Assembly (NCBI RefSeq): GCF_004768545.1
Contig: NZ_CP038636.1
Coordinates: 1,116,001-1,180,000, forward strand
Direction: 5' to 3'
Origin: Cupriavidus oxalaticus
Lineage (GTDB): Bacteria; Pseudomonadota; Gammaproteobacteria; Burkholderiales; Burkholderiaceae
Length of the DNA stretch: 64,000 nt
Shown here: in pieces, positions 1 through 64,000 of the stretch
How positions within the stretch are numbered: position 1 is the stretch's first letter
How the letters are laid out: every line of letters starts with the position of its first letter
Notes under the pieces: generated by a model
What the model saw: the letters and a program-made list of their open reading frames with translations, nothing else
What the model was told of the DNA's origin: nothing
The model's database searches: none
Made by a program: the position numbers and the translations under genes

Positions 1-541
1 CGCACACTTTGTTGGCAATGCCCCATGCAACGGCGTTCTTCGCATCGAGCGGCTCGCCCAGCGCGAACATCTCGAAGGCCCGGGCATGTCCGATGCGCAA
101 GGGCAGCAGATAACTCGACGCCGCCTCGGGAACGAGGGCGAGGTTGACGAAAGGCGTGATGAGTTGCGCATCCTCCGCGAGCACGATGTAGTCACAATGG
201 AGCAACATGGTGGTGCCGACGCCGACCGCCTTGCCGTTGACCGCGGCAACTACGGGTTTCGTCGCATTCGCCAGCGCGTGCAGAAAGCGATGCACGTGTC
301 GTTTCGCTGGCCCCTTCCCGGCCGCGATTGCAGCAAATTCCCCAACATCGTTGCCGGCCGTGAAACTGTCTCCATCGCCCTGCAACAGCACAACGCGGAT
401 GCTGGGGTCCAGTTGCGCCGCCTCGATCGTGTCGGCCAGCACGCCGTACATCTCGTTGGTCAGGGCATTCTTCTTGTCAGGCCGGGCAAGCGTAATGGTC
501 AGAATGCCGTCGCTCAGGTCGGTATGAATTTCCGCGGTCAT
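1..541 (-). CDS. Enoyl-CoA hydratase/isomerase family protein, 3' part outside the window
   Basis: The minus strand is open from an ATG (complement at 539-541) to the window edge, giving about 180 residues of a crotonase-superfamily protein. Early residues carry the family motif ARPDKKNAL. A GDGDSFTAGNDV segment forms the first oxyanion-hole region, and GKAVGVGTTMLLHCDY is the second, glycine-rich turn. The later LVPEAASSYLLP stretch resembles the active-site region of delta3,delta2-enoyl-CoA isomerases and short-chain hydratases. Such enzymes act on acyl-CoA intermediates of fatty-acid or aromatic-acid breakdown in the cytoplasm. The C-terminus lies beyond the left edge, so the exact subfamily cannot be fixed. 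Two operator-like palindromes lie directly upstream. Confidence 0.85.
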   Translation of the reverse strand, partial: MTAEIHTDLSDGILTITLARPDKKNALTNEMYGVLADTIEAAQLDPSIRVVLLQGDGDSFTAGNDVGEFAAIAAGKGPAKRHVHRFLHALANATKPVVAAVNGKAVGVGTTMLLHCDYIVLAEDAQLITPFVNLALVPEAASSYLLPLRIGHARAFEMFALGEPLDAKNAVAWGIANKVC

Positions 542-589
542 GGTCGATTTCCAGGTGGGATGAGGATGGACGCCGCAGGCATCCGTGTG

Positions 590-627
590 CTTCGCATGCG
601 AAGTATATATTTATTTCGCGTGCGAAG
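590..627. promoter_or_regulatory. Tandem operator-like palindromes upstream of the enoyl-CoA hydratase gene
   Basis: The palindrome CTTCGCATGCGAAG lies at 590-603. A second near-identical one, TTCGCGTGCGAA, lies at 615-626. The two centres are 24 bp apart with an AT-rich spacer between them. The pair starts about 50 bp upstream of the minus-strand start codon, where a dimeric repressor (for example TetR-type) would act. The regulator is not identified in this window. Confidence 0.5.
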
Positions 628-988
628 CAATCAACCAAGAATGTGCTGCGCTGGACGACCATCAAGATCTCATCGTCCCCGGCAAAGTCTTGAGCCAGCC
701 CGCCCTGGAAAGCACCGCTCGCCTTGATGACTAGCGTGTCGCAGGCAGCTTCCGGGGAAGCTGTATGCATGACAATATTCATATTGTATTGATCCGGTGG
801 ACTACGATAGCCCTGTCTCTCCACCGATGCACTCAAGCGCAGCAGGTCGCTGCCCGAGGGCAGCCGAGAGCGTTCGGAAACATGACTGGGTCTGCAATGC
901 ATACATATTTCACACAAGCCGCAGGAATCACGGGCGATACGCCCCGGCACGGCCACTCTGCCCGCCGCTCGACCGAAGGGGTGGCCAA
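628..988. other. Intergenic region with a 16-bp palindrome at 772-787
   Basis: I find no convincing gene between the hydratase promoter and the permease. Minus-strand reading frames here show no recognisable domain. The palindrome ACAATAT-TC-ATATTGT at 772-787 is a plausible operator. It stands about 200 bp upstream of the permease start. Confidence 0.4.
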
Positions 989-1747
989 ATGGAACTGAAC
1001 ACCACTACCATCCTCGTCACTTTTGCCGGCGTCTTCCTGATCTGCTTCATGAAAGGGGCCTTCGGGGGCGGCTTTGCCATCGTTGGCATTCCCCTGCTGT
1101 CACTCGTAATGGATCCCGTGACTGCCGGCGGCCTGCTCGCGCCACTGTTCGTCGCGATGGATCTGTTCAGCCTGCGCTACTGGAAGCCGTCCACATGGTC
1201 CAGGCCCGACCTGCTCTTGCTGGTGCCCGGCCTGGTGGTCGGCATCGGGGTCGGGTACATGCTGTTCAGGGTGCTGGACCACCGGGCTATCGCCATCATG
1301 ATGGCGGCAGTCACGTTGCTGTTCGTGGGCCTGTGGTTCTTGCGCGGCGGAGAAGTCGTGGTGCGGCCGCGCTCATCGCCCAAGGCCGTGGCCGCCGGCG
1401 TGACATCGGGCATCACCACCATGGTCGCGCACTCGGGCGGGCCACCGCTGGCGATATACCTGCTGCCGCTTGGCCTGAGCAAGCAGGTCTATGCCGGGAC
1501 CACCAGCATGTTCTTCACGGTCGGCAACATCATGAAGGCGGCACCATGGCTGATGCTCGCCAGTCCAGCCGGCGCGGTATGGACATTGATGGCGATCTCC
1601 CTTCTCGCCATTCCTTCAGGCGTCTGGCTGGGGTGGCGCCTGCACGACAAGCTGGACCAGCGGCAGATGTACCGTGCCTGCTATGGCTTGCTCGTGCTGA
1701 CGGCGCTGAAGCTGCTGTGGGACGGTGCGTCGGGTTACCTTCATTGA
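989..1747 (+). CDS. TauE/SafE (DUF81) family permease
   Basis: This 252-residue, very hydrophobic protein starts at MELNTTTIL. It shows the family pattern of an N-terminal membrane repeat containing FMKGAFGGGFAIVGIPLL, and a second repeat beginning at SGITTMVAHSGGPPLAIYLLP. TauE/SafE proteins are inner-membrane exporters or importers of sulfonates, sulfite or organic acids. The ATG at 989 is chosen because the longer frame upstream has no membrane character and the membrane domain begins right after this codon. The gene converges with the MocR-type regulator 16 bp downstream. The substrate cannot be predicted. Confidence 0.85.
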   Translation: MELNTTTILVTFAGVFLICFMKGAFGGGFAIVGIPLLSLVMDPVTAGGLLAPLFVAMDLFSLRYWKPSTWSRPDLLLLVPGLVVGIGVGYMLFRVLDHRAIAIMMAAVTLLFVGLWFLRGGEVVVRPRSSPKAVAAGVTSGITTMVAHSGGPPLAIYLLPLGLSKQVYAGTTSMFFTVGNIMKAAPWLMLASPAGAVWTLMAISLLAIPSGVWLGWRLHDKLDQRQMYRACYGLLVLTALKLLWDGASGYLH

Positions 1748-1763
1748 CAATGCGTAACTGTGT

Positions 1764-3095
1764 TCAGTCTCCCTGGTCCGCCAGGACCTTGTCGACGATC
1801 TCCAGAGATTGCCTCAGCGCTTCGAGCGGCACCGAGGCAAGTGCCAGGCGGATGGCATGAGGCACAGGGTTCGATGCCGCGAAAGGATGCGCGGTCGACA
1901 CGGAGATGCGCTCCCGCAGCAATGCCTTGGCGACGGCATCCGCGCGAACGTTTTTGGGCATTGGCAGCCAGACGAAGTAAGAGTAGGCGTGACGGACGGG
2001 CTTCAGATGTCCGAGCACATCGCCAACTACGCGCTGTCGCAGATTGGCGTCCCTCCGTTTCTCGGCCTCAAGTCTTGCCACGGTGCCATCCTCGAGCCAG
2101 CCGCAGGCAATCCCTGTCATGACAGCGGGCGTTGTCCACGTCGTGGCCCGGATGGTGCGTTCCAGCTTCGGAATCCATTCTCGCGGCGCGCATACCATTC
2201 CGACGCGAAGTCCGGTAGCAACACTTTTTGACAGGCCAGACACATAAACCGTCGCTTCCGGCGCCAATGCAGCCAGAGGCGGCGGAGCGCCCTCTGCCAG
2301 AAATGCATAGGCGCCGTCTTCGATCAGGGTCAGCCCGTGCTGGCGTGCGATCGCGACCAGTTCAGCGCGGCGTCGCATACTCATCACCCATCCGAGCGGG
2401 TTATGAAGCGTCGGCATCGTATAAATGGCCCGTACCCGCCGGCGGCGGCATATGCCTGCGAGCGCATCGAGGTCCGGCCCGCGTGCCGTGGCGGGAATCG
2501 GCACGAGTTCGAGCCGGCATGCGTCAGCCGCGAGCTTGAATCCCGGATAAGTCAGTGCATCGACGGCTACCACGTCGCCGGGATCCAGCAGCGCCATGGC
2601 CGCGGCGGTCAGCCCGTGCTGCGCGCCGCTCACCAATACCGTGGTCGCTGCTGTCGCTGGCACGCCCCGGCTGCCAAGGTGGCGGGCCATGATCGCCCGT
2701 TCGTGTTCCCGTCCGCCATGAGGATGGTATCGAAGCAGCGCCTCCAGATCGCCTGCCCCGGCCAGCCTGCGCAAGGCGGCGCGCAGCAGATCGGTCTGGC
2801 CGGGCATCGACGGATTGTTGAAGCTGAGATCCACCGTGTCTGCGCTCCAGGCAGGCAGGTCGACGCCTTGTCCGGCGGGAAGCACCTCCTTGACGAAGGT
2901 GCCGCGGCCCGCTTCCCCGCTCACCAGTCCCATCGCGTGAAGCTCCGCGTAGACCCGCGTGGCCGTCACCAGAGCCAGACCCTCTCCAGCCGCCAGGTCG
3001 CGATGCGTCGGCAGCCTGGTCCCGGGACTTAGCCTGCCTTCGCGTATATCGTCGGCGAACCGGTCCACTACTTCCTTGTAACGGAGTCGGGGCAT
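1764..3095 (-). CDS. MocR/PdxR-type regulator (GntR DNA-binding domain plus aminotransferase domain)
   Basis: The 443-residue protein has an N-terminal GntR winged helix (about residues 1-75, with TRLPTHRDLA and RVYAELHAMGLV). It is followed by a fold-type I aminotransferase domain. The PLP-binding lysine is Lys290 in YVSGLSKSVATGLRVG. Asn232 (TLHNPLG) and Asp260 (EDGAY) fill the expected cofactor positions. MocR regulators bind PLP or a PLP-amino acid adduct and usually control vitamin B6, amino-acid or transporter genes nearby. The convergent permease is a possible target but not a typical one. Length is normal for the family. Confidence 0.9.
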   Translation of the reverse strand: MPRLRYKEVVDRFADDIREGRLSPGTRLPTHRDLAAGEGLALVTATRVYAELHAMGLVSGEAGRGTFVKEVLPAGQGVDLPAWSADTVDLSFNNPSMPGQTDLLRAALRRLAGAGDLEALLRYHPHGGREHERAIMARHLGSRGVPATAATTVLVSGAQHGLTAAAMALLDPGDVVAVDALTYPGFKLAADACRLELVPIPATARGPDLDALAGICRRRRVRAIYTMPTLHNPLGWVMSMRRRAELVAIARQHGLTLIEDGAYAFLAEGAPPPLAALAPEATVYVSGLSKSVATGLRVGMVCAPREWIPKLERTIRATTWTTPAVMTGIACGWLEDGTVARLEAEKRRDANLRQRVVGDVLGHLKPVRHAYSYFVWLPMPKNVRADAVAKALLRERISVSTAHPFAASNPVPHAIRLALASVPLEALRQSLEIVDKVLADQGD

Positions 3096-3255
3096 TGTTC
3101 TTCATCACCATTGTTGCGGCCCCAATTATCGGCACTACGCCGATGCGGCGCAACGCAACGGGTCAGGCAACCCTGGGGGACACGCCGGACAGAGTGACGG
3201 CGCGCAACCATGACGGATATCGAAATGCACCATTGCCAGAACTGCACGCTCACAT

Positions 3256-3269
3256 ATTGCCTAGGCAAT
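3256..3269. promoter_or_regulatory. Perfect palindrome ATTGCCTAGGCAAT, probable MarR operator
   Basis: This 14-bp perfect palindrome lies just upstream of the proposed MarR start. An identical copy lies at 3763-3776, between marR and the efflux operon. The size and symmetry fit a MarR dimer site. Two copies at the two places where the regulator should act make autoregulation plus efflux control the simplest reading. Confidence 0.75.
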
Positions 3270-3284
3270 GTACTATCCAGACCA

Positions 3285-3746
3285 ATGCCAATCATGACCG
3301 CCCCCACCATGAAGAAGGACATCACCTCCTACGAGCAGCGCGCGCACGTCGGACGCTTGCTCCACCGAAGCGAGAGCCGGCTCGTAGTGGCATTGGACAA
3401 GGAACTGGAGCCGTTCGGGGTCACCGCCGCCCAATATGTGATTCTGGCCGCGCTGTGGTACGACCGCGCGGATACCGCGGCGCAGCTCTGCAAGGAATTG
3501 TCCTATACGCCGGGAGCCATGACCCGCATGATCGACCGGCTCGAGCAAAAGCGACTGGTGTGCCGCGTGCCGCACCCAGACAGCCGCCGAGCCAACAAGC
3601 TGGAGCTGACCGAGCCAGGAAGAGCGACATTTCCCGAGCTGCTGGCGGCGTCGACGACCGTCATCGACCGCTATTTCGGCGGCTACAGCGCAAGCGAGCT
3701 GGCCCTGCTCGAGTCGATGCTCGAACGCATGCTGGCCCAGGAATAA
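3285..3746 (+). CDS. MarR family transcriptional regulator
   Basis: The protein is about 153 residues from the chosen ATG. ATGs at 3294 and 3309 are equally possible, and no strong ribosome site decides. A start at 3210 is rejected because it would place the operator palindrome inside the gene. The winged helix is clear: AAQYVILAALW, then ELSYTPGAMTRMIDRLEQKRLVCRVPHPDSRRANKLELTE, where DSRR is the wing motif. MarR repressors commonly sense phenolic or lipophilic compounds and release efflux genes. This gene lies directly upstream of the ytcA-mdtNOP operon and shares its operator palindrome. Confidence 0.88.
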   Translation: MPIMTAPTMKKDITSYEQRAHVGRLLHRSESRLVVALDKELEPFGVTAAQYVILAALWYDRADTAAQLCKELSYTPGAMTRMIDRLEQKRLVCRVPHPDSRRANKLELTEPGRATFPELLAASTTVIDRYFGGYSASELALLESMLERMLAQE

Positions 3747-3762
3747 TTTTTTTGATCAATAT

Positions 3763-3776
3763 ATTGCCTAGGCAAT
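3763..3776. promoter_or_regulatory. Second copy of palindrome ATTGCCTAGGCAAT before the efflux operon
   Basis: It is identical in all 14 bases to the site at 3256-3269 and stands 41 bp upstream of the first efflux gene. It follows a T-run at the end of marR. This is the likely repressor site of the mdt-type operon. Confidence 0.75.
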
Positions 3777-3816
3777 AGTCAGCCATCGCACATGGCATCC
3801 AACGATGTGAACGCCG

Positions 3817-4143
3817 ATGAAAACCCACCTGATCCCCAAGGATTCACGCAACGCTCCACACGCCCGGCAATGCAGCGCGACGCTCGCCCTCGTCGGGGTG
3901 TCTTTGGTATGCGCGATGCTGGGCGGTTGCGCCACCGCGCCGTCGATCGGCGTGCTGGGCGCGTACTTCCCTGACTGGCTGTTCTGCATCGTGGGCGCTA
4001 TCGCCGGCACGGCAGTGCTCCACGCGATCTTGCGTGCGACGGGGCGCGTGCTGCCTTCCGGCACCCCCTTCCTGCCCCTGGCCTACGGCGCGCTGACGGT
4101 GGTCCTTGCGCTGACCGGGTGGCTGATTTTCTTCCAGAACTGA
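3817..4143 (+). CDS. ytcA: YtcA-like small membrane lipoprotein
   Basis: This 108-residue protein has a basic, serine-rich N-terminus, a hydrophobic stretch and a lipobox-like site (CAMLGGCAT, Cys38). Two further membrane segments follow (DWLFCIVGAIAGTAVL and LAYGALTVVLALTGWLIFF). Size, lipoprotein site and position as first gene of an mdtNOP-type operon match YtcA of enterobacteria. Its function is not known; by position it probably assists the efflux pump. The gene starts 41 bp after the palindromic operator, and the membrane-fusion gene begins 22 bp after its stop. Confidence 0.7.
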   Translation: MKTHLIPKDSRNAPHARQCSATLALVGVSLVCAMLGGCATAPSIGVLGAYFPDWLFCIVGAIAGTAVLHAILRATGRVLPSGTPFLPLAYGALTVVLALTGWLIFFQN

Positions 4144-4165
4144 TTCAAGCGTACGGAGCAAGGCC

Positions 4166-5203
4166 ATGCCTGAAGACACTTCAAACCGAGTCCGCCATGG
4201 CCGTGCCCTGGCGATATTGCTGACCCTGGCGGCTATCGCGCTGACGATCGTGGTCGTCTGGCGGCTTGATACCGCGCCGCGCACCGACGATGCCTACGCC
4301 TATGCGGACACCATCAACGTGGCGCCGGAGGTCAGCGGCCGTATCGTCGAACTGGCCGTCAAGGACAACCAGGCCGTGAAACGCGGCGACGTGCTGTTCC
4401 GGCTCGACCCGCGCCCGTTCGAGGCGCAACTGGAGAAGGCGCGGGCCACGCTGACCGCGCTCGACCGCGAGATCGAGCTGACCCAGCGCTCCGTCAACGC
4501 GCAGAAGCTCGGTGCGGCCTCGGCCAGCGCCAGCGTCGAGCGCGCACGTGCGGCCGCCGAGCAGGCCAAAGACACGCTGGCACGCATGGAGCCGCTGCTG
4601 GGCAGCGAATACGTGGCCGCTGAACAGGTCGACCAGGCACGCACTGCCCGCCGCTCCGCGCAGGCGCAATTGAATGCCGCCGTGCTGGATGCGCAGCGCG
4701 CCACCGCCGGCATCAGCGGTGTCGACGCGCTGGTCGCCAAGCGCGACGTGGTGCGGGCGGAAATCGCGCTGGCCGAACTCAATCTGGAATACGCGACCGT
4801 GCGCGCACCGTTCGACGGCATTGTGGTCAACCTCAAGACCTCGGCCGGTCAATTCGCCGGTGCGGGCCATCCCATATTCACGCTGGCCAACACCACGCGC
4901 TGGTATGTGGTGGCGAATTTCCGCGAATCCGACCTGGCAAATATCAGGCCCGGCGAGAAGACGCAGGTCTACGTCCTGGGCCAGGCGGACAAGCACTTTC
5001 GCGGCGTGGTGGAATCGGTTGGCTACGGAGTGTTCCCCGACGATGGTGGCGCCGACGCCGGCGGCCTGCCGCACGTGCCCCGATCGATCAACTGGGTGCG
5101 CGTGGCCCAGCGCTTCCCGGTCCGCATCCTGGTTGAAAAGCCCGACCCGGTCGTCTTTCGTATCGGCGCCTCGGCCGTGGCGATCCTGACGCCGGACGCT
5201 TGA
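4166..5203 (+). CDS. mdtN: MdtN-like membrane fusion protein of a drug/aromatic-acid efflux pump
   Basis: The 345-residue HlyD/EmrA-class protein has one N-terminal membrane anchor (about residues 12-30). Next comes the first lipoyl half (INVAPEVSGRIVELAVKDNQAVKRGDVLFRLDP), a long alpha-hairpin rich in Ala, Gln and Arg, and the second lipoyl half with YATVRAPFDGIVVNLKTSAGQF. It is expected to bridge the inner-membrane FUSC protein and the outer-membrane channel. It lies 28 bp upstream of the FUSC gene in the order ytcA-mdtN-mdtO-mdtP. The substrate is unknown, but MarR control and FUSC partners suggest aromatic acids or other lipophilic compounds. Confidence 0.87.
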   Translation: MPEDTSNRVRHGRALAILLTLAAIALTIVVVWRLDTAPRTDDAYAYADTINVAPEVSGRIVELAVKDNQAVKRGDVLFRLDPRPFEAQLEKARATLTALDREIELTQRSVNAQKLGAASASASVERARAAAEQAKDTLARMEPLLGSEYVAAEQVDQARTARRSAQAQLNAAVLDAQRATAGISGVDALVAKRDVVRAEIALAELNLEYATVRAPFDGIVVNLKTSAGQFAGAGHPIFTLANTTRWYVVANFRESDLANIRPGEKTQVYVLGQADKHFRGVVESVGYGVFPDDGGADAGGLPHVPRSINWVRVAQRFPVRILVEKPDPVVFRIGASAVAILTPDA

Positions 5204-5231
5204 TCTCTGCTATCCCATCACGAGCAATGCC

Positions 5232-7334
5232 ATGAACATACAAGCAGCCGATCACCAGCGCGAGGTCCTTGCCTCCGTACTGGCAGTAGTGCCCGCATGG
5301 CTTCGCGCCGAGTTGGCGCCGTTTCCCGGGCGCGTGGAGGCGTTATGGCGCTTCCTGCTGAGCACCACGCTCGTCGTCGTGATATCGATGGCCTTGCAGG
5401 TGCCTTTCCTGCCGCTCTCGCTGGTCATGGTGTTCTTCACCGCGCAGGAAAATACCGTGCTGACCCGGCTGTCCGGCATCGTCATGCTGATCGGCACGAC
5501 CATCGCGGTGGTCGCCGGCCTGCTGCTGTTGAAATTCACCATCAACTATCCGCTGCTGCGAATTCTCGCCGCCTGCGCGCTCGCGTTCTGCGGCATGTAT
5601 TTCATGCGCATCAGCAAGCTGGGCGCAATGGGTTACCTGCTCGCGCTCTTCGTCTTTTATTTCCAGAGCTTCGTCGACCAGTCCATGAGTCCCGAGGCGC
5701 TGGTCCGCGCGCTGCTGTGGGTATGGATCGCGATCACGTATCCGATCCTGCTGACAATCACGGTCAACTTCCTGTTCCTGCCGAGCCGCCCTGCCCGCCT
5801 GCTGACCGAGGAGATGCGCCGCCAGATCGATCACGTACTCGCGCAACTCGAGGCCCACCGCACCCATACGGCCGCTCGGCCGCTCGGCACGGAATCCGTT
5901 GCGCGAGCCGTGCTGCTGCTGCATCGTCACCTGGCCTTTGCGGTCCAGGGCGACCAGGCATGGCAGCGCGACCGTGCGTATCACCTTGCGCGCGTCGCGG
6001 CCATCGACCGCCTGCATACCGCAGCCTCGCACCTGTCGAGGCTGCCGTTGACCGCACTCTCGCCGGAGCAAGCCGAACAGATCGTCGCGTTGCAGTCGCA
6101 CTGCCGGGCGTTGCGCACGTCGCTTGCCGATGACACGCCATTCACTTGCGACCCGGACCTTGCCGGCACCCGGCCGGTTGCTGGCCCGCTCGACACCGTG
6201 CTGCGCGAAATGGGACATGCACTGCAGGCAATCGGCGAAGCCGAATTGCTGCCGGCGGCCGCGCCACAGAGCAAAGAGGGATGGATTGCCCGCGATGCCT
6301 TCACCAACGGGGCATATGGCCGCTTCGCGCTGAAGACCGTGCTGGGGGCCGTGCTTTGCTATGTGTTCTATACCGCGGTCCAATGGCCCGGCATCCATAC
6401 CTCGATGCTGACCTGCTTCATCCTTGCGCTGCCAAGCCTCGGCGCGACCTCGCACAAAGGACTGACGCGCGTTGTTGGCTGCGCGCTGGGCAGCGTCGTG
6501 GCCCTGGCGGCGGCCGTCTTCATCATGCCGCACCTCGATACCATCACGGGGCTGCTGGCAGTGACGCTGCCGGTGATCGCCATTGGCGCCTGGATCGCCG
6601 CCGGCTCGCCGCGCACCAACTACATCGGTGTCCAGTTCGTCTTTGCCTTTGCACTGTCGCAGCTTGGCCGTTTCGGGCCGACCACGGACCTGACCGAGAT
6701 CCGCGACCGCATGATCGGCATCCTGATCGGTGTCGGGGTGTCGATCGCCATCTCGACCGTGCTCTGGCCTGAGCGCGAAGGCGATGCGCTCATGCGCCTG
6801 CTGGCGCGGCTGCTGCGCAGCGTCGCCGACGTGGCACGCGCCGGGCAAGCCGCAGACCGCCGGACCCGGCGCGATGCCATCGACAAGGCCCGCCTGCGCG
6901 GCTGGTCGCTGCTGACGCAGAACAAGGAAATGCAGGCACGCGTGGCGCTGGAACCGGGCTGGCAGTACGCGCACGACGCTGTTACGCCCGAAGTCACTAC
7001 GGCCCTGGCGCAAACGCAGGAGATCCTTTTCGCGGTCAACTGGCTCTATGCCCAGGTGGAAAGCGCGGGGCCGGTCCTGCCGCAGGCGACTGCCGATGCG
7101 TTCCGGGCCTGGCTCGAGCACGTTGCAGTGCGGCTGGAACGTATCGCTGGCCAATTCGAACATCCCGACGAACCGGCGTGGCATGCAGCCGACGTAATCC
7201 CTGCCCTGCCTGCCGACATCATCGGCGCCGGTGCGGCATCGACTGGATCACTGGGTGAAATCCTGCAGGCCGCGCGCGTGCTCGACGAGCGCATCGCACA
7301 ACTCGACCGCTGCCCGCCGGCGCCGGTCCATTGA
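5232..7334 (+). CDS. mdtO: MdtO-like FUSC family inner-membrane transporter
   Basis: At 700 residues this has the classic FUSC layout: a membrane bundle at the N-terminus (about residues 35-185), a cytoplasmic part, a second membrane bundle (about 370-515, including TSMLTCFILALPSLGATSHKG), and a soluble tail. FUSC proteins include AaeB (p-hydroxybenzoate efflux) and MdtO. The gene lies between the membrane-fusion and outer-membrane genes, so a tripartite pump is likely. Long minus-strand frames opposite this gene are GC-driven shadows. Confidence 0.87.
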   Translation: MNIQAADHQREVLASVLAVVPAWLRAELAPFPGRVEALWRFLLSTTLVVVISMALQVPFLPLSLVMVFFTAQENTVLTRLSGIVMLIGTTIAVVAGLLLLKFTINYPLLRILAACALAFCGMYFMRISKLGAMGYLLALFVFYFQSFVDQSMSPEALVRALLWVWIAITYPILLTITVNFLFLPSRPARLLTEEMRRQIDHVLAQLEAHRTHTAARPLGTESVARAVLLLHRHLAFAVQGDQAWQRDRAYHLARVAAIDRLHTAASHLSRLPLTALSPEQAEQIVALQSHCRALRTSLADDTPFTCDPDLAGTRPVAGPLDTVLREMGHALQAIGEAELLPAAAPQSKEGWIARDAFTNGAYGRFALKTVLGAVLCYVFYTAVQWPGIHTSMLTCFILALPSLGATSHKGLTRVVGCALGSVVALAAAVFIMPHLDTITGLLAVTLPVIAIGAWIAAGSPRTNYIGVQFVFAFALSQLGRFGPTTDLTEIRDRMIGILIGVGVSIAISTVLWPEREGDALMRLLARLLRSVADVARAGQAADRRTRRDAIDKARLRGWSLLTQNKEMQARVALEPGWQYAHDAVTPEVTTALAQTQEILFAVNWLYAQVESAGPVLPQATADAFRAWLEHVAVRLERIAGQFEHPDEPAWHAADVIPALPADIIGAGAASTGSLGEILQAARVLDERIAQLDRCPPAPVH

Positions 7335-7348
7335 CTGACGAGGGGACC

Positions 7349-8860
7349 ATGAACACCCGCACAACGCATCGCTCAAGGCAACATCATTTCGCCACACGGC
7401 TTGCCGCGACCGCGGCAGCCATCTCGCTGCTACTGGCCACCGCCGGCTGCGCGCTGATTCGCGAGGACACGGCCCCGGCGGCACAGATCCCCGCCGAACA
7501 GATCCGCATGGCGCAGGACGCCGAGCTCCCGCAGGCCGACTGGCCGTCCGCGCAATGGTGGAAGGCCTGCAACGACGACCAGCTCGATGCGCTGGTGGAT
7601 CGCGCATTGCGGGATTCGCCCACGATGGCAGTGGCCACGGCGCGTGTCGACGCCAGCCGCGCGCAGGCGAAACTGGTCGATGCATCGACCGGGCTGCTGG
7701 TCGGACTGTCCGCATCGGTCAACCGCCAGAGCGTGTCGGAGAACGGCTTCCTCGGGCCTTTCGCCCACACCAACCCTGCGCTGGGCACCACGGGTCCGTG
7801 GTACACCGAAGGCACCATCGGCCTGGGTGCCACATACTCGGTCGACCTCTGGGGCAAAGACCGGTCTCGCGTCAATGCCGCGATGGGCGTCGCGCGGGCC
7901 CGCCAGGCCGAGGCTGCGCAGGCGGCTCTGGTGCTGTCGTCGCAGGTGGTTCACGTCTACTACGAGATCCAGACCACCTATGCCCTGCACGACCTGCTGG
8001 TGAAGGCACGGGGCATCCGGCAGGAACAGCTGGAGGCCAGCCAGGCCCGCACCACGCGCGGCCTGGTGGCTCGCACACAGGTGGCAGGCGCCGAGGCCCA
8101 GCGTCTCCAACTCGACCAGCAGATCGACTCCGCGCAGACGCGCATTCGCACGCTGCATGAAATACTGCGACAGTTGACGGGCGCCGGGCCGGACGGCTTG
8201 CCCGCGATCACGCAACGGCCGCTGCAGGACGGCGCCGCTGGCGTGCCGGCCTCGCTTGGCTATGAACTGCTCGCCCGCCGGCCGGACCTGCAGGCGATGC
8301 GCTGGTACGTGCAGTCGTCGATGGATCAGATCGACGCGGCGAGGGCAGCGTTCTATCCGAGCTTCGATATTCGCGCGTTCATCGGGCTGGACTCGCTGCA
8401 CATGTCCGATCTGCTGCGCAAAGCGAGCCGCCAGGTCAACCTGATCCCAGGACTGAGTCTGCCGATCTTCGACAGCGGACGGCTAAATGCCAACCTCGCT
8501 GCGACGCGCTCCCAGAGCAATCTGCTGATCGCCCAGTACAACGAGTCGGTATTGAATGCCGTGCGTGAAGTCGCACAGGCCGGCCTTGAACTGGACAGCC
8601 TGGACCACCAGCAGACATTGCAGGCAGGCAAGCTGAAGGCAGCGGTCTTTGCCTCCGACAGCGCCGCCGCCCAATATCGGCAGGGCCTGCTCGACAAGGC
8701 CACCGCGCGAGAGGCCATGCTGCCAGTACTGATGGAGCAAAGCCAGGCCGTCGAGATCCGCAACCGGCATCTCCAGGCGGCAGTCACGCTGTCGACGGTG
8801 CTGGGAGGCGGCTACAATGCGCAGGGTGAGGGCAAAGATCGCGAGGCGAAGCCTGACTGA
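7349..8860 (+). CDS. mdtP: MdtP-like outer-membrane efflux lipoprotein (NodT family)
   Basis: The start at 7349 is chosen because GAGGGG lies three bases upstream. A TTG at 7331 overlaps the preceding stop and has no such site. The 503-residue product has a signal with lipobox-like LLATAGCAL, then two TolC-type repeats. ASQARTTRGLVARTQVAGAEAQ and the matching AAQYRQGLLDKATAREAMLPVL mark the coiled-coil tips, and the ARRPDLQAMRW motif is typical of NodT proteins. It should form the outer-membrane duct for MdtN/MdtO. It is the last gene of the operon. Confidence 0.87.
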   Translation: MNTRTTHRSRQHHFATRLAATAAAISLLLATAGCALIREDTAPAAQIPAEQIRMAQDAELPQADWPSAQWWKACNDDQLDALVDRALRDSPTMAVATARVDASRAQAKLVDASTGLLVGLSASVNRQSVSENGFLGPFAHTNPALGTTGPWYTEGTIGLGATYSVDLWGKDRSRVNAAMGVARARQAEAAQAALVLSSQVVHVYYEIQTTYALHDLLVKARGIRQEQLEASQARTTRGLVARTQVAGAEAQRLQLDQQIDSAQTRIRTLHEILRQLTGAGPDGLPAITQRPLQDGAAGVPASLGYELLARRPDLQAMRWYVQSSMDQIDAARAAFYPSFDIRAFIGLDSLHMSDLLRKASRQVNLIPGLSLPIFDSGRLNANLAATRSQSNLLIAQYNESVLNAVREVAQAGLELDSLDHQQTLQAGKLKAAVFASDSAAAQYRQGLLDKATAREAMLPVLMEQSQAVEIRNRHLQAAVTLSTVLGGGYNAQGEGKDREAKPD

Positions 8861-9177
8861 CAACCGGCACGACCGCTTCCTTGTGCAGTGCGATCACGCG
8901 GAACGGGCGAAAGCCCTCCCACGGCCTGCGCTGGATATCGAAGGCAGCCTCGCGCTCCACGCGGCAGCGGTAGGACCGCAGCGGCGACGAGCCACTGACC
9001 GGGTCCTGGCGGCGGGCATCGATCAGCCCGTTGAAGGAACCGCTGTCGCACGGTGCGCTGCACTTGATGCTGAAATGAGTGTCCGGTATGGCCGCAGTTG
9101 GCAAGCAATTTACGAGCGTGCCCGGTTTCAAGCACCACATCGGCTGCCAACCACCACCCTTGCGCGGCAGTTTGGTT
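8861..9177. other. Intergenic region, possible decayed coding remnant on the minus strand
   Basis: No intact gene is visible. One minus-strand frame contains SYRCRVEREAAFDIQRRPWE and then GFRPFRVIALHKE. This vaguely resembles the start of a flavin-reductase-type FAD domain, but it has neither a proper start nor the rest of the domain and runs into mdtP. I treat it as an unproven remnant. Confidence 0.2.
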
Positions 9178-11217
9178 TTAGCAAGGCTCCAGAAACTGTT
9201 GCACTGGGTCACCGTCGATCGACGACGGCGCAAGACCTGACACCTTAACAATGCGCTGCCAGCGCTCTAGTTCAGTCTCCACCCGTCTTGCGAGCAGTTC
9301 AGGACCGCCCGGCTCGGGGGCTGCGCCGTAACTCTCGAAGCCCGCTTTGACCTCTGGATCCCGTAGGACTTCGGCCAAGGCGCCATTGAGCTGTTCCACC
9401 ATCGCGGCAGCGGTTCCCGCGGGGGCAAACAGACCATACCACTGAGTCAATTCCATGCCCCTAACGCCCAACTCCGCAAGCGTCGGTACTTCTGGCAGCA
9501 CTGGCAGGCGTTTTGGTCCGGCGACTGCCAGGGCTCGCAACTGACCGGCACCCACTGGCCGATATGCTGTCAGCAGGCTGGCGAACATAACCTGTGTCCG
9601 TCCGTCAATGGTCGACGCGATGGCTGGCGCAGCGCCTTCGAAGGTAGTACTGCGCATCGAAGTACCAGTGGCCAGTTGGAAAAGCTCTGCGGCAAAGTGT
9701 GGCGGTGTACCGTCCCCTGCGGACGCGTAGCGAAACCTTCCAGGCTCGCGCTTCATGTGGGCGACCAGCGTACCCAGATCAAGCGGCGTTTGCATTGGAT
9801 TCGCCACCAACAATATTGGGGACGATCCTATAAGCCCGACCGGAGAAAAAGAGGAAACCGGATCGTACCCGACGGGTTGCAGGGCCGGATTCATCGAATG
9901 AGTTCCAATATAGCCGAGCAAGAGCGTCTGACCATCGGGTTCTGCCCGCGCCACGAACTCGCAGGCAATGCCGCCGTTGGCACCGGGACGGTTATCGATG
10001 ATGACATCATGTCCCAGCAGTCGTCCAAGCCTGGGGCCAATAAGGTGCGCCACAAGATCGTTGCCACCCCCGGCACGGGTAGGTACGATGATCCGCAGTG
10101 AATGCCGAGACGATGCCTGCTTTACTCGGCTGCCTTCCGGCCGCGAGAAGACATAATCGGGCAGATGGAGCTGGCCTTCTATGATCTTGCGTGCCGTTCG
10201 AACGAGGGCCGCTCTTGTTACAGTAGCCGCAGCGCCCTCCCCCTCCAATTCCACCTCCACTTCGATCCGTCCCGCTGGGTGCAAGACGACAAGTGCGTGG
10301 CGGCCGGGCAATCGGGTCAATTGGCTAGCAACCGTCCCAGGTAACGCAAATGCGCTGGCAACGCCGATGGCGCCGGTGACGGCATGCGACGCATGACATT
10401 TGCGAGGCGTAAAGTAGCGCGACGTAATACTGTCCGGTGAATCGCCAGGGCTGACCAGGACTGGCTTTGGAATAACGCTGTCCGAGACATCGCCCAGGCC
10501 CATCAATTCCCCAGCCTGCAAGCGCAGCGCTTCCAGACGCGCAAGCAGTGTCGGGTCATTGTCGAGCGTGGCCGGCGCCTCGCGTCCACTGACACCGAGG
10601 TCGCGTGCCCGGACGAGCATCAATGGCATCGCCGCATCGATACAAGTCACTTCGACGCCGTCAATCAGATCAACGCGGTTGCCCGTCGGAAAGACCTTTC
10701 CGGTCACTGCGCCCCACGCATCGACGAAATCGAGCAGGATGGGTGAACCCGTCCCCGCAACGCCATCGATTCGAGTGTCGCCGTCATAGGTGACCCGACC
10801 GTCAGGCGTGCGGACCGTCACATCGATTCGTGACCCCGTATTGACGTTGTGAACGCGTACGCGGGTTGAGCCGAGTTGGGCGGCAACCAGTCCTTGCTCG
10901 ATCGCAAAGGGGGCGACTCCGGAAAGCATATTGCCGCAGTTCGGCCGGGTGTCCACCGAGGAGTTGCCCACTCCTACCTGTACGAACAGGTAGTCAAGGT
11001 CACAGCCGGGTTGCGTGGATCGCGAAACAATCGCCACCTTGCTGTTCAGCGTGCTACCGCCGCCCACCCCGTCCAGTTGAAGCGGGTCGGAGGCACCGAT
11101 GGCACCGATCAACGCCTGGTCACGAGCCTCTACGCTTTCCGGCAGCCACTCTCGCAGAAAGAACGGTCCACGCGAGGTGCCGGCTCGCATCAGCACGCAA
11201 GGAATCGTCTTGCTCAT
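9178..11217 (-). CDS. Fusion of a PrpF-like isomerase with a Bug-family solute-binding domain
   Basis: The 679-residue protein has two parts. Residues 1 to about 362 are a full PrpF/4-oxalomesaconate-tautomerase-like domain (diaminopimelate-epimerase fold). It has the paired cysteines Cys94 (RPNCGN) and Cys274 (PRKCHAS) and ends in the usual ARKIIEGQ helix. Residues about 373-665 are a Bug/TctC receptor (LRIIVPTRAGGGNDLVA, GANGGIACEFV, then WYGLFAPAGT). The linker at about 363-372 has no signal peptide, so the receptor half would stay in the cytoplasm unless the fusion is cleaved or is a product of deletion. It starts one base after the stop of the upstream Bug gene, so both are cotranscribed. 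Each half is well supported; the function of the fusion is unknown. Confidence 0.85.
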   Translation of the reverse strand: MSKTIPCVLMRAGTSRGPFFLREWLPESVEARDQALIGAIGASDPLQLDGVGGGSTLNSKVAIVSRSTQPGCDLDYLFVQVGVGNSSVDTRPNCGNMLSGVAPFAIEQGLVAAQLGSTRVRVHNVNTGSRIDVTVRTPDGRVTYDGDTRIDGVAGTGSPILLDFVDAWGAVTGKVFPTGNRVDLIDGVEVTCIDAAMPLMLVRARDLGVSGREAPATLDNDPTLLARLEALRLQAGELMGLGDVSDSVIPKPVLVSPGDSPDSITSRYFTPRKCHASHAVTGAIGVASAFALPGTVASQLTRLPGRHALVVLHPAGRIEVEVELEGEGAAATVTRAALVRTARKIIEGQLHLPDYVFSRPEGSRVKQASSRHSLRIIVPTRAGGGNDLVAHLIGPRLGRLLGHDVIIDNRPGANGGIACEFVARAEPDGQTLLLGYIGTHSMNPALQPVGYDPVSSFSPVGLIGSSPILLVANPMQTPLDLGTLVAHMKREPGRFRYASAGDGTPPHFAAELFQLATGTSMRSTTFEGAAPAIASTIDGRTQVMFASLLTAYRPVGAGQLRALAVAGPKRLPVLPEVPTLAELGVRGMELTQWYGLFAPAGTAAAMVEQLNGALAEVLRDPEVKAGFESYGAAPEPGGPELLARRVETELERWQRIVKVSGLAPSSIDGDPVQQFLEPC

Positions 11218-11218
11218 C

Positions 11219-12190
11219 TCAGTCCGCCTTCAGTTTTGCCGCCTGCACTACTTTCTTCCACTTGACCTGTTCCTCCTGAATAAATGTTCGCATCTGGGCC
11301 GTGGACATGGCCGTAACCTCTGCGCCTTGTCCCTCCAAACGCTGGACAACAGTCTTGTCCTTCAACGCCTGGTTTAATGCCTTGTTCAGTGCTTCTACAA
11401 CGGGTGCTGGCGTGTTCGCGGGTGCGAAGATGGCGTACCACTGGGAGACATCGACGTCATTGATCCCTTGTTCCTTCAGCGTGGGCAACTCTGGCATCAG
11501 CGAAGAGCGCTTGCTGCCTGCAATCCCGACCGCCTTCAGCTTGCCGTTCTTCAACTGGGGCAATGCGGTGAAAAGACTCGGAAACATCACTTGTGTCTGC
11601 CCGGCAACTGTGTCATTAATCGCCGGAGCTGATCCCTTATACGGCACATGAAGCATCTCGGTGCCGGTCGAGAGTTTGAACATTTCCGCGGCAAAATGCG
11701 GAGCGGTTCCATTGCCCGCCGAGGCGTAACTGATCTTTCCTGGCGTTGCTTTGAGTAGCGTCACGACTCCCTTGGCATCGTTGGCCTTCAGGTTCGGATT
11801 GACGACCATCACTATTGCCGAAGAACCAACCATGCCGACCGGTACAAAATCCTTAACGGGATCGTACCGAAGCTTCTGCAAAGCAGGATTCATGGCATGT
11901 GTCGCCACGTAGCCGAGTAGCAAGGTGTACCCGTCCGGTGGGGCACGCATGACAAACTCACTGGCAATCGCCCCGTTCGCCCCCGCTTTGTTGTCGACCA
12001 CGATTGTCTGCTTGAGGATCGTCGACATTGCTTGGCCAACTACCCGCGCCATGGCGTCATTAGCGCCTCCCGCTGCGGTGGGCACTACCAGCGAAATTCT
12101 CTTTTCAGGGAACGCCCCGAAGGAGCTGGCGCTCCCAAGTGCTGCCGCGATCGCAATGCTGCACAGCAAAAGTCGCTTGGATGATTGCAT
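11219..12190 (-). CDS. Bug-family (TctC-like) periplasmic solute-binding protein
   Basis: This 323-residue protein is of normal family length. It has a cleavable signal peptide (MQSSKRLLLCSIAIAAALGS, cleavage near SSFGA), then FPEKRISLVVPTAAGGANDAMAR, DNKAGANGAIASEFV and QWYAIFAPANTPAP, all typical of Bug receptors. Bug proteins bind small carboxylates in the periplasm and feed tripartite (TctAB) transporters or signalling systems. No tctAB genes are nearby. The gene heads an operon with the PrpF-Bug fusion and is divergent from a LysR gene, which probably controls it. Confidence 0.9.
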   Translation of the reverse strand: MQSSKRLLLCSIAIAAALGSASSFGAFPEKRISLVVPTAAGGANDAMARVVGQAMSTILKQTIVVDNKAGANGAIASEFVMRAPPDGYTLLLGYVATHAMNPALQKLRYDPVKDFVPVGMVGSSAIVMVVNPNLKANDAKGVVTLLKATPGKISYASAGNGTAPHFAAEMFKLSTGTEMLHVPYKGSAPAINDTVAGQTQVMFPSLFTALPQLKNGKLKAVGIAGSKRSSLMPELPTLKEQGINDVDVSQWYAIFAPANTPAPVVEALNKALNQALKDKTVVQRLEGQGAEVTAMSTAQMRTFIQEEQVKWKKVVQAAKLKAD

Positions 12191-12273
12191 CTGTCTGCTC
12201 CATATGATGTGGTTTTAATGGTCGGCCTAGTGGAGCCGCCTCGGTATGTTCGTAGTTCCCCGTCATTTAGAGA

Positions 12274-12293
12274 ATTGAATTTTTAGGATCAAT
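12274..12293. promoter_or_regulatory. Interrupted inverted repeat ATTGA-N10-TCAAT, candidate LysR site
   Basis: It lies in the 145-bp divergent space between the Bug gene and the LysR gene. It contains a T-N11-A type core within a 5-bp inverted repeat, as in many LysR recognition sites. It starts 62 bp upstream of the LysR start codon. Confidence 0.5.
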
Positions 12294-12335
12294 TGATGCA
12301 CAATAGGTATCAGTGATGAAGCTCGGGAAAGTGCA

Positions 12336-13265
12336 ATGACCATCAACTTCAACCTCAATGATTTGCAGGCATTTCGTGCCGTTGCCGAGCTGAATAGCTT
12401 CCGCAAGGCGGCTAACTCCCTGAACGTCTCGCAGCCGGCCTTTAGCCGCCGCATAGACAAGCTTGAAGAGGCATTGGGGGTGCGCTTGCTCGACCGCACC
12501 ACCCGCCGGGTGAGCCTGACGACCGTCGGCCGGGATTTCGACCGTAAGGTAAAGGAGATACTTGACGAACTGGATCAGGCACTGCTCGGCATACGCGGAG
12601 TGACGACGACGCGGATGGGGGAAGTGACTATTGCTTGCGTACCGTCGACGGTCTATTACTTCTTGCCGCAAGTCATCTCGCGCTACCATGCGCAGTATCC
12701 GAAGATTCGGGTAAAGATTCTGGATGCCAGCGCGAACGAGGTGCTGTCAGCGGTGTCGCGCAGTGAAGCAGATTTCGGCATCGATTTCGTGGGAGGCCAA
12801 GAGCCGGACATTGAATTCAGGCCCTTGCTGGAAGAACGCTTCGTTGCGGCCTGTCGTCGCGATCATCCACTGGCGCAGCGACGGCAAGTGACCTGGGCAG
12901 ACCTCGCCGGCTACGACTACATTTCGGTCAGCAAAGCTTCCGGCAACCGGCTGCTCCTCGATCAGGCGCTATCCAACGTGTCAGGATTGCCGCAGAGTAT
13001 CTATGAGACACAGCACGTCACCACGACCTTGGGCCTGGTCGAAGCCGGCCTTGGCATCGCAGCGGTGCCATCGATCGCCATGCCAGGTCCAGACCATCCG
13101 CTTCTAGTTAGTGTTCCACTAACCGACCCGGTCGTGACGCGCAAAATTGGGTTAATACGCCGCAAGAGCCGATCCTTAACACCTGCCGCGCAGCAGCTCT
13201 ACGACTTCCTTTGCGAAACACGACCAAGACGTGGCGCGCCCGCCGGCAAACGGCGTGGCAAATAG
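12336..13265 (+). CDS. LysR family transcriptional regulator
   Basis: The protein is 309 residues. The N-terminal helix-turn-helix is clear (DLQAFRAVAELNSFRKAANS, then NVSQPAFSRRIDKLEEALG). The effector-binding domain follows from about residue 95. It is divergent from the Bug/PrpF-Bug operon, the usual arrangement for a LysR activator responding to the operon's substrate. Its 3' end faces the lyase-CoA-transferase-hydratase operon, which may belong to the same regulon. The C-terminus is Arg/Lys-rich. Confidence 0.9.
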   Translation: MTINFNLNDLQAFRAVAELNSFRKAANSLNVSQPAFSRRIDKLEEALGVRLLDRTTRRVSLTTVGRDFDRKVKEILDELDQALLGIRGVTTTRMGEVTIACVPSTVYYFLPQVISRYHAQYPKIRVKILDASANEVLSAVSRSEADFGIDFVGGQEPDIEFRPLLEERFVAACRRDHPLAQRRQVTWADLAGYDYISVSKASGNRLLLDQALSNVSGLPQSIYETQHVTTTLGLVEAGLGIAAVPSIAMPGPDHPLLVSVPLTDPVVTRKIGLIRRKSRSLTPAAQQLYDFLCETRPRRGAPAGKRRGK

Positions 13266-13279
13266 TATTTTGGCCCGCG

Positions 13280-13301
13280 GCATGCCGGCAGGCCGGCATG
13301 C
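13280..13301. terminator. Hairpin between convergent LysR and lyase genes
   Basis: GCATGCCGGC and its reverse complement are separated by only two bases, giving a 10-bp arm. It lies between two convergent genes and probably ends both transcripts. There is no strong T-run on either side. Confidence 0.5.
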
Positions 13302-13319
13302 TCGTCTTGGCAGTGCGTC

Positions 13320-14666
13320 TTAGCGCCGGCTAGCCAGTACCCTGTCGACCATTACGCCGGCTTGGCCAACATTGTTGCGTGGATCGCACATGGCCTCGAG
13401 TTGTGCGCGTGACACGTGGCTGCTTACTTCCGGATGTGCCGCGAGGATGTCGATCAACGGTCGGTTGTTGGCAATGGCCTCGCGGCAAAGGTCATAGACC
13501 AGATCGTGCGCGTATTCGCGCCCAATATATGGTCCCAGGCCCATCATCACCGCCTCAGACATAACCAGCCCGTTTGTCATGTCGATATTCGCGCGCATGC
13601 GAGCCGCGTCCACCTCCAAGCCCTGCAACACGAACTTCGCCTGCTTCAGGGCACCGGAAATCAGGCAAAAGATCTCCGGTAGGGATACCCATTCGATCTC
13701 CCACGGGCCTGTTGAACGCTCGTGGTCAGCCACCATCGCATCCATCAGGGCCGCCGCGTGCTGCCGTGCAACCGAGATGTTGGCGTGGATGTACAGGCAC
13801 GAAATCGGGTTGCGCTTCTGCGGCATGGTTGATGAAGAGCCGCGCCCCGGCGCAAAGGGTTCGAACACCTCGGCAACTTCAGTCTGCATCATGAGCTTCA
13901 CGTCCATGGCGATCTTGCCGAGCGAGCCGCCGACGAGTCCGAGAAACGCGCCCACTTCGGCAATCGTATCGCGCACCGTGTGCCAGGAGATCAGTGGCTG
14001 CGCCAGCCCAAGTTCCTTCATCAACGCAGCCTGGGTTTCCATGGCTCCCGTCTGCAACGAGGAAAGCGTACCGGATGCGCCGCCGAACTCACCCATCAGC
14101 ACTCGCGGCTTCAACTGCTGCAGCCGCTCGCGGTGGCGCTCGATGCCGGCAAGGATGCTGGCCATCTTGTAGCCGAACGTAATAGGGGTGGCTTGCTGCA
14201 GGTTGGACCGACCGATCACCGGCGTGTCGCGGTACTGCTTCGCCAGCGTTGCAAGCGCGTCAGCGATGTCCTCGAGGTCCGACTCGATCAGTGCCAGGCC
14301 CTCGCGCATCTGCAACACCGCCGCTGTGTCGGTAATGTCCTGGGTGGTGGCGCCCCAATGGCAGAATTCGCCAAGCCCATCTCGGCAGTTCGCGTTGATC
14401 TGGTTGACCACCGCGATAATCGGATATCCGATCTGTTCGGTCTTTGCCTTGAGCTTAACCCAGTCAATTTGGGAAAGTTCGCAATTCTTGACGATCTCGT
14501 CGGCCGCTTCCTGCGGGATGATGCCAAGCTCACCTTGCACTTTTGCCAACGCGCGCTCGATGTCCAGGTATTTAGCCGTGCGGTTTTCATCGGACCACAC
14601 TTCGCGCATGCGCGCGTCGCTAAACATGTCGCCAAAAATGCGGGAATCAATGATGGTGGAAGCCAT
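13320..14666 (-). CDS. Fumarase/aspartase-superfamily lyase (adenylosuccinate lyase / carboxymuconate cycloisomerase-like)
   Basis: The 448-residue protein carries the superfamily signature GSSSTMPQKRNP (residues about 276-287). Its other conserved regions include GATTQDITDTA and the helix-rich central domain. The closest named families by eye are adenylosuccinate lyase and 3-carboxy-cis,cis-muconate cycloisomerase. It is not the housekeeping purB by context, because it sits in an operon with a CoA-transferase and a mesaconyl-CoA-hydratase-like gene. It is expected to eliminate fumarate or a related acid from, or lactonise, a C-N or C-O substituted dicarboxylate. The exact substrate is unknown. 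Confidence 0.8.
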   Translation of the reverse strand: MASTIIDSRIFGDMFSDARMREVWSDENRTAKYLDIERALAKVQGELGIIPQEAADEIVKNCELSQIDWVKLKAKTEQIGYPIIAVVNQINANCRDGLGEFCHWGATTQDITDTAAVLQMREGLALIESDLEDIADALATLAKQYRDTPVIGRSNLQQATPITFGYKMASILAGIERHRERLQQLKPRVLMGEFGGASGTLSSLQTGAMETQAALMKELGLAQPLISWHTVRDTIAEVGAFLGLVGGSLGKIAMDVKLMMQTEVAEVFEPFAPGRGSSSTMPQKRNPISCLYIHANISVARQHAAALMDAMVADHERSTGPWEIEWVSLPEIFCLISGALKQAKFVLQGLEVDAARMRANIDMTNGLVMSEAVMMGLGPYIGREYAHDLVYDLCREAIANNRPLIDILAAHPEVSSHVSRAQLEAMCDPRNNVGQAGVMVDRVLASRR

Positions 14667-14713
14667 AGGTTACGTCTCCGTTGGTCACATGTATGGTGCG
14701 CTAGGCCAGCGCG

Positions 14714-15904
14714 TTACACAACGCTATCAGCGCGCATCATGGCGATTTCGTCGGAGGCATATCCAAGCTCCGCGAGAATTGTGTCGGTGTGCTGACCAAG
14801 TGCCGGTATCGGATCCATACGCGGCCCTTCGTTCCAGGTCCCCGGGGGCAAGAGAGCGGGCAGCATGCCCTTGGGCGAGTCGACTTCAGTCCAGCGGCCG
14901 CGCGCCTTGAGTTGAGCATGCTCCCACACCCCCTGCATGTCATTGACGCTGGCATTAGCGATCTGGGCTAACTCCAGTCGCTGCACCACTTGAGCACCGC
15001 TTAGAGGCAAAAAGGCATCTACGATGATCTGCCTCAGTGCAGTGCGCTCGGCCACGCGTCTGGAGTTTGAGCTAAAGCGGGGATCTTCGATCAGTTCGGG
15101 CCGCTGGAGCACCGTGTTGCAGAAGCTTGCCCATTCCCGCTCGTTCTGCAACCCCAACATTACTGTCGCCCCATCGCCAGCCGGAAACGGTCCATAGGGG
15201 TAGATTGTGGCGTGGCTTGCGCCCGTGCGCTGCGGCGGCTGTGCCCCGTCAAACGCGTAGTAGAGAGGGTAACTATTCCATTCCGCCAGCGCCTCTAGCA
15301 TGGAGATGTCAATACGTTGCCCTCGGCCCGTCTGATTGCGTTGTAACAGAGCGGCCAGAATGTTTGTGTAGGCATACATGCCGGCGGCAATATCGGCAAT
15401 GGAAGGCCCAGCCTTGCAAGGCACCTCAGGCGTCCCCGTCACGGACAGAAATCCGGCTTCGCTCTGAACGAGAAGGTCATAGGCCTTCTTGTCGCGGTAT
15501 GGTCCGGGATTCTCCGGGTTGTCGCCATAGCCCGAAATATCACACACAATGATTTGGGGCTTGACGGCGGAAAGCGTTTCGTAGCCGAGACCAAGCCGTG
15601 CTGCGGCGCCTGGTGCGAGGTTCTGAACCACCACGTCCGCCTTTTCCTCAATCAAACGCTGTAATACGCCAGCCGCGGCCGGGTGCTTGACATCGAGCGT
15701 CAGGCTTTCCTTCGAGCGGTTTGTCCAGACGAAATGCGAGGCCAGGCCACGGACCCGCTCATCATAACCACGGGCGAAATCGCCGACCCCAGGCCGCTCG
15801 ATCTTAATAACTCGTGCACCCAGATCGGCAAGCTGGCGCGTGGCAAAAGGCGCCGCAATCGCGTGTTCAAATGTGACAACCGTGATGTCTTTGAGGGGTT
15901 GCAT
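14714..15904 (-). CDS. Class III CoA-transferase (CaiB/BaiF family)
   Basis: At 396 residues it has normal family length. The N-terminal TFEHAIAAPFATRQLADLGA and IKIERPGVGDFAR segments are typical. Asp143 in KKAYDLLVQSEAG is the expected catalytic aspartate that forms the acyl anhydride with the CoA donor. These enzymes move CoA from succinyl-CoA or another donor to an organic acid. Together with the downstream lyase and the upstream hydratase-like gene, the operon looks built to activate and process a branched or unsaturated dicarboxylate such as mesaconate or itaconate. That substrate assignment is inference. Confidence 0.87.
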   Translation of the reverse strand: MQPLKDITVVTFEHAIAAPFATRQLADLGARVIKIERPGVGDFARGYDERVRGLASHFVWTNRSKESLTLDVKHPAAAGVLQRLIEEKADVVVQNLAPGAAARLGLGYETLSAVKPQIIVCDISGYGDNPENPGPYRDKKAYDLLVQSEAGFLSVTGTPEVPCKAGPSIADIAAGMYAYTNILAALLQRNQTGRGQRIDISMLEALAEWNSYPLYYAFDGAQPPQRTGASHATIYPYGPFPAGDGATVMLGLQNEREWASFCNTVLQRPELIEDPRFSSNSRRVAERTALRQIIVDAFLPLSGAQVVQRLELAQIANASVNDMQGVWEHAQLKARGRWTEVDSPKGMLPALLPPGTWNEGPRMDPIPALGQHTDTILAELGYASDEIAMMRADSVV

Positions 15905-15926
15905 CAGGATCTTCCGTAAAGCGAAA

Positions 15927-16787
15927 TCAGCGAAGGACTGCCGTGGCGTCCATGGTCAGCCAGCCCTCGTGGTCCGATGCCCACAAGCGAACTGTTTTGC
16001 CGTCAGACTGCGGTTGACCGCTGACCCGGAAGGGATGCAGGTCGAAGGTCGGGCGCACCGCACGGAATCGAAAGCTGGCGACCTCGGCCTGGGGCAATTC
16101 ACGCTGCAGCAGATCCAGTAGCAACGTAGCGATCAGCGGGCCGTGGACAATCAAGCCGGGGTAGCCTTCGACCTCTGTCACGTAGCGGCGGTCATAGTGG
16201 ATGCGATGCCCATTGAAAGTCAGGGCCGAATAGCGGAACAGCAACACGTCGTCCGGAACAATTTGGCGCTGCCAAGCCGCTTCCGCGGGCGCCGCCTGGG
16301 GCATGACAGGCGCCTCGCCAGACTGCTGTGCCTCTCGGTAAACGATGTCGTGAAACTCCACTAACGCCGGTTCCGCAGTACCGATCACGCGGATCTCGTG
16401 ACGCACTTTTACAAATACTAACTTCCCGGTCCGCCCCTCCTTGCTTGTAACATCGTCGATGATGGAGGTGCGCTGGATCTTGTCGCCCACCCGAAGTGGA
16501 TGGCGAAACTCGAATTGGCCGCCTGCCCACATGCGGCGGGGCAATGGCACAGGGGGTAGAAATCCGCCGCGCTTGGCATGGCCATCGTGCCCAATTTCGC
16601 TTTGACGATGCATGGGTAGGAAATACAGCCAATGCCACAGTGGCGGCAATGGAGTGCCTGCTGTCTGCGCTGCTGCGGGGTAATCCAGCGTCGCACGCAG
16701 CGCTGCGATCGGCGCGGCAGTGACTGTGTCCTCCCACTGCTCGCTGCGTCCGATCCACGTCCTGGGGTCAATTGCCTGTTCGTCCAC
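15927..16787 (-). CDS. MaoC-like / HTD2-type dehydratase, mesaconyl-C4-CoA hydratase-like
   Basis: The 286-residue double hot-dog protein has an N-terminal FAS1-like half with PLPRRMWAGGQFEFRHPLRVGD. The C-terminal half has RYSALTFNGHRIHYD and VEGYPGLIVHGPL, the hydratase-2 type active site. This layout is shared by mesaconyl-C4-CoA hydratase and the fungal HTD2 dehydratase. The gene is first in a minus-strand operon with the CoA-transferase (23-bp spacing) and lyase. A hydration of an enoyl-CoA dicarboxylate to a citramalyl-CoA-like product is the best guess. Confidence 0.8.
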   Translation of the reverse strand: MDEQAIDPRTWIGRSEQWEDTVTAAPIAALRATLDYPAAAQTAGTPLPPLWHWLYFLPMHRQSEIGHDGHAKRGGFLPPVPLPRRMWAGGQFEFRHPLRVGDKIQRTSIIDDVTSKEGRTGKLVFVKVRHEIRVIGTAEPALVEFHDIVYREAQQSGEAPVMPQAAPAEAAWQRQIVPDDVLLFRYSALTFNGHRIHYDRRYVTEVEGYPGLIVHGPLIATLLLDLLQRELPQAEVASFRFRAVRPTFDLHPFRVSGQPQSDGKTVRLWASDHEGWLTMDATAVLR

Positions 16788-16924
16788 TGCTGGCTCCTTG
16801 CATTTGTGCTAGCCCGAATGCCCGTTCACGCGCGGGACCAGCGGAGTTAGATCAATCGAAGAATAGTTGGGCACATTGAATCGCCGGCGCACCAGTTAGC
16901 CGCCTGGCAGAACAATGGAGCGCT

Positions 16925-17998
16925 CTAGAAGCGATGTCGCAAGCCGATGCCACCGCCGACTTTGCTGCCTTTCACTCCCATGAAGGTGGGCAGCGCATAG
17001 GCACCGTTGATGCGATTGAAATCAATTTCGGCGTAAATGTCGGTCCGCTTTGAAAGGTTGTAGTCCGCGACGCCGGTCACCATGATGCGGCTGCCGGAGG
17101 CATTGCGCTGGCGGTCGTAGTGCGACGCAACGGATAGCGTGAGAGCAGAGGTAGCCGCCACAGCGAAGCCGCCACTGAATACATCGTTTCGCGTCGGGCT
17201 CACATCGAATCGATTGTTGAGATAGCCGAAAGTTAGCTTGACTATCCCCCATTGATAGTTGCCACCCACGCCCCAGACTTTTCTCGACTCAGGCGTGGTT
17301 AGGGCATTGGCCTGCTGCCAGAAACCACCGACGTCCACCGGTCCCTGCTTATAGCCAAGAGTTGCGCCGTAACTAGAGCTCGGCTTCATATGACCCGACA
17401 CCTCGCCAAAGGTGTAATACGCTCCCGCAGATAGCGCTCCCCATTGTCCGAAGTATTTCGCCATATTGTCTTGGCGCGGTCCCGTATAGCCGTTAAAGAT
17501 GGTGACTGCGTCCAGATTGGGGTGACCGTTAGGCTGAAAGCGGGAGGTCGCATCGTAGCCCGTGGTGAATTGCCGGCCGAACGTCAGCCTACCGAAGCGC
17601 TCGTGGTTCAATCCGACCCATGCCTGCCTTCCAAACAAACGCCCCTGACCGCCGGTGCTCTGCTGTCCATAGTTTGCCGTTGCGGTGCCTTGCTGCGATA
17701 CGCCAGTCGAGGGATCAAAGCCACTCTCCAAATTGAAGATGGCGGACAATCCGCCTCCGAGCGCCTCGTTGCCCCGCATGCCCCAACGCGAACCGTTGAA
17801 ATAGCCGTCGGTTAATGCAGCCAACTTATTGTCGCCCGCGTTATTGCTTGAGTAGCGAAGAGTGGTATCGATGATGCCGTACAGGCTTACTCCGGACGAA
17901 GTCTGTGCTTGCACAGTAGTGGTGATTGCAATCCCAAGGACCGCCCCGGCCGCCAACTTCCCGTTTGACCGACTTTTCCGTTCTTGCTCGATGCCCAT
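16925..17998 (-). CDS. Gram-negative porin (Burkholderiales OmpC type)
   Basis: The start at 17998 (MGIEQERKS) is chosen because GGGAGATAGG stands directly upstream. The longer frame to 18160 has no signal-like sequence before this point. The 357-residue product has a signal peptide (KLAAGAVLGIAITTTVQAQ). It opens with SSGVSLYGIIDTTLRY, contains SRWGMRGNEALGGGLSAIFN and the LFGRQAWVGL loop motif, and ends in GLRHRF with the terminal Phe needed for outer-membrane assembly. It forms a trimeric diffusion pore, probably serving the nearby organic-acid locus. Confidence 0.92.
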   Translation of the reverse strand: MGIEQERKSRSNGKLAAGAVLGIAITTTVQAQTSSGVSLYGIIDTTLRYSSNNAGDNKLAALTDGYFNGSRWGMRGNEALGGGLSAIFNLESGFDPSTGVSQQGTATANYGQQSTGGQGRLFGRQAWVGLNHERFGRLTFGRQFTTGYDATSRFQPNGHPNLDAVTIFNGYTGPRQDNMAKYFGQWGALSAGAYYTFGEVSGHMKPSSSYGATLGYKQGPVDVGGFWQQANALTTPESRKVWGVGGNYQWGIVKLTFGYLNNRFDVSPTRNDVFSGGFAVAATSALTLSVASHYDRQRNASGSRIMVTGVADYNLSKRTDIYAEIDFNRINGAYALPTFMGVKGSKVGGGIGLRHRF

Positions 17999-18164
17999 CC
18001 TATCTCCCCATTTCGGTCTATTTGTCGTCACCTTCCCCTGCCCCCGCGAACGGGAAAGGCGAATTGACGCCAGTTTGCAGAGACAACTCGCAGAGGGGAA
18101 TTGCAATGTTTCGATGAATTGATGCATTGCTCGCATCAAAACAGGAGGGATTGTTGCCACGTAG
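17999..18164. other. Upstream region of the porin gene
   Basis: This holds the porin leader and presumably its promoter. I see no gene and no strong inverted repeat here. Confidence 0.4.
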
Positions 18165-18355
18165 GGCTGAGGCTGGCCGGGATCGTGCCGGCCTATTGCT
18201 GAGCGCTCCTCCTAAGCTTCGCACGCCGACGTTCGGACTGGTGCTGTCACCGGCGTCACCGTATCGCCTGTGCTATCGAACATAGGCCTGCAGGTCACGC
18301 GCAACGGGCGCGTTCGGATGGGAGATACGCTCCAGACCCTGGAGGACGAACCTAT
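18165..18355. pseudogene. Recombination scar: LysR tail joined to an internal piece of the NADH dehydrogenase gene
   Basis: Bases 18165-18244 match 22683-22762 (3' end and downstream flank of the LysR gene) in 77 of 80 positions. Bases 18250-18355 match 25342-25447, an internal part of the NADH dehydrogenase gene, with only about ten differences. Both pieces have the same relative orientation as in the parent locus, but about 2.6 kb between them is missing. This is therefore a partial duplication of the LysR-HAD-NDH region that suffered an internal deletion and later drift. It encodes nothing functional. Confidence 0.85.
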
Positions 18356-18689
18356 CTCTTCTTCCAGCCTTTGAGGGGCGAACCTTTTCCAGTTTGGGAA
18401 AGGCTCATCAATCCTGGCACAGCTGCAGCCTAGGCGCCACCAAGTCACTGATACGGGAGTTGCCGAGCCCACCGACAGAAGCAGAAGCCTCCTCGCCCGG
18501 GTGCATTGCGCCAGCACTGACCGAGCGCCCTCTCGCACCAGCCCAGTCCAGCAGACATAGCCGGTGCCGACATTCGTCACGTCGCCCCTGCTCGCCAACG
18601 GCTATCGCCGCAGCGGCTGCAATGGGGGCTTTCCCACCACCAGGGGCAGCCTTGTCCGCTATGTTGGACCCATGCAAGGGCCGCTAACC
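18356..18689. other. Non-coding stretch between the scar and the dehydrogenase gene
   Basis: I find no recognisable gene. A minus-strand frame of about 90 codons (18408-18677) shows no known motif. The segment probably belongs to the rearranged boundary. Confidence 0.4.
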
Positions 18690-19616
18690 TCAATAGCCAC
18701 GACAGCGGTCGATAACGTCCGCGAGCGGCTCACCCCGCTGATGTCGACGAACGTTCTCCAGCAGGATTGGCGCAGCCGATTCGGGCTGGGTCATGCTCGC
18801 CACATGGGGCGTCAGAAATACCCGCGGATGGGCCCAGAATGGATGCTCCGCAGGCAGAGGCTCAGGCTCGGTCACGTCGAGAATCGCGCGCGATAGCCGT
18901 CCCGAATCCAACGCCTCGAGCAGATCCGTATCGACCAGATGCGGACCGCGCCCGACATTGATCAGCGCCGCACCGGCAGGCAGCAGCGAAAACAGTTCGC
19001 GGTTCAGGATGCCCCTGGTGGCCGGGGTGAGCGGCAACAGGCAGATCAGCACGTCGCACCCTGCGAGAAAGGGTTGCAACTGATCCGGGCCGGCGAAACT
19101 CTCCACGCACTCGATCTCACGCAGGGAGCGGTTCCATCCGCGCAGGTTGAAGCCGTAGCTCGCCAGCCGCTCCAGCACGGCACACCCCAACGCGCCCATG
19201 CCCATCACGCCGATCGTGAGGGCCGAGGCAGGCGGTACCTCCAACGGATCCCAGACGCGCGCCGCCTTCGCCGCCACGTAGTCGAAGAAGTCGCGATGCA
19301 GCGCCAGAACGGCCAGGCTGACATATTCCACCATGCCGTTGATGATCCCTGGCTCGACCATCCTGACAATGGGAACGTGCTCGGACAGCGCGGAAAAATC
19401 GACATGATCGACACCGGCTCCGGAGGAGAAGAACACCTTCAGCCGAGGCAGCTTGGCGATGAACTCCGCCGGTGCCTGCCAGGCGATCAGGTATTCGACC
19501 TCGGCGAGGTCGCCGGCATCGGGCCAGACACGAAAGTCGAGGTCGGGTGCGTACTCGGCGAAGTAGCGCGCCCAAGCTGCAGCGCGAGGGGCATCTGATC
19601 GATAAAGAATACTCAT
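18690..19616 (-). CDS. D-2-hydroxyacid dehydrogenase (glyoxylate/hydroxypyruvate reductase A-like)
   Basis: The 308-residue protein has the GhrA-type layout. The NAD(P) motif is GVMGMGALG (136-144). Catalytic residues are Arg223 (NVGRGPHLVD), Glu252 (EPEPLP) and His271 (TPHVAS). It should reduce a 2-oxo acid to the D-2-hydroxy acid, or the reverse, in the cytoplasm. It lies 9 bp downstream of the IlvD/Edd dehydratase and is probably cotranscribed with it, as would suit sugar-acid or hydroxyacid breakdown. A paralogue of roughly half identity lies at 49840-50769. Confidence 0.88.
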   Translation of the reverse strand: MSILYRSDAPRAAAWARYFAEYAPDLDFRVWPDAGDLAEVEYLIAWQAPAEFIAKLPRLKVFFSSGAGVDHVDFSALSEHVPIVRMVEPGIINGMVEYVSLAVLALHRDFFDYVAAKAARVWDPLEVPPASALTIGVMGMGALGCAVLERLASYGFNLRGWNRSLREIECVESFAGPDQLQPFLAGCDVLICLLPLTPATRGILNRELFSLLPAGAALINVGRGPHLVDTDLLEALDSGRLSRAILDVTEPEPLPAEHPFWAHPRVFLTPHVASMTQPESAAPILLENVRRHQRGEPLADVIDRCRGY

Positions 19617-19625
19617 GCCAAGGTC

Positions 19626-21383
19626 CTACCAGCCTCCTACCCAGCCATCGAACAGCCCCTCGGGAAGGGTGTCCTTGTTGGCGCCACGGAGAAAATCGAA
19701 GTCGCAGCCCAGATGAGCCTGCTCGATGTGTTGGCTATATAGATTGCGGTAGCCACGCACGTGCTGGGACGGCGGCGCCTGCCATGCTTGGCGCCGACGT
19801 TCGAGTTCATCCGGTTCGACGCAGAGTTGCAGTCGCCGCGCGGCGACGTCGAGCTCGATGATGTCGCCGTCACGCACTAGAGCCAGCGGACCACCGATCG
19901 CAGCCTCGGGAGAAACATGCAGCACAGCGGCACCATAGGCGGTACCGCTCATTCGTGCATCCGAGATCCGGAGCATGTCGCGCACGCCGCGCTCCATCAG
20001 ATGGCGCGGCAGGGGCAGCATGCCCCACTCCGGCATCGCCGCGCCCACGGGCCCGGCATTGCGCAGAATGAGCACGCTGTTCTCGTCGATGCCGAGTTCA
20101 GGGTTATCGATCTGGTCGGCGATCGTCTGTACGTCTTCGAACACCACCGCCGGGCCGCGATGGCGGAACAGCTTGGGATTCGCCGCACAGGTCTTCATCA
20201 CCGCACCGTCCGGCGCCAGGTTGCCTTTGACCACGACCATCGTCTCGCCAGGCTTGACCGGTTTGTCCAGCGGGCGGATCACATCGCTATCGAAGACTTC
20301 CGCCGTCTCGAGAATCTCGCCGACCGTGCGGCCGTCGACGGTGCGCGCATCGAGATGCAGCAAGGGCCCAAGGGTCTTGAGCAGGGCCGGTACGCCGCCC
20401 GCGGCCATCAGTCGCTCAGTCAGGTGTTCACCGGCGGGCTGGACGTTGGCGATCAGAGGCACGCGCCTGGCGATCTCGTCGAAGCGCTCCAGAGTCAGCG
20501 GTACGCCGACGCGGCCGGCCAGCGCTAGCAGGTGGATGATGACGTTGGTCGACCCACCTACCGCGCACAGCAGGGTAATGGCATTGGCAAAGGCTCTCGC
20601 ATCGAGAACCTCGCTCGGGCGGGGGCTGCCATCGGCGGCCATGCGCACGCTACGACGCCCCACCTCGCGGGCGAGCTGATGACGACGCCGGTCGACCGCC
20701 GGCACCAGGCTGCTACCGGGCAGCGACACACCCAGGGCCTCGCAGATGACCGCCATCGAAGAAGCGGTACCCATTTCTGCACAGTGGCCGGCCGTCCCCA
20801 TCACACTTCGCTCGAACGCGGCAAAATCGCCTTCCGAGAGTTCTCCTGCACGCAGTTGGTCGACCAGACGCCAGACACCGGTAGCGTTCGCCAGATTTCC
20901 GCCAGTCGCCGAGCGGGGCGTGGCCGGCCCGCTGGCAAGGAATATGAACGGAACGCCAGCGCTGGCAGCCCCCATCAGGAGTGCCGGCTGCGTCTTGTCA
21001 CATCCGCCGAGCAGCACCACCGCATCGAAGGGATAGCCGCGAATGGTCTCCTCGGCTTCCATCGCCAGGAGGTTGCGAAACGGGAAGGAGGTCGGCTTGA
21101 TGATGTTCTCGCTGATCGACATCAACGGCACCTCGAACGGGATACCACCTGCCTCGAGAATCCCGACTCTTACCTCTTCGGCAAGCGTGCGTAGATTGAG
21201 ATTGCACGGGTTGATATCGGACCAGGTGTTGAGAATGCCCACGACGGGGCGCTCCATCAGGTCTTCGCGGCTCCAGCCGGCGGTCGACAAAGTCGAACGA
21301 TGCACGAAGCCAGGCAGATCATCCTTGCGAAACCAGCGCGCGCTGCGCAGCGGCCGACCATTCTTTGTTTCGTTCTCGCTCAT
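19626..21383 (-). CDS. IlvD/Edd family dehydratase (sugar-acid or dihydroxy-acid type)
   Basis: The start at 21383 (MSENETKNG) has AAGGTGAT upstream, and the longer frame is not protein-like. The 585-residue product shows LLGGCDKTQPALLMGAASA and GTAGHCAEMGTASSMA, which carry the cysteines for the iron-sulfur cluster. GGSTNVIIHLLALAGR and the C-terminal SDARMSGTAYGAAVLHV are also present. It fits the aldonic-acid branch (arabonate, xylonate, gluconate) at least as well as branched-chain IlvD. The adjacent 2-hydroxyacid dehydrogenase supports a catabolic rather than a biosynthetic role. Confidence 0.88.
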   Translation of the reverse strand: MSENETKNGRPLRSARWFRKDDLPGFVHRSTLSTAGWSREDLMERPVVGILNTWSDINPCNLNLRTLAEEVRVGILEAGGIPFEVPLMSISENIIKPTSFPFRNLLAMEAEETIRGYPFDAVVLLGGCDKTQPALLMGAASAGVPFIFLASGPATPRSATGGNLANATGVWRLVDQLRAGELSEGDFAAFERSVMGTAGHCAEMGTASSMAVICEALGVSLPGSSLVPAVDRRRHQLAREVGRRSVRMAADGSPRPSEVLDARAFANAITLLCAVGGSTNVIIHLLALAGRVGVPLTLERFDEIARRVPLIANVQPAGEHLTERLMAAGGVPALLKTLGPLLHLDARTVDGRTVGEILETAEVFDSDVIRPLDKPVKPGETMVVVKGNLAPDGAVMKTCAANPKLFRHRGPAVVFEDVQTIADQIDNPELGIDENSVLILRNAGPVGAAMPEWGMLPLPRHLMERGVRDMLRISDARMSGTAYGAAVLHVSPEAAIGGPLALVRDGDIIELDVAARRLQLCVEPDELERRRQAWQAPPSQHVRGYRNLYSQHIEQAHLGCDFDFLRGANKDTLPEGLFDGWVGGW

Positions 21384-21460
21384 GCGATCACCTTGTGGCC
21401 CTATGTTCGGGAAAATTCGATAAGGCAGAGTTGCCGCATGCCGGGGATACGGCACAACGG

Positions 21461-21487
21461 CGCACCGCCCCTTGCCGAGGCGGTGCG
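21461..21487. terminator. Hairpin downstream of the HAD gene
   Basis: CGCACCGCC pairs with GGCGGTGCG across a 9-base loop. It lies 11 bases beyond the stop of the HAD gene on the minus strand. No T-run follows, so Rho-independent action is uncertain. Confidence 0.45.
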
Positions 21488-21498
21488 ACGATTGCTGG

Positions 21499-22167
21499 TC
21501 AGAGGCCGACCAGACCGGCCAGCCCGCCGATATCGGCGATCTGGCGGTAGTTGTAGCAAGCGTTACCCGGCTGTTCATGACCACGGGCGACGAAGGCCTT
21601 GTTCTTGATCTTCATGTCTTCAGCCGGCATCAGGTCATAGCGGAAGCTCGAAGAAACGTGGAGCACGTCTTCCGGACCGCAACCGAGGTTGTCGAGCATG
21701 TATTCGAAGGCCTGCAGGCGCGGCTTGTAGGCCTGGGCCTGTTGGGCAGTGAATACCTTGTGGAAAGGCACGCCCAGCTTGTCGACGTTGGACATGATCT
21801 GTGCGTCCATCGCGTTAGAGAAGATCACCAGCGGGATCTTGTCGGCGATCTTCGCCAGGCCGGCCGTCACGTCGGGATGCGGGCCCCAGGTCGGCACGGC
21901 GTTGTAGTAAAGCTGTCCTTCGCCGCGGTATTCCACGCCCCAGCGCTTGCACACGCGGGAGATGGCGGTATTGAGGATCTCGTCATAAGGACGCCAGTCA
22001 CCCGTCACCTGATCCAGGCGATAAGCAGTGAAATCCTTGACGAACTGGTCCATCTGCTCAGGGGCAACGCGATCGGCGAACAGCTCGCGGGTCAGCGGAC
22101 CCATCTGGAAGTTGGTCAGCGTGCCGTAGCAGTCGAAGGTGAGGTATTTAGGGCGCATGAAGCTCAT
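21499..22167 (-). CDS. HAD hydrolase, haloacid-dehalogenase type II-like
   Basis: This 222-residue protein has the nucleophile motif TFDCYGTL (Asp12), Ser117 in FSNAMD and Lys148 in AYKPRLQ. Residues that mark true L-2-haloacid dehalogenases are altered. The region aligned to the SSN-x-x-D motif reads SSSFRY (Asn and Asp replaced by Ser174 and Tyr177), and the usual Tyr after KP is Phe154. A phosphatase or unknown hydrolase role is therefore as likely as dehalogenation. It is about 70 percent identical by eye to the protein at 53936-54601. It may belong with the dehydratase and dehydrogenase downstream. Confidence 0.85.
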   Translation of the reverse strand: MSFMRPKYLTFDCYGTLTNFQMGPLTRELFADRVAPEQMDQFVKDFTAYRLDQVTGDWRPYDEILNTAISRVCKRWGVEYRGEGQLYYNAVPTWGPHPDVTAGLAKIADKIPLVIFSNAMDAQIMSNVDKLGVPFHKVFTAQQAQAYKPRLQAFEYMLDNLGCGPEDVLHVSSSFRYDLMPAEDMKIKNKAFVARGHEQPGNACYNYRQIADIGGLAGLVGL

Positions 22168-22381
22168 CTTGGCAGTCCTGAAAGTTCGTTGATAAGAGCG
22201 GTGATCCGTCGCAGCACCACGACTTCATTACAGCACGGTGAAACCACCATATGACGTTGAAAGTTCGAGCCACTCAATACAAAAACACAATTATTCGAGC
22301 CCCCTCAGCAGACTCTGCGGAACGCCGTCTAGCTCATGCGGCTATACGCAATTGTCCCCATCGTCGACGGCTCGTGCGGCA
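22168..22381. other. Upstream region of the HAD gene
   Basis: No gene is seen. The stretch 22250-22300 is more AT-rich than its surroundings and may hold the HAD promoter. Confidence 0.35.
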
Positions 22382-22661
22382 CCAGTCAATAAGCTCAATC
22401 GCATCATCGAGGCTGGCTTCGCTGCGACTTGTCAGGCCGCGCCACTCGATTGGCTTGACGCCGGCAGGTGCATCAAATTCACGGGCGATGACGCTCGTCG
22501 CCGCGACCGTCTTGCCCTTACCTGCTGGCAGATCAACCCGTTGCACCCAGAGTTTCTGACGGCACGGTGCGGGTTTTGATGCCATGGCGCGATCCGATCG
22601 TGAAAGCGATCTCGCAAATTGACTCGCTGATGGTGCGTTGCCACAGCTTCTCACCCTTCAT
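22382..22661 (-). pseudogene. IS4-family (Tn5-like) transposase remnant, frameshifted
   Basis: Two minus-strand frames together read as the C-terminal core of an IS4/Tn5-type transposase. The first is MKGEKLWQRTISESICEIAF (from 22661). After a one-base insertion, the second has KLWVQRVDLPAGKGKTVAAT, then IEWRGLTSRSEASLDDAIELIDW. The last segment contains the position of the conserved Glu/YREK-side region, but the match breaks off after IDW and the N-terminal two thirds is missing. No terminal repeats are seen. The remnant begins about 20 bp from the 80-bp repeat shared with 18165-18244, so it marks a rearranged junction. Confidence 0.75.
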
Positions 22662-22682
22662 CTGAGCGGATTGGTGCCCGGT

Positions 22683-22762
22683 GGCTGAGGCGGGCCGGGA
22701 TCGTGCCGGCCTATTTCTGAGCGCTCCCCCTAAGCTTCGCACGCCGACGTTCGGACTGGTGC
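22683..22762. repeat. 80-bp direct repeat shared with 18165-18244
   Basis: This covers the last codons of the LysR gene and its downstream flank, and is the parent copy of the left half of the scar. Three mismatches in 80 bases are visible. The two copies bracket the dehydrogenase-dehydratase-HAD segment in direct orientation. Confidence 0.85.
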
Positions 22763-23703
22763 AGCCGCTTGAGAATGCCATCGAACGATTCGAGTTGCCG
22801 ATGGATCTCCTCAGGCCCGTTCTCAACCAGAAACGCGCGGAATGCGGACGCGACCGGAGGCAATCGGACAGCCGGCAGGTGCGCCACATACCAGTCGCGC
22901 TCCAGCGGATTGCCTGCCAGCGGCAGCACATCGATCAAGCCCGCTTCAAACTCCAGCGTGCAGGCATGCAACGACAGAAACGCGATGCCGAGTCCCGCCG
23001 AGACCATGCGCTTGATTGCCGCATTACTGGACAGCTCGGATCCATGCGGCAAGCGCAGCCCCGCCTCGCGGAACAGTCGCTCGACGGTATCGCGCGTGCC
23101 TGAGCCGCGCTCGCGGACCAGCAGGTTTTCCGTCAGCAGATCCCGCAGCGTGTTGTGCCGCCGTGACATCAATGGGTGGTCGGGTGCGGCAATGAAGGCC
23201 ATCGGATGCTTGGCAAAGGCGACCGCATTCGTCCTGAGCTCGGAAGGCGGGCGGCCGATGATTGCAAGATCAATCTCGTGCATTCCCAGCATGCGGACGA
23301 TCTCTTCCCGGTTGCCGACCCGTAGCACGATCTTCACATCCGGATTGCATTGGGTGAACGCCACCAGCATCTGGGGAAGCAAATACTCAGCGGTGGTGAT
23401 CGCGCCGACGCGAAGGGTCCCCGCGATGCCGCCGCGCAAGGCAGCCACTTCCTCCACCGCGTCGCGCCATAGCTTGAGTATCTGGCTGGCGTAGCCTGCC
23501 ATCACCTCTCCGGCGGGCGTCATCAGCAAGCCGCGGCCCGAGCGCTGTACCAGCGGCGTGCCCGTGGCTTCTTCGAGCAGCCGCAATTGCAGCGAAACCG
23601 TGGGCTGGGTCAGGTGCAATTCTTCGGCTGCCCGGGATACGCCGCCGAGGCGCGCGACCGCGTCGATCGCATTGAGCTGCCGGAAGGTGGTGGTCTTATT
23701 CAT
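22711..23703 (-). CDS. LysR family regulator, CbbR-like
   Basis: The 330-residue protein begins with a standard helix-turn-helix (TFRQLNAIDAVARLGGVSRA, then HLTQPTVSLQLRLLEEATG). Its effector domain opens with GTLRVGAITTAEYLLPQML, as in CbbR and related regulators of central carbon genes. It is divergent from the HAD/NADH-dehydrogenase pair and a likely regulator of them. The 3' end is duplicated in the scar at 18165. No Calvin-cycle genes are seen in the window, so the target is open. Confidence 0.88.
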   Translation of the reverse strand: MNKTTTFRQLNAIDAVARLGGVSRAAEELHLTQPTVSLQLRLLEEATGTPLVQRSGRGLLMTPAGEVMAGYASQILKLWRDAVEEVAALRGGIAGTLRVGAITTAEYLLPQMLVAFTQCNPDVKIVLRVGNREEIVRMLGMHEIDLAIIGRPPSELRTNAVAFAKHPMAFIAAPDHPLMSRRHNTLRDLLTENLLVRERGSGTRDTVERLFREAGLRLPHGSELSSNAAIKRMVSAGLGIAFLSLHACTLEFEAGLIDVLPLAGNPLERDWYVAHLPAVRLPPVASAFRAFLVENGPEEIHRQLESFDGILKRLHQSERRRAKLRGSAQK

Positions 23704-23827
23704 AGAAGAAAACCTATCGGTCGGATATGTTTCTTAATTATTCAATATGATTTTTCCCGCGTACAGTGCAAACGACAGCCCTTATCGAGCCAGCCCTTCG
23801 CCTTCTGCGAAACCAACGGAGTTCACC

Positions 23828-24493
23828 ATGTCGATCGAATTGCTGATTGTTTCCGCCGACCATGTACTGTTCCAGACTAAGGCGCAACATGCGGCCGGCT
23901 TGGCAGCGGCCACCCAGGCCCGGTCGGAAGCGGCGCCTGCCGGCGAAACCAGCGAAGACTTCTGCGCGGCGTATCAGGAGGCGTTCGTTCAGGCAAGCAC
24001 GGGAGCAAAACTATCCGTGCGCCGGCAAACCGAACAGCTGATGCGCGAAGCCGAGCAAGCCGGGGCCAGGCTTGCCATCGTAACCATGATGTCGTCACGC
24101 ATGCTGAGCGCCCTGCTTGACCGTTATGACCAGCCCGCCTGTACCGATCGCTTTACCGTGACTGCCACGGCGGATTTGCTTGGCCACGGCCGCGGCCATG
24201 CAGACCTGCTGCGGCTCGTGCTCCATGCCGTTGACGTTCCTCCCGATCGCGCGCTGTTCATCGGTGCGAATGCCGGTGAAGCCCGTGCTACCGCCGCGCT
24301 TGGCATGCCATCGATGTGGCTGCACGACGACATGGCGCAGGTATGGCGCCAGGACGATGGCGCAACCATCCTTTCCGACGGGCCCACCGCGTCGTGGCCA
24401 TCTTTCGACGACATCGAGATGCGATTCACGCAAGGCGCACTGGCCCAGACGTCGCGCTACACGCGCCTAAGGACATTGGCCGCCCCGGCATGA
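23828..24493 (+). CDS. HAD-superfamily protein lacking the nucleophilic aspartate
   Basis: The 221-residue product starts at MSIELLIVSADHVLFQT. Where HAD phosphatases have DxDGT/V, this reads S-A-D-H-V, so the first Asp (the phosphoryl acceptor) is Ser9 while the second Asp is kept. Motif II (AIVTMMSSRMLSALL) has Thr. The motif IV region (RALFIGANAGEARATAALGM) has lost its acidic pair. It is probably a non-catalytic HAD relative of the CbbY/Gph type. It lies 37 bp upstream of the NADH dehydrogenase and shares a likely transcript. The ATG at 23828 is preferred because the 5' extension is not HAD-like. Confidence 0.7.
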   Translation: MSIELLIVSADHVLFQTKAQHAAGLAAATQARSEAAPAGETSEDFCAAYQEAFVQASTGAKLSVRRQTEQLMREAEQAGARLAIVTMMSSRMLSALLDRYDQPACTDRFTVTATADLLGHGRGHADLLRLVLHAVDVPPDRALFIGANAGEARATAALGMPSMWLHDDMAQVWRQDDGATILSDGPTASWPSFDDIEMRFTQGALAQTSRYTRLRTLAAPA

Positions 24494-24530
24494 GCCGGCG
24501 TGGCACCACCAACGCACAGAGAGGGATGGA

Positions 24531-25826
24531 ATGAAGACGATCGTCATTGCCGGCGGCGGAACCGCCGGCCTTCAACTGGCGGCCCGGCTGGGAAAGCAAT
24601 TGGGCAATCGCGGGCTGGCGAACATTGTCCTGGTGGACCGCTACCGGACACACCTGTGGAAGCCCCTGCTGCACGAAGTCGCCGCGGGAAAGCTTGAGCC
24701 GTACATCCACCACACATCCTTCGCGCTCCAGGCGCGCCGCTACGGTTTCCGCTTCGTACAAGGCGAGTTCACCTCGCTGGATCGCGACAACCGCACGCTA
24801 GCGATCACAACGTCCGGAAGCGATGGCGTCACGCACACGACGACGCTGGCCTATGACACATTGGTGCTGGCCATCGGCGGTACCACGCAGTACTTTGGTG
24901 TCCCGGGGGCGAGTGAGCACGCCCTGGCATTGGACAGCGTACCGGGCGCAGAGTATGCGCGGACCCAGATCGTGGATGCGCTGCGCCGCGTATCGTCGCA
25001 GGCTAAAGCGGCCGACCGTCCGGCGCGGGCCAGCGTCGCCATCATCGGTGCGGGCGCGACCGGGGTGCAGCTGGCCGCCCAAGTGCGGCAGATGTCGCGC
25101 GTGCTGAGCCAGTACGGCCTCCATTCGCTCGATCCGGACCGCGGCACCGAAGTCCTGCTCGTCGAGGCTTCCGGCAACATCCTGCCGGGCATGGATCGTC
25201 GCCTCGCCGACAGGACCACAGCCGAGTTGCAGGCTCAGGGTATCCAGATCCTGCTGAACACGCGCGTCACCGAGGTCCGCCCGGACTCCCTGCATATTGC
25301 AGGCGCGGCCCCTATTGCCGCGGACGTGACGGTATGGACCGCCGGCGTCACCGTATCGCCTGTGCTGTCGAACATCGGCCTGCAGGTCACCCGCAACGGA
25401 CGCGTTCGGGTGGGAGATACGCTCCAGACCCTGGAGGACAAACATATTTATGCCTTGGGTGATTGCGCGAGCTTCCGCCCGGCTGGGGAACAGGCAGAGC
25501 TTCCCACGCGAGCGCAGGTCGCGCATCAGCAAGCCATTTACCTGGCCCGGGCCTTGCCACGTGTGCTCGCCGGCAAGTCCGTAGCCAGGTTCACGTTTCG
25601 CGATCGGGGCTCGGTCATCTCGTTGGCCGACGACATGGCGTTGTGCCATCTGCTCGCGCCCGGCAGCAGCGACGGCTGGCAGGTACGGGGCGCACTGGCA
25701 AAGCTGGTGCACCGCGTTATCTACCGACGTCACGTGCTGGCGGTGCAGGGTTTTGCGCGAACCGCCGCGATGGCACTGTCCCAGCGTCTGGAGCGGCTGC
25801 TGGGGGCGGGCTATCGGCTCGACTGA
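24531..25826 (+). CDS. ndh: Type II NADH dehydrogenase (NAD(P)/FAD-dependent oxidoreductase)
   Basis: The 431-residue flavoprotein has two dinucleotide folds: IVIAGGGTAGLQLAARLG near the N-terminus for FAD, and VAIIGAGATGVQLAAQ in the middle for NADH. THLWKPLLHEVAAG and the late YALGDCASF FAD-contact motif are typical of non-proton-pumping NDH-2. It passes electrons from NADH to quinone at the inner membrane; the C-terminal basic amphipathic segment would anchor it. A fragment of this gene is found in the scar at 18250-18355. A strong hairpin follows the stop. Confidence 0.87.
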   Translation: MKTIVIAGGGTAGLQLAARLGKQLGNRGLANIVLVDRYRTHLWKPLLHEVAAGKLEPYIHHTSFALQARRYGFRFVQGEFTSLDRDNRTLAITTSGSDGVTHTTTLAYDTLVLAIGGTTQYFGVPGASEHALALDSVPGAEYARTQIVDALRRVSSQAKAADRPARASVAIIGAGATGVQLAAQVRQMSRVLSQYGLHSLDPDRGTEVLLVEASGNILPGMDRRLADRTTAELQAQGIQILLNTRVTEVRPDSLHIAGAAPIAADVTVWTAGVTVSPVLSNIGLQVTRNGRVRVGDTLQTLEDKHIYALGDCASFRPAGEQAELPTRAQVAHQQAIYLARALPRVLAGKSVARFTFRDRGSVISLADDMALCHLLAPGSSDGWQVRGALAKLVHRVIYRRHVLAVQGFARTAAMALSQRLERLLGAGYRLD

Positions 25827-25838
25827 GGCGCACGTCCC

Positions 25839-25886
25839 AATGCAGGCGCGCAGGCATGGTCATCCGCATGCCTGCGCGCCTGCATT
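25839..25886. terminator. Perfect 20-bp-arm hairpin between convergent genes
   Basis: The 20-base arms at 25839-25858 and 25867-25886 are exact reverse complements with an 8-base loop. It sits between the end of the NADH dehydrogenase (+) and the end of the FAD oxidase (-). It is probably a bidirectional transcription barrier. No T-run follows. Confidence 0.7.
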
Positions 25887-25941
25887 GAGGAACAGCTGAG
25901 TGAACATCAGCCGCGCCGGTTCACTGTCCTGGAGTGCACCT

Positions 25942-27267
25942 TCAGAAGTCGGCCACTTTGCCCCAGGCCGACTGCTTGAAGCGCGCCGGGTTGTACGGGG
26001 CAGGATCGAAGATCGGCTCGTCACCGGTCACCAGGTCTGCGATCAAGTGGCCCGCTCCGGGGCCGATGCCGAACCCATGCCCGGAGAAGCCCGCTGCCAG
26101 GATGAAACCGGGGATCTCCGGCACTTCGCCAATCCCCGGCACACCGTCAGGGGTGCTGTCCACAAAGCCGGCCCAGGCACTGGCGATGCCGGTCTGGCCC
26201 AGTGCAGGCATCAGTTCGACAGCACGACGATAGGTTTGCTTGACCGCCGCCGCATCCGCCTTTGGGTCGAGTATTCGCATCCGCTCCATGGGGGTTGGTG
26301 CATCCAGCCGCCACCGCGCGAGTGTTTCATGGCCTGCGCGAATCCCTTCCAACCCGCCTGGAAACACGTTACGCCAGCGCTTGGCAAACATGGGCAGGAA
26401 CTGCGGCGCGAAGCGCATCAGTTGCGCCGTCGGGTCCACGCGTCCACGCCCGCTGATGGCAAGGTTGTAGCTGCCATCGCTGCGGCGGGTGATGGACACG
26501 CGCGCGGTGTGCAGGGCGTCAGGGAGATGCCCGGCCACCCCAGACACGCGCACGATGGACTGGCGAACGGTAGCTTGGGGAAAACGAATGCCCAGTTGGC
26601 GACAGAACGAAGAGGCCCACGCACCTCCGGCGAACACCGCGACGCGGGTCTTGATGGTTCCGGCTTCGGTGACGACGCCGCTGACGCGGCCGCCCTCAAG
26701 CTCAATGCCCCGGGCGGCGCAATTCTGCAGCACGGTGCCACCGAGCTTCATGAGCGCCGCAGCCACCGACGGAGCTGCCTTGGCTGGATCGGCCGTACCG
26801 TCACTGGGCGAGAACACGCCACCCTTCCATACGCGGCCAGTATCCCGACCCCGTTCGCTGGCCTCGCGCCCGCTCAACATGTGGGTTGTCACGCCGGCAG
26901 TTCTGGCGAAATCTCGCCATCTGGCCCAGCGTGCAATCTCGTCTTCGTCGTTGCTGAGGTAAAGCAAACCACACCTGTGGAAGCCCGTGTCCTCGCCGGT
27001 TTCTTCGGCGAACCGCTCCCATAGCTCGAGGCTTCTGGAGGCCATAGGCAATTCACGCGCGTCACGGTTCTGTTGGCGGCACCAGCCCCAGTTGCGGCTC
27101 GATTGTTCGGCGCCGATGCGGCCCTTTTCTACTACGGTAACCGAAAGGCCGCGCCGGGCCAGGTAGTACGCAGCAAAAACGCCGATGATGCCACCGCCGA
27201 TCACTACGGCGTCGGCATGGGCCGGCAGGGATGAGGTACTCTCGATGAGACGCAAGGGCTGGGACAT
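25942..27267 (-). CDS. FAD-dependent amine/D-amino-acid oxidoreductase (DadA/DAO family)
   Basis: The ATG at 27267 (MSQPLRLIES) has GAGGAGA upstream and is preferred to the ORF start at 27285. The 441-residue protein has the FAD motif AVVIGGGIIGVFAAYYLARR, then EQSSRNWGWCRQQ. The C-terminal FILAAGFSGHGFGIGPGAGH is typical of DAO-type oxidases that dehydrogenate secondary amines or D-amino acids. It lies 108 bp downstream of an aldehyde dehydrogenase on the same strand, which would oxidise an aldehyde product. The substrate is unknown. Confidence 0.85.
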   Translation of the reverse strand: MSQPLRLIESTSSLPAHADAVVIGGGIIGVFAAYYLARRGLSVTVVEKGRIGAEQSSRNWGWCRQQNRDARELPMASRSLELWERFAEETGEDTGFHRCGLLYLSNDEDEIARWARWRDFARTAGVTTHMLSGREASERGRDTGRVWKGGVFSPSDGTADPAKAAPSVAAALMKLGGTVLQNCAARGIELEGGRVSGVVTEAGTIKTRVAVFAGGAWASSFCRQLGIRFPQATVRQSIVRVSGVAGHLPDALHTARVSITRRSDGSYNLAISGRGRVDPTAQLMRFAPQFLPMFAKRWRNVFPGGLEGIRAGHETLARWRLDAPTPMERMRILDPKADAAAVKQTYRRAVELMPALGQTGIASAWAGFVDSTPDGVPGIGEVPEIPGFILAAGFSGHGFGIGPGAGHLIADLVTGDEPIFDPAPYNPARFKQSAWGKVADF

Positions 27268-27375
27268 GGATGGATCTCCTCGCATTATTTGTCTTGCACG
27301 TTTTGTTTCAGGTTGAACCCGGCAACACGCTCTGCGCTCCGCCGTCCGGCAAGATCATGGCGGCCTGCATGCTGG

Positions 27376-28839
27376 CTATTCGTCGCCGTGTTCAAGGATG
27401 GCCTTCGTTTCGAGATACTCTTCCAGGCCTTCCAATCCGTATTCGCGACCATTCCCCGAGCGCTTATAGCCGCCGAAGGGAGCGTGGGCATTCCATGCCG
27501 GATAGTTGATATGCACCTGGCCGGCGCGGATCCGCGCAGCCACGGCTCGCGCCGCGTCCAGATCTCGGCCCTGCACATGGGCGCCCAGACCATAAATGGT
27601 GTCGTTGGCGATCTCCACGGCTTCGTCGACGCTGTCGTAGGCAATGATCGAAAGCACCGGCCCGAAGATCTCTTCCTGAGCGATGCGCATTTTTGGATGC
27701 ACGTCCGAGAAGATTGTCGGCCGTACGTAGAACCCGCGCTCCAGGCCCGGCGGCCGACCGAGGCCGCCGCAGACCAGCCGCGCGCCCTCGGCAAGGCCGG
27801 CGCCAATCATTTCTTGCACACGGTTGAACTGCGCGCCGTTCGCCACCGGTCCGTGCGTGGTTTGTACCGAGCGCGGGTCGCCGACCACAAGGCGGGCAAC
27901 CGCCTCGCAAGCGATCTGCTCAACTTCGGCCAGGCGATCGCGCGGCACGATCATGCGCGTGGGTGCGCTGCAGGATTGTCCGACGTTGCGGAAGGCCGCC
28001 GCCACACCCGCCGGCACGGCTCGCGCGAGGTCCGCATCCGGGAGGATGACGTTGGGGGACTTGCCACCCAGTTCCTGCGCTACACGCTTGACCGTCACGG
28101 CCGCCGCCTGCGCGACGAGAACACCTGCACGGGTAGAACCCGTGATCGAAATCATGTCCACGTCCGGGTGCTCCGCCAGCGCGGCACCGACCTCCGGTCC
28201 TTCCCCGTTCACGAGGTTGAACACGCCCGGCGGAGCGCCCGCGTCCTGCATCACCTGCGCGAACAGCAAGGCGCTGAAGGGTGACAGCTCGCTAGGCTTC
28301 AGCACGACGGTGCATCCTGCTGCCAGTGCAGGGCCTACCTTCGCGGTGATCTGATATAGCGGCCAGTTCCATGGCGTGATGAGGCCACACACGCCGATGG
28401 CCTCACGCGCGATCGTGATGCCGTCCCGATGCGAGATAAAGGGATGACCGCTCATGACGTCGCAGGCCACCCGGATGTGCGCTGCCCCGGCCGGCACCTG
28501 CGCACTGCGCGCCACGCTGATGGCAGCGCCCATCTCCAGCGAGATTGCCTCGGCGAACACCTCGGCCCGCTCGAGTATGAGCTGGTGCACACGGTTGAGA
28601 AGAGCCGTCCGGCTCTGTATGGAGCTGACGGACCACCCGGCAAAGGCGGCTCTGGCGGCGGCAACGGCGGCGGCGACGTCTTGCCTGCTGCCCAAGGCGA
28701 TCTCTGCAACCACATCTTCGGTCGACGGGTCGGTGACGGCCGCCCCCGCTTGCCCTGCAGGGCGAACCCACGCGCCGTCGATGAAGATACGATCCAGATG
28801 ACCCGCGCTGGTCAGGCGCTCAATGATGGCGTGTTTCAT
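27376..28839 (-). CDS. NAD(P)-dependent aldehyde dehydrogenase
   Basis: The start at 28839 (MKHAIIERL) is chosen because of AAGGA upstream. The 487-residue product has the proton-relay Asn in ITPWNWPLYQ, the glycine-rich GSTRAGVLVAQ turn, the general-base Glu in QELGGKSPNVI and the catalytic Cys in VGQSCSAPTRM. It has full family length. It probably oxidises the aldehyde made by the FAD oxidase downstream in the same direction, and a CitE-type lyase gene lies upstream. A benzaldehyde, betaine or aminoaldehyde substrate cannot be told apart by sequence alone. Confidence 0.88.
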   Translation of the reverse strand: MKHAIIERLTSAGHLDRIFIDGAWVRPAGQAGAAVTDPSTEDVVAEIALGSRQDVAAAVAAARAAFAGWSVSSIQSRTALLNRVHQLILERAEVFAEAISLEMGAAISVARSAQVPAGAAHIRVACDVMSGHPFISHRDGITIAREAIGVCGLITPWNWPLYQITAKVGPALAAGCTVVLKPSELSPFSALLFAQVMQDAGAPPGVFNLVNGEGPEVGAALAEHPDVDMISITGSTRAGVLVAQAAAVTVKRVAQELGGKSPNVILPDADLARAVPAGVAAAFRNVGQSCSAPTRMIVPRDRLAEVEQIACEAVARLVVGDPRSVQTTHGPVANGAQFNRVQEMIGAGLAEGARLVCGGLGRPPGLERGFYVRPTIFSDVHPKMRIAQEEIFGPVLSIIAYDSVDEAVEIANDTIYGLGAHVQGRDLDAARAVAARIRAGQVHINYPAWNAHAPFGGYKRSGNGREYGLEGLEEYLETKAILEHGDE

Positions 28840-29264
28840 CAGAGCCGTCCTTTGCACAAGCCCTTCCGATGCATGGCATCATCCAGGTCGGGGGGCGTGC
28901 ACGCGACTGGGAAAGCGATCCAGTACGTATTGAGTTTCATGGCAGTGGCGCGTCTATGTCTCGCTGAGGTAGCGAATGAGTGAACTTTTCGGTCACTGTC
29001 ATTTCAACATAGAGTCGCCATGCGCTTGTCGCGAAACGCACGGCTGATCATCACGAAGCTGCTGTTTTATGACACGCCGCCAGCATGCCGTGCCGAGCGG
29101 GTGAATGGCGTGCAGGATGCGCATCTTCTGGCCGCCCGCTTCGAGTTAGTCAAGCCTCACCCTGTTCTGGGCGATGCCGGTCGATGCGCTTCCTCGTTCA
29201 TCGGCTTGATGTCGACCACGCGATATTGATCGGTGAGAATGCCGGCAAGGCCGAGTCGCGGCAA
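28840..29264. other. Intergenic region without a recognisable gene
   Basis: A 69-codon plus-strand frame (29020-29229) and minus-strand frames here show no known motif, and none has a good ribosome site. The region separates the CitE-type pseudogene from the aldehyde dehydrogenase and may hold the latter's promoter near 28860-29010. Confidence 0.4.
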
Positions 29265-30157
29265 TCAGTCCGCCCCCTCCGCTCGACAAAGAATGCGATG
29301 GGCCAGGCGCAGATGCGGGCGGTCAATCATCGCATTGCCAAGCCTGGCAACGCCGGAGGCTCCGACTTTTGAAAATGCTTCGATGACGTGTCTCGCCCAC
29401 TGTATTTCTTCCGCATGAGGCATGAAAGCTTCATTGATCGCGGCAATATGGGACGGATGGGCTGCCGCCTTGGCGGCAAAGCCATCGCGCCGGGCAAGGG
29501 CCACCTCGTGACCGATCTCGAAGTTGTGGGACAGGTTTGTACTGACCGCATCGATGGCATCTATACCGGCCTGCGCAGCGGCTAACAGACACATCGTTCG
29601 TGCCACCGAGAATGGCGAGGTAAGCTCCCGTCCCTGATGGGACGAGCGAATGCCCAGATCGGCCGCCAGATCCTCGACGCCCCACATCAAGGCGCGCAGA
29701 CGCATCGGCGCATTCCGGTACGAAGACAGGCCAAACACACCTTCGGATGATTCCGTGGCCATGGCCACAATGCCCGTCTCCCATGCGCCATTGAGCAACA
29801 CATGCTCGAGCGCGGCAAGAAAATCGCACAGGCGATGGACATCTTCGCCCCCCTGCACTTTGGAAGAACGATCGCATCGGGTTGATACGGCAACACTGCG
29901 GCCAGATCGTGAAGAATATGCCCGGATGCCAGCCCATTGACCCGCACCAGCACTTGTGCGTCTGTCGAAAGACGGTGCTCGGCAAGAAAGCCCGCCAGCT
30001 TCCGGCGGGCCTCGTCTTTCCCATGCTCCGGGACCGCATCTTCCAAATCAAACACCAGGCCATCGGCACCTGCCTTGAGTGAGGCGGCGAGTTTTCTATC
30101 GCTATCAGCAGGCACGAATAGCAAAGAACGCAAATGTTGCGGCATGATTTTGTGCAT
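29265..30157 (-). pseudogene. CitE/HpcH-type lyase (citramalyl-CoA or malyl-CoA lyase-like), single-base frameshift
   Basis: The first frame (30157 to about 29854) gives LRSLLFVPADSDRKLAASLK, GLVFDLEDAVPEH, KDEARRKLAGFL, LVRVNGL and DAIVLPKCRG. The second frame continues exactly where expected: GGEDVHRLCDFLAALE, GIVAMATESSEGVFGL, LRALMWGVEDLAADLG and a normal C-terminus. The break is in a run of six G on the coding strand (29848-29853); seven would restore one open frame of about 297 residues. Metal-binding Glu and Asp (ATESSEG and LEDAV) are intact. So it is either a recent loss, a slippage-controlled gene or a sequence error. The family cleaves citramalyl-CoA, malyl-CoA or citryl-CoA. Confidence 0.85.
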
Positions 30158-30787
30158 AGTGTCTGGCTTTCAATTCCTTTAGCGCTCCGGTACGGCGCCT
30201 TCTGTGCACGCTGGTCAGACACGCCGGTACCGCAGTTTCTGCGTTCCGAGCAGCACAGTTCGCAATTTGCTCTTGGCGGCGGCGTCAAAATCAGCGTCTT
30301 GCACGGCAATGGTGCTTTTATGCTGGATGGCATCATCCTGACCGTTGCCGCTTACCCGATGCACGCCCACGCCCCCTCATTGGACGAACACGCACATCCT
30401 CGTCTCGACGCTGCGCTCAAGTACATCCATCGTCACCTCGGCGAGCCGTTGCGGCTGCCATTTCTCGCGCAGCTATCCCGGTTAAGTGTCGGGCGCTTCG
30501 TCACCGTATTTCGGCTGACGGTAGGGGTGACCCCGCATCGCTACATTTACCTGAAGCGCATTCATCGCGCGCAGTGTTTGCTTGGGCAGGGCCACACTCC
30601 GGCATTGGCGGCGCATGAGTGCGGGTTCTATGATCAGAGCCATCTGACACGCTGCCTGAAAAGCCAATGCGGCATGACACCACGGCAGTTCCAAACGGCG
30701 ATGAAGTCCGCATCTGCCGGTGTCGATCACTCTCCCTGTATCCCGGTGCATCAAGTTGCCAACGGAAACAACCGTTCAATCGGATAG
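30134..30787 (+). CDS. AraC-family regulator with a short N-terminal part, possibly truncated
   Basis: Residues about 85-195 form a clear AraC/XylS DNA-binding domain (RLDAALKYIHRHLGEPLRLP, VGRFVTVFRLTVGVTPHRYI, CGFYDQSHLTRCLKSQCGMT). The usual effector domain of 150-180 residues upstream is largely missing. The frame begins inside the start of the divergent CitE-type gene, which is implausible for a promoter region. A real start further in (for example near 30320) would leave little more than the DNA-binding domain. I take it as a truncated or stand-alone AraC domain. Its 3' end overlaps the Lrp gene by 37 bp, tail to tail. Confidence 0.65.
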   Translation: MLRHDFVHSVWLSIPLALRYGAFCARWSDTPVPQFLRSEQHSSQFALGGGVKISVLHGNGAFMLDGIILTVAAYPMHAHAPSLDEHAHPRLDAALKYIHRHLGEPLRLPFLAQLSRLSVGRFVTVFRLTVGVTPHRYIYLKRIHRAQCLLGQGHTPALAAHECGFYDQSHLTRCLKSQCGMTPRQFQTAMKSASAGVDHSPCIPVHQVANGNNRSIG

Positions 30788-31245
30788 TGAGTCTTGATGA
30801 ATGGCGACTTGATGACGATAAAGCTGAAGTACTTTTCAATTCCGATATTGCGCTCCAGCAAACTTTCCATCAGCTCCTGGTAATGATTGACACCACGGGT
30901 GATGAACTTGAGCAAGTAGTCATAGCCTCCGCTGACAAGATGGCATTCGACGATCTCGTCGATCGCGTACACGGCCTTTTCAAAGCGCGCGAAATCTTCG
31001 CGATGGTGGTCCTCCAGGGTGACCTCGGTGAACACCGTAAGGATGTCGCCGAGTTTGTCCATGCGGATTTGCGCGCTGTATCCGCCGATATAGCCGGCCT
31101 GTTCCAGGCGCTTGACCCGTATCAGGCAGGGACTCGCAGACAGGCCAACTGCGTCGGCGAGATCCACGTTGGTCATGCGCCCGTTCTTTTGCAACTGGGC
31201 GAGAATGCGGAGGTCAAGCCGGTCAAGTTTGATGGGGGCGGACAT
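30751..31245 (-). CDS. Lrp/AsnC family regulator
   Basis: The 164-residue protein has the AsnC helix-turn-helix (LDRLDLRILAQLQKNGRMTN, then VGLSASPCLIRVKRLEQAG). It is followed by the RAM ligand-binding domain ending in SFIVIKSPF. Lrp-type proteins sense amino acids and control amino-acid and amine catabolism or transport, which fits the genes on both sides. The next gene to the right, a two-domain acetyltransferase on the same strand, ends 203 bp away. Confidence 0.9.
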   Translation of the reverse strand: MSAPIKLDRLDLRILAQLQKNGRMTNVDLADAVGLSASPCLIRVKRLEQAGYIGGYSAQIRMDKLGDILTVFTEVTLEDHHREDFARFEKAVYAIDEIVECHLVSGGYDYLLKFITRGVNHYQELMESLLERNIGIEKYFSFIVIKSPFIKTHYPIERLFPLAT

Positions 31246-31448
31246 GGTCTTTCAAGGCAGGGTGACTGAATCACATTGTCGTCATATGCGCCGGTCAGGG
31301 CAACCGGGGCGCGCCCGGGGAGAGTTGCGGGTCAAAATCCCCTATGCTCACACTCGCGGGTCGCCTGGCAAATTCCCTGTACGTCGCGCAGCCGTTGCTT
31401 GGCGCGCCGCGAGAATGTGCGCACCGCACTACTTCTTCGTTCGCCACA

Positions 31449-32327
31449 CTACCCGATCGCCTTATCGGCGAGCGCAAATGAAAGGAATGGCCTGACAGGG
31501 GAATAAGGAGTGCCCCGGAAGAGAACGGCTGCATCTGCGACGCGGGACAGGCCAAGACCAGGAAGCCATTCCTCGAGTTCCCCATGGGCGTGTACGTCCA
31601 AGCGCAGCGTGCGCCCAGTGACCAGGCCCGCCAGGTGCGCAATCATTGCCTTGGCCGCCATCGGGCAAGGGGCGATGACAGGGCCGATTGTCGCGCCGCG
31701 GCCGAAGCGCCGCAGAATCGCAAAACCTTGTGGACCGTCGGGATGATCCAGTACCACGGTGCCGATGGAATGGCGCAGCCAGGCCTGGATTAGTTTTTCG
31801 CGGACAACGCCTCCTGCGCGCTCATCCATTTCGACCAGCAACTGCATGTCATTGCGTCCCCCTGGGCGCAGACGGGTGTCTTCAGGCAGGGGCATCAAGG
31901 GCGCCTGCAAAGCCTTGCCCTCGTACTGGTGAATTTCGCCAATCCGTTCGAACCCCATACTTCCATAGAAGCCGTGAATGATCCCGGCGGCGTGAAGCAG
32001 CACGGCGCGCCTGTCCAGACCCGCACACAGTGCTTCCAACAAGCTGCGCCCGATGCCCCGCTCACGGAATGCCGGGTTAACAATGACGAGGCCGACGGTA
32101 GCACCGCGCTCCCCCCAGAGCCAGCGCATGCCTACACCAACCACGGCGCCCTCGACCGCCGCCACTCGCCCCTCGCCCATCGCGAGCAGAGTCTTCCAGT
32201 CACTGGCACGATGCGGCCACCGCTCTGCTTCGGAAAGAGAAAGAGCGACAGGCAAGTCTGACAGGACCATCGGTCTGATCACGGGAAGGTGTTCGGTGGC
32301 ATGCACTGGATGCTGGGCGGAGTTCAT
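31449..32327 (-). CDS. Two-domain GNAT acetyltransferase
   Basis: The start at 32327 (MNSAQHPVH) begins the first GNAT domain; the longer frame above it is not protein-like. The 292-residue product has an N-terminal acetyltransferase domain (VGLVIVNPAFRERGIGRSLL is the acetyl-CoA loop). A second, degenerate domain includes GFAILRRFGRGATIGPVIAP. The same architecture and motifs occur in the protein at 44863-45720, so these are paralogues. The family acetylates amines or amino acids; the substrate here is unknown, though the amine-catabolic setting fits. Confidence 0.83.
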   Translation of the reverse strand: MNSAQHPVHATEHLPVIRPMVLSDLPVALSLSEAERWPHRASDWKTLLAMGEGRVAAVEGAVVGVGMRWLWGERGATVGLVIVNPAFRERGIGRSLLEALCAGLDRRAVLLHAAGIIHGFYGSMGFERIGEIHQYEGKALQAPLMPLPEDTRLRPGGRNDMQLLVEMDERAGGVVREKLIQAWLRHSIGTVVLDHPDGPQGFAILRRFGRGATIGPVIAPCPMAAKAMIAHLAGLVTGRTLRLDVHAHGELEEWLPGLGLSRVADAAVLFRGTPYSPVRPFLSFALADKAIG

Positions 32328-32866
32328 TGCGGTATGGTCGTCGCCGGACGAATTAGTAGCGTAGATCATGCGATGAACCGGCAGATCCGGATAGGAAAAA
32401 GTTGCTGCGTGAGCGCGCACCAATAATGCGCCAACAATAGGGTAATCCCGAAGAATGCTGCAGTGCACATGCCCATCCCAAGTGCACGTGGCATGCAATG
32501 CCAAACCGCGCGCATGAAACCGCAGCTTTGACTGCCATGACTCGGAATACCCCACAAAGCCTTTGGCCCTACATGCTTCAATGTCAGGGAGATGCAACGT
32601 AGCACGCGCGGCCGCTTTCGAGTCCCACCATGAAGCCTGCAGCGTAGAGGCCAGCCCCCCACGGCGGCCATGTCGGAAAAGACACCTTCGGAAACTTTTT
32701 AAGCAACCGGAACATATATTAGCGCCGTCTCCACCGAATCGAGACTCCTGGCACGAAGTGTCCACACGGGGCTTGGAAATCGGTGCACCGTACCGCTCTG
32801 ATCCGGATGCACAGTCCGACGGGCGGTTCCAAGCGGCCCTGTTTATCAACCAAGAAAGGAGACACC
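32328..32866. other. Divergent intergenic region upstream of the ABC transporter operon
   Basis: I see no gene. An AT-richer patch at about 32690-32725 could contain the transporter promoter. Reading frames here are extensions of the GNAT frame or short frames without motifs. Confidence 0.4.
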
Positions 32867-33823
32867 GTGAACCTGTTCATCCTGCGCCTGCTGGCGCGGC
32901 GCGTCGGACTGGCGCTGATCTCATTATTGGCCGTCTCGGCCATCGTTTTCGCGATCACCGCGGTATTGCCCGGCGATGCCGCACAGGAGCAACTCGGCCA
33001 GGACGCCACGCCTGAAGCGTTGGCCGCGCTGCGCACACAGATGGGCCTTAACGTGCCAGCGCCGGTCCGCTACGCCCAATGGCTGGGCGGCATGCTTACG
33101 GGAAATGCAGGCGAGTCCCTCGTCACGCGCATGCCTGTTTCGGAAGCCATCGGCAGCCGTCTACCGAATTCGCTGCTGCTGGCAGGCCTGACCGCATTGA
33201 TCTCCGTTCCGGTGGCACTGGGTCTTGGCATCCTGGCGGCGGTCTACCGTGGTACCTGGTTCGACCGCAGCGTCAGCCTCGGTGCTGTGGCAGTGGTGTC
33301 CGTGCCGGAATTCCTAGTTGCCACCCTGGCGGTCCTGCTATTTGCAGTACAGCTGCGCTGGCTGCCCGCTCTTGCCTATATCGGCAACAACGAACCATGG
33401 GACAAGGTGCTGCGTTCCCTGGCCATGCCGGTGCTGAGCCTCTGCTGTGTGATCGTTGCACAAATGCTGCGCATGACGCGGGCCGCGGTGATCGATCAGC
33501 TCAATGCGCCGTACATCGAAATGGTGCGGCTCAAAGGCGCATCCCCCACCCGCATGGTGCTGTTCCATGCGCTGCCGAACGCCATCGGCCCGATCGCCAA
33601 TGCCGTCGCGCTGAGCCTCTCCTACCTGCTCGGCGGCGTCATCATCGTCGAAACCATTTTCAACTATCCGGGAATTGCGAAGCTGATGGTGGATAGTGTC
33701 GCCCAGCGCGACATGCCCGTCGTCCAGGTTTGCGCCATGATCTTCTGCGCGGCGTTCCTGACCCTCGTAACGCTTGCCGATGTATGCGGCATCGTCGCTA
33801 ACCCGCGTCTGCGCCACCGCTGA
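32867..33823 (+). CDS. ABC transporter permease, DppB class (peptide/opine/nickel family)
   Basis: A GTG at 32867 with AAAGGAGA five bases upstream is the best start; the ATG at 32783 has no such site. The 318-residue protein begins with FILRLLARRVGLALISLLAV, the typical DppB N-terminus. It continues through FAITAVLPGDAA and the cytoplasmic EAA-type loop (YIEMVRLKGASPTRMVLFHALPNA). About six membrane segments are visible. It pairs with the DppC-type permease 30 bp downstream. With the double ATPase and the family 5 binding proteins at 39654 and 50922 it would make a complete importer. Confidence 0.88.
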   Translation: MNLFILRLLARRVGLALISLLAVSAIVFAITAVLPGDAAQEQLGQDATPEALAALRTQMGLNVPAPVRYAQWLGGMLTGNAGESLVTRMPVSEAIGSRLPNSLLLAGLTALISVPVALGLGILAAVYRGTWFDRSVSLGAVAVVSVPEFLVATLAVLLFAVQLRWLPALAYIGNNEPWDKVLRSLAMPVLSLCCVIVAQMLRMTRAAVIDQLNAPYIEMVRLKGASPTRMVLFHALPNAIGPIANAVALSLSYLLGGVIIVETIFNYPGIAKLMVDSVAQRDMPVVQVCAMIFCAAFLTLVTLADVCGIVANPRLRHR

Positions 33824-33853
33824 TGCCCTGAACGCATGCTGGAGCCGCTACTC

Positions 33854-34738
33854 ATGTCCACCACATCCAATACGCAAGCAACCGCCGCAGCGAGCGCCGT
33901 CGGCAAAAGCTGCCGACGTTTGCGCCTGCCCTACATGGGCTTCACGGCCTGGATCGGCTGCCTGATTCTGCTTGGCTGGCTGCTTGCCGCCGTACTTGGC
34001 CCGATCCTGATCAACGCTGACGGCTCGCCCACTGGCGAAATCCAGATCTTCGGGCCCATCAGCGCGCAGCACTGGCTGGGCACCGATTACCTGGGGCGAG
34101 ATATGCTGACCCGGGTGATTCTGGGTGCACGCTATACCGTATGCGTGGCACTGGTATCCACGCTGTGCGCAAGCGGCATCGGCATTACGCTGGCGTTGCT
34201 GGCAACAGTCAGCGGCCGCTGGATCGATGCCTGCATGAGCCGCGGCCTCGATACGCTCACGGCGATTCCAAGCAAGATGTTCGCACTGATCATGGTCGCG
34301 GCCTTCGGCTCGTCGGTCTGGATGCTTGCCATCACGGCAGCGATCATCTACATACCGGGCGCCTATCGCATTGCGCGTTCGCTGGCGGTAAACATCAATG
34401 CCATGGATTACGTGACCGTCGCCCGCACCCGCGGTGAAGGTACGGCCTACATCATGCGCCAGGAAATCCTGCCCAACATCATCGGCCCGATGCTGGCCGA
34501 CCTGGGTCTGCGCTTCGTCTACGTCGTGCTGCTGCTCGCCAGCCTGAGCTTCCTTGGCCTGGGTATCCAGCCTCCCGATGCCGACTGGGGTTCGCTGGTA
34601 CGCGAGAACATCGGCGCGCTGTCCGACGGCAGCATGGCCGTGGTGGCGCCGGCTCTGGCCATTGCCAGCCTGACCCTTGCGGTCAACCTCGTCATCGACA
34701 ACCTGCCGGGTCGCTCGGCACGCAATGGAGTCAAGTAA
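33854..34738 (+). CDS. ABC transporter permease, DppC class
   Basis: The start at 33854 is preferred to 33836 because GGAG stands nine bases before it. The 294-residue product has the DppC pattern: a first membrane span near the N-terminus (GFTAWIGCLILLGWLLAAVLG), then the HWLGTDYLGRDMLTRVILGAR motif, the EAA loop (DYVTVARTRGEGTAYIMRQEILPN), and LGLGIQPPDADWG near the end. Its stop overlaps the ATPase start by one base (TAATG), indicating translational coupling. Confidence 0.88.
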   Translation: MSTTSNTQATAAASAVGKSCRRLRLPYMGFTAWIGCLILLGWLLAAVLGPILINADGSPTGEIQIFGPISAQHWLGTDYLGRDMLTRVILGARYTVCVALVSTLCASGIGITLALLATVSGRWIDACMSRGLDTLTAIPSKMFALIMVAAFGSSVWMLAITAAIIYIPGAYRIARSLAVNINAMDYVTVARTRGEGTAYIMRQEILPNIIGPMLADLGLRFVYVVLLLASLSFLGLGIQPPDADWGSLVRENIGALSDGSMAVVAPALAIASLTLAVNLVIDNLPGRSARNGVK

Positions 34739-36390
34739 TGGGCACGTCTGTAAAGGTCAGCAACCTCCGCGTTACCGCCGGGCCCGCGACGCTGGTCGAC
34801 CGCGTCGACTTTGAAATTGAGCCTGGCAAAGTGCTCGCCCTGATCGGCGAGTCCGGCTCCGGCAAGACCACCACCGCGCTGGCGCTGATGGGCTATGCAC
34901 GCCACGGCTGCGAGATTTCCGGCGACATCCGGGTCGGGCACCATGACGTGCTTCGCCTGCCTGCGGGCGAACAACGCCGGTTGCGCGGGCGCGAGATCAC
35001 GTACATTGCGCAAAGTGCGGCAGCGTCGTTCAACCCCTCCCGCACCATCATGGACCAGGTTGTCGAGCCAGCGTTGATCCATCGCCTCATGGATCGCGAC
35101 GCTGCCGAAGAGAAAGCCGTGGCGCTGTTCCGGGAACTGGCACTGCCGGATCCGGAATCCATCGGTGAGCGTTATCCGCACCAGGTATCCGGCGGCCAGC
35201 TGCAGCGGCTTATGGCCGCGATGGCTCTGATCACCGATCCAGATCTTGTGATCCTCGACGAGCCGACCACTGCCCTGGACGTCACCACGCAGGTGGAAGT
35301 GCTGCGGGTATTCCGCCGCGCCGTGCAGGAACGCCGTACCACTGCGGTCTATGTCAGCCATGACCTGGCCGTGGTGGCCCAGGTCGCGGACCATATCCTG
35401 GTGCTGCGCGACGGCAAGATGCGCGAACTGGGCGAGACGGACCAGATCCTGTACCAGCCAGCGGACGACTACACCCGTTGCCTGCTCGCCGCCGCCAAGC
35501 CCGCCGAGCGCCCCGGGGCCACCGTCGATCCGGACAAGAGTCCCCTGCTGCTAGAGGTACGCGACCTGTCGGCCGGCTATGGTCCGCTCGACGCGCACGG
35601 CCAGCCCGCCTCGAAGATCCTGGAGGGCGTGGACCTGAAGCTGTACCGCGGCCAGGCAATCGGCGTCATCGGCGAGTCTGGTTCGGGCAAGACCACGCTC
35701 GCGCGTGCGATTGCAGGGCTGGTCGCCCCCTGCCGTGGCAGCATTGCGTTCAATGGCCATTCGTTGAAGCCGACCGTCGCGCAGCGCAGCCGCGAAGAGC
35801 TGCGGCGTATCCAGATCGTATTCCAGATGGCCGATACCGCGCTCAATCCGGCTCGCACGATCGAGGATATCCTCGCGCGACCGTTGCAGTTCTTCCACGG
35901 ACTGCGCGGCGAAGCCCAACGCGCCCGCATTCGTCAACTGCTTGATCTGGTGCGCCTGCCGTCCGGCGTGGCCCAACGCCTGCCCGGCGGCCTGTCCGGC
36001 GGGCAAAAGCAGCGTGTGAACCTCGCGCGCGCCCTGGCGGCCGACCCGGAACTGATCCTTTGCGATGAGATTACCTCCGCACTGGACACCGTGGTCGGTG
36101 CGGCAATCCTTGACCTGATGGCGGAACTGCGCAAGGAACTTGGCGTCTCGTATCTGTTCATCAGCCATGACCTGCATACCGTGCGCGCCATCTGCGACGA
36201 GATCGTGGTGATGCAGGACGGCCGCAAGGTCACGCAGGTCGCACACGAGGACTACGAACGCGGACCGCATCATCCTTATTTCACGCTGCTCGCCCGCTCC
36301 GTGCCGGAGCTGCGCCGCGGCTGGATCGACGAAGTCAACCTGCATATCGAAGGCGCGCGCGCGGTACAAGGCGTACGCAGCGCCGCCTGA
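34738..36390 (+). CDS. Double ABC ATPase (DppD-DppF type fusion)
   Basis: This 550-residue protein contains two complete ATPase domains. The first has Walker A GESGSGKTT (37-45), signature SGGQ (151-154) and Walker B LVILDEP (170-176). The second has GESGSGKTT (312-320), LSGGQKQR (419-426) and ELILCDE (438-444). Such fused ATPases energise peptide, opine or glutathione-type importers. Start codon overlap with the permease stop and close spacing to the dehydrogenase downstream show one operon. Confidence 0.92.
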   Translation: MGTSVKVSNLRVTAGPATLVDRVDFEIEPGKVLALIGESGSGKTTTALALMGYARHGCEISGDIRVGHHDVLRLPAGEQRRLRGREITYIAQSAAASFNPSRTIMDQVVEPALIHRLMDRDAAEEKAVALFRELALPDPESIGERYPHQVSGGQLQRLMAAMALITDPDLVILDEPTTALDVTTQVEVLRVFRRAVQERRTTAVYVSHDLAVVAQVADHILVLRDGKMRELGETDQILYQPADDYTRCLLAAAKPAERPGATVDPDKSPLLLEVRDLSAGYGPLDAHGQPASKILEGVDLKLYRGQAIGVIGESGSGKTTLARAIAGLVAPCRGSIAFNGHSLKPTVAQRSREELRRIQIVFQMADTALNPARTIEDILARPLQFFHGLRGEAQRARIRQLLDLVRLPSGVAQRLPGGLSGGQKQRVNLARALAADPELILCDEITSALDTVVGAAILDLMAELRKELGVSYLFISHDLHTVRAICDEIVVMQDGRKVTQVAHEDYERGPHHPYFTLLARSVPELRRGWIDEVNLHIEGARAVQGVRSAA

Positions 36391-36415
36391 TTCATTCTCA
36401 CGGAGATCTCTTTTC

Positions 36416-37894
36416 ATGCCTTTGTACCTGAACCAAGACCTGCTTCCCGGCCGCAACTTTGTCGGCGGCGAATGGTGCAGTGCGGCCGATGACCGCACCG
36501 TGTCCGTGGTGGACCCCGCCACGGAAGAAGCCTTCGCGACCGCGCCGGATAGCGGCGCTGCCGACGCGCTCCGCGCCGTCGACGCCGCCCACGCCGCATT
36601 CCCCGCATGGCGCAAGACCCCGGCCAAACAGCGCGCGCAGATCATCAAGCGCTGGAACGATCTCGTGGTCAGCCACCAGGAAGACCTTGGCCGGCTGATC
36701 TCCAGCGAGCAAGGCAAGCCGCTGGCGGAAGCCAAAGGCGAGGTTCTGTACGCGGCCAGCTATATCGAATGGTTCGCGGAAGAAGCCACGCGAGCGGATG
36801 GCGACGTGATCGCCGCGCCGGTACAGGGCCGCCGCATGCTGGCGCTGCGCGAGCCGGTTGGCGTCGTCGCCGCGATCACGCCATGGAATTTCCCTGCCGC
36901 AATGATCGCACGCAAGATTGCCCCCGCGCTGGCTGCCGGCTGCACTGTGGTATGCAAGCCGGCGGAAGATACCCCGCTGACCTCCCTCGCACTGGTAAAG
37001 CTTGCCCAGCAGGCCGGCGTGCCGCCGGGCGTATTGAACATCGTCACGGCCTCGCGCGAGCGGGCTGCCGAAGTCGTCGATGTGTGGCTGGATGATGCAC
37101 GCGTGCGCAAGATTACCTTTACCGGCTCGACGCCCGTCGGCAAACACCTGGCACGCCGCTCCGCCGATACGCTGAAGAAGCTGTCGCTGGAGCTTGGCGG
37201 CAACGCTCCGTTCATTGTGTTCGACGATGCGGATCTGGACGCGGCCGTCGACGGGCTGATGGCCGCAAAGTTCCGCAACGGCGGACAGACCTGCGTGTCT
37301 CCGAACCGGATCTATGTCCAGGACAAGGTCCACGATGCCTTTGTCGACAAACTTGCCGCGCGCGTCGGTGCGCTGGTCGTTGGTCCCGCGACCGACCCGG
37401 CGGCGCAGATCGGCCCGATGATCAACGCGCGCGCGGTGGACAAGATCGAACGCCATGTGCAGGACGCGCTGAGCCGTGGGGCCCGCGTGGTGGTCGGCGG
37501 CCAGCGCATTCGCAACGCGCAGTGCACCGGTCCGAATTACTACGCGCCGACCGTGCTGGTGAATGCGGATGCGTCCATGCAATGCTCTTGCGAGGAAACC
37601 TTTGGCCCCGTAGCGCCCGTGACCCGCTTCCATACCGAAGCCGATGTGGTTGAGGCGGCCAATGCCACGCCGTTCGGCCTCGCCGCGTATTTTTACTCAA
37701 CTGACGTTCGAAGGATCTGGCGCCTGGCTGATGCACTGGAGACGGGCATTGTTGGCGTCAACGAAGGCGCACTGGCCGCGGAAGCGGCCCCCTTCGGCGG
37801 CGTCAAGGATTCCGGATACGGGCGCGAAGGCTCGCGGCACGGCCTCGACGAGTATATGCACATCAAGTACGTGTGCCAGGGCCAGCTGGACTGA
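36416..37894 (+). CDS. gabD: Succinate-semialdehyde dehydrogenase-like aldehyde dehydrogenase
   Basis: The 492-residue enzyme resembles GabD. It shows the substrate-activation start RNFVGGEWC, ITPWNFPAAMIARKIAPALA, FTGSTPVGKHLA, the base Glu in LELGGNAPFIVF and the catalytic Cys in GGQTCVSPNRIYVQ. It ends with GREGSRHGLDEYMHIKYVC, the standard GabD tail. It would oxidise succinate semialdehyde to succinate in the cytoplasm, next to a GABA-aminotransferase-like gene. It starts 25 bp after the transporter ATPase and ends before a strong hairpin. Confidence 0.87.
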   Translation: MPLYLNQDLLPGRNFVGGEWCSAADDRTVSVVDPATEEAFATAPDSGAADALRAVDAAHAAFPAWRKTPAKQRAQIIKRWNDLVVSHQEDLGRLISSEQGKPLAEAKGEVLYAASYIEWFAEEATRADGDVIAAPVQGRRMLALREPVGVVAAITPWNFPAAMIARKIAPALAAGCTVVCKPAEDTPLTSLALVKLAQQAGVPPGVLNIVTASRERAAEVVDVWLDDARVRKITFTGSTPVGKHLARRSADTLKKLSLELGGNAPFIVFDDADLDAAVDGLMAAKFRNGGQTCVSPNRIYVQDKVHDAFVDKLAARVGALVVGPATDPAAQIGPMINARAVDKIERHVQDALSRGARVVVGGQRIRNAQCTGPNYYAPTVLVNADASMQCSCEETFGPVAPVTRFHTEADVVEAANATPFGLAAYFYSTDVRRIWRLADALETGIVGVNEGALAAEAAPFGGVKDSGYGREGSRHGLDEYMHIKYVCQGQLD

Positions 37895-38239
37895 GCGGCT
37901 GAGTCAGGCGAAGGCTTTTCTCGTCAGCATGCGGAGCGGCCGGCCTTGCCGGCCGCTCCGCATTTCAACGTCGGCGACGGACGCGATCATCCGGCCAACG
38001 AAGGAACTGCTGTTCCCCTCCTTACAACAGGATTCGCTACCAATACAGGGAGCGAAATCCGTCAAAGCGCCTCCGGCATCCTCCCTATACTCGTCTTCAC
38101 GATTAGCGTCAGCCAGCGTGAACGACAAGACTGCACGGCGGCCAGGACCGCCCCGTGCAGAAACGCTTGCCGGCTCCAGTTCCTTCACAACTCACCGCGA
38201 CCCCGGCTTCGCGGAACCTGAAAAAAGAGGTGTAGTGCA
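37895..38239. other. Intergenic region between gabD- and gabT-like genes
   Basis: It holds a strong hairpin at 37929-37963 and probably a separate promoter for the aminotransferase. No gene is recognised. Confidence 0.5.
37929..37963 (+). terminator. Hairpin terminator after the transporter-gabD operon
   Basis: Sixteen-base arms (37929-37944 and 37948-37963) are perfect reverse complements with a 3-base loop. A short T-run follows. It separates the gabD-like gene from the gabT-like gene. Confidence 0.75.
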
Positions 38240-39532
38240 ATGACCCAGTCCAACCAGGACCTTATCGCGCTCCGTACGCAACATGTGCCTCACGGCATCG
38301 TCACCGCCCATCCGGTTTTCGCGGACCGGGCCGAAGGCTCTTACATCTGGGATGTGGAAGGCCGCCGTTATATCGACTTTGTGGGTGGCATTGGCGTGCA
38401 GAACATCGGCCACAACCACCCCAAGATTGTCGAGGCGGTGCGCAAGCAATTGGGTCGCGTTACCCATGCGGCGTTCCAGGTGGTTGGCTATGACGGTTAT
38501 GTCGAGCTGGCCGCGCGGCTGAACAAACTCGTCGGCGGCGCGGCGCACTACAAGACCCTATTCGCGACAACAGGCGCGGAGGCCGTCGAGAACGCGATCA
38601 AGATCGCACGCGCCTACCGCAATGTGCCGGGGGTCATCGCGTTCCGTGGCGGGTTCCATGGACGAACCTTGCTCGGCACCACCCTCACAGGCATCAGCGC
38701 TCCTTACAAGCAGAACTTCGGGCCCCTCGCCGGCGAGGTTTACCACACGCCGTACCCGGATGCGTTCCGCGGCTTTTCCAGCGCAGACGCGATTCGCGCC
38801 CTTGAAGACCTGTTCGCGACGCAGATCGCGCCCGACCGCGTTGCCGCCATTATTCTAGAGCCCGTGCAAGGCGACGGAGGCTTCATCCCTGCCGGAAGCG
38901 AGTTCCTGCGCGCGCTGCGCACACTGACGGAAAAGCATGGCATCGTGCTGATCCTGGATGAGATCCAGGCCGGCTTCGGCCGCACCGGCAAGACGTTCGG
39001 CTACCAGCATGCGGGCATCCAGCCGGACCTGGTCACCGTCGCGAAAAGCCTGGCCGGTGGCTTGCCGCTGTCCGGCGTGGTCGGGCGCGCCGAGATCATG
39101 GACGCGCCGGCAGGGGGAGGCCTGGGTGGGACCTATGGTGGCAACCCGCTCGCTTGCGCCGCCGCGCTGGCCGTGCTCGACGTATTTGAGGAGGAACAGC
39201 TTCTCTCCAAGGCACACGGACTAGGCGAGACACTGCGTGCAGGGCTCGATCAGCTCGCCCGGGAGTTCCCCGCCATCGGCACCGTGCGCGGTCTGGGCCC
39301 CATGCTGGCATTGGAGTTCGTCAAGAACGGCGACCCGTTCCAGCCTGACGCGGCCTTCGCGCAAGCGGTTATCGACCGCTGCCGCGAAGGGGGCTTGCTC
39401 GTGATCAAATGCGGCGTGCATCGAAATACCGTACGCCTGCTGGCACCGCTGAACACCAGCCTGGAAACCGCTCAGGAGGCCATGGAGATCCTGCGCGCGG
39501 CCATTGCGCTGGCCACTAACGCTGAGCAATAA
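38240..39532 (+). CDS. gabT: 4-aminobutyrate aminotransferase-like class III aminotransferase
   Basis: The 430-residue protein is typical GabT. It has [20 protein letters not shown] near the start, [15 protein letters not shown], the cofactor-binding EPVQGDGGF and [14 protein letters not shown], and the PLP lysine Lys269 in [12 protein letters not shown]. It transfers the amino group of GABA (or a related omega-amine) to 2-oxoglutarate, giving succinate semialdehyde for the GabD-like enzyme upstream. An AGAGGTG ribosome site precedes the ATG. A hairpin after the stop ends the transcript. Confidence 0.87.
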
Positions 39533-39601
39533 CCAGGACACCGGCGCCGCGAACGGCGCCCGGCACACAGCAATTTCGCTGGGCGCGCATGAAAGCCCCG
39601 C

Positions 39602-39627
39602 GGCTCCCTACAGCGTAGGGAGCCTTT
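39602..39627. terminator. Hairpin between gabT-like gene and binding-protein gene
   Basis: GGCTCCCTAC and GTAGGGAGCC pair around a 3-base loop and TTT follows on the plus strand. A second, smaller hairpin (GGCGCCG/CGGCGCC) lies at 39543-39560. The genes are convergent, so the structure may serve both. Confidence 0.7.
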
Positions 39628-39653
39628 GCCTCATCTGCCGCTACAGAAGCCAG

Positions 39654-41273
39654 TCAGGCATCGAGCCACACATGCTCGGCAAACGAGTAGCCCATCAGAC
39701 CTCCCAACGGGATGGGCGACAGGCCCTTGAGCTTGGTCGTATGGGCGTCGATGCTTGCCAGGAACAGCGGGATGCCGATGCCCGCATCCTCGTGAATCAT
39801 CGCCTGCATGTCGGCATACATCTGACTGCGCTTGCCGTTATCGGTTTCGGCCCGCGCGGCCAGCAGCAACTGGTCGAACTTTGGATTCTTCCAGCGGGAC
39901 TCGTTCCATGGCGCGTCGGACTTGAAGAACTGAGTGAGAATGGTGTCGGCGCTGGGCCGTGGGTTCACGTTGCCGAACCCTACGGGGCTATTGAGCCAGT
40001 GATTGGACCAATACCCGTCTGCCGGCATGCGCTTGACTTCGAGCTCCAGACCCGCACGCTGCGCTGCCTGTTGCAACACCAGCGCCATCTCGACCGAATA
40101 CAGGGCAGCCGGCGATGTCACCACTGGCACTTTGCCGGTCACGCCCGACTTGCGCAGATGAAACTTCGCCTTCTCGGGATCGAACGGCCGCTGCGGCAGA
40201 TCCTTGAAATAGAAGCGGTTGGTGGGGTCGATGGGCTGGTCGTTGGCAACCACCGCATTGCCAAGCGCGATCGCTTGCTTCATCTGCTGGCGGTCCAGCA
40301 AGTACTTCATGCCCAGGATAAAGTCAGGGTTCGTGCCGGGGCCCACATCTTTGCGCATGATCAGGTCGGAGTACTGGCCCGATTGCGTCGTGAGGACGGC
40401 ATAGCCGGGAGTCCCTTTGATCCTCGCCACGGCGCGTGGGTTTATCATCGCGACCAGGTCCATGCCGCCGGACAGCAGTGCGTTGACGCGCGCACTCTCG
40501 TCGCCGATACCGACAAACTCGATCTCGTCGAGGTAAGGCTTCCCGGGCTTCCAGTACGCGTCGTTGCGCACCACCAGTGTGCGCACGCCGGGCTTGAACT
40601 CCTTGATCTTGTAAGGCCCGGTGCCAATGCCGGCGTTGAAGTCGGTGGTGCCGTCCTTGACGATGTGGAAATGGAACGTACCCAGAATGACCGGCAGATC
40701 GGCATTGGGGCTGTTCAGCACCACCGTGACCTCGTTCGGGCCGGTGGCCTTCACGCTTTCGATCTGCTCGGCCAGCACCTTGGCCTTGGAGGCTGTGGCC
40801 GGATCCTTGTGGCGCATGATCGAGTACACCACGTCGGCCGGCGAGAGCGCCTTGCCGTCGTGGAAGGTCACGCCCTTGCGCAGCGTAAAGACCCAGGTCT
40901 TGGCGTCCGTGGTGTTGAACGTCTCCGCCAGCGCCGCCCGCGGCGTCAGGCTTCGGTCCAGCGAAGTCAGTCCGTTGTACACCATGTTGCAGCGCACGTA
41001 GTCGTTCTGGTTCGACTGCTTGGCCGGATCGAGGGTATCGGAAGCGGCAGCCGTGGCTGCCGCCACGCGGATGCGCCCGCCTCGCCTGGGCGTCTGCGCA
41101 TGCGCGCCGACCGCCGCACCGGCCAGGCCGCCGGCCAGCGTGGCCTGCATGCCCCCCGCCAGCAGCATCTTCAGGACATCGCGCCGGGTGGCGCCGCCTT
41201 TGAGCGCTTCCATCATGCGAAGGCTTTCGCTGGGGCCGATAAAGTTTTCCAACTGGTTACGGCTATCGCTCAT
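39654..41273 (-). CDS. Family 5 ABC substrate-binding protein, Tat-type signal
   Basis: The 539-residue protein has an N-terminal Tat-like signal (ATRRDVLKMLLAGG) and a hydrophobic stretch ending near AHAQTPRRG. The peptide/opine-binding fold follows (FNTTDAKTWVFTLRKGVTFH, GTGPYKIKEFKPG, KYLLDRQQMKQAIALGNAV). Family 5 proteins bind peptides, opines, glutathione, heme or nickel chelates in the periplasm. No permease is adjacent on the same strand; the DppBCDF-type operon at 32.9-36.4 kb is the probable partner. The protein at 50922-52541 has the same length and is over 90 percent identical by eye. Confidence 0.9.
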   Translation of the reverse strand: MSDSRNQLENFIGPSESLRMMEALKGGATRRDVLKMLLAGGMQATLAGGLAGAAVGAHAQTPRRGGRIRVAAATAAASDTLDPAKQSNQNDYVRCNMVYNGLTSLDRSLTPRAALAETFNTTDAKTWVFTLRKGVTFHDGKALSPADVVYSIMRHKDPATASKAKVLAEQIESVKATGPNEVTVVLNSPNADLPVILGTFHFHIVKDGTTDFNAGIGTGPYKIKEFKPGVRTLVVRNDAYWKPGKPYLDEIEFVGIGDESARVNALLSGGMDLVAMINPRAVARIKGTPGYAVLTTQSGQYSDLIMRKDVGPGTNPDFILGMKYLLDRQQMKQAIALGNAVVANDQPIDPTNRFYFKDLPQRPFDPEKAKFHLRKSGVTGKVPVVTSPAALYSVEMALVLQQAAQRAGLELEVKRMPADGYWSNHWLNSPVGFGNVNPRPSADTILTQFFKSDAPWNESRWKNPKFDQLLLAARAETDNGKRSQMYADMQAMIHEDAGIGIPLFLASIDAHTTKLKGLSPIPLGGLMGYSFAEHVWLDA

Positions 41274-41911
41274 CGTCTGCTCCTTTGGTGCCGGGGCACG
41301 AGGACTGTGCCCCAGGCGGAATGCTGTTGACCCTCGGGCTTGGCCCGCAATTTCTCTATTCTTCGAAACCGACGACTGCCAGGATCGACTTCAGGTGCTT
41401 CATGCTAGTCAACCCGCACCAGCATTTGTTTCCGTTGGGGGCTGCGCGACCGCATCCAATTGCAAAGCTGGCACCTCCGGCAGACGAATCTTTCAAACTA
41501 CGGATAAACCCCAGCCTGTTTCAGCAGCCTGGCATCAGGTCACTTGGCATCATCCGCCGTGTGATGCGCTCATTCCAGTCCTTCCTGCGCTGCCTTGCCC
41601 TTCCCGCACGGCGAGTCGGCCGCCTCCCTGCCCCTACCGCCAATGGAAGCCGGCCCCCGCTGTCCCGATGCAGCCGGCGCCACTCCGTCTCCCGCTGTGG
41701 CGCAGCCGCCAGAACAGCCAGTCAATACGGGACAGCGTCGTTCAGGCGCTTGACGGACCCCGCGCCAAACAATCTGCTGTCTCGCCCCGCATAACGGCAG
41801 CGTTCATCGTGGCGCCCCCACAATGCGGCACCATACCGCGCGCCACCGCCGCTAAGCTTGTTCCAAACCAGCCGGCAGCGCTACGCACGAATGGATGCGA
41901 AGGAAACCGCG
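41274..41911. other. Divergent control region containing a segment paralogous to 56362-56670
   Basis: No gene is convincing here; GC-driven frames lack motifs. Bases 41401-41468 align without gaps to 56362-56429, with 51 of 68 identical, and similarity continues to about 41512. A second block (AACAATCTGCTGTC at about 41767 and TAAGCTTGT at about 41852) reappears at about 56575 and 56660. The region lies between the binding-protein gene (-) and the aminotransferase gene (+), so a shared regulator is plausible. Confidence 0.6.
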
Positions 41912-43315
41912 ATGACCCTGATCAATGACCTGCCCCAACTCGCTTCGCTTGACGCCGCGGACCGTGCGCATCTGATCCATCCCGTCTCGCCGTGGCGCCT
42001 CCACGAGCAGCGCGGCCCTACCGTACTGGCTTCCGGCCGCGGCGCGTGGTTGACGGATGCCAACGGCAATAAAGTCCTCGACGCGTTCGCCGGCCTTTGG
42101 TGCGTCAATATCGGCTATGGACAGGAAAGCGTGGTGCAGGCCGCCGCCGAGCAGATGCGCCGCCTGCCCTATGCGACCGGTTACTTTCACTTCAGCAGCG
42201 AGCCTGCCATCCGCCTCGCCGAGAAGCTTGTGCAGCTCACGCCCGGCTCATTGAACCACGTCTATCTCACCCTGGGTGGCTCCGAAGCGGTTGATACGGC
42301 CGTGCGCTTCATTACGCAATACTTCAATGCCACCGGGCGGCCAACGAAGAAGCATTTCATCGCGCTGGAGCGCGGCTATCACGGCTCTTCTTCCACCGGT
42401 GCCGGACTGACCGCCCTGCCTGCCTTCCACCGCGGCTTCGACCTGCCCCTGCCAACGCAGCACTACATTCCCTCTCCCGATCCCTATCGCGCCAGCGACC
42501 CCGACGATGCCAAGGGAATCATCGACGCCTCGGTAGCAGCGTTGCGCAACAAGGTCGCGGAGCTCGGCGCGGACAATGTGGCCGCCTTCTTCTGTGAACC
42601 CGTGCAGGGCTCGGGTGGAGTGATTGTGCCGCCCAGGGGCTGGCTCAAGGCCATGCGTGACGCGGCGCGCGAGCTGGACATTCTTTTTGTCGTCGACGAA
42701 GTCATTACGGGCTTCGGGCGCACCGGCCCCATGTTCGCCTGCGAGGCTGAAGAGGTTGTCCCCGACATCATGACACTCGCAAAGGGCCTCACCGCCGGCT
42801 ACGTGCCCATGGGCGCGACGATGATATCCGAGCAACTGTATGCCGGCATTGCCGACGGCGCTCCCGATGGGTCGCCAGTTGGCCATGGCGCGACATACTC
42901 CGCTCATCCGGTCAGCGCCGCGGTGGCCCTGGAGGTGCTGCGCCTGTATGAGGAAGGCGGCATCCTGGCCAATGGTCAGCGGGGCGCAGTGCCGTTTGCC
43001 GCGGGCCTGGATGCGTTGCGCAGCCATCCGCTGGTGGGTGACTCGCGCCATCGCGGACTGCTCGGCGCGTTGGAGCTCGTAAGCGACAAGGACAGCAAGC
43101 GCGGCTTCGACCCTTCGCTGCGCCTGGCCGAGCGGATCGCGGCGACAGCCTACCGCAACGGCATTGTGTTCCGGGCCTTCGCCGACAATATCCTGGGCTT
43201 TGCCCCCGCACTGACATATACCGAGGCCGAGTTCGAGCTGCTGTTCGCACGCGTGAAGAAGACGCTGGATGACGTGCTTGCAGCAGCTGACGTGCGCGCC
43301 GCGCTTGCAAGCTGA
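41912..43315 (+). CDS. Class III aminotransferase (putrescine/omega-amine:pyruvate type)
   Basis: The ATG at 41912 has GAAGGA upstream and is preferred to 41858 and 41891. The 467-residue enzyme resembles SpuC and omega-amine:pyruvate aminotransferases. It has HPVSPWRLHEQRGPTVLASG, WCVNIGYGQ, YLTLGGSEAVDTA, FFCEPVQGSGGVIVPP and VVDEVITGFGRTG. The PLP lysine is Lys291 in MTLAKGLTAGYVPMG. It would convert a diamine or beta-amino acid to the aldehyde using pyruvate. It is divergent from the binding-protein gene and followed by a convergent cupin gene. Confidence 0.85.
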   Translation: MTLINDLPQLASLDAADRAHLIHPVSPWRLHEQRGPTVLASGRGAWLTDANGNKVLDAFAGLWCVNIGYGQESVVQAAAEQMRRLPYATGYFHFSSEPAIRLAEKLVQLTPGSLNHVYLTLGGSEAVDTAVRFITQYFNATGRPTKKHFIALERGYHGSSSTGAGLTALPAFHRGFDLPLPTQHYIPSPDPYRASDPDDAKGIIDASVAALRNKVAELGADNVAAFFCEPVQGSGGVIVPPRGWLKAMRDAARELDILFVVDEVITGFGRTGPMFACEAEEVVPDIMTLAKGLTAGYVPMGATMISEQLYAGIADGAPDGSPVGHGATYSAHPVSAAVALEVLRLYEEGGILANGQRGAVPFAAGLDALRSHPLVGDSRHRGLLGALELVSDKDSKRGFDPSLRLAERIAATAYRNGIVFRAFADNILGFAPALTYTEAEFELLFARVKKTLDDVLAAADVRAALAS

Positions 43316-43483
43316 TTGCGAACCGGCAACGTCGACAAATCGATTTCCCTAGCCCCTTGCTTTCCGCACGACTGTTTGCCAGAGCCATCGTTTCCGATCT
43401 GTCGCTGAGACGCTCTTTCGACGTGCGACAGCGCCCCCAGCCCCCAGCGCTGTGCCGCAAAGCATTGCTTAGCGCCGCTTTTA

Positions 43484-43517
43484 GAAAAAAGGCCCACAGG
43501 CATGGCAGCCTGTGGGC
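43484..43517 (-). terminator. Intrinsic terminator of the bicupin gene
   Basis: GCCCACAGGC (43492-43501) pairs with GCCTGTGGGC (43508-43517) around a 6-base loop. On the minus strand the stem is followed by CC and six T. It stands 57 bases after the stop of the bicupin gene and is the clearest Rho-independent terminator in the window. Confidence 0.85.
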
Positions 43518-43573
43518 AAACGCCTCACAGTGAAGCAGGGACCGCTGAAGAAAAACGGACTGGAAATCGATTG

Positions 43574-44314
43574 CTAGGACGGACGGAAGATGGCATAAAC
43601 CTTTGCTACATGCTCCCGGCTTTCCCAACTGCATTGCGCATGCTGTTCGACCAGGAAAATATCGCCTTCGGAAAATGTGCCGCTGCGGCCAGTCTCGTCC
43701 TGGAACGTCACACTGCCGTCCAACAGGTGCATCAGTTCGTAATGGATATACGGCATTGCACGGCGGTGGTAAGGCGTCGAATCCCAGGTGCCGCAGACAA
43801 ATTGCCCGTCCTCGGAGCGATAATCGGTATGGTTGCGGCAAACCGGCGTCGGCGTAAGCAGAAACTCGGCCGGTGGCGTGCCGGATTGTTGCAGTTCCGG
43901 CACCTGCGCGATTGGCACCAGTGCGCGCGAGCCAATGACGCTGTGGTTGTAGCGCATGAAAATAATGGTGACAGGCGCTTCGGCACGCCACGCAAACCCC
44001 GCATCGCGCAGTATGACGGCACTGTTGCCGGAACCGAGGACGACCGTTTGGCCCATCTGCGTCAACGTCAGGCTGCCATCGCTGACGATAATGAACTCGT
44101 CCGCCTGCAGGTCAGCAACGGCTCCCGCACCAGCATCGAGCGCGATCTTCCCTACCGTGACGGGCCCCGGCGGCAAGTCGAGAAGCCGGCGGCTGGACAG
44201 GAATGCATCTTCGCCATCCCGCGCGGTGACCGGGATGCCCCGGGTATGGTCCCGCGCAAACTCGCGCAGATCGACAAAAGTCGCCGGGGTGGCGCGCTGC
44301 TGCAAACTCGACAT
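43574..44314 (-). CDS. Bicupin protein (DUF861/Cupin_3-like)
   Basis: The 246-residue protein has two small cupin barrels. The first is around LQADEFIIVSDGSLTLTQMG, followed by LGSGNSAVILRDAGFAWRA. The second, around YIHYELMHLLDGSVTFQD with the metal-type segment FSEGDIFLVEQHAQCSWES, keeps the usual His and Glu ligands better than the first. Bicupins of this size include ureidoglycine aminohydrolase and many uncharacterised proteins in amine and amino-acid clusters. No allantoin genes are present, so I do not name it. It runs opposite to the aminotransferase, with a T-tailed hairpin between them. Confidence 0.75.
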   Translation of the reverse strand: MSSLQQRATPATFVDLREFARDHTRGIPVTARDGEDAFLSSRRLLDLPPGPVTVGKIALDAGAGAVADLQADEFIIVSDGSLTLTQMGQTVVLGSGNSAVILRDAGFAWRAEAPVTIIFMRYNHSVIGSRALVPIAQVPELQQSGTPPAEFLLTPTPVCRNHTDYRSEDGQFVCGTWDSTPYHRRAMPYIHYELMHLLDGSVTFQDETGRSGTFSEGDIFLVEQHAQCSWESREHVAKVYAIFRPS

Positions 44315-44862
44315 GACTTGTTCCCGCGATCAATGAGATTGCGCTGCATAGCCTGTCCGCGCAGGGTCTCGGAATGAAGAAATTGGTGGACAGGCACGGT
44401 CAGAGCACCATGAAAGCGGCGTCGCTCGTTCCTGCAACCCGAGTAGGATTAGACCACTACCGGATTTCCGGCGTATCGTGTTTGGGTAGGGCTTAAGGAA
44501 AGAATCTATGGCATTCGCCACGCACGGCGGCATATGTTGCTGCAAGCCTCGCATGCGCCCATTATGGGGACGCCGACCGCGCGGTACTCGCTGATGCACC
44601 CGCCGACGGTAAGCCAACGGTACGCCCATGGGCTTAGCAATTCATGCGGTCTGCCTCCGGCTTAACCGCATAAGACCCTCGTTACGCCACGGCAGCCAGA
44701 TGATCGTGCGGAATCTCTGCCAGGCCGCAAAGCGGCCCCAAAGCTATGGCAAGATTACCTGAGTCGCCAGACCCGCCCGACGCGACAATGCCAGGCAATG
44801 CTGCCAATGGCGCCCGTAGCAAGTCACGGCGGCCGGTTCAATGTGCCAGAAAGGAAGACATC
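44315..44862. other. Intergenic region with a 7-bp inverted repeat
   Basis: No gene is recognised. ATGCGGT (44644-44650) and ACCGCAT (44665-44671) form an inverted repeat with a 14-base spacer, a weak operator candidate. The space lies between the divergent bicupin and GNAT genes and should contain both promoters. Confidence 0.4.
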
Positions 44863-45720
44863 ATGCCAAGCCAAGCTACCGTTGTTCCAGTAACTTATCG
44901 CGCGATGAGCGAGAAGGACCTGCCTGCAGCCTATGAGCTGTCGCAGACTATGCGCTGGCCACATCGCCTCGAGGACTGGAGCTTTGTCCTCGGCCTTGGC
45001 ACTGGCTTCGTCGCCGAAGAAGCCGGTGCGGTGATCGGCACCGGCCTGTGCTGGAAACAAGGACAGCAGGCGTCGCTCGGGATGATTATCGTGTCCCCGG
45101 CGCACCAGGGTAAAGGCATCGGCAAAGCGTTGATGAAACTGGTGCTGGAAGCCCTGGGGGAACGTTGCACACTGCTGAACGCAACGCCTGCCGGCCAGCC
45201 CCTGTACGAGCAGCTCGGCTTTATCGCGACCGGCACGATCCACCAGCACCAGGGAACGTTGAATGCCCTCGTTCACGCCCCGTCCTTTCCAGGCGAAGCA
45301 CTGCGCCAGTACGTCCCCGGCGATACCGAGGCCATCATTGCGCTGGGAAACCGCGCCACTGGCATGTCTCGCGACGAGGTCCTCAGGGCATTGCTCGCCG
45401 CTGGCGAGACAGTCGTGCTTGAGCGCCATGGCAAGGTCGCCGGATTCTCCATCATGCGCCGCTTCGGACGCGGCCATGCGATCGGGCCGGTGGTAGCGTC
45501 TGACACGGATCACGCGAAAGCCCTGATCGCCTATTGGTGCGGAGCCTACGCCGGCTCCTTCGTGCGCATTGACGTCACCGGCACGAGCGGCCTGCAAGGT
45601 TGGCTAGCGGAGGCAGGACTACTTCAGGTTGACACGGTGGTGGCCATGGCACGCCACGATGTACCGCAGACGGATAGCACGCTGCAGCAGTTTGCGATCA
45701 TTAGCCAGGCGCTCTGCTAA
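44863..45720 (+). CDS. Two-domain GNAT acetyltransferase, paralogue of the gene at 31449-32327
   Basis: AAGGAAG five bases upstream sets the start at 44863. The 285-residue product has an N-terminal GNAT domain (LGMIIVSPAHQGKGIGKALM is the acetyl-CoA loop). The second domain has VAGFSIMRRFGRGHAIGPVV, matching the paralogue's FAILRRFGRGATIGPVIAP. Both contain the RWPHR-x-x-DW segment near residue 40. Acetylation of an amine or amino-acid intermediate would fit the surroundings, but the substrate is unknown. A hairpin follows the stop. Confidence 0.83.
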   Translation: MPSQATVVPVTYRAMSEKDLPAAYELSQTMRWPHRLEDWSFVLGLGTGFVAEEAGAVIGTGLCWKQGQQASLGMIIVSPAHQGKGIGKALMKLVLEALGERCTLLNATPAGQPLYEQLGFIATGTIHQHQGTLNALVHAPSFPGEALRQYVPGDTEAIIALGNRATGMSRDEVLRALLAAGETVVLERHGKVAGFSIMRRFGRGHAIGPVVASDTDHAKALIAYWCGAYAGSFVRIDVTGTSGLQGWLAEAGLLQVDTVVAMARHDVPQTDSTLQQFAIISQALC

Positions 45721-45768
45721 GTCAGCGCACCAGCAGCTATCCGGAGATTTACAGGCGATCTCTCATAT

Positions 45769-45797
45769 AGCGACCGCCGGCTTGCGCGGCGGTCGCT
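45769..45797. terminator. Hairpin after the GNAT gene
   Basis: AGCGACCGCCG and CGGCGGTCGCT pair with a 7-base loop, followed by GTTGAATCTT. It lies between convergent genes and may act both ways. Confidence 0.65.
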
Positions 45798-45828
45798 GTT
45801 GAATCTTGCCGCGCCAGTCCATGCGCGC

Positions 45829-46212
45829 TTATGCGGCCTCGGCATTGAACTCGGACACGAACGCCGGCGCTGCTTCCATGCGATAGCGTTCATCCTGGCT
45901 GACGTAGTACATCGCGGACCGGCCCCGGCGCGCAAACGTTACACAACAGGCATGCTCGAAGCGCCCGAAGCGCGTGACGCCGATCCCGGGCGGATCCCTC
46001 CACTCCCATACACGCTGTTCCTCAATGCAGTCCAACACCCGATGCTGCGTCCGGGGATGCATGGATGAACTGAGCATCATGCTGATATAGCCGAACTCGC
46101 CCAGCGACGGATAGCGTTGCTGCATTGCCGCCCATCGTCTTTTCGGGGACATTGGGGGAACATTGCCGCCCCCCGTATCCCGCCCGAGATTCCCTCCTTT
46201 CTCCGCGTTCAT
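45829..46212 (-). CDS. Small hypothetical protein
   Basis: The ATG at 46212 (MNAEKGGN) has GGAAGG four bases upstream. The product is 127 residues with no signal peptide or membrane segment. Its centre (KRRWAAMQQRYPSLGEFGYI) is followed by an acidic-basic mixed stretch and RSAMYYVSQDERYRMEAAP near the end. I do not recognise a family. It lies 157 bp downstream of the acetyl-CoA synthetase stop on the same strand. Good start signal and plausible composition support a real gene, but only moderately. Confidence 0.5.
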   Translation of the reverse strand: MNAEKGGNLGRDTGGGNVPPMSPKRRWAAMQQRYPSLGEFGYISMMLSSSMHPRTQHRVLDCIEEQRVWEWRDPPGIGVTRFGRFEHACCVTFARRGRSAMYYVSQDERYRMEAAPAFVSEFNAEAA

Positions 46213-46369
46213 TTGCCTTCCGATATTTGTTGCAGGTTCCTGCCGGTTTTCAACCATGCGGGCTCGATACCGTTTCCGGTACGTCACGCATGGGATCCGC
46301 GGGCCATCGTGCGGCGGCCGGCCGCCTCTTGAAGCAGGGATACGTCGCGTGCCGGCCGGTTACGCTGAC

Positions 46370-48352
46370 TTACTGTGCTTGCCTGAGTTGAACCAGGATC
46401 GAGGGATCCTCCAGGGTGGAGAGGTCCTGCGTGATCTGCTCCCCTTTCGCGATTCCTCGCAGCAGACGGCGCATGACCTTGCCGGAGCGGGTCTTGGGCA
46501 GGTTGTCGGCGAAGCGGATCTCCTTTGGCTTGGCGATCGGGCTGATCTCGCGCGCAACCCACTCGCGCAACACCTTCGCGAACTGCGCTGCTTCCTCCCC
46601 CTGCGGGCGTGCGCCCTTCAGGACCACGAACGCGCAGACCGCTTCGCCGGTGGTGTCATCCGGCTTGCCCACCACCGCGGCCTCGGCCACGTCGCAGTGG
46701 GCCGCCAGCACCGACTCGATTTCCATGGTGCCCATGCGATGGCCGGATACATTCAGCACATCATCGATGCGACCGGTAATCGTGAAATAGCCGGTCTTGT
46801 CATGGCGCACCGCCCCGTCGCCGGCCAGATACAGCTTTCCTCCCAGCTCTGCCGGGAAGTAGCTTTTCCAGAACCGGTCAGCGTCACCCCAGATCGTCCG
46901 GATCATGGATGGCCAGGGCCGCTTGATGACCAGAATTCCGCCTTGCCCGTGCGGCAGTTCGTTGCCGGTCTCATCCACCACCGCGGCCATGATCCCTGGC
47001 AACGGCAACGTGCATGAGCCGGGTTGCAATGGCATTGCGCCCGGCATCGGGCTGATCATATGTCCACCCGTTTCCGTTTGCCAGAAGGTGTCCACGATCG
47101 GACAGTTCCCGTTGCCGACGTTCTGGTGGTACCACCGCCAGGTGTCCGGATCGATGGGCTCGCCCACCGAGCCGAGCAGGCGCAGACTGGACAGGTCGTA
47201 TCGCCCCGGGTGTACTGCCGGGTCCTTGCCGCTGGCCTTGATCAGGGAACGGATTGCCGTCGGTGCCGTATAGAAGATCGTTGCCTGATGCTTGCGCACC
47301 ATGTCCCAGAAGCGGCCGGCGTTGGGATAGGTTGGTACCCCTTCGAACACGATCTGGGTTGCTCCTGCGGCGAGAGGGCCGTAGGCGATGTAAGTATGGC
47401 CGGTCACCCACCCGATGTCCGCCGTACACCAGAATATGTCGTGAGGCTTGATGTCGAAGGTCCACTTCATCGTCAACGCCGCCCACAACAGGTAGCCACC
47501 GGATGCATGCTGCACTCCCTTGGGCTTCCCGGTGGAGCCAGAGGTATACAAGATGAACAGCGGATGCTCGGCCCCGACCCACTCCGGCTCGCAGGCTGCG
47601 GGCTGGGCGGCCATCACCGCATCCAGCCATAGGTCGCGTCCCGCAACCAGCGGAATGCTGGCACCAGTACGCCGGTGAACGACAACGTGCCTCACCGTTT
47701 CGCAACCGCCCGGCGCGAGCGCTTCATCGGCAATGGACTTCAGCGGCAGGGACTTGCCGCCTCGTACCTGCTCGTCGGCGGTGATCACGGCCACCGCGCC
47801 GGCATCGATGATCCGCTCGCGCAGCGACTTCGCGGAGAATCCAGCGAAGACGACGGAATGCACCGCTCCGATGCGCGCGCACGCCTGCATCGCGGCAATG
47901 CCCTCGATGGACATTGGCATGTAAATGACGACCCGGTCGCCTTTGGCGACCCCCATGGCACGCAAGCCGTTGGCCAGCTGGCAGACCTTCGCATGCAGCT
48001 GCGCATACGTGATCCGCGTGACCAGTCCATCGTCGGCCTCAAACACGATCGCCGTCTTGTCCGCGTTGCCCAGCTGCAGGTTGCAGTCCAGGCAGTTGTA
48101 CGAAACGTTGAGCTGCCCGTCCTCGAACCAGCGATAGAACGGCGCATGATCCTCGTTCAGCGTCCTGGTGAACGGCTTGTGCCAGCTGATGCAATCGCGT
48201 GCGTGCCGAGCCCAGAAGCCTTCGTAGTCTGCCTCTGCGGCCGCGCAGTGGGCCTGATAGGCCGCCATGCCCGCAATGTTCGCTTGATCCACGAACTGGG
48301 CGGGCGGATTGATGAGCTCGATTTCCTGTTGCAGCGGTGCAATATCAGACAT
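46370..48352 (-). CDS. acs: Acetyl-CoA synthetase
   Basis: The ATG at 48352 (MSDIAPLQQ) has AGGAAT upstream; the longer frame begins with TTG. The 660-residue enzyme shows the whole AMP-forming acyl-CoA synthetase pattern. It includes YNCLDCNLQ near the N-terminus, the P-loop [29 protein letters not shown], and the C-terminal [14 protein letters not shown] with the lysine that is acetylated in Acs. It activates acetate (possibly propionate) to acyl-CoA via acyl-adenylate. Its place here suggests that acetate is an end product of the surrounding catabolic genes. Confidence 0.93.
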
Positions 48353-48442
48353 TGGCAATTCCTGTGGACGATGAGAGCGTGGGTGCTGCGAGTCCGGCCC
48401 GGATGCTACGGGGAACTCGCAGCGGTCTGCTCAGCAGTGGGG

Positions 48443-48467
48443 GCCCGGATTCCCTTACGATCCGGGC
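48443..48467. terminator. Hairpin downstream of the porin gene
   Basis: GCCCGGAT and ATCCGGGC pair around a 9-base loop, between the end of the porin gene and the start of acs on the same strand. No T-run is present. Confidence 0.45.
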
Positions 48468-48489
48468 ATCGCGGCAGGTCGCGGCAGGT

Positions 48490-49605
48490 TCAGAACTTGT
48501 GGCGAATGCCGACAACGGCGCCAAACTGGTTGGTACCGGGACGCACAGCTTCGCTGCTGACGCCCAGCTGGTCATTGAACCCATTTACGCCGAGGTTCGA
48601 CTTGCCGCGGTTCAGCGCGTACGACACCGTGCTGTAGACGTCGGTTCGCTTCGATAGTGCATAGTCGACCAGCGCCACGAACTGCCATGGATTGCCGGCA
48701 TTCGACTCTCGCAGATTCTGGTAGTAGGCAGAGCCAGCCACAGACAATGCGGGCGTAACCTGGTAAGCAGCGCCAAGCCAGGCGAGGTTCGACACCGTGT
48801 TGGCGAGGGCAACGCCCGGCAGGACGGCACCGTTGAACGCGTGCGCATACCGATACCCTGCATAGACCTTGGCCGAACCCACCGAGTAGGTCGCCGCCGC
48901 TGCCGCGCGCCGGATCAGGCTGTTGGTCGACAGCGCGGTAGCTGCCGAACGGTTCGACTGGTCATAGATGGCACCGAAGGCGAACGGCCCGGCGGCATAG
49001 CTTGCCGAGGCCGAATACGAACGTCCGTTGGTGAAATTCCCCGCGACTTCCTGGTTGTTGCTATTGAAGCTATACAGGCCGCTCAGGCTTAGTCCGCCGA
49101 ACTTGCCCATGTACTTGACCGAGTTGTCGGCGCGCGCTCCGCCCATGTACGGGTCCTGTGCGCCAACCGAGTACCGGCTGGCGATGGCCATCGGGTCGTA
49201 GGTAACGCCGAAGTCGAAAAAGGGCGTAGTGTGCCGTCCGAACGTAACCTGACCCCACCCGGTCTGCAGGCCGACGTACGCGCCGCGTCCGAACAAGCGA
49301 CCGCCCTGCGCCGAGGTACCGGTATCGATGTTGAACCCGCTTTCCAACAGGAAAATGCTCTTCAGTCCGCCTCCCAGATCTTCGACGCCACGCACCCCCC
49401 AACGCGACCCCGACTGGTTGCCCGACTGAATGGCCCATAGATTGGGACCGGCTGCGCCGGCGGCAACGGTGCCATTTGACGCTACTGCGTGGTTCAGGTA
49501 CTCGAATCCCACATCAGCGACCCCATAGAGCGTGACGCTCGACTGGGCGTGCGCGCCGGAACCCACCAGACATGCGGCCGACATTGCCAACATTCTATAC
49601 TTCAT
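48490..49605 (-). CDS. Gram-negative porin (Burkholderiales type)
   Basis: The ATG at 49605 has GGGAGGAGA upstream. The 371-residue precursor has a short signal (MKYRMLAMSAACLVGSGAHA) and begins the barrel with QSSVTLYGVADVGFEYL. It contains SRWGVRGVEDLGGGLKSIFL and LFGRGAYVGLQTGWGQVTFG, and ends in GIRHKF. It is a 16-strand trimeric porin paralogous to the one at 16925-17998. It probably supplies the periplasm with the substrate of the flanking binding proteins. An AT-rich leader with an inverted repeat precedes it. Confidence 0.92.
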   Translation of the reverse strand: MKYRMLAMSAACLVGSGAHAQSSVTLYGVADVGFEYLNHAVASNGTVAAGAAGPNLWAIQSGNQSGSRWGVRGVEDLGGGLKSIFLLESGFNIDTGTSAQGGRLFGRGAYVGLQTGWGQVTFGRHTTPFFDFGVTYDPMAIASRYSVGAQDPYMGGARADNSVKYMGKFGGLSLSGLYSFNSNNQEVAGNFTNGRSYSASASYAAGPFAFGAIYDQSNRSAATALSTNSLIRRAAAAATYSVGSAKVYAGYRYAHAFNGAVLPGVALANTVSNLAWLGAAYQVTPALSVAGSAYYQNLRESNAGNPWQFVALVDYALSKRTDVYSTVSYALNRGKSNLGVNGFNDQLGVSSEAVRPGTNQFGAVVGIRHKF

Positions 49606-49662
49606 GAAAATTTCTCCTCCCATTGCTTTGATTTACCCATTACCTGAAATGCACGGGGTCAG

Positions 49663-49700
49663 GCGAATTCATCATCGATATTTCTTCAAGATGAATTCGC
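49663..49700. promoter_or_regulatory. Interrupted 11-bp inverted repeat upstream of the porin gene
   Basis: GCGAATTCATC and GATGAATTCGC are separated by 16 bases. The pair stands 58 bp upstream of the porin start, in an unusually AT-rich stretch (about 49624-49840). It could be an operator or an mRNA leader hairpin. Confidence 0.5.
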
Positions 49701-49839
49701 ATTTTCATGGCTTCCTGAATGATATTAATATCTATTTTCAGGCACGCCGATGTTTATTATTGATGACCGTCGGATCAGGTGATATGTGATATTCTCTTTA
49801 TCGTTGATGCCACGATATCTACCTGATTATTTGAAGACG

Positions 49840-50769
49840 TCAGTATCCTTTTGCCCGATCGACAAGCCCGATGACCGGCTCGCCGTTTTCATGGCGGCGC
49901 ATATTGTCCAGCACAGCCATGGCAGCAGTATCCGGTCGGGTCATGCTGGCAATGTGGGGCGTGATCCATACCTTCGGGTGCCGCCACAATGGGTTGTCCG
50001 CGGGCAGCGGTTCGGGATGTGTGACATCGAGAATGGCGTCGCCGATTTGCCCGGAATCCAGCGCGGCCAGCAAATCCGCGTGGTTAAGTTGCTGGCCCCG
50101 GCCAGCGTGCACCAGTCCGGCACCCCGCGGCAAGGCGTTGAACAGGCGCGCGTCCAGCATGCCGCGCGTTTCGTCTGTTAGCGGCAGCAGGCACAAGAGG
50201 ATATCGGTACGTGCGAGGAATGCGTTGAGTTCCGCCTGACCGGCGTAGCACGTCACCCCGTCGATGCTGCGTTGCGATCGCGACCATCCCGCACAGTCGA
50301 AGCCAAACGAGCGCAGGCGCGCCAGCACTGCCTGCCCCAGAGAGCCTAGTCCCAGCACTCCGACACGCCGCTCTTGCGCCAGTCGCACCTGGATGGGACT
50401 CCAGTTCGACTGCGCCTGTTGCCGCCGATATGCCGGCATGTCGCGGTGGAGCGCCAGCACCGAGAACACCGCATACTCCACCATGCCCTCCACGATACCT
50501 GGCTCGATCATCCTCACCAGCGGCATATGTGCCGGTACTGATTTCAGATTGAACTGGTCAACGCCCGCGCCCGTTGAGAACACCACTTGGAGGTTGGGAA
50601 AGCGCTGTGCAATATCCTCGGGCGGCTCCCACGCCGCCAGGTACCGGACCTGCGCGGGGTCGCCAATATCGGGCCAGATGCGGAAATCAACATCCGCCCG
50701 CTCGCGCGCAAAGACCTTGGCCCACTGCTGGCCTCGCGCCGGATCTGCTTTGTAAATGAATGTGCTCAT
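49840..50769 (-). CDS. D-2-hydroxyacid dehydrogenase (GhrA-like), second copy
   Basis: GGAGACGCCT upstream sets the start at 50769 (MSTFIYKADPA). The 309-residue product has the NAD(P) motif GVLGLGSLG, the Arg in HAGRGQQL, the Glu of HPEPLP and the His of TPHIAS. It aligns along its whole length with the protein at 18690-19616, roughly half identical. It should reduce glyoxylate, hydroxypyruvate or another 2-oxo acid. Downstream on the minus strand is the AT-rich porin leader. Upstream lies the second binding-protein gene. Confidence 0.88.
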   Translation of the reverse strand: MSTFIYKADPARGQQWAKVFARERADVDFRIWPDIGDPAQVRYLAAWEPPEDIAQRFPNLQVVFSTGAGVDQFNLKSVPAHMPLVRMIEPGIVEGMVEYAVFSVLALHRDMPAYRRQQAQSNWSPIQVRLAQERRVGVLGLGSLGQAVLARLRSFGFDCAGWSRSQRSIDGVTCYAGQAELNAFLARTDILLCLLPLTDETRGMLDARLFNALPRGAGLVHAGRGQQLNHADLLAALDSGQIGDAILDVTHPEPLPADNPLWRHPKVWITPHIASMTRPDTAAMAVLDNMRRHENGEPVIGLVDRAKGY

Positions 50770-50921
50770 GTAGGGCGTCTCCGGTCTAAGAGCGGTTGTC
50801 GTTGAGAAGGCCAAACTACAGCGCGGCCTGGTTCACACAGGGAGCGTGCGGTCGCGAGACCGCCGCGATCATTTGAGGCACTGTTCAGCGGCCGGATGAC
50901 CCGGCGCTCCATGGGTCAGGA

Positions 50922-52541
50922 TCACGCATCGATCCACACGTTCTCGGCGAACATATAGCCCATCAGCCCCCCCAGCGGAATGGGCGACAGGCCCTTGAGC
51001 TTGGTCGTATGGGCGTCGATGCTTGCCAGGAACAACGGGATGCCGATGCCAGCATCCTCGTGAACCATCGTCTGCATGTCGGCATACATCTGCTTGCGCT
51101 TGGCGACGTCGGTCTCACCGCGCGCCGCTACCAGCAACTGGTCGAACTTCGGGTTCTTCCAGCGCGACTCGTTCCACGGCGCATCCGATTTGAAGAATTG
51201 CGTGAAGATGGTGTCGGCGCTGGGCCGCGGATTCACGTTGCCAAAGCCAACATGACTGTTGAGCCAGTGGTTCGACCAGTAGCCATCGGCCGGCATGCGC
51301 TTGATGTCGAGCTCCAGGCCGACACGCTGCGCGGCCTGCTGCAACACCAGCGCGGTCTCGACCGAATACAGCGCTGCGGGGGACGTCACCACTTGTACCT
51401 TGCCGGACACGCCAGCTTTGCGCAGGTGAAACTTCGCCTTCTCGGGATCGAACGGCCGCTGCGGCAGATCCTTGAAATAGAAGCGGTTGGTGGGGTCGAT
51501 GGGCTGGTCGTTGGCAACCACCGCATTACCGAGCGCGATGGTCTGCCGCATCTGCTGGCGGTCCAGCAAGTACTTCATGCCCAGGATAAAGTCAGGGTTG
51601 GCGCCGGGGCCCACGTCCTTGCGCATGATCAGGTCGGAGTACTGGCCGGATTGCGTCGTCATGATGGCGTAGCCCGGGGTCCCCTTCACCCTCGACACAG
51701 AACGCGGGTTGACCATCGCCACCAGGTCCATCCCGCCGGACAACAGCGCATTGAGCCGCGCGCTGTCGTCGGCAATGCCGACGAGTTCGATCTCGTCGAG
51801 GTATGGCTTGCCCGGCTTCCAGTATGCGTCGTTGCGCACCACCAGCGTGCGCACACCGGGCTTGAACTCCTTGATCTTGTAAGGCCCGGTGCCGATGCCG
51901 GCGCTGAAGTCGGTGGTGCCGTCCTTGACGATGTGGAAATGGGACGTACCCAGAATGACCGGCAGATCGGCATTGGGGCTGTTCAGCACCACCGTGACCT
52001 CGTTCGGGCCGGTGGCCTTCACGCTCTCGATCTGTTCGGCCAGCACCTTGGCCTTGGAGGTCGTGGCCGGATCCTTGTGGCGCATGATCGAGTACACCAC
52101 GTCGGCCGGCACAAGCGCCTTGCCGTCGTGGAAGGTCACGCCCTTGCGCAGCGTAAAGACCCAGGTCTTGGCGTCCGTGGTGTTGAACGTCTCCGCCAGC
52201 GCCGCCCGCGGCGTCAGGCTTCGGTCCAGCGAAGTCAGTCCGTTGTACACCATGTTGCAGCGCACGTAGTCGTTCTGGTTCGACTGCTTGGCCGGATCGA
52301 GGGTATCGGAGGCCGCTGCGGTGGCGACCGCCACGCGGATGCGTCCGCCGCGCTTGGGCGTCTGCGCATGCGCGCTCACCGCCGCGCCGGCCAAACCGCC
52401 GGCCAGCGTGGCCTGCATGCCCCCCGCCAGCAGCATCTTCAGGACATCGCGCCGGGTGGCGCCGTGTTTGAGCTCTTCCATCATGCGAAGGCTTTCACCG
52501 GGACCGACAAAGTTTTCCAACTGGTTACGGCTATCGCTCAT
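50922..52541 (-). CDS. Family 5 ABC substrate-binding protein, near-duplicate of the one at 39654-41273
   Basis: It has the same 539 residues, the same Tat-like signal (ATRRDVLKMLLAGG) and the same fold motifs. By eye over 90 percent of residues match the first copy. The nucleotide sequence of about 52120-52310 is practically identical to 40850-41040. Differences cluster in the loops between FELLIP-type strands of the C-terminal half, which could tune ligand choice. It lies between a 2-hydroxyacid dehydrogenase and a PuuB-like oxidase gene, all on the minus strand, so it is probably cotranscribed with them. Confidence 0.9.
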   Translation of the reverse strand: MSDSRNQLENFVGPGESLRMMEELKHGATRRDVLKMLLAGGMQATLAGGLAGAAVSAHAQTPKRGGRIRVAVATAAASDTLDPAKQSNQNDYVRCNMVYNGLTSLDRSLTPRAALAETFNTTDAKTWVFTLRKGVTFHDGKALVPADVVYSIMRHKDPATTSKAKVLAEQIESVKATGPNEVTVVLNSPNADLPVILGTSHFHIVKDGTTDFSAGIGTGPYKIKEFKPGVRTLVVRNDAYWKPGKPYLDEIELVGIADDSARLNALLSGGMDLVAMVNPRSVSRVKGTPGYAIMTTQSGQYSDLIMRKDVGPGANPDFILGMKYLLDRQQMRQTIALGNAVVANDQPIDPTNRFYFKDLPQRPFDPEKAKFHLRKAGVSGKVQVVTSPAALYSVETALVLQQAAQRVGLELDIKRMPADGYWSNHWLNSHVGFGNVNPRPSADTIFTQFFKSDAPWNESRWKNPKFDQLLVAARGETDVAKRKQMYADMQTMVHEDAGIGIPLFLASIDAHTTKLKGLSPIPLGGLMGYMFAENVWIDA

Positions 52542-52614
52542 GGTTGTACTCCTGTGTATCGATTAGGGAAGGCATGCAAGTCGCGTTGTTGAATACAGGA
52601 TCGGTTGGTATGGC

Positions 52615-53904
52615 TTAAGCCAGCCGATCCTTGAGCTGGTAGTACAGGCCAACGGCGGGCAAGAACCATGGCGCGCCGAAGTGTCCGGGAATGGCGGGCC
52701 AATCGCGCTCGCGCCATGGGTTGGCGGCTGCGTCGCCGGCCATCACGGCGGCCATGCGCTCACCCATGTAGACGGACATTTGAGTGCCGTGGCCGCTGTA
52801 ACCCATCGAATAGAAGAGACCGTCACGCTCGCCAGCATGTGGCAGGCGGTCCTGGGTCATGTCAACCAGCCCGCCCCAGCAATAGTCCAGCCGGACATCG
52901 GCCAGCTGAGGAAAGATTTCGGCGAGGCCGGCACGCAGGATTTCGCCGCTGGCGGCGTCCTGCTGCGGACTGGAGATGGCAAAGCGCGCCCTGCCGCCGA
53001 AGACCAGCCGATGGTCGGGCGTGAGACGGAAATAATGGTGGATGTTCGCCACCGTGGTGTAGGTGCGGCGCTTGGCCAGCAGTGCAGCCGCGCGCTCTGC
53101 CCCCAGCGGCTCCGTGGTCACGATAAAGCTGCCGATCGGCACGATGCGCCGGCGCAGCCAGCCAAAGCTGCCATAGCCGCCATGGCGGGTCGCGCCGGTG
53201 GCAAGCAGCACCTGCCGGGCCAGCACGGTGCCGCGCGTGGTGTGCAGGCGGTGTACCTGGCCATGCATGCGCTCAACGCGCTGTACACACGTGCCGGTAT
53301 GAATCTGTGCGCCATGGCGCTGCGCGGCCACGGCCAGGCCTTGGGCAAAGCGGCCCATATGCATCTGGCCGCTGCGTTTGTAGAGCAGGCCGCCGTGGAA
53401 GCGTTCGCTCTGGACCTCGGCACGCACGCGGTGCGCGTCGAGTATTTCCACATCGGTATCCACGCCATCGGCGATAAGCCTGTCCGCGCTGCGGCGCAGC
53501 GCATCCATCTGATGCGCACGGGTCGCGAGCTTGAGCTTGCCGTTGCGCTCGAAATCGCAAGCGATGCCCTCGTCGCGGATGATGCGCGCCACCGTGTCGA
53601 CCGCATCGTCGTAGGCGTGGTACCAGTCACGGGCCCGCTGCGCGCCAACCCTGGCAGCAACGTCGGCGTAATCCACCGCAAGGCCATTGTTGACATGTCC
53701 GCCGTTGCGCCCGGAAGCCTCCGGCGCAATGGTGGGCCCCGCCTCAAGCACCACGACGCTCGCGCCCCGCCTGGCCAGCGCCAGCGCTGCCGACAGCCCG
53801 GTGAAGCCGCCGCCGACGATGGCGACATCGACCTGGGGCGGCAGATCGTACGCATTCAGAGCCAGCGGAGGCACTGAATCTTTCCAATAGGAATCGAGCT
53901 TCAT
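52615..53904 (-). CDS. FAD-dependent oxidase, PuuB/OrdL-like (gamma-glutamylputrescine oxidase family)
   Basis: The start at 53904 (MKLDSYWKDSVPP) matches the usual PuuB N-terminus YW-x-DS. The 429-residue protein has the FAD motif VDVAIVGGGFTGLSAALALA, followed by PEASGRNGGHVNNGL, HYFRLTPDHRLVFGGRA and YSMGYSGHGTQMSVYMGE near the end. These oxidases attack secondary amines or N-acylated diamines to give aldehyde, amine and peroxide. The PuuC-like aldehyde dehydrogenase at 54833 on the same strand would handle the product. No glutamylputrescine synthetase (PuuA) is present in the window. Confidence 0.86.
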   Translation of the reverse strand: MKLDSYWKDSVPPLALNAYDLPPQVDVAIVGGGFTGLSAALALARRGASVVVLEAGPTIAPEASGRNGGHVNNGLAVDYADVAARVGAQRARDWYHAYDDAVDTVARIIRDEGIACDFERNGKLKLATRAHQMDALRRSADRLIADGVDTDVEILDAHRVRAEVQSERFHGGLLYKRSGQMHMGRFAQGLAVAAQRHGAQIHTGTCVQRVERMHGQVHRLHTTRGTVLARQVLLATGATRHGGYGSFGWLRRRIVPIGSFIVTTEPLGAERAAALLAKRRTYTTVANIHHYFRLTPDHRLVFGGRARFAISSPQQDAASGEILRAGLAEIFPQLADVRLDYCWGGLVDMTQDRLPHAGERDGLFYSMGYSGHGTQMSVYMGERMAAVMAGDAAANPWRERDWPAIPGHFGAPWFLPAVGLYYQLKDRLA

Positions 53905-53935
53905 AGTGATGTACGGGAGGGACCGCTGAGGGTTT

Positions 53936-54601
53936 TCAGAGACCAACGACGGCAGGCAGGCCACCGATGTCCTGGATCTCGGTGTAGCGGTAAGCCGCGT
54001 TGCCCGGGCCGTGGCCGCGATTCACGAACACCTTGTTCACGATGCCGAGGTCATCGGCCGACATCAGGTCGTAGCGCAGGCTCGACGACACGTGCAGCAC
54101 GTCTTCAGGATTGCAGCCCAGCGAGTCCAGCATGTACTCGAAGGCCTTCAGCCGCGGCTTGTAGGCCTGCGCCTGCTGCGCGGTGTAGACGCGGTGGAAC
54201 GGCGCGCCCAGCTTCGCCACGTTCTTCTGGATCTGGTCGTCCGAGGCGTTCGACAGGATCACCAGCGGAATCTCCTTGGCCACCTTGGCCAGGCCCGCCG
54301 GTACATCCTCGTGCGGGCCCCAGGTCGGCACCGCGTCGTAGTACGACTGGCCATCGCTGTCCAGGTACTGGATCTTCCACTTCTTGCACAGGCGGCGCAC
54401 GGCGTTCTTCAGCACCACTTCATACGGCTGCCAGTCGCCCAGCACCTCGTCGAAGCGATAGGCGCTGAAGTCGGCGATGAATTGCTCCATTTGCTCAGGG
54501 GCAATCCGATCGGCGAACAGCTCGCGCGTCATCTCGCCCATGCGGAATCGCGTGAGCGTGCCATAGCAGTCAAAAGTCACGTACTTGGGTCGGAAGGTCA
54601 T
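53936..54601 (-). CDS. HAD hydrolase, haloacid-dehalogenase type II-like, second copy
   Basis: The 221-residue protein has TFDCYGTL (nucleophile Asp), LSNASDDQ and AYKPRLKAFEY, and ends in DIGGLPAVVGL. It is about 70 percent identical by eye to the HAD protein at 21499-22167 and shares the same altered site (SSSLRYDL where dehalogenases have SSN-x-x-D). It lies 31 bp upstream of the PuuB-like oxidase in the same direction. Both copies thus sit near a GhrA-like dehydrogenase, which suggests a common unknown reaction rather than dehalogenation. Confidence 0.85.
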   Translation of the reverse strand: MTFRPKYVTFDCYGTLTRFRMGEMTRELFADRIAPEQMEQFIADFSAYRFDEVLGDWQPYEVVLKNAVRRLCKKWKIQYLDSDGQSYYDAVPTWGPHEDVPAGLAKVAKEIPLVILSNASDDQIQKNVAKLGAPFHRVYTAQQAQAYKPRLKAFEYMLDSLGCNPEDVLHVSSSLRYDLMSADDLGIVNKVFVNRGHGPGNAAYRYTEIQDIGGLPAVVGL

Positions 54602-54832
54602 GTTTTCTGATCCTCAGGGGTTACCGGTCATCGACCGGGGTGGAACTGCGCGTTGTCCGGCGCAGATGACAGCGTGATTGCGGGGGATTAGAGCATGCGA
54701 GCTCTTTACGGTTATTGGGAAATTCAGCCGCGTCACGCGGCGAAAATGCGGTTATTTAAGTTGCGACGGCAGGTCGTGCGGCCTGCACCGCGGCTGTGCG
54801 TCCACAGGCCCCTGTCCTGCCGGCATGCATGG

Positions 54833-56341
54833 CTACCGCGGCTCGGAAAAATCGATCAGCACGCTCTTGAAGCGCAGGTTCGCCTCGACCGCCTGCCGGC
54901 CAAGATCCTTGCCGATGCCCGACTGGTGGTAGCCTCCGGTCGGAATCACAAAGTCGGCGCTGCGCCCATAACGGTTGATCCATACCGTGCCGGCCGAGAT
55001 GCCGCGCATCGCCCGTAACGCCCGCCCGATGTCCGCCGTATGCACGCCTGCGGCGAGGCCGTAGTTCGCATGCCCGGCCAGCTCCAGGCCTTCTTCTTCA
55101 TCGCCGAAGGTCTGCACGGTCAGCACGGGGCCGAATATCTCCTCCTGCACGGCAGCGTTGTCTGCGGCCACCCCGGAGATCAGCGTGGGCTGGAAGTACG
55201 CGCCGCCCGGGCCACCGTCGAACAGGCCGCCGCCGCAGCGCAATTCCGCGCCGGTCTGTCTGGACCGCTCGACGATGTCCAGGATGCGCGACGCCTGCCC
55301 TGCCGAAATAATGGGTGCCAGCGTGGTTGCGTCGTCCCAGGTCGCACCCGGGCGCAGGGCTGCGAAGCGCGCCACGATGCGCTCGACCAGCGCCTCGGCG
55401 ACGCCCCGCTGCACAATCAGGCGCGAGCCGGCGACGCACACTTGCCCGGCATTGCCGGTAATGGCCCCGGCGATAATGCCGGCCAGCCGGTCCAGGTCGG
55501 GGGCATCGTCGAATACCAGTTGCGCGCTTTTTCCGCCCAACTCCAAGGTCACGGGCTTGGGCCCATGCACCGCGCAAGCAGCCATGATCGACGCCCCGGT
55601 GCGCGTCGATCCCGTGAAGGTCATTTTCGCAACCAGCGGGTGGCGCGTGAGCGCATCGCCGGTGGTTTGTCCGTCGCCCTGGACCACGTTGAACATGCCC
55701 GGCGGCACACCAGCTTCGATAGCGAGTTCCGCCAGCCTCACCGCCGAGAACGGCGTCAGTTCCGACGGCTTCAGCACGACCGCATTGCCTGCGGCAAGTG
55801 CTGCGCCAACCTTCCACGACACCATCACCAGCGGGAAATTCCACGGCGTAATGGCGCCAACGACCCCGTACGGCTCGGCCACCACCATGCCCAGATGGTC
55901 GGGCCGGGTGGCGGCTACGTCTCCACCAAGCTTGTCCGCGTATTCGGCAAAGAAGCGCAGGCCCTCGGCCGTGAATGGCACGTCCCCGGCACCGGCATCG
56001 CGGACCGGCCGTGTCGAGCACACCGCTTCGAGAGGCGCAAGTCCCCGCACGTCGGCCTCGATCAGGTCCGCCCAGCGGCGCAGCACGCGGGCCCGCTCGC
56101 GCGGTGCACGGCGCGCCCAGTCACTGGTGCGCAACGCCCGCCACGCGTCTTGCACCGCGGCATCGACCGTGGCAGCATCGGCCAGCGGCAGCTCGGCATG
56201 CACCCGGTTGTCGGAGGGTCGGCGCACCGGGATCCGGCCTGCGTCGGTCACTAGGCGGCCACCGATGAAATGGCCCGCGGGCACAGGGATCGTCTGGGGA
56301 TCGAATACTTGCACGGGATGAAGGGCGCCTGGGGTTGGCAC
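54833..56341 (-). CDS. Aldehyde dehydrogenase, PuuC/betaine-aldehyde-like
   Basis: The frame opens with GTG at 56341; no in-frame ATG lies further upstream. The 502-residue enzyme has ITPWNFPLVMVSWKVGAALA, FTGSTRTGASIM, the base Glu in TLELGGKSAQLVF and the catalytic Cys in GNAGQVCVAGSRL. Overall it resembles gamma-glutamyl-gamma-aminobutyraldehyde and betaine-aldehyde dehydrogenases. It should oxidise the aldehyde made by the PuuB-like oxidase 0.9 kb downstream on the same strand. The C-terminal GYHQSGIGKDLG motif is standard. Confidence 0.88.
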   Translation of the reverse strand: MPTPGALHPVQVFDPQTIPVPAGHFIGGRLVTDAGRIPVRRPSDNRVHAELPLADAATVDAAVQDAWRALRTSDWARRAPRERARVLRRWADLIEADVRGLAPLEAVCSTRPVRDAGAGDVPFTAEGLRFFAEYADKLGGDVAATRPDHLGMVVAEPYGVVGAITPWNFPLVMVSWKVGAALAAGNAVVLKPSELTPFSAVRLAELAIEAGVPPGMFNVVQGDGQTTGDALTRHPLVAKMTFTGSTRTGASIMAACAVHGPKPVTLELGGKSAQLVFDDAPDLDRLAGIIAGAITGNAGQVCVAGSRLIVQRGVAEALVERIVARFAALRPGATWDDATTLAPIISAGQASRILDIVERSRQTGAELRCGGGLFDGGPGGAYFQPTLISGVAADNAAVQEEIFGPVLTVQTFGDEEEGLELAGHANYGLAAGVHTADIGRALRAMRGISAGTVWINRYGRSADFVIPTGGYHQSGIGKDLGRQAVEANLRFKSVLIDFSEPR

Positions 56342-56843
56342 CGTGGTTGATTCATGGTTTCCATGCTAGACGCGAAGCCTCAGAATTTGTCCCTGTTGCG
56401 GTCTGCGCCACCGCATCGAATTTCAAAGCCGCCCCCCCACGCGAACGAATCTTCCAATCCCCGGAGAAACCCTGAGGCGCGGCCCGGCACGACGACATGG
56501 AAAACAAGCTTGATATGGCGCTCCAGCCGCATCGATCGATGCGAGGCGGCCCACAACCGTCCAATCCAACACCGAACAATCTGCTGTCATGGCGGAGATA
56601 ACAGCAGCGTCATTCGTGCGTTCCGCAAATGCAGCACCATGCCATGCGACTGCAGCTCTAAGCTTGTGAAAGCTTCCCGCCGTTTTCGCCACGCACGCAT
56701 GGAAGCCTGCCGTCATGCAGCCATGATGACTCGATGACACAGCGGAGCGCGCCTTGACCGACGACGCGCTGTCCCGGTCCGACGTCCGCGCGGCAACGAC
56801 ATGACAGCTGCCGCGCCATAACCGCCGTTACCGGATCAACGCC
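56342..56843. other. Divergent control region paralogous to 41401-41865
   Basis: No gene is recognised. The stretch 56362-56429 aligns without gaps to 41401-41468 (51 of 68 identical). Shorter blocks near 56440-56460, 56575-56590 and 56655-56665 also reappear there in the same order. It separates the PuuC-like gene (-) from the three-gene flavoenzyme operon (+). Confidence 0.6.
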
Positions 56844-57218
56844 ATGCCCGACACCTCCCATTCTCCGCCGCCTCGCTTTACGCGCCTGGCAGAGTCCGAT
56901 CGCCCCACTATCACCCTGCGCATCGACGGCCACAGCGCCACCGCGCTGGCCGGCGACACCTTGCTGGTCGCGTTGCTGATGAACGGCCGGCGCGTGCGCG
57001 ACAGCGAGTTCGGCGACGGCCCGCGCGCCGGCTTCTGCCTGATGGGCGCCTGCCAGGACTGCTGGGTCTGGACGCCCGCCGGCCAGCGCCTGCGCGCCTG
57101 CTCCACCCCGGCCGAGGCCGGCATGGAGGTGCTGACCCGGCCGCCCGCACAGCACTGGCCGGCCACGCCCGACCTGCAGGAATCGCTCGCCCGCCACCGC
57201 CAGGGAGCCGCCGCATGA
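56844..57218 (+). CDS. [2Fe-2S] protein, HcnA-like small subunit of an amine/opine dehydrogenase
   Basis: The 124-residue protein is a plant-type ferredoxin domain: TLRIDGHSATALAGDTLLVALL, then four cysteines at 65, 70, 73 and 86 (GFCLMGACQDCWVW and RACSTP). This is the layout of HcnA, of the small subunit of proline/hydroxyproline dehydrogenases, and of opine-oxidase partners. It should carry electrons between the two flavin subunits encoded next. The stop overlaps the following start by four bases (ATGA), so translation is coupled. Confidence 0.85.
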   Translation: MPDTSHSPPPRFTRLAESDRPTITLRIDGHSATALAGDTLLVALLMNGRRVRDSEFGDGPRAGFCLMGACQDCWVWTPAGQRLRACSTPAEAGMEVLTRPPAQHWPATPDLQESLARHRQGAAA

Positions 57219-58615
57219 GCGCCCTGTCCGCATCGCCACGCATCGTCGTGGTCGGAACCGGCCCCGCCGGCGTGCGCGCGGCCCAGGCGCTGGTCCAGGC
57301 CGGACTGCGCCCCACCGTGGTCGACGAGGGCCGCCGCGACGGCGGCCAGATCTATCGCCGCCAGCCCGAGGGCTTCAAGCGCTCCTACGCCAAGCTCTAT
57401 GGCAGCGAGGCCCACAAGGCCCAGGCCCTGCACCGCGACTTCGACGCGTTGCGCGACCGCATCGACTATCGCCCCGACACGCTCGCGTGGAACCTGACCG
57501 AAGGCGAGCTGCACGTCGTGCGCGACGGCGAACCGAAGACCTTGCCCTTCGATGCGCTGCTGGTGTGCGCCGGCGCGACCGATCGCCTCATGCCGGTGCC
57601 CGGCTGGCACCGCGCCGGCTGCTACAGCCTCGGCGCCTCGCAGATCGCGCTCAAGGCGCAGGCGTGCGCCATCGGCTCGCAAGTCGTCTTCCTCGGCAGC
57701 GGGCCGCTGCTTTACCTGGTGGCCAACCAGTACGTGCAGGCCGGCGCGCGCGTGGCCGCGGTGCTCGACACCGCGCCCGCCACCAGGTCGTGGGCCGCCA
57801 TCGCCGGGCTGCTGGCGCGTCCGCGCCTGGCCCTGCGCGGCCTCGGCCTGATCCGCGCACTGCGCGCCGCCGGCGTGCCGGTGCTGCAGGGCGTGGCGCC
57901 GCTGGCCATCGACGGCGATGACTGTCTTGGCGTGCAGGGCGTCACCGCGCGCGATGCGAGTGGGCGCGAGCAGCGCTTTGCCTGCGACGCCGTCGGCCTG
58001 GGCTGGCATCTGCGTGCCGAGACGCAGCTGGCCGACCTCGCGCGCTGCGAGTTCGCCTTCGAGCCCGTGAGCCGCCAGTGGCTGCCGCGCATCGACCAGG
58101 ACGGGCGCAGCAGCACTCGCGGCGTCTACCTGGCCGGCGATGGCGCCCGCATCCTCGGTGCCGATGGCGCCGAGGCCGCGGGTCGGCTCGCCGCGCTGGC
58201 GGCGCTGGCCGACCTCGGCCACGCGCGCGGGCGCGAGCTGTACACCGCCGAGTCCGCCGCCCTGCGCCGCACACTCGGCAAGATGGACCGCTTCCGCCAG
58301 GGGCTGGCGCGCGCCTTCCCGTGGCCGCACGCGCAGGCCGCCGCTCTGCCCGATGACACAGTGGTGTGCCGCTGCGAGGCCGTGACGGTGGGCGAGCTGC
58401 GCCGCTGCGTGACCGAGCTCGACAGCCAGGAACTGAACCGCGCCAAGGCCTTCAGCCGTGTCGGCATGGGCCGCTGCCAGGGCCGCTTCTGCGGCCATGC
58501 CGCGGCCGAGATCGTGGCGCAGCGCTGCGCCATCCCGGTCGAACAAGTCGGTCGCCTGCGCTCGCAGGCACCGGTCAAGCCATTGATGATGAATACCAGC
58601 GAGGTGAAGGCATGA
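57215..58615 (+). CDS. FAD/NAD(P)-binding subunit, HcnB/OoxA-like, with C-terminal BFD-type iron-sulfur domain
   Basis: The 466-residue protein starts with the FAD motif RIVVVGTGPAGVRAAQALVQ. A second dinucleotide fold lies around VVFLGSGPLLYLVANQYVQ. The tail has cysteines 385, 387, 421 and 426 (VVCRCEAV and GRCQGRFCG), which would hold a [2Fe-2S] cluster of the BFD/NirB type. This is the alpha-type subunit of opine oxidases, D-hydroxyproline dehydrogenase and hydrogen-cyanide synthase. It is coupled by ATGA overlaps on both sides to the small ferredoxin and the third subunit. Confidence 0.87.
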   Translation: MSALSASPRIVVVGTGPAGVRAAQALVQAGLRPTVVDEGRRDGGQIYRRQPEGFKRSYAKLYGSEAHKAQALHRDFDALRDRIDYRPDTLAWNLTEGELHVVRDGEPKTLPFDALLVCAGATDRLMPVPGWHRAGCYSLGASQIALKAQACAIGSQVVFLGSGPLLYLVANQYVQAGARVAAVLDTAPATRSWAAIAGLLARPRLALRGLGLIRALRAAGVPVLQGVAPLAIDGDDCLGVQGVTARDASGREQRFACDAVGLGWHLRAETQLADLARCEFAFEPVSRQWLPRIDQDGRSSTRGVYLAGDGARILGADGAEAAGRLAALAALADLGHARGRELYTAESAALRRTLGKMDRFRQGLARAFPWPHAQAAALPDDTVVCRCEAVTVGELRRCVTELDSQELNRAKAFSRVGMGRCQGRFCGHAAAEIVAQRCAIPVEQVGRLRSQAPVKPLMMNTSEVKA

Positions 58616-59778
58616 GCAGCACGGCAACCCGGAACCAGGACGCCGATGTGCTGATCCTCGGCGGCGGCCTGATGGGCACCACCACCGCCTTCTTCCTGCG
58701 CCAGCGCGGCCTCTCGGTGATCCTGCTCGAGCGCGAGCTGGTCGGCCGCCAGGCCAGCGGCACCAACTTCGGCAATGTGCGCCGCCAGGGCCGCGCGCTG
58801 CACCAGATGCCGCTGGCCAACCGCGCGCGCGCCGTCTGGGGCCGCGTCAGGGAACTGCTGGGCGAGGATCTCGAGTTCGTCCCATACGGCCATCTGCGCG
58901 TGTGTTACACCGAACAGCAGGCCGCCGTGCTCGAGCAGCATGCGCACGACGTGAAGCCGCTCGGCCTGGACCTGCAGCTCTACACCGCCGGGCAGCTGCG
59001 CCAGCGCTGGGGCATCTTCGCGCCCGCCATCGTGGCGGGCTCGTATTCGCCGCAGGATGGCCATGCCAACCCGCGCCTGGCCGGCCCCGCCTTCGCGCGT
59101 GCCGCCCGCCGCGCCGGCGCAAACATTGTCGAGCATGCCGAGGTGATGCAGGTCGAGCGCAACCCCGATGGCTTCGTCGCCCACACCGCCGATGGCCGGC
59201 GCTTCCGCGCGCCGCAGCTGCTGGTGGCCTGCGGCGCCTGGTCCAACCGCATCGCCGCGCAGTTCGGCGAAGCCGTGCCGATGGAAGCACGGGGCCCGCA
59301 AATGGGCGTGACCGAGCCGCTGCCCTATGCCATCGGCCCCTCCATCGGCATCTCGTCGCCGATCGAATACGAGGGGCTGTACTTCCGCCAGATCTCGCGC
59401 GGCAATATCGTCTTCGGCGGCGGGCTCAAGGGACCGGCGCATATCGACCGCATTCGCGCTTACGTCAGGCCCGACAACGTGCTGCGCCAGCTCCGCGAGC
59501 TGCGCCGCTTCGTGCCGGCCTTCGAGCACGTGCAGCTGATCCGCGTCTGGAGCGGCATCGAAGGCTACACCTCCGACTGGCAGCCGGTGATGGGGCCCAG
59601 CGCCACCGTGCCCGGACTGCACTACGCCTTCGGCTTCAACGGCGAGGGCTTCGCCATCAGCCCCGGCGTGGGCGAGATCATGGCCGAGCTTATCGCCACC
59701 GGCCAGACCTCGATCCCGCTCGAACCTTATGCCGTCGGTCGCTTTGCCAGCGCTGATACCCTCCAGGTCAGCGGCTGA
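58612..59778 (+). CDS. FAD-dependent oxidase subunit, HcnC/OoxB-like (DAO family)
   Basis: The start at 58612 overlaps the previous stop (ATGA). The 388-residue product has ADVLILGGGLMGTTTAFFLR, ERELVGRQASGTNFGNVRRQ, RGPQMGVTEPL, GLYFRQISRGNIVFGGG and YAFGFNGEGFAISPGVGE, all of the glycine-oxidase/DAO type. It would be the catalytic subunit that dehydrogenates a C-N bond, passing electrons through the two upstream proteins to quinone. Cyanide synthase from glycine and opine or hydroxyproline oxidation are all possible by sequence. The catabolic neighbours favour an opine-like or imino-acid substrate. Confidence 0.87.
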   Translation: MSSTATRNQDADVLILGGGLMGTTTAFFLRQRGLSVILLERELVGRQASGTNFGNVRRQGRALHQMPLANRARAVWGRVRELLGEDLEFVPYGHLRVCYTEQQAAVLEQHAHDVKPLGLDLQLYTAGQLRQRWGIFAPAIVAGSYSPQDGHANPRLAGPAFARAARRAGANIVEHAEVMQVERNPDGFVAHTADGRRFRAPQLLVACGAWSNRIAAQFGEAVPMEARGPQMGVTEPLPYAIGPSIGISSPIEYEGLYFRQISRGNIVFGGGLKGPAHIDRIRAYVRPDNVLRQLRELRRFVPAFEHVQLIRVWSGIEGYTSDWQPVMGPSATVPGLHYAFGFNGEGFAISPGVGEIMAELIATGQTSIPLEPYAVGRFASADTLQVSG

Positions 59779-59797
59779 CCGAGCCTGCGTTCCATCA

Positions 59798-59823
59798 GCT
59801 GCGGCAGCATGCTGTGCCGCAGC
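59798..59823 (+). terminator. Hairpin after the three-subunit dehydrogenase operon
   Basis: GCTGCGGCA and TGCCGCAGC pair around an 8-base loop, 20 bases after the stop. No T-run is seen. Confidence 0.5.
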
Positions 59824-59850
59824 AGATACGCCCGACCGGAATGCGTCGTG

Positions 59851-59876
59851 GCGGAGCCGGCGAATCGCGGCTCCGC
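59851..59876 (-). terminator. Hairpin after the aspartase gene
   Basis: GCGGAGCC and GGCTCCGC pair around a 10-base loop. It lies 11 bases beyond the minus-strand stop of the aspartase gene. Confidence 0.5.
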
Positions 59877-59886
59877 ATGGCTTTGC

Positions 59887-61308
59887 TTAGCTCGTCAATG
59901 CGCTACGGGGCGCCACCATATTCTCCGGCCGTAGAATCTCCGCCAGAAGCGCATTGCTCACGAGCTGTTCCGACTGAACCAGCTCTACCACGGTTCGACC
60001 GGTTTCCTGCGCGAGGCGCGCGATTCGCGTAGCGTTCTCATATCCGATATACGGATTCAGCGCTGTCACGATACCGATCGAACGCTGGACCAGCGCGGAG
60101 CATTGCTCGGGGTTCGCGGTGATCCCTTCGATGCATTCACGGTCCAGCATGCGCACGGCGCGCGACAATAGCCGAATGGAGTCATAGAGCTTGTAGGCGA
60201 TGAGCGGCTCCATCGCGTTGAGCTGCAATTGGCCCGCTTCGGCCGCCAGGGTCAGCGCGGCATCGTTGCCGGCGATCTCATAAGCGACCTGGTTCATCGC
60301 TTCCGGAATGACCGGGTTGACCTTGCCCGGCATGATCGAGCTGCCGGGCTGGCGCGCAGGCAGATTGATTTCCGCGATGCCGGTCCGCGGGCCGCTTGAA
60401 AGCAGGCGCAGGTCATTGCTGATCTTCGACAGACGGAGTGCCGTCTTCTTGACGAGTCCCGATAGCAGCACGAAGTCGCCCATGTCCGAGGTCGCGGCGA
60501 TCAAGTTGGGCGCGGCGCGAACAGGAAACCCGGACAGCGCAGCCAGTTCTTCGATTGCAATGGCCTGATAGCGCGGATCCGCATTGATGCCGGTGCCGAT
60601 CGCCGTACCGCCGAGATTGACAGCGCACAGCGTCGCGGGAATGAGCGTACGCAGTTGCTCAAGGTCGGCCGAGACGGTATCGGCCATGGCCTGGAATTCC
60701 TGTCCAAGCGTCATGGGAACCGCGTCCTGGAGTTGGGTACGCCCCATCTTCAGGATGCCGCCAAACTGTTGCGCCTTGTTGGCCAGCGTGGCCGCAAGGT
60801 GGCCCAGGTTTTCCAGCAGCGGCAGATGAGCCAGGAGCAGTCCGACCCGAATGGCCGTCGGATATGCATCATTGGTCGATTGCGACAGATTGACATCGTT
60901 GTTGGGGTGCAGCCGGCCGTAGCTGCCCTTCTGCTCGCCCAGGTGCTCCAACGCGCGGTTCGCCAGCACCTCATTGGCGTTCATGTTCGTGGAGGTTCCG
61001 GCACCGCCCTGGATCATGTCAACGACGAAGGCATCGTGGAACGCCCCATCCAAGACTTCCGCGCACGCCTTGGCAATGGCGCCGTGCTTGGCGGCGTCCA
61101 GCAGGCCGAGCCGATGGTTGGCATTGGCGGCCGCATGCTTGACGATAGCCAACGCCTTGATGAAGTCCGGGTACTCGCCGATGCAACGGCCGGAAAGATG
61201 GAAGTTTTCCTTTGCGCGCAGCGTCTGCACGCCGTAGTACAAGGTGTGATCAAGATCTCGCGTACCCAGTAGATCCTTCTCCTGGCGCGTGGGCGTAGCT
61301 GTGGTCAT
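59887..61308 (-). CDS. aspA: Aspartate ammonia-lyase
   Basis: The 473-residue protein carries the superfamily signature GSSIMPGKVNPVIPE and the AspA-type segments GAGTSTNMNANEVLANRALE, NDVNLSQSTNDAYPTA, RTQLQDAVPMTLGQEF and GGTAIGTGIN. It deaminates L-aspartate to fumarate and ammonia in the cytoplasm. Length is normal. It lies on the minus strand downstream of a small cupin and an M20 amidohydrolase gene, which it may follow in one transcript. This suggests that the pathway ends in aspartate, or that a related beta-substituted aspartate is used. Confidence 0.92.
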   Translation of the reverse strand: MTTATPTRQEKDLLGTRDLDHTLYYGVQTLRAKENFHLSGRCIGEYPDFIKALAIVKHAAANANHRLGLLDAAKHGAIAKACAEVLDGAFHDAFVVDMIQGGAGTSTNMNANEVLANRALEHLGEQKGSYGRLHPNNDVNLSQSTNDAYPTAIRVGLLLAHLPLLENLGHLAATLANKAQQFGGILKMGRTQLQDAVPMTLGQEFQAMADTVSADLEQLRTLIPATLCAVNLGGTAIGTGINADPRYQAIAIEELAALSGFPVRAAPNLIAATSDMGDFVLLSGLVKKTALRLSKISNDLRLLSSGPRTGIAEINLPARQPGSSIMPGKVNPVIPEAMNQVAYEIAGNDAALTLAAEAGQLQLNAMEPLIAYKLYDSIRLLSRAVRMLDRECIEGITANPEQCSALVQRSIGIVTALNPYIGYENATRIARLAQETGRTVVELVQSEQLVSNALLAEILRPENMVAPRSALTS

Positions 61309-61431
61309 GATGAGGCTTATGTGATGGGTCGAAGGAAAGCGGACAGGACCTGCCGATCCGAGCGGTCAACGCCCTGACAGCCTGAGCAATAGCAGCCTGC
61401 GCCGCGCCAGCATGGGTAGATATCGTTTCGT

Positions 61432-61785
61432 TCAGGCCGACAACACCACGAATACCTTGCGCAGCGTTTCCGTCACGTGCCATTCGCCGGTCGTGTTGGC
61501 GGGAAAAAAGAGTGTGTCACCTGCACGGATCTGCTGCGCCTCCCCGTCCGTTGGGGTGAACGTGCTAGCGCCGGCGAGGATGTGCATGACCTCGGCGTTC
61601 GCAATCTGGCGCTCGAACCGGCCCGGCGTACATTCCCAGAGACCGGCATGGCTCTCGCCGGCGCCCTCGAGGTCGATGTCGATGCCGCTGAGCTCGCAGG
61701 GCGGCTGGGTCAGAGGGCGGGCAGGCGTGCCCTGTTGTTGGAAACCTTCGGCGGTCGCCGATTGGCGAATGATAACGATGCTCAT
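61432..61785 (-). CDS. Single-domain cupin protein
   Basis: The ATG at 61785 (MSIVIIRQSATAEGF) starts the protein-like part of a longer frame. The 117-residue product is a DUF861-type cupin with the segments GLWECTPGRFERQIANAEVM (metal-site half 1) and IRAGDTLFFPANTTGEWHVT (half 2). Such proteins often bind a small organic ligand or act as isomerase or hydrolase helpers in catabolic operons. It lies 34 bp after the M20 amidohydrolase gene on the same strand. No precise role can be given. Confidence 0.78.
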   Translation of the reverse strand: MSIVIIRQSATAEGFQQQGTPARPLTQPPCELSGIDIDLEGAGESHAGLWECTPGRFERQIANAEVMHILAGASTFTPTDGEAQQIRAGDTLFFPANTTGEWHVTETLRKVFVVLSA

Positions 61786-61819
61786 GAATGATCCAGTGTC
61801 GATAGGGTAGTTAGCCGCG

Positions 61820-63001
61820 TCAGTCTGCAGCCAGCGAGCGGCGGGCAACTTCGCAGAACCAGCGCACGCCCAGGGACAGCGCGTCGTCGTTGAAGTCATA
61901 GCAAGGGTGGTGCAACGGTCGCTCTCCATCGGGCCCGGGATCGGCACGTCCCTGTCCCAGCCAAAGGTAGGCGCCAGGCTTTTGCTGCAGCATGAAGGCA
62001 AAATCCTCGGAAGTGAATGCAGCACGGGGGGCCATGCGCGCCTCCAGCCCGATGGCACGGGCCGCGTCAACGGCCAGTGCCGCTTCCTGCGGGCTGTTCA
62101 CCGTGGCCGGGTAATAGCGGTCGTAATGCACTTCGACCTCGGTTCCGCTCGCCGTTGCCACGCCATGCGCCATCGCACGCAATGCAGTCTCGATCCGGCT
62201 CTGGGCTTCCATATCGAAGCTTCGCACCGTGCCGGTTATCCGCACTTCGGCCGGTAATACGTTGTGGCAGTGCCCGCCTTCGATACGCGTGACGGACAAC
62301 ACGGCGGATTCGGCAGGATCAATGCGACGCGCCACGATCGTGTGCAATTGCGACACGAGCTGGCTTGCGGCCAGGATGGCGTCTGCGGTGTGGTGCGGCT
62401 GCGCGGCATGGCCCCCACGCCCGCGCAGCACGATATCGAACCGATCCGCCGCCGCCATGATGGCGCCAGGCAAGGTCTGGGCGTGGCCGAGCGGCAAGTC
62501 CGGCCAGTTGTGCAGGGCATAGACACTGTCGCAAGGAAATCGCTCGAACAGGCCCTCAGCGATCATGCGGCGGGCGCCCCCCTTGCCTTCCTCTGCCGGC
62601 TGGAAGATGAAATGCACCGTGCCATCGATACCGCTGCGCGCAAGCTGACGCGCGGCACCCACAAGCATGCTGGTATGGCCGTCGTGGCCACAGCCGTGAT
62701 GCTTGCCGGGCGCGTGGCTGACATAAGCCGGGCGGCCCAGTTCCACCATTGGCAATGCGTCCATATCCGCGCGCAGACCTACGCTGCGCTTTACCTTGCC
62801 GGCGCGCAGCGTGCCCACCACGCCCGTGCCGCCGATCCCCTCGTGCACCGTGAGACCCAGCATGCGCAATGCCTGCGCCACGATGCCTGCCGTGCGGTGC
62901 TCCTCGTAGCCAAGTTCGGGATTGGCGTGCAGGTCCCGGCGCAGCGCAATCAGGTCCGGCAGCAAGTCGGCCACGGGTTCTGCGATCTGGTTCCACCTCA
63001 T
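61820..63001 (-). CDS. M20-family amidohydrolase (hippurate hydrolase/aminoacylase-like)
   Basis: The start at 63001 (MRWNQIAEP) is preferred because the upstream extension is not protein-like. The 393-residue enzyme has LRRDLHANPELGYEEHRTA near the start, GLRADMDALPM and GCGHDGHTSMLVGAAR with the metal-binding His and Asp. FQPAEEGKGGARRMI supplies the catalytic Glu pair. It hydrolyses N-acyl amino acids such as hippurate or indole-acetyl conjugates. In this region it may remove an acyl group from the substrate or from an acetylated intermediate made by the GNAT proteins; that link is inference. Confidence 0.88.
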   Translation of the reverse strand: MRWNQIAEPVADLLPDLIALRRDLHANPELGYEEHRTAGIVAQALRMLGLTVHEGIGGTGVVGTLRAGKVKRSVGLRADMDALPMVELGRPAYVSHAPGKHHGCGHDGHTSMLVGAARQLARSGIDGTVHFIFQPAEEGKGGARRMIAEGLFERFPCDSVYALHNWPDLPLGHAQTLPGAIMAAADRFDIVLRGRGGHAAQPHHTADAILAASQLVSQLHTIVARRIDPAESAVLSVTRIEGGHCHNVLPAEVRITGTVRSFDMEAQSRIETALRAMAHGVATASGTEVEVHYDRYYPATVNSPQEAALAVDAARAIGLEARMAPRAAFTSEDFAFMLQQKPGAYLWLGQGRADPGPDGERPLHHPCYDFNDDALSLGVRWFCEVARRSLAAD

Positions 63002-63385
63002 GAGCCGGCCCCCGCTCCATTGGAAGGCTGAATCTGGCGAGGAATGGGATGGTTGGACAGGACTTCGAGATCCCAGAGGTCCATCGGTGCGCTCCGGTGT
63101 TACTGAATGCAGAAAGGTAAAAGGTTCAGCAGCGCCACGCGTGCTGCATCGTTGCCAGCTTAAGAGCACTCTCGCCAACGATGGTGCCGATCGCAGCGTG
63201 CCGCGCCGCATTGAATTGCGTTTTGCCAGTCCAGGTGAACAGATTGTTCGGCGTCCTGAGCCGGCTTTCCCCCGGTAGCACGCAATCCGGCATGCCGCTC
63301 GATTCCCGGTCAGAGAGTAGGTGAATGAGAATCTCTATCATCTGCGCGGCTAAATTCCGGCCCTGCAGTTACTCATGCCACGCTC
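63002..63385. other. Divergent region between the amidohydrolase and the TonB receptor genes
   Basis: No gene is recognised. A strong Fur-box candidate lies near its right end at 63321-63339. The promoter of the amidohydrolase operon presumably lies in the left half. Confidence 0.45.
63321..63339 (+). promoter_or_regulatory. Candidate Fur box
   Basis: GTGAATGAGAATCTCTATC matches the 19-base Fur consensus in 14 positions and ends 46 bp before the TonB receptor start. Iron-dependent repression of a siderophore receptor is expected. Confidence 0.6.
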
Positions 63386-64000
63386 ATGCCATTATTTCCG
63401 CCACGCGCCAGGCGCATCGCGCGCCATGCCTGTCACGTCAGCCTGTTACTGTTCCCGCTATCCGATGGGGCGCTTGCCGAAGCGCCGGGGCTTGCGTCGA
63501 CGGCCGATCTTCCCGAAGTGCGCGTCAGCGCCAATGCAGGCGGCAGCGGGTACGTTGCTGTCGAAGCCGCTGGCGCCACGCGAACTGAAACGCCGCTGCG
63601 TGAAATCCCGCAGTCAGTGCGCGTGGTTACCTCCGAGCTCATTGACGACCTGCGCGCGACACGGCTTTCGGACACCGTCGACTATGTGAGCGGAATCGCG
63701 CGCCTCAATGACTTTGGCGGGACCTGGGACAACTATGCCATCCGCGGCTTCAGCAGCACGGAGATGGGATACCTGGTCAACGGTTTTCCCGGCTCGCGTG
63801 GATACAACCCCATGCGCGACGCCGCCACGGTCGAGCGCTTTGAATTCCTGAAAGGCCCGGCCGCGGCACTTTACGGCAGCAGTGAACCGGGCGGCTCCAT
63901 CAATATCGTCACTAAGAAGCCAAGGTTCGCGCCCGCGACCTCGGCGGAACTGAGTGCCGGTACGCTCGGGTTCCGGCGCGCCACCGCCGATACCACCGGC
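63386..64000 (+). CDS. TonB-dependent siderophore receptor, 5' part only
   Basis: From the ATG at 63386 the plus strand is open to the window edge (205 codons). A signal peptide (RRIARHACHVSLLLFPLSDG, cleavage near ALAEA) is followed by VRVSANAGGSGYVAVEAAGA. The plug domain comes next: TPLREIPQSVRVVTSELIDD, YAIRGFSSTEMGYLVNGF, then VERFEFLKGPAAALYGSSEP and GGSINIVTKKP. The last two are the hallmark plug motifs of ferric-siderophore receptors. The barrel lies beyond the window. The gene has a Fur-box candidate upstream and faces away from the catabolic region. Confidence 0.88.
   Translation, partial: MPLFPPRARRIARHACHVSLLLFPLSDGALAEAPGLASTADLPEVRVSANAGGSGYVAVEAAGATRTETPLREIPQSVRVVTSELIDDLRATRLSDTVDYVSGIARLNDFGGTWDNYAIRGFSSTEMGYLVNGFPGSRGYNPMRDAATVERFEFLKGPAAALYGSSEPGGSINIVTKKPRFAPATSAELSAGTLGFRRATADTTG

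Follow-up and report, generated by a model that had tools for sequence, protein, structure and literature searches.

Solute-binding proteins are considered to be components that lie outside the cytoplasm. Genes of the Bug (TctC) type run to hundreds in some genomes, with 434 in a Rhodoplanes (PMC5994714), and many have no obvious membrane partner (PMC5812351). Work on TphC gives P-F-x-A-G-G-x-x-D as the first-loop motif of Bug proteins (PMC8556258).

The PrpF family supplies the closest described enzymes. The accessible text names Ustilago Adi1 (PMC4720413) and Bacillus TarA and TbrA (PMC11495376) as PrpF-family aconitate isomerases with roles in making itaconate or using trans-aconitate, and describes Adi1 (443 aa) and TarA (376 aa) without a binding domain; we liken them to the protein reported here by description, not by direct alignment. 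Solved chains of 4-oxalomesaconate tautomerase, LigU and Escherichia coli YbhH have 350–365 residues and, unlike our fusion, no Bug domain. Structure entries exist for LigU(K66M) and LigU(C100S), and we take K66 and C100 to be catalytic. Our literature search, with most subscription papers outside its reach, found no description of a PrpF–Bug fusion or of cytoplasmic Bug domains.

The protein in question is encoded in a window of 64,000 nucleotides from Cupriavidus oxalaticus (NZ_CP038636.1), where its parts are arranged as follows:

9178..11217, minus strand: fused open reading frame, 679 aa, a putative aconitate-type isomerase (PrpF family) joined to a signal-less Bug/TctC domain
10147..11217, minus strand: isomerase half, residues 1–357, assigned by the PrpF profile, in which Lys60 and Cys94 align with LigU K66 and C100
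10102..10146, minus strand: polar linker, residues 358–372, at the place where bug of signal-bearing relatives has its ribosome site, start codon and signal peptide
9226..10101, minus strand: Bug (TctC) domain, residues 373–664, assigned by profile, structure model and fold matches
10057..10083, minus strand: first carboxylate loop PTRAGGGND, residues 379–387, retained in the alignment (motif from PMC8556258)
9631..9645, minus strand: closure loop TFEGA, residues 525–529, replacing the PYKGS of exported Bugs in the alignment
9178..9225, minus strand: C-terminal tail, residues 665–679 and stop, predicted to be disordered and mostly missing from the aligned exported Bugs of the subfamily

The frame starts with ATG, has no internal stop and carries both Pfam domains, PrpF at residues 4–353 (372.6 bits) and TctC at residues 397–662 (163.6 bits against a cut-off of 27, covering profile positions 9–274 of 274). 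An earlier sequence-only reading had claimed an in-frame fusion of two complete halves, and this is what the profiles find, both folds being complete by sequence; its estimate of a linker of about ten residues was close, the length being about 12–15. It had also proposed searching databases with the 679-residue protein. That search recovered the full-length fusion in 120 of 120 among the matches listed, of 1774 homologues, and the fusion recurs in records of Variovorax, Ramlibacter, Caenimonas, Rhodoferax, Ottowia and Polaromonas. Its carriers are soil bacteria allied to Cupriavidus and Variovorax. Within the window's genus the junction is in frame in all nine genomes that match at ≥89%; in G286 a frameshift lies further on, within the Bug half, and the junction itself is in frame. 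Because the junction is intact in these nine genomes and the fusion occurs in other genera, assembly error is ruled out, and genome comparison confirms the 679-residue fusion as genuine. We give practically no credence to a junction artefact or a strain-specific deletion, the case in which relatives would all have separate genes, since relatives of other genera and families share the in-frame junction and the fusion is a conserved family. The suggested origin by deletion between adjacent prpF and bug genes fits as a joining of neighbours, not as an event in one strain. Separately, automated annotation had already recorded this combination of domains, as is evident from database names of the type 'PrpF/...receptor s'.

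Relatives exist in three states. After removal of one partial locus (L029) and 39 duplicates, 124 loci comprise 48 with separate prpF and bug genes, 28 with an in-frame fusion that bears a signal and 48 with a signal-less fusion, the window included. The 48 separate rows include L130 (a 7.4 kb contig that ends inside the signal region), L134 and L140, with no Bug found after prpF in any of them, and the signal-less rows include L026 despite a frameshift in its Bug half. Loci L043–L060 (PrpF at ≤54%) and L003–L008 (no PrpF) are unclassified, and three relative searches left 16 of 47, 2 of 63 and 35 of 65 matches out of the fetched loci. Signal-bearing fusions join the same two halves in frame as the window protein, but their linker keeps GGAGAC, a start codon (both inside the reading frame in 28/28) and a signal peptide, so that a separate, exported bug product would be possible as well; the window linker does not. 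Signals were called from hydrophobicity, as the best 11-residue mean of the junction, rather than with a signal-peptide predictor, and the values are bimodal, from −1.9 to 0.92 in 47 signal-less fusions and from 1.70 to 2.57 in the 28 signal-bearing ones. By this measure the window junction has no hydrophobic signal, the mark of an exported Bug protein, and the claimed loss of the export signal appears correct. That the joining itself removed the signal, as the claim implied, need not hold: 28 related loci are fused yet keep both signal and ribosome site.

The isomerase half matches the NCBIfam model for 4-oxalomesaconate tautomerase (NF033377; 487.7 bits, cut-off 440) and falls below the cut-off of the methylaconitate isomerase PrpF model (TIGR02334; 188.9 bits against 440.55). 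It scores 401 bits against YbhH and 312 against LigU, and the residues aligned with LigU K66 and C100, K60 and C94, are present in 124/124 rows. The description 'PrpF-like isomerase' is right for the superfamily, although the half is nearer 4-oxalomesaconate tautomerase and YbhH than methylaconitate PrpF. A PrpF structure solved with trans-aconitate (2pw0) is among the fold matches of the model. The genes upstream bear on the substrate:

11219..12190, minus strand: free exported Bug, 323 aa, one base upstream of the fused frame, 46% to the fused half
about 12113–12190, minus strand: signal peptide of the free Bug, ordinary-looking, called by eye
12336..13265, plus strand: divergent LysR regulator, found near prpF in many relatives
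13320..14666, minus strand: lyase, among solved proteins nearest Ustilago trans-aconitate decarboxylase Tad1
14714..15904, minus strand: CoA-transferase family III (CaiB type)
15927..16787, minus strand: hydratase, among solved proteins nearest itaconyl-CoA hydratase (241 bits)

The lyase scores 548 bits against Tad1 and 467 against the next non-Tad1 protein; the profile cut-off that it passes, with 356.3 to 355.75, belongs to pcaB (3-carboxy-cis,cis-muconate cycloisomerase). A lyase at ≥60% lies beside prpF in 22/25 signal-bearing, 25/31 signal-less and 0/19 separate loci, each of at least 12 kb. The isomerase half thus combines, as would be expected of an aconitate isomerase, membership of the PrpF superfamily with a putative trans-aconitate gene as neighbour, and Tad1 is the described partner of Adi1. 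These neighbours suggest aconitate and itaconate, rather than 4-oxalomesaconate, as its context, and the operon looks like one for aconitate-to-itaconate catabolism. In Variovorax L016 the cluster also has a RipC/CitE-like lyase, which at 147 bits falls short of its cut-off of 375, and a DctA, which at 577 bits clears its cut-off of 513; neither citE nor dctA had a match in the window at the thresholds used.

The fused Bug half shares with TphC, TBP, MatC, BugD and AdpC the fold, the carboxylate loop and the GxGTxPH and QWY segments, and differs from them in having no recognisable signal peptide, an attached enzyme, a replaced VPY(K/R)G segment and an added C-terminal tail. Its first loop has the core P-x-x-A-G-G-x-x-D, and the Thr in place of the motif's Phe also occurs in the subfamily's exported rows. 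Residues P379, T380, G383, G384, N386, D387 and T439, and likewise H440, G501, G503, P506, Q592, W593 and Y594, are kept in 47/47 fused domains. The closure loop has changed: its Pro is absent from 47/47 signal-less fused domains and present in 96/96 exported Bugs, Pro and basic residue are both kept in 0/47 signal-less rows, and the window reads TTFEG. VPY(K/R)G as a family mark is our own reading of the 96 exported rows and five paralogues (K or R in four).

The predicted structure has a mean pLDDT of 86.3, with values below 50 at residues 42–56, 360–371 and 665–679; its pTM of 0.55 leaves the relative orientation of the two domains unfixed. It replaced a poor earlier model built from 70 near relatives (pLDDT 66.5, pTM 0.50) after separate PrpF and Bug rows were added. 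Target-normalised TM scores of the Bug half are 0.91–0.93 against closed TphC, malate-bound MatC and TPA-bound TBP, and lower, 0.79–0.83, against open TphC and apo TBP.

In the PrpF tree, rooted on separate rows, loss of the signal comes later than fusion and occurred at least three times; for this tree 18 near copies were dropped and the separate rows were cut to 10. The earliest split among the fused rows has signal-bearing fusions on either side, so theirs is likely the older state. The Bug tree places the signal-less rows in one clade (support 99; 96/99 in a 51-row subset that took 16 of the 47 signal-less Bugs); L130, L134, L140, L026, L007, the incomplete free Bug of L038 and nine separate rows whose Bug start was missed by the motif are outside the Bug counts. 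A single loss of the signal has that clade in its favour, but in the PrpF data (68 rows) such a clade is rejected with a p-AU of 1e-67. Neither L030+L188 (p 0.31) nor L160+L153+L158 (p 0.158) is rejected as a grouping by the Bug subset; both groupings were named after the PrpF tree was seen, and L030 is a metagenome assembly. We consider convergent losses a likelier account of the conflict than recombination. The control in the signal-loss analysis is weak, its columns having been picked as conserved in the same rows that served as control.

The exported Bug one base upstream is intact, as had been claimed. A second exported Bug lies nearby in 24/27 signal-less fusions and in 0/42 other loci (0/23 and 0/19), among loci for which 5 kb of upstream and 4 kb of downstream sequence was available (Fisher p 1e-15, overstated since the rows are related). 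The proposal that this paralogue freed the fused copy for a new role fits the association, which is as far as the counts go. Nor does the upstream gene appear to be a fresh sister copy: free (24 rows) and fused (47 rows) Bugs form separate clades in the Bug tree, with support of 99 each, and a recent tandem duplication of the fused Bug is unsupported. Signal-bearing and signal-less fused Bugs group together to the exclusion of the free clade, at forks with support of only 87–89.

The reading we prefer, tentatively and with close to an even chance of being right, is a cytoplasmic bifunctional enzyme comprising an aconitate Delta-isomerase (PrpF/4-oxalomesaconate-tautomerase family) and a tethered Bug-type solute-binding domain; we infer the isomerase substrate from the neighbouring genes, and ligand binding by the Bug half, with trapping or regulation, from its sequence. 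The free Bug would collect a tricarboxylate in the periplasm and the fused domain would bind the same or a related one in the cytoplasm, holding toxic trans-aconitate beside the isomerase or, alternatively, reporting the tricarboxylate level to the enzyme by allostery. The cluster may break down trans- or cis-aconitate via itaconate to pyruvate and acetyl-CoA through the isomerase, Tad1-like decarboxylase, CoA-transferase, itaconyl-CoA hydratase and, in relatives, a CitE/RipC-like lyase. Counting against this reading are the tautomerase model as the best NCBIfam match of the isomerase half, the pcaB profile of the lyase, the lack of citE and dctA matches in the window and the unfixed domain orientation. 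We regard as doubtful the fuller scheme in which an exported Bug was made a cytoplasmic domain of a ligand-using enzyme on three or more occasions, going by the PrpF tree, passing from neighbouring genes through a nested in-frame gene to loss of ribosome site and signal, with the same sites changed each time (Ala381, Pro525), which would mark VPY(K/R)G as transport-only, and with the fused domain serving as a tethered trap that feeds toxic trans-aconitate to the isomerase.

It is somewhat unlikely that the fused half is instead a vestige, a tail for folding, solubility or dosage of the isomerase that binds nothing and was kept after an exported Bug stood elsewhere in the cluster. The half evolves faster, its dN being about 2–3 times that of the free Bug, and its closure loop no longer has the Pro and the basic residue. 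A frameshift disrupts the half in L026/L037, its sequence in L147 has diverged strongly (branch 1.79), and no Bug was found in the 1.35 kb remaining on the contig after prpF of L140, which lies inside the signal-less clade; with the faster dN, these cases imply that the half may be dispensable. However, its dN/dS is 0.10–0.12, against 0.04–0.07 for the free Bug and 0.05–0.065 for the PrpF half (45 pairs, three genus sets), ratios that indicate that it is under purifying selection; those of signal-bearing fusions (0.26 PrpF, 0.23 Bug) were set aside, the pairs being far apart and dS seemingly unreliable. The pocket residues are invariant in 47/47 rows and the frame is open in 47/48 signal-less rows, and residue 527 is acidic in 22/22 rows with Arg381, although these rows are related and may reflect one change. 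An allosteric sensor, in which closure on a tricarboxylate would switch the isomerase on or off, seems to us quite unlikely. The work on TphC describes Bug domains as closing around carboxylates like pincers (PMC8556258), and the modelled half is nearer the closed and bound structures than the open and apo ones, but the low-confidence linker and lack of a fixed predicted orientation fit a tether better than tight coupling. That the fusion is still a transport part, with its Bug half exported to the periplasm through an unrecognised pathway or after initiation at a cryptic start within the frame, is very improbable: signal-bearing relatives all keep an internal ribosome site and start, but an SD-like tetramer accompanies a start codon in only 3/48 signal-less junctions, all three starts are GTG codons within the first strand that would give no signal, and the fused half no longer has the VPY(K/R)G seen in exported Bugs.

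The locus points to a predicted bacterial operon for aconitate-to-itaconate catabolism. The three gene states form a natural series, each step of which survives in extant genomes, and suggest how a solute-binding protein joined a cytoplasmic enzyme; the residue changes in the fused Bug may set the role in transport apart from that in binding a ligand. The series also offers a direct test of the purpose of the VPY(K/R)G loop in Bug proteins. Our literature search found no paper on the TBP mutant K184D, which has VPYDG (8hkb) where 8hka has VPYKG and for which a TPA-bound structure has been solved.

The genes considered here are as follows.

9178–11217, minus strand: fused ORF of 679 codons, a single open frame
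11219–12190, minus strand: upstream free bug gene, one base from the fused ORF
13320–14666: lyase, closest among solved proteins to the Ustilago trans-aconitate decarboxylase Tad1 (548 bits)
15927–16787: hydratase, whose best match among solved proteins is itaconyl-CoA hydratase (241 bits)
within 13320–16787: family III CoA-transferase

As the sequence-only reading had proposed, the gene is an in-frame fusion, with both Pfam domains (PrpF at residues 4–353, TctC at 397–662) in one frame, and a Bug gene does lie one base upstream. The NCBIfam profiles place the isomerase half above the cut-off for 4-oxalomesaconate tautomerase and far below it for the methylaconitate PrpF. With 150 of 168 candidates scored, the 7.97 Mb source genome holds 149 matches to the fusion, mostly Bug domains at 24–46% identity. 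Because only one of them, a PrpF paralogue matching residues 5–376, starts before residue 268 (a match starting at 268 has two internal stops), no second PrpF–Bug fusion was seen among these candidates.

The same reading had called for a search of the full protein for this fusion, and all 120 matches listed of 1774 homologues are full-length fusions (665–689 residues, 69–98% identity), from Cupriavidus, Variovorax, Ramlibacter, Hydrogenophaga, Pseudorhodoferax, Ottowia and other genera. Among 22 loci from named genomes, 20 are single-frame fusions from end to end; the remaining two are cut by a contig end (L029) or frameshifted in the Bug half (L026). Searching the window's family with the isomerase half alone, a query that finds prpF whether fused or not, gave matches at E 1e-90 in 61 of 398 genomes; those of at least 89% fell in nine of the 61, all of the window's genus. 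At E 1e-125, matches were found in 5/399 genomes of the order, 63/399 in the family of Variovorax sp. OV329, and 4/74, 1/4 and 47/268 in three further genome sets. The fusion is not unknown to databases, the domain pair being visible in machine-annotated protein names; in the portions of text that the literature search covered, no publication was found describing a PrpF–Bug fusion or any experiment on one.

After removal of duplicates, 124 loci show three arrangements: separate genes (48), fusions whose linker carries a signal peptide (28) and fusions lacking one (48). Of the 48 separate loci, 45 have a same-strand Bug match 54–332 bases past the PrpF match; none was found after prpF in the other three (L130, L134, L140). 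All 28 signal-bearing linkers present, in order, GGAGAC, a start codon (ATG or GTG) and the signal peptide, so that bug can start alone, though prpF has no stop before it. Such a frame may yield both the fusion and a free exported Bug. Loci L149–L159, L176–L179 and L182–L188 exemplify this nested bug, with varied linker lengths. The signal-bearing linkers span 35–54 residues versus 12–24 in 47 signal-less fusions, without overlap, and a start codon with an SD-like tetramer occurs at 3 of 48 signal-less junctions, in every case a GTG lying within the first strand.

In PrpF trees of 124 rows and, more carefully, 68 rows, both rooted on the separate rows by our choice, the fused loci cluster together (95/90). 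Separate rows lie outside this cluster apart from a few exceptions: L129, L131 and L130 (whose sequence stops partway through the signal) sit among its signal-bearing members, and L140 among its signal-less ones. At the first fork of the cluster, signal-bearing fusions occur on either side, one of 25 rows (85/89) and the other including L177 and L188. The 68-row tree gives strong support to the main signal-less clade (100/99), and signal-less L030 and L160 pair with signal-bearing L188 (100/97) and L153 (99/92), respectively. By the PrpF gene so rooted, the signal was therefore lost at least three times; a single signal-less clade was rejected by the PrpF data (p-AU 1e-67, 68 rows). The Bug tree disagrees, uniting all signal-less domains in one clade (99; 96/99 in a second tree), but the Bug data do not reject the PrpF-tree pairings (p 0.31 and 0.158). 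By identity, the L030 Bug is nearest to L188 (75%; best signal-less match 65%) and the L160 Bug to two other signal-bearing rows (67%). Of 183 columns conserved among signal-bearing Bugs, 8 carry changes common to L030, L160 and the main clade, with 0.52 expected if independent; among the 8, L160 has a gap at 491, and 406 is an I/V site also variable in exported Bugs. The largest triple overlap among 378 control pairs of signal-bearing rows was 1, the columns having been chosen as conserved in those rows. L030 and L160 share 14 changed columns against an expectation of 5.0, indicating that certain sites vary freely. Convergence after signal loss is a likelier explanation of the tree conflict than recombination.

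The signal-less domains keep the carboxylate loop (P379, T380, G383, G384, N386 and D387) unchanged in 47/47, as they do T439, H440, G501, G503, P506, M544, F545, S547, Q592, W593 and Y594. The closure loop is altered: Pro525 is present in 96/96 exported Bugs versus 0/47 signal-less domains, and Lys or Arg527 in 96/96 versus 3/47, with L030 and L160 keeping the basic residue and losing only the proline. In TphC, the matching loops meet on closure, with S31 hydrogen-bonded to K177 (PMC8556258). K177 corresponds to residue 527 by alignment with the related TBP (VPYKG versus TFEGA), and S31 to 381 by motif. At position 381, exported Bugs carry Ala in 89 rows and Ser in 7, whereas signal-less domains carry Ser in 25 and Arg in 22. 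Each of the 22 Arg381 rows has an acidic residue at 527, a swapped charge pair that may go back to one ancestral change.

When the count is restricted to loci with an upstream flank of 5 kb and a downstream one of 4 kb, an additional Bug from the same subfamily (at least 52% to the window's free Bug) was found in 24 of 27 signal-less loci (the exceptions being L030, L147 and L174) but in none of 23 signal-bearing or 19 separate loci. The 32 free Bugs occupy four places in the Bug tree: a 24-row clade with the window's, L173/L148/L108/L109 (within the signal-bearing group), L175/L180/L181, and L024. These positions suggest that an exported Bug was recruited repeatedly beside signal-less fusions. 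No second Bug was seen in the flanks of L030 and L160, the latter too short to count in the 27; these independent-looking losses speak against a strict second-Bug rule.

For the lyase, the next solved proteins are an unassigned fumarate lyase (467 bits) and a carboxymuconate cycloisomerase (386 bits), and the sole NCBIfam profile above cut-off is pcaB (carboxymuconate cycloisomerase), by half a bit. According to PMC4720413, Ustilago Adi1, of the PrpF family, interconverts cis- and trans-aconitate, Tad1 produces itaconate, and trans-aconitate inhibits aconitase and fumarase; PMC11495376 reports TarA and TbrA as bacterial PrpF-family aconitate isomerases. Like Ustilago, the window pairs a PrpF-family isomerase with a Tad1-like lyase. 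From these parallels and the lyase, hydratase and CoA-transferase, we predict that 13320–16787 is a bacterial operon for aconitate breakdown via itaconate to pyruvate and acetyl-CoA. Lyase, CoA-transferase and hydratase genes occur in 22, 21 and 21 of 25 signal-bearing loci and in 25, 26 and 25 of 31 signal-less loci of at least 12 kb, and relatives' loci additionally carry a CitE/RipC-like lyase and DctA. In 19 separate loci of at least 12 kb, not one of the five pathway genes was found, although many of the separate loci were retrieved as 14 kb stretches, compared with at least 18 kb for others; the separate prpF–bug pair may serve simple trans-aconitate use.

In the predicted structure, made with separate PrpF and Bug alignment rows, both halves are good (pLDDT 86.3) except residues 42–56; the linker (360–371) and tail fall below 50, and pTM is 0.55. 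Foldseek matched the first half to YbhH and LigU, and the Bug half to malate-bound MatC, closed TphC and TPA-bound TBP (target-normalised TM 0.91–0.93), with open TphC and apo TBP lower (0.79–0.83). The flexible tether, retained carboxylate pocket, altered closure loop and an isomerase predicted to act on a toxic tricarboxylate suggest a putative cytoplasmic capture domain, which would hold substrate or product beside the isomerase active site. The main rivals to capture are allostery and a vestigial Bug half. A vestige would fit the dN of the fused Bug half, two to three times that of free Bug; the dN/dS of this half is 0.10–0.12, versus 0.04–0.07 for free Bug and 0.05–0.065 for the isomerase half (three genus sets of 6, 36 and 3 pairs).

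Some loci have broken or odd Bug halves. In L026 (Cupriavidus sp. LEh25) and L037, a frameshift, natural or an assembly error, lies within the Bug half and the isomerase half is intact. The L140 prpF (genome G914) sits inside the signal-less clade, with no Bug found in the remaining 1.35 kb of contig downstream, and the L147 Bug half (genome G402) is very diverged; domain loss or decay is possible in both. Together these cases suggest that the Bug half is not always needed. Eight Bug-half proteins (P0249, P0252, P0255, P0256, P0258, P0260, P0274 and P0332), one of which lies on a 3.95 Mb contig labelled Ottowia pentelensis, are exactly 285 aa long, start at the same internal Met and lack the first strand and carboxylate loop, reflecting either a split gene or a gene-calling effect. 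Among 29 genomes of the genus of Ottowia thiooxydans (E 1e-90), that species alone gave a match, in a fused frame.
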